Positions 1-13,978 of a stretch of 13,978 nt of DNA are shown here, piece after piece. Where the stretch lies: positions 1-13,978 of the forward strand of contig JAFOML010000027.1 in NCBI GenBank assembly GCA_017425345.1, written 5' to 3'. Made by a program: the position numbers and the translations under genes. The notes under the pieces were generated by a model. The model saw nothing but the letters and a program-made list of their open reading frames with translations, was not told the DNA's origin and did no database searches. Within the stretch, counting starts at the first letter, position 1; each line of letters starts with the position of its first letter. This stretch comes from Eubacterium sp. Its GTDB lineage: Bacteria > Bacillota_A > Clostridia > Peptostreptococcales > Anaerovoracaceae.

Positions 1-101
1 CAAGGACGTAGCGAACGACTGCAACGGGCGCCGGGAGCTTCAGCTCCTCCGGGTTTCAGTGGGGGATTATAACCCACCACTGAAAGTCGGAAATGGAACC
101 C
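1..101. repeat. 101-bp exact direct repeat, left copy
   Basis: Bases 1-101 are identical, base for base, to 13878-13978. The match runs to both ends of the window, so the true repeat may be longer: the left copy lacks its upstream side and the right copy its downstream side. This is what a contig ending in a multi-copy element, or a loop closed by a shared k-mer, looks like. The repeated stretch is part of the folded element described in the ncRNA entries. Confidence 0.97.
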
Positions 102-140
102 GCCGCCTATAGAGGCGGGGGACATCCGGCGCCCGTTATA
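1..140 (+). ncRNA. Folded RNA-like element, 3' portion (candidate HEARO/omega-RNA-like)
   Basis: Seen directly: a perfect 12-bp long-range stem pairs 23-34 (AACGGGCGCCGG) with 126-137 (CCGGCGCCCGTT) and encloses three hairpins. These are 34-38/43-47 with a TTCA loop; 54-65/73-85, a 12-bp stem with one bulged A (76) and an ATTATAA loop; and 99-108/113-121, a 9-bp stem with one bulged G (102) and an ATAG loop. The unpaired joints are purine-rich (about 86-98). No protein-coding gene of its own is present. The 3' end of the closing stem lies 3 bases before the racemase stop codon. The strand is chosen by analogy; both strands can fold. Inference: size, GC-rich multibranch shape and intergenic position resemble the HEARO/omega-RNA scaffolds of IscB-type IS200/IS605 elements, which also occur without their protein gene. 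A TnpB right-end RNA or an unrelated structured repeat remain possible. Confidence 0.45.
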
Positions 141-1262
141 CTATTCTCGTATGTATTCCACCGCCACACTGCTCCCCATCGTCGCGTAAACGATGCCGGT
201 ATAGCGGATAGCAAACGTCAGAATATCCCCCACCTTAACGGGCGTCTCCGCGTCCGTCACGTCGAGAATCGTATGGTCGAAGCTCGCGCCGATCACGCGT
301 ACCCCTGGCGTCGTACAGATCAGCTCGCCCGGATCCGCGTAGTCCGCTCTCCCGACCGCGAGCAGCGCCTTCCGCCGCATCCCGATATCCTCGTACACTG
401 GCTTATGCCCAAACGCATCCACACAGAGCTCCCCGATCGGATGGCTGGCTTTGGTCTGCACTTCGACGACTTCCGCCGCGAGATGCCACGCATCGCCCCT
501 AAGAAACGGTGTCGGCGTATCGTAGAGGAGCGGCAGATCTTTCCCGATCGTAAGCACCTCCCCGAGACGCATGCTGTTGATCTCCGCCGGCATGGTCCCG
601 TCCAGCACGCGCGGAAATGCCGTCGTATCCGCGCCGGAAATGATCTCCAGCTTGTGGCCGACCGCCTTTTCGACCTCGTGATGCACGTCCACGAGCTCCT
701 GCATCTTGGCAGGTGTGCAGGCCACACTGCCGTAGCAGCCGAGATTTGTTCCAGTTCCGAGAAGATGCAGGTGCGGAGCCGCCTCCACATAGCGCGCCGC
801 TTCGATCAGATCCTCCATCTCCCAGAAGCCTTCCCTAAGATCGCCGAGGTCCTTCATGAGGATGACGCTGTGAACTAGATTTTGTCTCCCGGCCTCCGCA
901 TTCGCAGCCCGAAGCACCGTCAGGTCGCTCATGAGAGACACCTCGCAAAGCCCGATCATCTCCGGAAGCTCGCTCAGCATCGGAATGCGGATCATCATGC
1001 CGGGCAGGGTCACGCCTTCCTCGCGCAGACGCCGGAACTGCTCCAGCCTGGAGGTCGCGATCCACCGGCAGCCTTCTTCCTGAAAGATCTTTGCGACCGG
1101 CGCCAGACCGCCGCAGCCCTTGATCACAGCTGCGACCTGGATCCCGGCGGCGCGTGCCCGGGCCATGACCTCCTGCGTGTTTTTGCGCAAAATCTTAAGA
1201 TCGCACACCAATCGCGGATAGTAATCCGCGCGCACGTCTTTTCCGACTTCCATCCGGGACAT
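141..1262 (-). CDS. Ornithine/alanine racemase family PLP enzyme
   Basis: A 373-residue fold-type III PLP enzyme (alanine racemase-like barrel) that probably interconverts L- and D-forms of an amino acid, most likely ornithine. The PLP lysine is K48 in AVIKG. The segments HSVILMKDLGDLREG (131-145), GTNLGCYG (171-178), ISGADTT (208-214), MRLGE (231-235) and VDAFGHKPVYEDIG (281-294) match the layout of clostridial ornithine racemase (Orr) rather than cell-wall Alr. The usual Orr partners (ornithine aminomutase genes) are not in the window, so substrate is uncertain; lysine or alanine racemization is possible. Start: ATG at 1262 has AGGAGG at 1267-1272, 4 bases away; an internal ATG at 1253 would have 13. 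It is read away from the neighbouring fusion gene from its own promoter. Its stop (TAG) nearly touches the folded element, and no classical terminator is seen beyond it. Confidence 0.85.
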   Translation of the reverse strand: MSRMEVGKDVRADYYPRLVCDLKILRKNTQEVMARARAAGIQVAAVIKGCGGLAPVAKIFQEEGCRWIATSRLEQFRRLREEGVTLPGMMIRIPMLSELPEMIGLCEVSLMSDLTVLRAANAEAGRQNLVHSVILMKDLGDLREGFWEMEDLIEAARYVEAAPHLHLLGTGTNLGCYGSVACTPAKMQELVDVHHEVEKAVGHKLEIISGADTTAFPRVLDGTMPAEINSMRLGEVLTIGKDLPLLYDTPTPFLRGDAWHLAAEVVEVQTKASHPIGELCVDAFGHKPVYEDIGMRRKALLAVGRADYADPGELICTTPGVRVIGASFDHTILDVTDAETPVKVGDILTFAIRYTGIVYATMGSSVAVEYIRE

Positions 1263-1302
1263 AGCGCCTCCTGTTCGTCATTATGCGGCATCCTATGCTT
1301 CT

Positions 1303-1331
1303 ATTGTAAAGGGGTAGTATCTATTTTTCAA
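1303..1331 (-). promoter_or_regulatory. Sigma-A-type promoter for the racemase
   Basis: On the minus strand, TTGAAA (1326-1331) and TACAAT (1303-1308) are separated by 17 bases, each matching the consensus at 5 of 6 positions. This predicts a start near 1296 and a leader of about 33 nt ending in the AGGAGG ribosome-binding site. It lies back to back with the promoter of the rightward gene. Confidence 0.7.
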
Positions 1332-1341
1332 TCAGCACTGC

Positions 1342-1370
1342 GTGAAATCCGGCGCAGAATCGTGTATACT
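1342..1370 (+). promoter_or_regulatory. Promoter for the GNAT-flavodoxin fusion gene
   Basis: GTGAAA (1342-1347, 4 of 6) and TATACT (1365-1370, 5 of 6) are 17 bases apart on the plus strand. The predicted start is near 1377, just before the GGAGG at 1381-1385. The -35 boxes of the two divergent promoters are 10 bases apart, so one bound protein could affect both. Confidence 0.55.
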
Positions 1371-1394
1371 TAAAGAGCAAGGAGGCATAGAAGG

Positions 1395-2417
1395 ATGGAT
1401 ACCAGAAAGATCACGATTACAGAAACCAGTCATTACATGGACCTGGCAGGGTTGTTTCACGATGCCGGTCTGGAGAATACGGACCGCGTGCCGGATGGCT
1501 TCATCACCGCATTCCGGGCGGACACGCCGGACGGGAAGCTTGCCGGCGGGGTCAGCCTTGTCCGGCGGAACGGATTCTATATACTGAACGACATCGCGGT
1601 CATGGAGGAGCTTCGGAAGAGCGGGATCGGGATGCGGATGCTCTGTACGGCGATGGCACGCCTTCAGGACATGGGCGCAGGTACCGTTTATCTGACGGCG
1701 AAAGCCCCGGGATTTTTCCGCAAATACGGCTTCCGGGAAACTGCTCCGGAAGACACACCTGACATCTTTCACTGCAACGGCTGCAATCAGCTGGAAGAAT
1801 GCCGGCCGGTGTTCATGAAGCGGGAGGTCTCCGCGGAGAGGCTTCTGTTCATCGACAGCTGTGTCAGCACGCACCGCTCACGCACGCTTCAGCTCTGCCG
1901 CGCCTGGCTTGCGCGCTACCTTGAGACCCATCCGAAAACGGTTCTGGATATGATCGTGCTGGATACCGATCACCTGCATTCTCTGGACGGACAGACCGCC
2001 AGACACCGTACGGATCTGGTTGAGGCCGGGGATTTTGACGATCCGATCTTCGATCTGGCCTATCAGTTCCGGCGGGCCGACCGCGTACTGATCGGAGCCC
2101 CCTATTGGGACTGCTCCTTCCCCTCCGTCCTGAAGACCTACATCGAGAATGTCGTCGTGGACAAGCTGACCTTCCACGAAACGGAGCACGGTTACGAAGG
2201 TCTCTGCCCCTGCCGGAAGATCACCTACATCACCACTGCAGGCGGACCGATCGGCGATATGAATCTGGGATACGACTACATACGCGGCGTCTTCCGCATG
2301 CTGGGCGTCAGCGAATATGAGGAATACCGCGCGGAGATGCTGGACATCCAGGGCGCGGATATCGGGGCAATCATGGAGAAGGCACTCGCCGGGATTGCGC
2401 AGGCGGAAATCGACTAA
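1395..2417 (+). CDS. GNAT acetyltransferase fused to azoreductase-like flavoprotein
   Basis: A two-domain protein of 340 residues. Residues 1-145 are a GNAT domain: the acetyl-CoA loop is RKSGIGMRML (74-83) and the typical late motif is FFRKYGF (107-113). A cysteine cluster follows (C127, C130, C136 in CNGCNQLEEC), which could bind a metal. Residues 148-340 are a flavodoxin-like fold of the AzoR/NAD(P)H-quinone reductase type: the first strand and phosphate loop are LLFIDSCVSTHRSR (150-163), GAPYWDCSFPSVLKTYIENV is 234-253, and the flavin-site turn TTAGGPIG is 280-287. It would be a cytoplasmic enzyme joining acetyl transfer to FMN-dependent reduction; substrates are unknown. The reading frame is open throughout, with no frameshift at the junction, so it is a true fusion unless the sequence has an error there. 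Start: GGAGG at 1381-1385, 9 bases before ATG. It is the only plus-strand gene, followed directly by a terminator. Confidence 0.85.
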   Translation: MDTRKITITETSHYMDLAGLFHDAGLENTDRVPDGFITAFRADTPDGKLAGGVSLVRRNGFYILNDIAVMEELRKSGIGMRMLCTAMARLQDMGAGTVYLTAKAPGFFRKYGFRETAPEDTPDIFHCNGCNQLEECRPVFMKREVSAERLLFIDSCVSTHRSRTLQLCRAWLARYLETHPKTVLDMIVLDTDHLHSLDGQTARHRTDLVEAGDFDDPIFDLAYQFRRADRVLIGAPYWDCSFPSVLKTYIENVVVDKLTFHETEHGYEGLCPCRKITYITTAGGPIGDMNLGYDYIRGVFRMLGVSEYEEYRAEMLDIQGADIGAIMEKALAGIAQAEID

Positions 2418-2419
2418 TG

Positions 2420-2454
2420 AAAACAGCGGACTGGAAAAGATCCAGTCCGCTTTT
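2420..2454. terminator. Bidirectional Rho-independent terminator
   Basis: A perfect 9-bp stem, GCGGACTGG (2426-2434) with CCAGTCCGC (2442-2450), has a 7-base loop and is followed by TTTT on the plus strand. On the minus strand the matching tract comes from the AAAA at 2420-2423. It sits between two converging genes, 3 bases after the fusion gene's stop, and can end both transcripts. Confidence 0.88.
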
Positions 2455-2463
2455 GATTCGATA

Positions 2464-3870
2464 TTACAGCATCGGCAACTTGTACAGGATGATCGTAAAC
2501 ACCACCATGCCGAACAGTGCAAACGGGTAGGTCGCGCCGTAGCCGCCTGCCGGATCCTCGCTTCCGACCGCATCGGTCGCTGCGCCTAGTCCCGGTGTGG
2601 AGGTCATGCCGCCGCAGATCGCGCCGGACAGCATGATCCAGTTCAGATGGAAGGCATAGCGTCCCACGAGGAAGCCGACCATGCAGGAGATGACGCCGAC
2701 CACGATACTGACCAGCGCCAGCGTCAGGCCGGAGCCGAACAGCGCATCGACCGCGCCGTAACCGTAATTCAGACCGACGATCGCCAGGAAGAATGCCAGC
2801 GCGAGCTCGCGGATCACGCTCAGTGTCTCCGGATCCATGCGGAAGTTCATAGGGCCGATCTTTCCGATGTAACCGAGCAGCAGTCCTCCGATCAGCACGC
2901 CGCCGGTGGATTCCAGGCTGACGTAGCCGAGGGGACCCATGTAGATCTTGATCGAGCCGATCAGGTAGCCGACGAAGCATACGACTGCAAACGCGATGAT
3001 GCTGAACTTGGTCGTTTCGATCTCCTTCGCGCTCTTCGTACTCTCTCTAACCGCGCTCATCTCAATCTGGTAACGCCGCTTCTCCTCTTCAATATCGAAC
3101 CGGAATATGACGTTCAGGAAGTTGACCGCCAGGATCACGATGATGACACCGAACGGATAGCCCACCGCATAGCCGACGCCGACCTGCGATGTGGACTGGT
3201 TGACGTACGCCTCTTTCACCCTTTTCTCGAGCTTCGGCGTATTCTCGACCGTCAGATCCTTATACTTCTCATCCAGGTTCAGAATGCGGATGACCGCCTT
3301 TTTCTCGGCAGGTGAGGCCGATTCATAGTTATTGGCCATCTCCTTGGAATGACTCTCAGCGCTCTCCAGCGCGGAAGCAAGGCCCGGGGAACTGGTCAGC
3401 GCACCGGTATATACGCCGGCGACCGCAAAGGAGTTCGTTCCTTTGACGACTGCGGTGCACGCGTAGGTGGAAGCCGCGCCGACGAAGGTGATCAGAAGTC
3501 CCAGCACCACGAACTTGGTCCCGTACTTCCGCAGCACGTAACCGATATCCTTGGCAGCCAGAAGTCCGACCGCTGCGATGAAAACGATCAGCGACGCCTG
3601 GAAGAAGTAGGAGTGAATGACTCTGCCTCCGTTCCCTTCCATGATCTGCACCGCTGCGGCATACCCTGCCGCCGTCTCATCTCCGGCCTCATAGATGCCC
3701 TGCGCATACCCGTAGACCAGCCATCCGATTGCAAGTCCCACGAACATAGCGCCGGAGGTTCCGAAATTGAACTTTCCGAACTTGACCTTTCCAAAAAGTA
3801 ATCCCAATGCAATGGTGATGAACATCAGTACAAAGGGATTTAACATAAAGGTGATCACTTCGAATTTCAT
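2464..3870 (-). CDS. Aspartate:alanine exchanger-type (YidE/AspT family) membrane transporter
   Basis: An integral membrane protein of 468 residues with about ten membrane spans in two homologous halves. The family hallmark occurs twice: GALTSSPGL (156-164) and GAICGGMTSTPGL (416-428), each followed by a YPF-containing helix. This identifies the AspT/YidE (AAEx) family, whose studied members exchange aspartate for alanine; the substrate here is unknown. The halves are joined by a charged, probably helical segment (about 168-228) and a second charged stretch near 260-285, and I see no TrkA-C domains of the kind many AspT proteins carry there. Start: the ATG at 3870 has GGAG (3880-3883) 9 bases upstream. 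A longer in-frame ATG at 3912 overlaps the -10 box and would encode the leader, so it was not used. It has its own promoter and ends at the shared terminator. Confidence 0.85.
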   Translation of the reverse strand: MKFEVITFMLNPFVLMFITIALGLLFGKVKFGKFNFGTSGAMFVGLAIGWLVYGYAQGIYEAGDETAAGYAAAVQIMEGNGGRVIHSYFFQASLIVFIAAVGLLAAKDIGYVLRKYGTKFVVLGLLITFVGAASTYACTAVVKGTNSFAVAGVYTGALTSSPGLASALESAESHSKEMANNYESASPAEKKAVIRILNLDEKYKDLTVENTPKLEKRVKEAYVNQSTSQVGVGYAVGYPFGVIIVILAVNFLNVIFRFDIEEEKRRYQIEMSAVRESTKSAKEIETTKFSIIAFAVVCFVGYLIGSIKIYMGPLGYVSLESTGGVLIGGLLLGYIGKIGPMNFRMDPETLSVIRELALAFFLAIVGLNYGYGAVDALFGSGLTLALVSIVVGVISCMVGFLVGRYAFHLNWIMLSGAICGGMTSTPGLGAATDAVGSEDPAGGYGATYPFALFGMVVFTIILYKLPML

Positions 3871-3897
3871 AAATACTTTCTCCAAACCAATCAAATA

Positions 3898-3948
3898 CCT
3901 GTTCCGCCACATTATAGCATGGTTTCATGCGGATATGGGCGGAACAGG
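3898..3948. repeat. Nested inverted repeat around the exchanger promoter
   Basis: CCTGTTCCGCC (3898-3908) and GGCGGAACAGG (3938-3948) are perfect 11-bp inverted repeats. Between them is a smaller hairpin, GCATG (3917-3921) with CATGC (3926-3930), that overlaps the extended -10. One arm lies in the -35 area and the other at the predicted transcript start, so a dimeric regulator could bind there. The same pairing in RNA reading out of the MATE gene upstream could act as a weak terminator (TATTTGATT follows it). Both readings are inference. Confidence 0.6.
3911..3919 (-). promoter_or_regulatory. Extended -10 promoter for the exchanger gene
   Basis: On the minus strand the sequence reads TGCTATAAT, a perfect extended -10 element (TGnTATAAT). 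No good -35 box is seen, which is usual for this promoter class. Transcription would begin near 3904, giving a leader of about 34 nt that carries the GGAG site. This also sets the gene start at 3870. Confidence 0.7.
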
Positions 3949-3965
3949 CCCTTGAATACTTGTAT

Positions 3966-5324
3966 TTAAAATGTATCCCGCTCCAGTTTTTTAAGGAATC
4001 CGGAAAGCAGTACCAGCGAAAAGACCATCATGATGCATTCCGTCATGGGCTGCGTCCAGATGAGTCCGGTAAACCCGAACAGGCGGTTCATCAGAAGCAG
4101 GCACGGCACGTACAGCACGAGCTGCCGGATCACCGTGATCAACAGCGCATACATGGGCTTTCCCATGGACTGGAATGAAGACCGGCTGCACGAGATCGCG
4201 CCGACAAACGGCAGGATGCACATATTCGCGCGGAGGACCTGCGCGCCGATGCGGACGACTTCGTCCGTCTGCGAGAAAATGTGGATCAGCTGCGGCGCCC
4301 CGATGCCAAACACCGCCATCACGCAGAGCTCGATTGCGCCGATCGTCAGAACGGCCGCGCGGAGCAGCGCGAGCATGCGCCTGTAGTTTCCTGCCCCGTA
4401 GTTATATCCCATCAGCGGCTGCAGCCCGGCCGCGAAGCCCTGGTAGATGTAGCTTCCGAAGGACATCAGCTTCTGCGAGATCCCCATCGCGGCCACGGTG
4501 ATCTCTCCGTAGGCGACCGCGAGGTTGTTCAGCACGACGAAGGTGCTCGCCGTGAGGAGCGTCTCCAGCGAGGCCGGGATGCCGACCCAGAAGATTTCTT
4601 TGATGACCGCAGGCTGCGGCCTGAGATAGGCGCGCCGGAATTGTAACAAAGTCTTATCCGCCCCATAATACCGCCAGAACACGAGACACCCGAGCAGATT
4701 GCCGAGCACGGTCGCGATCGCGGCGCCACGCACACCGAGGCCGAGCACGAAGATGAAGACCGGGTCCAGCGCGATATTGGCCAGCGTGCCGGCTACCATG
4801 CCCATTACGGAGTAGCGGACGGAGCCTTCGCTCCGCAGCAGCTGCCCGAAAGTATAGTTCCCCATGATGAAGAAGTCCCCGAGGAAGAGAACCTGCACGT
4901 ACGCGCCGGTCAGCGCAGCGGTATTCTCTCCTGCGCCGAGCAGAGAAACGATCGGTCCCAGCAGAATGAGTCCGACCGCCATGATCAGAAGGCTGCTCAC
5001 AAGTGTCATCTCATAACCGGTCAGAAGCGTGCGTTCCGCTCTCTCCTGTTCACCCGCGCCGAGGCTCCGGGCAATCAGCGAGGAGGCGCCGGTTCCGACC
5101 ATATTCCCCATCGCGATCATGACCATCATGACCGGGTAGCCCAGATTGACAGCTGCCAGCTGGTAATCGTCGTGCATCAGTCCGATGAAAAAGGTGTCCA
5201 CCAGGTTGTAAAGCACCATGATGAACATCCCCATCGTGAGAGGCGCTCCCATAGCAAGAACGGCCTTGACCGGCCGTTCTTCTGCCATCGTATAGATTCT
5301 TTTGTCCGTCTTCTGATTCGTCAA
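3966..5324 (-). CDS. MATE family multidrug/organic cation exporter
   Basis: A 452-residue polytopic membrane protein with about twelve hydrophobic spans, the normal MATE length. The first helix, MFIMVLYNLVDTFFIG, and the repeated layout in the second half (YNYGAGNYRRM) are typical of MATE transporters. The family exports cationic drugs and metabolites using a sodium or proton gradient; nothing here fixes the substrate. Start: TTG at 5324 shares the bases TTGA with the TGA stop of the ROK kinase gene, suggesting translational coupling. A downstream ATG at 5288 has no good ribosome site, and residues before it (KRIYTMAEERPVKAVL) still look like the family's usual N-terminus, which favours the TTG. 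It is the last gene of the serpin-kinase unit. Confidence 0.88.
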   Translation of the reverse strand: MTNQKTDKRIYTMAEERPVKAVLAMGAPLTMGMFIMVLYNLVDTFFIGLMHDDYQLAAVNLGYPVMMVMIAMGNMVGTGASSLIARSLGAGEQERAERTLLTGYEMTLVSSLLIMAVGLILLGPIVSLLGAGENTAALTGAYVQVLFLGDFFIMGNYTFGQLLRSEGSVRYSVMGMVAGTLANIALDPVFIFVLGLGVRGAAIATVLGNLLGCLVFWRYYGADKTLLQFRRAYLRPQPAVIKEIFWVGIPASLETLLTASTFVVLNNLAVAYGEITVAAMGISQKLMSFGSYIYQGFAAGLQPLMGYNYGAGNYRRMLALLRAAVLTIGAIELCVMAVFGIGAPQLIHIFSQTDEVVRIGAQVLRANMCILPFVGAISCSRSSFQSMGKPMYALLITVIRQLVLYVPCLLLMNRLFGFTGLIWTQPMTECIMMVFSLVLLSGFLKKLERDTF

Positions 5325-6295
5325 ATCTCTGTTTCCGCCTCCCGTGCCAGTGCCAGAGCGCCGTAGATCACAGAGTCATCGCCCAGCGCCGCATTGGCCA
5401 GTTTCACCGTTTTCCGGATGGAAGGCATGCAGTAGCGGTCGACTTCGGCTAAGATTTTGTCCAGGAACAGATCTCCCACAGCCTCCATGATGCCTCCGCC
5501 GTAGACGACCATCTGCGGACTGAAGGTGTTGATCAGATTGCCGGTCGCGATCGCGAGGTAATGACACGCGCGGTCCACCGCTTCCATGGTGACGGCATCT
5601 TCTTCCTGAAGGGCAAGCTTCAGCTGTTTGCTCTTAAAGACACCGTTCTGGATCTTCTTGGCGAGCTGCGTCTTTCTGCCGCGGGCTGCCTGCTCGCGGA
5701 CGTAGGCGCTCATGCCCTTCTTACTCGAAAAGGCCTCCAGGCACCCGCGCTGCCCGCAGTTGCACAGCGGCCCTTCCGGATCGAGAACCATATGGCCGTA
5801 TTCCGCGCCTTTGAATCCGTAACCCGTATAGAGCTTGCCGTCCAGGATCAGGCCGCCGCCCATGCCGGTGCCGACGAACAGGCCGACCACGTGGTCCAGA
5901 CCTTTCGCTGCGCCGTACTCGTGCTCTCCGAGTACGCCCAGGTTGACGTCATTTCCGATGAAGAACGGCACGCCGAACTTCTTTTCGAGCGGCGTCCGGA
6001 TATCGTAGTTCTCCCACGGGAGATTCGGCGAGAACAGGACCAGTCCTTTATCGCTGTCGATCACGCCCGGAGCGCCTGCTGAGATCGCGCGGATCTCTTC
6101 AGTAGGGATCCCGCTCTCCTCAAGGAGCTCTTCCACGACGCGGACGATGACGACCTCTACGTTTCCGGCGTCGTCACCGAGGGATTTCGTCTTCTTTTTG
6201 ATGCGGCGGACGATCCGGTCCTTATGATCAAAGATCACTCCAAGGACCTTGGTTCCGCCGATATCCAGACAGATCGTGTATTCCTTCTTAGCCAT
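5321..6295 (-). CDS. ROK family sugar kinase (glucokinase-like)
   Basis: A cytoplasmic kinase of 324 residues that phosphorylates a hexose, probably glucose or an N-acetylated hexosamine, using ATP. Visible motifs are the phosphate loop DIGGTK (11-16), the catalytic Asp in NDVN (D116), the second nucleotide loop GTGMGGG (142-148), and the ROK zinc site made by H168 and C178, C180, C185 in the CNCGQRGC pattern. There is no N-terminal helix-turn-helix, so it is an enzyme and not a ROK repressor. Length is normal for bacterial ROK glucokinases. Start: ATG with AGAAAGGG (6304-6311) 8 bases upstream. It overlaps the MATE gene by 4 bases and follows the small secreted protein by 29 bases, so it is probably co-transcribed with both. 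The exact sugar cannot be read from sequence. Confidence 0.9.
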   Translation of the reverse strand: MAKKEYTICLDIGGTKVLGVIFDHKDRIVRRIKKKTKSLGDDAGNVEVVIVRVVEELLEESGIPTEEIRAISAGAPGVIDSDKGLVLFSPNLPWENYDIRTPLEKKFGVPFFIGNDVNLGVLGEHEYGAAKGLDHVVGLFVGTGMGGGLILDGKLYTGYGFKGAEYGHMVLDPEGPLCNCGQRGCLEAFSSKKGMSAYVREQAARGRKTQLAKKIQNGVFKSKQLKLALQEEDAVTMEAVDRACHYLAIATGNLINTFSPQMVVYGGGIMEAVGDLFLDKILAEVDRYCMPSIRKTVKLANAALGDDSVIYGALALAREAETEI

Positions 6296-6324
6296 GTTTT
6301 TTTCCCTTTCTGTGCGAGGTATCC

Positions 6325-7002
6325 TTACCGCACTTTCCGGATGCGGACCTTGGAAAACGGCCCGTAATACTTCTTTCCGTTCTTCTTAACGATGATACGC
6401 AGCTTGTACTGATATACCTTTCCCTTCACAAGGTTTTTATGCAGGACGGACCGGACGTTCGCAGGCCTTTCTGCCGCCAGCACGAACTTTTTGCTTCCCG
6501 GGTACTTGATAAACAGCTGATATTTAAATGCCCCGGGCGTATAGGTCCAGTTCAGGCGTGTCGCGCCGTTCTTCCGGATCTTCTTCAGATACGGCCGAAC
6601 GATCTTAACATCGAACTCAAGCTTCATTTCGACAGCCTCGTACTCGTCTGTTTCCTCTGCCCTGACCAGGACGGCTCCCTTGCCGGGCTTCAGAAGCTCT
6701 CCCTTGCCGGTCTCCTTATCCACCTTGATGATATCCGGTGTCAGGCTCTCATAGGTCACCTTGGTGTACGCGGTATAATCCCATTCCGGATCGAGCCATC
6801 CGAGATAATACGGATCACAAGTGCTGCCGCTGAGAATGCAATTCTGTTTTTTAACCTGCTGTTCTGCCTGATCGGAAGTGTCTGCATCGCCTGCCTCATC
6901 CGCATAGACGTACGCATTCCCAAAGCAGAACCCGAAAACCAAAAGTCCTGCCACGAGCCAAAGCATCAGGATTCGACTGTCGATCGACCTGAGATTTCTC
7001 AT
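6325..7002 (-). CDS. Secreted protein with Big2-like and FN3-like domains
   Basis: A 225-residue exported protein of unknown function. Residues 11-30 are a hydrophobic signal segment with likely cleavage after AYVYA (34). Residues 78-135 resemble a bacterial Ig-like (Big2) domain: the pattern SLTPDIIKVDKETGKGELLKPGKG matches the family's surface-repeat consensus (given here at 86-109). Residues 138-225 look like a fibronectin type III fold, ending in the lysine/arginine-rich KYYGPFSKVRIRKVR. There are two cysteines (C55, C62) in the mature part. No sortase motif or lipobox is seen, so it is either free or held by charge on the cell wall. Start: AGGAGG at 7011-7016, 8 bases before ATG. It lies 25 bases after the serpin gene and may act with it at the surface, but that is inference. 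Confidence 0.7.
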   Translation of the reverse strand: MRNLRSIDSRILMLWLVAGLLVFGFCFGNAYVYADEAGDADTSDQAEQQVKKQNCILSGSTCDPYYLGWLDPEWDYTAYTKVTYESLTPDIIKVDKETGKGELLKPGKGAVLVRAEETDEYEAVEMKLEFDVKIVRPYLKKIRKNGATRLNWTYTPGAFKYQLFIKYPGSKKFVLAAERPANVRSVLHKNLVKGKVYQYKLRIIVKKNGKKYYGPFSKVRIRKVR

Positions 7003-7027
7003 TGCTGTGCCCTCCTATATCCGAATA

Positions 7028-8698
7028 TTACCGGTTCACCTGCTTCACTGCACCGAAGAACAGCGGAAGTCCGGTCTTCATATCGACGATCGCGTACACG
7101 AACGGCCGGTCCAGATACACTTCCACGAACTCCTCACCCGGAGCAGCTGTCGCCTTTTCGATGGCTGCCGTTACCGCTGCTGCTTTGGTTCCCGTGCGGT
7201 CTACCTCGATGTATGCCTTGTGCAGCACGTCATCCACGTACAGATCCGGGGTCGCCATATCGGAGAGGTCCCCGCCGGCAAAAAGATCCGCGACACCCAT
7301 ATCTGCCAGAGCATCCTTCAGTGAAGCGCCGAACTCGGTCTTGAATTCCGGCATCTTCGTCTTGACCATCGCGTGCTTCTGTTCCTTAAACCCTTTCAGC
7401 AGATCCTTTCCGGTGATACCGGCAAGGTAAGTCTCCACATCCATGCCTTCCGGCGGAAGCAGCGCCAGGAACCCGGTCTCTCCGCCCTCGTAAGGCTTGA
7501 TAAACCCGGTTCCGCCGCCCACGGAAACATACCGGTTCTCGGTCCCAGTCAGCATGGTCACTTTCTCGTCCGTACCGTCTGCCGCATGGAATACCTCACC
7601 ATCGCGGCAAGAGCCTTCTTTATACTGTTCTGCCCATTTCCCCTGGAAATACACGGCATTCAGCAGCACCATCCGTTCCTGTCCCGAGAGGTCGTCGAGG
7701 ATCCCCGGAATCAGGCCCTGCGTGTTGTTATAGCACCAGTTGTTGATATCATTCACCGTCGTCTGATCAAACGGCGCTGCGTAGAGCGACGCATGGTAAT
7801 AGGTCGCGATGCGCTTTAAGAATGCGCGCTTCGGATTGCACTCTTTCTCGTGGAACCACATGGCGTCCGCGATATCGTACTGCACGTGCTTCAGATCCGC
7901 GAGTCTCTGGTTAGTGGTAGCGAGCATACGATCGTATTCGTCCCGGGTGCACGATCCGCCGAGCAGGGTGGACAAATTCTTCTGCGTCTCCCCTGCCGCC
8001 CCGCAGTTCACCATCGCAAGCGCGGTCGCGATCGAATGCGGGGAGATGATCACACTCTTCCCATTTGCAAGCGGGAGCATTCTCGTAAGCAACCCAAGCG
8101 AAAGATCCGCAGACGCTGCACAGAACGCATCACTTGCCTCCATCACATCGTATGTGTCCGGCGTTACACTTGCCGTCAGATCCTTTGAATTCTCGCTGAT
8201 GGGCTTTGGAGAAAAGTTATTCGCGCCCTTCATCTCCTTCTTCACCCGGAACGTCACATAGCGGCTGACTCGCTTCGGCGCTTTCCAGGTTACTTTGATG
8301 CGGTACTTCCCTTTCTTCAGCAGATCGGTACTGTAAAGATCAGTAATGCAGTAGGTCGTGCTCAGCGCCTTGTGCGCCTTGAGCTTAGTCGCCCAGAAGC
8401 CGATCATCTGCACAGGCACCTGCGGGAGCTTCACCCACTTGCTGCCTTCTTTTCTCTGAAGGCTGTATTCTTCCGTGACCCCGATCGCGCGGTTCGTTCC
8501 GTTGGCGAACTTTACGCGAACCAGCAGAGTACCCTCGGTGGCCTTGGTCCCGACGAGCGTCACTCTGGTCTGTTTTCCCTTGTACTTACTTATGGTATCC
8601 CGTTTCGACAGCGCGCTTACCGTCGATGTCGCTGCAAGAACCATGCAGAACACGATCAGCATAGACAGCATCCATCTTAGTCTTCTCTTGGTCATCAT
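7028..8698 (-). CDS. Secreted serpin with N-terminal Ig-like domain
   Basis: A 556-residue exported serine protease inhibitor. Residues 1-29 are a signal peptide (cleavage after VSA). Residues 36-155 form a beta-rich, lysine-rich domain like bacterial Ig-like folds. Residues 185-556 are the serpin: SVIISPHSIATALAM (215-229), LLNAVYFQGKW (345-355), KMPEFKTEF (448-456) and the C-terminal DRPFVYAIVDMKTGLPLFFG (530-549) follow the family pattern. The hinge is G503-TKAAAVTAA, with small residues, so it should be inhibitory. Counting 14 residues on from G503 puts P1 near T517, with A518 as P1', but the loop is about 4 residues longer than in alpha-1-antitrypsin, so the scissile bond is uncertain. 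Start: AGGAGG at 8704-8709 is 5 bases from this ATG and 8 from the next one (8695). It heads the unit with the secreted protein, ROK kinase and MATE exporter. Confidence 0.92.
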   Translation of the reverse strand: MMTKRRLRWMLSMLIVFCMVLAATSTVSALSKRDTISKYKGKQTRVTLVGTKATEGTLLVRVKFANGTNRAIGVTEEYSLQRKEGSKWVKLPQVPVQMIGFWATKLKAHKALSTTYCITDLYSTDLLKKGKYRIKVTWKAPKRVSRYVTFRVKKEMKGANNFSPKPISENSKDLTASVTPDTYDVMEASDAFCAASADLSLGLLTRMLPLANGKSVIISPHSIATALAMVNCGAAGETQKNLSTLLGGSCTRDEYDRMLATTNQRLADLKHVQYDIADAMWFHEKECNPKRAFLKRIATYYHASLYAAPFDQTTVNDINNWCYNNTQGLIPGILDDLSGQERMVLLNAVYFQGKWAEQYKEGSCRDGEVFHAADGTDEKVTMLTGTENRYVSVGGGTGFIKPYEGGETGFLALLPPEGMDVETYLAGITGKDLLKGFKEQKHAMVKTKMPEFKTEFGASLKDALADMGVADLFAGGDLSDMATPDLYVDDVLHKAYIEVDRTGTKAAAVTAAIEKATAAPGEEFVEVYLDRPFVYAIVDMKTGLPLFFGAVKQVNR

Positions 8699-8735
8699 CG
8701 CATCCTCCTGTTCGGTTATTCTCTATTCTGCCAGT

Positions 8736-8764
8736 ATTGTATCACAAAAAGAACACTCCCTCAA
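8736..8764 (-). promoter_or_regulatory. Promoter for the serpin transcription unit
   Basis: On the minus strand an extended -10, TGATACAAT (8736-8744), is preceded at 17-base spacing by TTGAGG (8759-8764, 4 of 6). It overlaps the last codons of the MFS gene. The predicted start near 8729 gives a short leader of about 30 nt. No terminator is seen between the MFS gene and this promoter, so read-through from upstream is also possible. Confidence 0.65.
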
Positions 8765-9963
8765 CTGACCGGCTTAATTCTCCCCACCGTCGCGATGATG
8801 ACCGCCGTGCCGATGATCGTCATCACGAGTCCGAAGAGTGTAAGAGCGGACGGGCCTGCCGCATCCAGGATCAGACCGCTGACGAAGCTGCTCACGACCG
8901 CGCTGGTCGTCGTCATGGTGGTGAACAGGGCCTGGCCTTTTACGGCTTCGCCCTTATTCATGACCTCATCGATGAAGCAGACGATCGCCGGCAGGAACAG
9001 TCCGAAGCTGATCAGCTGGAAGAACTGCGCTGCATAGACCAGCGCCACGGAATGCGCCAGAAAGATCGTTCCGATCTTGAAGCAGAAAGCAATGGCGGAG
9101 ATCTTCAGGAGCGTCTGACAGGAGATTCTGCGGTGGATCCAGTCGAAGCTGAACATCATCGGGATCTCCAGAAAAGCCATCAGCGACAGGATCCGGCCCA
9201 TGTCCGCGCTGTCTCCTCCTACGCTGTTCACGATCTGCAGCAGGAAGTTGTTCAGCATATGATTGTGAATGTACAGGAAGAAGACGCCTACGTTCATCAG
9301 GACGAACATCTTATGCCGTCTCATAAAGGTGAGGAGGTTGATGTCCTCTTTCGGGGAGTTGGCTGCGATAGACTTTGTCCGAGCGGGATCACTCCCGGCG
9401 ATCTTCCGGAACGTCCGCATCGTGACGGCGACGCTCAGGATGATACAAAGCGTGATGACCAGGTCCGCTTTCGGCAGGAGCGCCGCGCCGAACGCGGCTG
9501 TCAGCGTGCCGAGGACCGCGCAGAGGATCGAGTACGCCAGCGACCCGCCGCAGCGGCAGATTCCGTAATTCATATGGACGCCGCACTCCTCCAGACGGAA
9601 GTTCAGCGCGTTCACGAAGGGCTGGATCGCCGTGTGAAGAGCGATCAGCAGGACATACACGACAAACAGAATCGCAGAACGTCCGGAAAGCAGAAACAGG
9701 ATGAGCACGAGCGCGATGATCACGACGGAAAGCAGTTCCATCAGGGTTTCTACCCGGAAGCGCTTCGACCGGTCAGCCACGTCTGCGAGAAATGGCTGCA
9801 CGATCGCGGCAAGGATGCTTGCGCCAGCGATCATGATCCCGATCTCCGTGTTGGTAAATCCATTTGCAAGCAGGAAAAACGACGCAAAACTGCACAGAGA
9901 TCCGTACAGCATCCAATAGGTGCCCTGTACTGCACCATATTCCAGATTCAATAGTTTTCCCAT
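8761..9963 (-). CDS. MFS transporter (LacY/MFS_1-like family)
   Basis: A 400-residue membrane protein with about twelve spans and a mid-protein charged loop (around 205-225). PFLADVADRSKRF in the loop between spans 2 and 3 matches major-facilitator motif A, and MNYGICRCGGSLAYS near residue 132 matches the conserved YGxxRxxGS turn of the oligosaccharide/nucleoside:H+ symporter group (MFS_1-like). It probably imports a sugar or nucleoside by proton symport, which would fit the downstream sugar kinase, but the substrate is not evident. Start: the ATG at 9963 has GAAGGA about 6 bases away; an adjacent upstream GTG (9966) would have only 3. It follows the glmS terminator and is separated from the serpin gene by 62 bases. 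Confidence 0.82.
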   Translation of the reverse strand: MGKLLNLEYGAVQGTYWMLYGSLCSFASFFLLANGFTNTEIGIMIAGASILAAIVQPFLADVADRSKRFRVETLMELLSVVIIALVLILFLLSGRSAILFVVYVLLIALHTAIQPFVNALNFRLEECGVHMNYGICRCGGSLAYSILCAVLGTLTAAFGAALLPKADLVITLCIILSVAVTMRTFRKIAGSDPARTKSIAANSPKEDINLLTFMRRHKMFVLMNVGVFFLYIHNHMLNNFLLQIVNSVGGDSADMGRILSLMAFLEIPMMFSFDWIHRRISCQTLLKISAIAFCFKIGTIFLAHSVALVYAAQFFQLISFGLFLPAIVCFIDEVMNKGEAVKGQALFTTMTTTSAVVSSFVSGLILDAAGPSALTLFGLVMTIIGTAVIIATVGRIKPVS

Positions 9964-9983
9964 CACTTATCCTTCTTATTCTT

Positions 9984-10027
9984 TCTAGTAAAATAAACCA
10001 TCAAACCCCTTTTGGAGTCTGATGGTT
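9984..10027 (-). terminator. Rho-independent terminator after glmS
   Basis: A 14-bp stem joins 10014-10027 with 9996-10009 around a 4-base loop. Two positions are G-U wobbles in minus-strand RNA but A-C mismatches in plus-strand RNA, so the structure is stronger for the leftward transcript. On the minus strand it is followed by TTATTTTACT. It lies 56 bases beyond the glmS stop. Confidence 0.82.
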
Positions 10028-10029
10028 AC

Positions 10030-10038
10030 AGTATATCA
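10030..10038 (-). promoter_or_regulatory. Possible extended -10 promoter for the MFS gene
   Basis: The minus strand reads TGATATACT, an extended -10 match, between glmS and its terminator. The predicted start near 10023 falls inside the terminator stem, so the MFS transcript would lack the full hairpin and escape termination. No good -35 box is seen. Confidence 0.45.
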
Positions 10039-10082
10039 CAAGTATTGCCGGTTGCAGCCGATATTTTCCGGCCCGGCAGGAA

Positions 10083-11921
10083 CTATTCCACGGTAACGCT
10101 CTTGGCGAGATTCCGCGGCTTGTCCACGTTCAGGCCCAGCTGTACGGAGACATAGTAGGCAAGCAGCTGAAGCGGTATGATCGCAAGGCTCGTGGTAAAG
10201 TGCTCATCCGTCTTCGGGATATAGATCGTAAAGTTTGCCACGTCCTCGATCTCGTAATTCCCGTAGCTCGTCACCGCTGCCAGATAGGCGCCGCGGGTCT
10301 TGACCTCGATCATATTGGACCGGGTCTTCTCGTACAGCGGGTTCTGCGTCGCGATGCCGAACACCAGAATGCCGTCTTCGATCAGGCTGATCGTACCGTG
10401 TTTCAGCTCTCCGGCAGCGTACGCTTCGGAGTGAATGTAGCTGATCTCTTTCATCTTGAGAGACCCTTCCAGCGCGATCGCGTAGTCGATGCCGCGGCCG
10501 ATGTAGAAGACGTCTTTGGCGTTGCACACCTTGGAGGCGAACCACTGGATGCGTTCTTTGTCCTCGAGCAGGCGGTTCATCTTCTCAGGAAGCGCCGTCA
10601 GCTCCTGAAGCAACCCATCGTAACGCTCCTGTTCCATTACGCCGCGCACTTTCGCCATCCGAAGCGCCAGTATGTAGCAGCAGACGAGCTGGGCGCTGTA
10701 GGCCTTTGTCGTGGCAACCGCGATCTCCGGCCCCGCTACCGTGTATAGCACGTGATCGGCTTCCCGCGCGATGGTGCTTCCCAGCACGTTCACGATCGCA
10801 AGCGTCGGCAGACCGTGCTCTTTGGCTTTCCGGAGCGCGGCCAGACTGTCCGCGGTCTCCCCGGACTGACTGATCACGATGACCAGGCTGTCCTTTCGAA
10901 GCGGCAGCTTCCGGTAGCGGAACTCGCTCGCAAGCTCCACGCGGGTTTCGATCTGCGCCAGATCCTCGAAGACGTACTGCGCCGCCACGCCCACGTGATA
11001 GGCAGAGCCGCAGGCAACGATGTACATCTCTTCCGGCGTTCGCAGCAGGTCGTCTTCGATGCCCTTCTCCGGGAAGCGCAGTTCGCCGTCTTCCAGAACG
11101 GAGGAAATCGTGTCCCGCACCGCACGCGGCTGCTCGTGGATCTCCTTGATCATAAAATGCTCATAGCCGTTCTTCTCTGCCGCCTCAGCATCCCAGTTCA
11201 CGTGGACGGTCTCTTTCTGTATCACATCTCCGTCGATATTGAAAAAGGTAATGCCGCCCCGCGTAAGCCGCGCCAGTTCCAGATTCTCGATATAGTAGAC
11301 GTCTCTGGTGTACGGAAGGAGCGCGGAGACATCGGAGGCCATATAGACATCCTCGCCTTTCATGCCGATGACCATCGGATTGTCCTTGCGCGCGACCCAG
11401 ATCTCATCCGGGTAGTCGCGGAACATGACCGCGAGCGCATAGGAGCCGCGCACGCGCACCATGGTTTTCGAAATGGCGTCGCAGGGGTCCTGGATGTATT
11501 TTTTGTAGTAGTAGTCGATCATCTTCACGGCGATCTCGGTGTCAGTCTCGGAGTAGAAGGTATAGCCTTTGCGAATCAGCTTGTCCCGCATCTCCGTGTA
11601 ATTCTCGATGATCCCGTTGTGAACCGCGGTCACAGTATAGTCGTCCGACACGTGCGGATGCGCGTTGTTCTCTGACGGCTCCCCGTGCGTCGCCCAGCGC
11701 GTGTGTCCGATTCCGGCGAACCCCTTCAGCGCTCTGCCGCCGTCCGTCTTCTCGTACAGGGCTTTCAACTTGCCCTTGGCTTTGACGACGGAGACCTCGT
11801 TGTTCTCGTCCCGGACGGCGATGCCTGCCGAGTCATAGCCGCGGTACTCCAGCCGCTTGAGCCCATTTAACAAAATCGGTGCCGCCTGACTCCCCCCAAT
11901 ATATCCTACGATCCCGCACAT
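10083..11921 (-). CDS. glmS: Glutamine--fructose-6-phosphate aminotransferase (isomerizing)
   Basis: Makes glucosamine-6-phosphate from fructose-6-phosphate and glutamine, the first step to UDP-GlcNAc for peptidoglycan. The 612-residue length is normal. The N-terminal glutaminase has nucleophile C2 in MCGIVGY, HTRWATHG (73-80), NG (102-103) and D127 in SETDTE. Two SIS sugar-isomerase domains follow: ACGSAYH (303-309), SQSGETADS (351-359), the GPEIAVATTKAYSAQ region (397-411), and the C-terminal tail DKPRNLAKSVTVE. Start: AAGGAG at 11929-11934, 7 bases before ATG; this ribosome site lies inside the end of pyrG. Only 1 base separates it from the pyrG stop, so the two are one operon and there is no room for the glmS ribozyme found before this gene in many Firmicutes. 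Confidence 0.98.
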   Translation of the reverse strand: MCGIVGYIGGSQAAPILLNGLKRLEYRGYDSAGIAVRDENNEVSVVKAKGKLKALYEKTDGGRALKGFAGIGHTRWATHGEPSENNAHPHVSDDYTVTAVHNGIIENYTEMRDKLIRKGYTFYSETDTEIAVKMIDYYYKKYIQDPCDAISKTMVRVRGSYALAVMFRDYPDEIWVARKDNPMVIGMKGEDVYMASDVSALLPYTRDVYYIENLELARLTRGGITFFNIDGDVIQKETVHVNWDAEAAEKNGYEHFMIKEIHEQPRAVRDTISSVLEDGELRFPEKGIEDDLLRTPEEMYIVACGSAYHVGVAAQYVFEDLAQIETRVELASEFRYRKLPLRKDSLVIVISQSGETADSLAALRKAKEHGLPTLAIVNVLGSTIAREADHVLYTVAGPEIAVATTKAYSAQLVCCYILALRMAKVRGVMEQERYDGLLQELTALPEKMNRLLEDKERIQWFASKVCNAKDVFYIGRGIDYAIALEGSLKMKEISYIHSEAYAAGELKHGTISLIEDGILVFGIATQNPLYEKTRSNMIEVKTRGAYLAAVTSYGNYEIEDVANFTIYIPKTDEHFTTSLAIIPLQLLAYYVSVQLGLNVDKPRNLAKSVTVE

Positions 11922-11922
11922 G

Positions 11923-13551
11923 TTATCTCTCCTTTCCCTGCGCAGCGCCCGCCTGCATGATGCCTGCCGCCGCGCGAATGAACTCCCGGAACAGCGGGTG
12001 CGCCCGGTCCGGTCTGCTCTTGAACTCCGGATGAAACTGGACCCCGATGTAGAACGGGTGATCCGGATACTCCATCGCTTCGATCAGGCTGTCGTCCGGC
12101 GCAGCGCCGGCAAGCGCCATTCCGTGCTCTTCGAATGCATCGCGATACGCGTTCTTAAACTCGTACCGGTGCCGGTGCCGCTCGGAGATCTGCCTGGTTC
12201 CATAAATCTCCTCGAGCCGGCTTCCCTCCCGGAGCACGCACGGGTATGCACCGAGGCGCATCGTGCCGCCCTTGTCCATCTCCGCGTTCTGATCCGGCAT
12301 CCAGTCGATTACCGGATGCGGCGTCTCCGGGTTGAATTCCGTGGAATGCGCGTCCGCCTGTTCCAGCACATCTCTTGCGAACTCGATCGCCGCGATCTGC
12401 ATTCCGAGGCAGATTCCGAAGTACGGGATTTTGTTCACTCTGGCGTACTGCGCAGCCGCGATCATCCCTTCGATTCCCCGGTCGCCGAAGCCTCCCGGCA
12501 CGATGATGCCGTGCATTCCCTGCAGCGCTTCTGCCGCATTCTCTTCGGTGATCTTCTCGGAATCCACCCAGTGGATGTTCACATAGCAGCCGTTTTCATA
12601 CCCGCCGTGATAAAGCGCTTCCTTGACGGAAAGATACGCATCGTGCAGTTTCACGTACTTTCCGACCAGCGCGATCTCGACGTTCCCGCTTCTGTGATGG
12701 ATCCGGTCGAGCAGGCTGTTCCAGTCGCTCAGATCGATCTGACCAGCCTCTAGCCCGAGCTCGCGGCACACGATCTCTGAGAAATGCTGCTTCTCCAGCA
12801 TGAGCGGCGCCTCATACAGCTGATCGACCGTGGTATTCTCAATGACGCAGTCCTCCCGGACGTTGCAGAAAAGCGCGATCTTTTCTTTTACATATGCCGG
12901 GATCGCAGCATCGCATCTGGCGATGATGATGTCCGGCCGGATCCCGCAGCCCTGCAGTTCCTTGACGGAGTGCTGCGTGGGCTTGGATTTGAATTCATCG
13001 CTGCCGGAGATATATGGAACCAGCGAAACATGCAGGAACAGCGTGTCCTTTGGGTCTCTCTCCATGGAAACCTGACGGATCGCCTCCAGAAATGGCTGCG
13101 ACTCGATGTCGCCGACCGTTCCGCCGATCTCAGTGATGATGATGTCCGCGTCCGCCTGCTCTCCGACGGAATAGATGAATCGCTTGATCTCGTCTGTGAT
13201 GTGCGGGATGATCTGGACGGTCTGGCCAAGGTATTTGCCCTCCCGCTCCTTGTGGAGGACGTTCCAGTAGACTTTGCCCGTTGTAAGGTTCGAAAAGCGG
13301 TTCAGGTCCTCGTCGATGAACCGTTCATAATGGCCGAGGTCCAGGTCGGTCTCTGTGCCGTCCTCGGTCACAAAAACCTCGCCGTGCTGAAACGGCGACA
13401 TCGTCCCCGGATCCACGTTGATGTACGGGTCCAGCTTCTGCGAGATCACCTTGAAGCCTCTCTGCTTCAGCAGACGGCCGAGCGAAGCTGCTGTAATTCC
13501 TTTCCCCAGCCCAGAAACGACTCCTCCGGTTACAAATATGAACTTCTTCAT
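11923..13551 (-). CDS. pyrG: CTP synthase
   Basis: Converts UTP to CTP with ATP and glutamine, the last step of pyrimidine nucleotide synthesis; cytoplasmic. The 542 residues match the family's usual length. The synthase domain has SGLGKG (13-18), the [15 protein letters not shown] block (39-53) and HGEVFV (56-61). The glutaminase domain has nucleophile C381 in GICLGMQ (379-385) and the triad partners H508 and E510 in FHPEF. Start: ATG at 13551 has AGGAGG at 13559-13564, 7 bases away, and begins with [10 protein letters not shown] as in other CTP synthases. A longer in-frame reading to 13644 would only translate the leader. It is followed after 1 base by glmS, whose ribosome site it contains. 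Confidence 0.98.
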
Positions 13552-13690
13552 CTGCGCACCTCCTCCCGCAAGCTGCGGCAATTCCAAATAAAAATAAGGA
13601 TCTCCGTCTGCGAGAGTGTGACAGACATATAAGGCCCCGATCACTCGCCGTCTTAGAGATTCCTTATGAATTGCGCAATTCTAAAAATAC
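13552..13690 (-). promoter_or_regulatory. pyrG 5' leader, possible attenuator
   Basis: About 140 nt lie between the predicted start and pyrG. In minus-strand RNA, GTCTG (13622-13626) can pair with CAGAC (13606-13610), and a U-rich run follows at 13586-13597, which hints at attenuation. A second short hairpin, CCGCA/TGCGG (13565-13577), sits just before the ribosome site. The predicted transcript does not begin with GGG, so the B. subtilis-type pyrG mechanism (reiterative G addition) is not supported. Confidence 0.35.
13668..13681. promoter_or_regulatory. 14-bp perfect palindrome, operator-like
   Basis: GAATTGCGCAATTC is its own reverse complement. It lies about 9 to 22 bases downstream of the predicted pyrG transcript start, a position where a bound dimer would block transcription. 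No regulator gene is in the window. Confidence 0.5.
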
Positions 13691-13696
13691 TTTATT

Positions 13697-13725
13697 ATTT
13701 TACCACTTTTCTGCGCGTGGCGCAA
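13697..13725 (-). promoter_or_regulatory. Promoter of the pyrG-glmS operon
   Basis: On the minus strand, TTGCGC (13720-13725, 3 of 6) and TAAAAT (13697-13702, 5 of 6) are 17 bases apart, in an AT-rich patch. The predicted start is near 13690. It is the best match upstream of pyrG; the folded element begins about 40 bases behind it. Confidence 0.6.
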
Positions 13726-13767
13726 GGCGTTTAAGCAAAATATCCGGTAAAACGATGTATCCCTTCT

Positions 13768-13978
13768 GCCGCTCCCCGCGGGTGTCCTGGGGCTGGCGGC
13801 GGTGCATGGGCGAGCGACACGTGTTCGCCGTAATTGCGTATTTAAGTCGGAGCGTAGCTCCTGGCGTGCTCGCACGTCAAGGACGTAGCGAACGACTGCA
13901 ACGGGCGCCGGGAGCTTCAGCTCCTCCGGGTTTCAGTGGGGGATTATAACCCACCACTGAAAGTCGGAAATGGAACCC
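13768..13978 (+). ncRNA. Folded RNA-like element, 5' portion (candidate HEARO/omega-RNA-like)
   Basis: Right-hand copy, cut by the window end. Upstream of the shared 101 bases it shows hairpins in close succession: GCCGC...GCGGC with CCCC/GGGG inside (13768-13800), GGCGA/TCGCC (13809-13829), GGAGC/GCTCC with a GTA loop (13849-13861), and two mutually exclusive ones, CGTGC/GCACG (13865-13876) and ACGTC/GACGT (13874-13886). After these come the closing-stem left arm (13900-13911) and the first two internal hairpins. Joined to 102-137 it makes a 247-nt element. The plus ORF across it has no family signature. If it is an IscB-type RNA, its guide would be the flanking sequence at its 5' side, the pyrG upstream region. 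The identity is inference; the 5' boundary is approximate. Confidence 0.4.
13878..13978. repeat. 101-bp exact direct repeat, right copy
   Basis: Identical to bases 1-101 in the same orientation, ending exactly at the window's last base. See the left copy for what the overlap may mean. Confidence 0.97.

Follow-up and report, generated by a model that had tools for sequence, protein, structure and literature searches.

The window, by which we mean the whole stretch of 13,978 nucleotides that was analysed, carries ordinary genes (racemase, acetyltransferase-flavodoxin, permease, MatE, ROK, serpin, MFS and CTP synthase, together with glmS, which was identified by reading). The serpin (PF00079), at positions 7028–8698, is combined with a bacterial Ig-like domain, on a contig that is otherwise Clostridia-like. 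The two ends of the window are identical, positions 1–101 being found again at 13878–13978. Since the contig end cuts an element and the ends are the same, the 5' part of this element, with its 5' hairpins, was located at about 13841–13978 and its 3' part at 1–135, both on the plus strand; the two parts may come from different copies. By analogy with relatives, which start with TTCAA, the element presumably starts at the TTTAA of position 13841, and G135 is likewise its probable last base. The target rule taken from relatives designates TTATA, at 136–140 on the plus strand, as the putative insertion target. This putative target adjoins the TAG stop codon (141–143) of the minus-strand racemase gene (141–1262), and a plus-strand ORF (93–878), which for the most part is the racemase gene read on the opposite strand, overlaps the element from base 93. 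The identical 101-nt ends suggest, as the simplest account, that the assembly broke at the repeat. A repeat-bounded contig with identical ends such as this one could be mistaken for a circular element.

All the parts of the fold lie on the plus strand. The closing stem, P1, is formed by AACGGGCGCCGG (23–34) and CCGGCGCCCGTT (126–137), the final two bases of the latter (136–137) being part of the putative TTATA target, and, like hairpin 1 (34–47), was recognized from sequence and fold; P1 also covaries in relatives. Hairpin 2 (54–85), formed by TTTCAGTGG and CCACTGAAA, shows compensatory changes among relatives. Hairpin 3 (99–121) has one bulged base and is followed by GACAT; it is the best conserved hairpin of the repeat and is also contained in our search pattern. 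The perfect pairing of 23–34 with 126–137 and the three enclosed hairpins (approximately 34–47, 54–85 and 99–121), on which the original prediction was based, were confirmed in the sequence, and the minimum-energy fold adjusts the junction, where base 34 can be used by P1 or by hairpin 1, not by both. The degree of order had been described as beyond chance and this proved correct: positions 1–160 fold at −81.4 kcal/mol, versus −52.15 ± 3.84 kcal/mol for 200 dinucleotide shuffles of the same positions (z = −7.62), none of which was as good.

The element belongs to a non-coding repeat without room for a gene, with dispersed copies, found in Oscillospirales, in other Clostridia and in four viral contigs, with a length of approximately 172 nt in the window and mostly 138 nt in genome G001. 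In this 2.0-Mb genome the 3' end was found at 76 sites and the 5' unit at 111, and a stricter pattern retrieved 29 copies in G047, 30 in G049 and 17 in G051. The genome scan, in which the hairpin-3 motif followed by TTATA was required, gave at least 119 stretches from at least 51 assembly prefixes (prefixes counted by hand); the matches listed are mostly from Ruminococcus-like, other Oscillospirales or Clostridia MAGs, with a few isolates, and among them L124 and L127, from MAGs named uncultured Clostridiales, were judged by eye to be the nearest to the window. Isolates that carry the repeat include Acetivibrio sp. MSJd-27 and Ruminococcus sp. Marseille-P6503. Some of the at least 131 sites analysed are likely chance or palindromic double matches (e.g. 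L017, L083, L091, L054+ and L069-). A hairpin-2 pattern gave 14 matches, among them the viral contigs L001, L007 and L013 (two copies in L013), of which L001 and L013 are near-identical across the repeat site, and a hairpin-3 pattern added the viral contig L015, which keeps little beyond the 3' end. An all-against-all comparison of the loci mostly found the same sites again. Positions 13770–13978 had no match at E ≤ 0.01 in the plasmid and phage record collections, and no description of the repeat family was found in the open-licence literature.

The layout of the repeat varies. In at least nine sites (L023, L038, L043, L045, L051, L052, L096, L125- and L128) the closing stem surrounds hairpin 3 alone, hairpin 2 falling outside it, and one G001 copy (L019/L383) is devoid of hairpins 1 and 2 and keeps both ends and the closing stem. 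The G049 loci (L284–L303 and L344–L373) are interrupted by N gaps and contig ends, and breakpoints recur in their hairpins 1 and 2; in this genome the assembly probably fails inside the repeat.

Covariation of the stems among homologues, which had been put forward as a check of the fold, is strong between subfamilies. In 28 aligned copies, hairpins 2 and 3 have 94.1% standard pairs versus 84.2% in shuffles, with changes on both sides in 10 of the 19 tested pairs, and none of 500 shuffles reached the observed value on any of five measures. Hairpin 3 contributes little to this result, since it hardly varies and is part of the search pattern. As MAFFT left P1 and hairpin 1 unaligned, P1 was tested by partner swapping, in which each of 51 distinct 3' sequences was matched both against its own upstream region and against exchanged ones (2000 swaps). 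Matches of 6 nt to the own partner were observed for 19 of the 51 sequences (swapped mean 4.0), matches of 5 nt for 31 (14.5) and matches of 7 nt for 10 (0.8), and in no case was any of the 2000 swaps as high; a first swap test had given 19 of 56 versus a mean of 4.07, the highest value in 200 rounds being 10. Since both the hairpins and P1 covary, the fold is selected at some point of the element's life cycle. The dispersed copies and the covarying stems support a new structured repeat family, which the original prediction had held as its second option.

The copies stand in a fixed orientation to TTAT[A/T], which adjoins 38 of 38 copies in G001 and G049 (the G049 junction counts deriving from a doubtful assembly) and 54 of 61 copies in G047, all of them located without requiring TTATA. 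The left flanks vary, so there is no target duplication. Empty sites were also observed: at a G047 junction that we take to be atpK/atpF, where the element is present, four of five relatives are empty and the fifth carries a remnant. At this junction the relative G054 has TTA where the TTATA of G047 begins, and the TTATA is thus most likely host-derived. At the phage L013 site the relatives differ too much to define a clean junction, L242 and L249 having only a short gap there. In G001 and G049, hairpin 3 is approximately 14–15 nt from one end of the element and the 5' hairpin approximately 8 nt from the other. In 40 windows of G001, the 5' unit stands at its usual spacing from 55 of 61 3' ends (138 nt in 39 of the 55), and the remaining six include three with the 5' unit after an internal deletion and one long unit without it (L408); 5' truncation is therefore rare. 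A 3' end is missing from 22 of 78 5' units of this genome, 15 of which lie directly before TTATA. The 24-nt 5' unit occurs in G001 within the long element, in tandem and alone, as in L341, L342 and L343, where solo hairpin units TTCAATAAGGGGCTTGCCCCGTCA stand directly before TTATA; the solo units may have arisen by deletion or may be a minimal mobile unit in their own right.

According to passages of two published accounts, IS200/IS605 elements have their insertion point 3' of a tetra- or pentanucleotide and cause no target duplication (PMC7290912), and their insertion goes into the lagging-strand template (PMC6006769). For the repeat, the corresponding prediction is that the WATAA-bearing strand is the G-rich strand and hence the lagging-strand template, the strand being assigned from GC skew alone. 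In G001 (62 of its 76 sites), 41 of 62 copies have the predicted orientation, with a free-site background of 53.2% (p = 0.042), and in windows with a skew above 0.05 the proportion is 17 of 21 (p = 0.014). In the fetched parts of G047, 47 of 61 copies are oriented as predicted (background 54.2%, p = 2.7e-4). The pooled value for the two genomes (88 of 123, p = 6e-5) refers to the GC-skew strand and is confounded with gene direction, which was controlled only through the background of non-coding sites: 46 of 61 copies in G047 and 39 of 62 in G001 run with the majority of genes. The published insertion rules appear to fit the target and the strand pattern of the repeat.

We consider that the window element is probably a copy of a non-autonomous mobile DNA repeat of Clostridia, an IS200/IS605-like single-strand transposon. 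Such an element would move as single-stranded DNA and would probably insert during replication; on the strand opposite to the plus strand of the window, insertion would occur 3' of an (A/T)ATAA made accessible on the template of the lagging strand. In this model the left-end hairpin would correspond to hairpin 3 and the right-end hairpin to the 5' hairpin; both hairpins may be bound by a Y1-type (HUH) transposase supplied in trans, and P1, the long-range stem that covaries, would keep the two ends in contact. P1 is a terminal inverted repeat and counts against a plain IS200/IS605 type, elements described in sections of PMC7290912 as having no terminal inverted repeats. We tentatively raise the possibility of a new class of small single-strand transposons, in which the element's own stem P1, two target bases included, would pair the ends, an end-synapsis that is left to the transposase in IS200/IS605. 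Selection would act on the fold only in source copies, so that the repeat would evolve with RNA-like compensatory changes even though the working molecule is DNA.

A mobilising enzyme or autonomous partner was not found among the carrier genomes and loci examined. A Y1 transposase was considered as linked driver and rejected: Y1_Tnp (PF01797, E ≤ 1e-3; the TnpA label rests on this family) was matched in 9 of 14 carrier genomes, 8 of them above the curated cut-off (6 of 8 carriers, with 5 of 8 above the cut-off, in one batch and then 3 of 6), but without shared ends. The five carriers in which the match is missing are MAGs and may be incomplete. There are no repeat copies within about 1.5 kb of the inspected Y1 genes, with the exception of L169, where element-like hairpins lie approximately 1.3 kb from a broken Y1 fragment, and none within the same distance of two genes that we assume to be RAYT-like (L170 and L277). 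An element of G001, presumably of IS605 type, has a left-end hairpin that resembles hairpin 3 and a right end unlike that of the repeat, both as judged by eye. On L007, a 94-kb viral contig, a reverse transcriptase (PF00078, L007:13295–14449) is encoded approximately 1.9 kb from a repeat copy; a retron was considered for this locus and rejected, as two other ORFs lie between the repeat copy and the reverse transcriptase.

The decay of single copies bears on whether the covarying fold is that of an RNA. In G001, the best sampled genome, there is no net structure selection on single copies: among 53 copies, 114 of 4447 stem positions (2.6%) and 56 of 1848 loop positions (3.0%) are changed, the single changes giving A.C in 35 cases and G.T in 33, with only 2 compensatory pairs. 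In G047 (24 copies) the picture is less clear and leaves room for structure selection, 85 of 1991 stem positions (4.3%) being changed versus 82 of 820 loop positions (10.0%), and G.T (29) exceeding A.C (18), in the opposite direction from G001. Mismatches of hairpin 2 in single copies comprise 22 G.T and 25 A.C. G.U pairs are few in the consensus folds, with 15 of 645 on the plus strand and 19 of 674 on the minus strand; these folds represent 16 of 17 subfamily groups (the remaining group had only one usable sequence), and several assemblies are mixed in some of the groups. Since G.T does not exceed A.C in G001 and G.U is scarce on both strands, the repeat is in these respects unlike a selected RNA. 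The fold is slightly better on the plus strand than on the minus strand for 67 of 111 copies, with a mean difference of 1.6 kcal/mol, which is weak evidence for an RNA.

A SINE-like element, i.e. a structured RNA whose genomic copies are made by a reverse transcriptase acting in trans, would agree with the multibranch fold, the strong covariation, the slight folding advantage of the plus strand and the vicinity of a phage copy to the reverse transcriptase gene of L007. Some G049 copies also appear to be 5'-truncated with an intact 3' end, others showing internal jumps. Nevertheless, the G049 truncations fall in hairpins 1 and 2, the same stretch in which other copies meet contig ends or N gaps, and are therefore likely assembly artefacts, while in G001 at most 2 of 61 3' ends appear 5'-truncated and it is the 5' units that more often stand without the other end (the 22 of 78 mentioned above). 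The scarcity of G.U pairs is strand-neutral and, among 446 loci, relatives of the L007 reverse transcriptase are present only in L007 and L236, which belong to the same phage. Since the G049 breaks look artefactual and 5' truncation is not in excess in G001, we set SINE-like retrotransposition aside as unlikely.

We regard as similarly improbable that the repeat is an RNA or DNA feature which the host selects at gene ends, for example a terminator or a REP-like sequence, kept because it is useful. Many copies do run with genes, stems are better kept than loops in G047, and a neighbouring stop codon lies inside the terminal TTATA in 17 of 104 near-neighbour sites (a count that left out 20 of 131 sites overlapping an ORF). 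However, this overlap is expected, since the target contains TAA; the G001 copies, with their two compensatory pairs, show no preservation of structure, and the 3' end of the G001 subfamily, the only subfamily searched for, is present in just 2 of 40 genomes of the genus group, G001 included.

The first choice of the original prediction was a stand-alone guide RNA scaffold of HEARO/omega-RNA or TnpB type, a reading considered here together with the IscB type. HEARO and the omega-RNAs of IscB and TnpB are structured RNAs. The repeat resembles them in being structured and in its IS605-like hairpin, hairpin 3 having been likened by eye to the left-end hairpin of the G001 element, and its 3' boundary is fixed; unlike them, it has no covariance-model match and no TnpB gene was seen beside its copies. 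The Rfam scan of the window gave a single match at E ≤ 5, unrelated and sub-threshold, at 12442–12486, and there were no Rfam matches (release 15) at E ≤ 1 in 12 loci bearing other copies. The protein search of the 446 loci, with two TnpA, two RAYT-like and one TnpB sequences as queries, found no TnpB relatives near copies, although a stand-alone guide would have no nuclease gene next to it in any case; relatives of the TnpA and TnpB queries are confined to the loci fetched because of their Y1 genes and to L419, a 20-kb window of G047 in which one such Y1 gene is present and the repeat copies lie in other parts. With the RNA-strand signature absent as well from the G001 copies and the consensus folds, a guide RNA is very improbable.

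Among the known systems, palindrome-associated transposable elements (PATEs), which passages of PMC3119063 and PMC7290912 relate to IS605-type transposons, are similar to the repeat in being short, non-coding and present in many copies, with near-terminal palindromes and no target duplication. They differ in that the definition printed there excludes inverted terminal repeats, whereas the repeat has P1 just inside its ends, and no IS605-type element sharing the ends of the repeat was found in our search. SMR-A of Haloquadratum, in the part of PMC3119063 that deals with it, is approximately 110 bp long, bears prominent inverted repeats at its termini and reaches 54 copies, with no duplication of the target and an unknown mobiliser. 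By description, the SMRs thus resemble the repeat in size, inverted repeats, copy number and unknown mobiliser; SMR-A is described there as sitting in palindromes of other elements, whereas the repeat lies beside TTAT[A/T] and in Clostridia. REP/REPIN sequences and TnpA-REP (RAYT), as presented in PMC6006769 (see also PMC8266576), also involve high-copy palindromes tied to single-strand DNA processing, compared with which the repeat is longer and multibranched and has, by eye, no GT[AG]G foot. The repeat combines traits of PATEs and SMRs and is a proven member of neither.

Covariation by itself is no proof of a functional RNA, and in this case the fold that covaries seems to be that of a DNA repeat in decay. 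The repeat may explain many of the broken contigs in assemblies of gut and rumen Clostridia, and its copies, numerous and naturally occurring, offer material for studying how single-strand mobile DNA maintains a fold.
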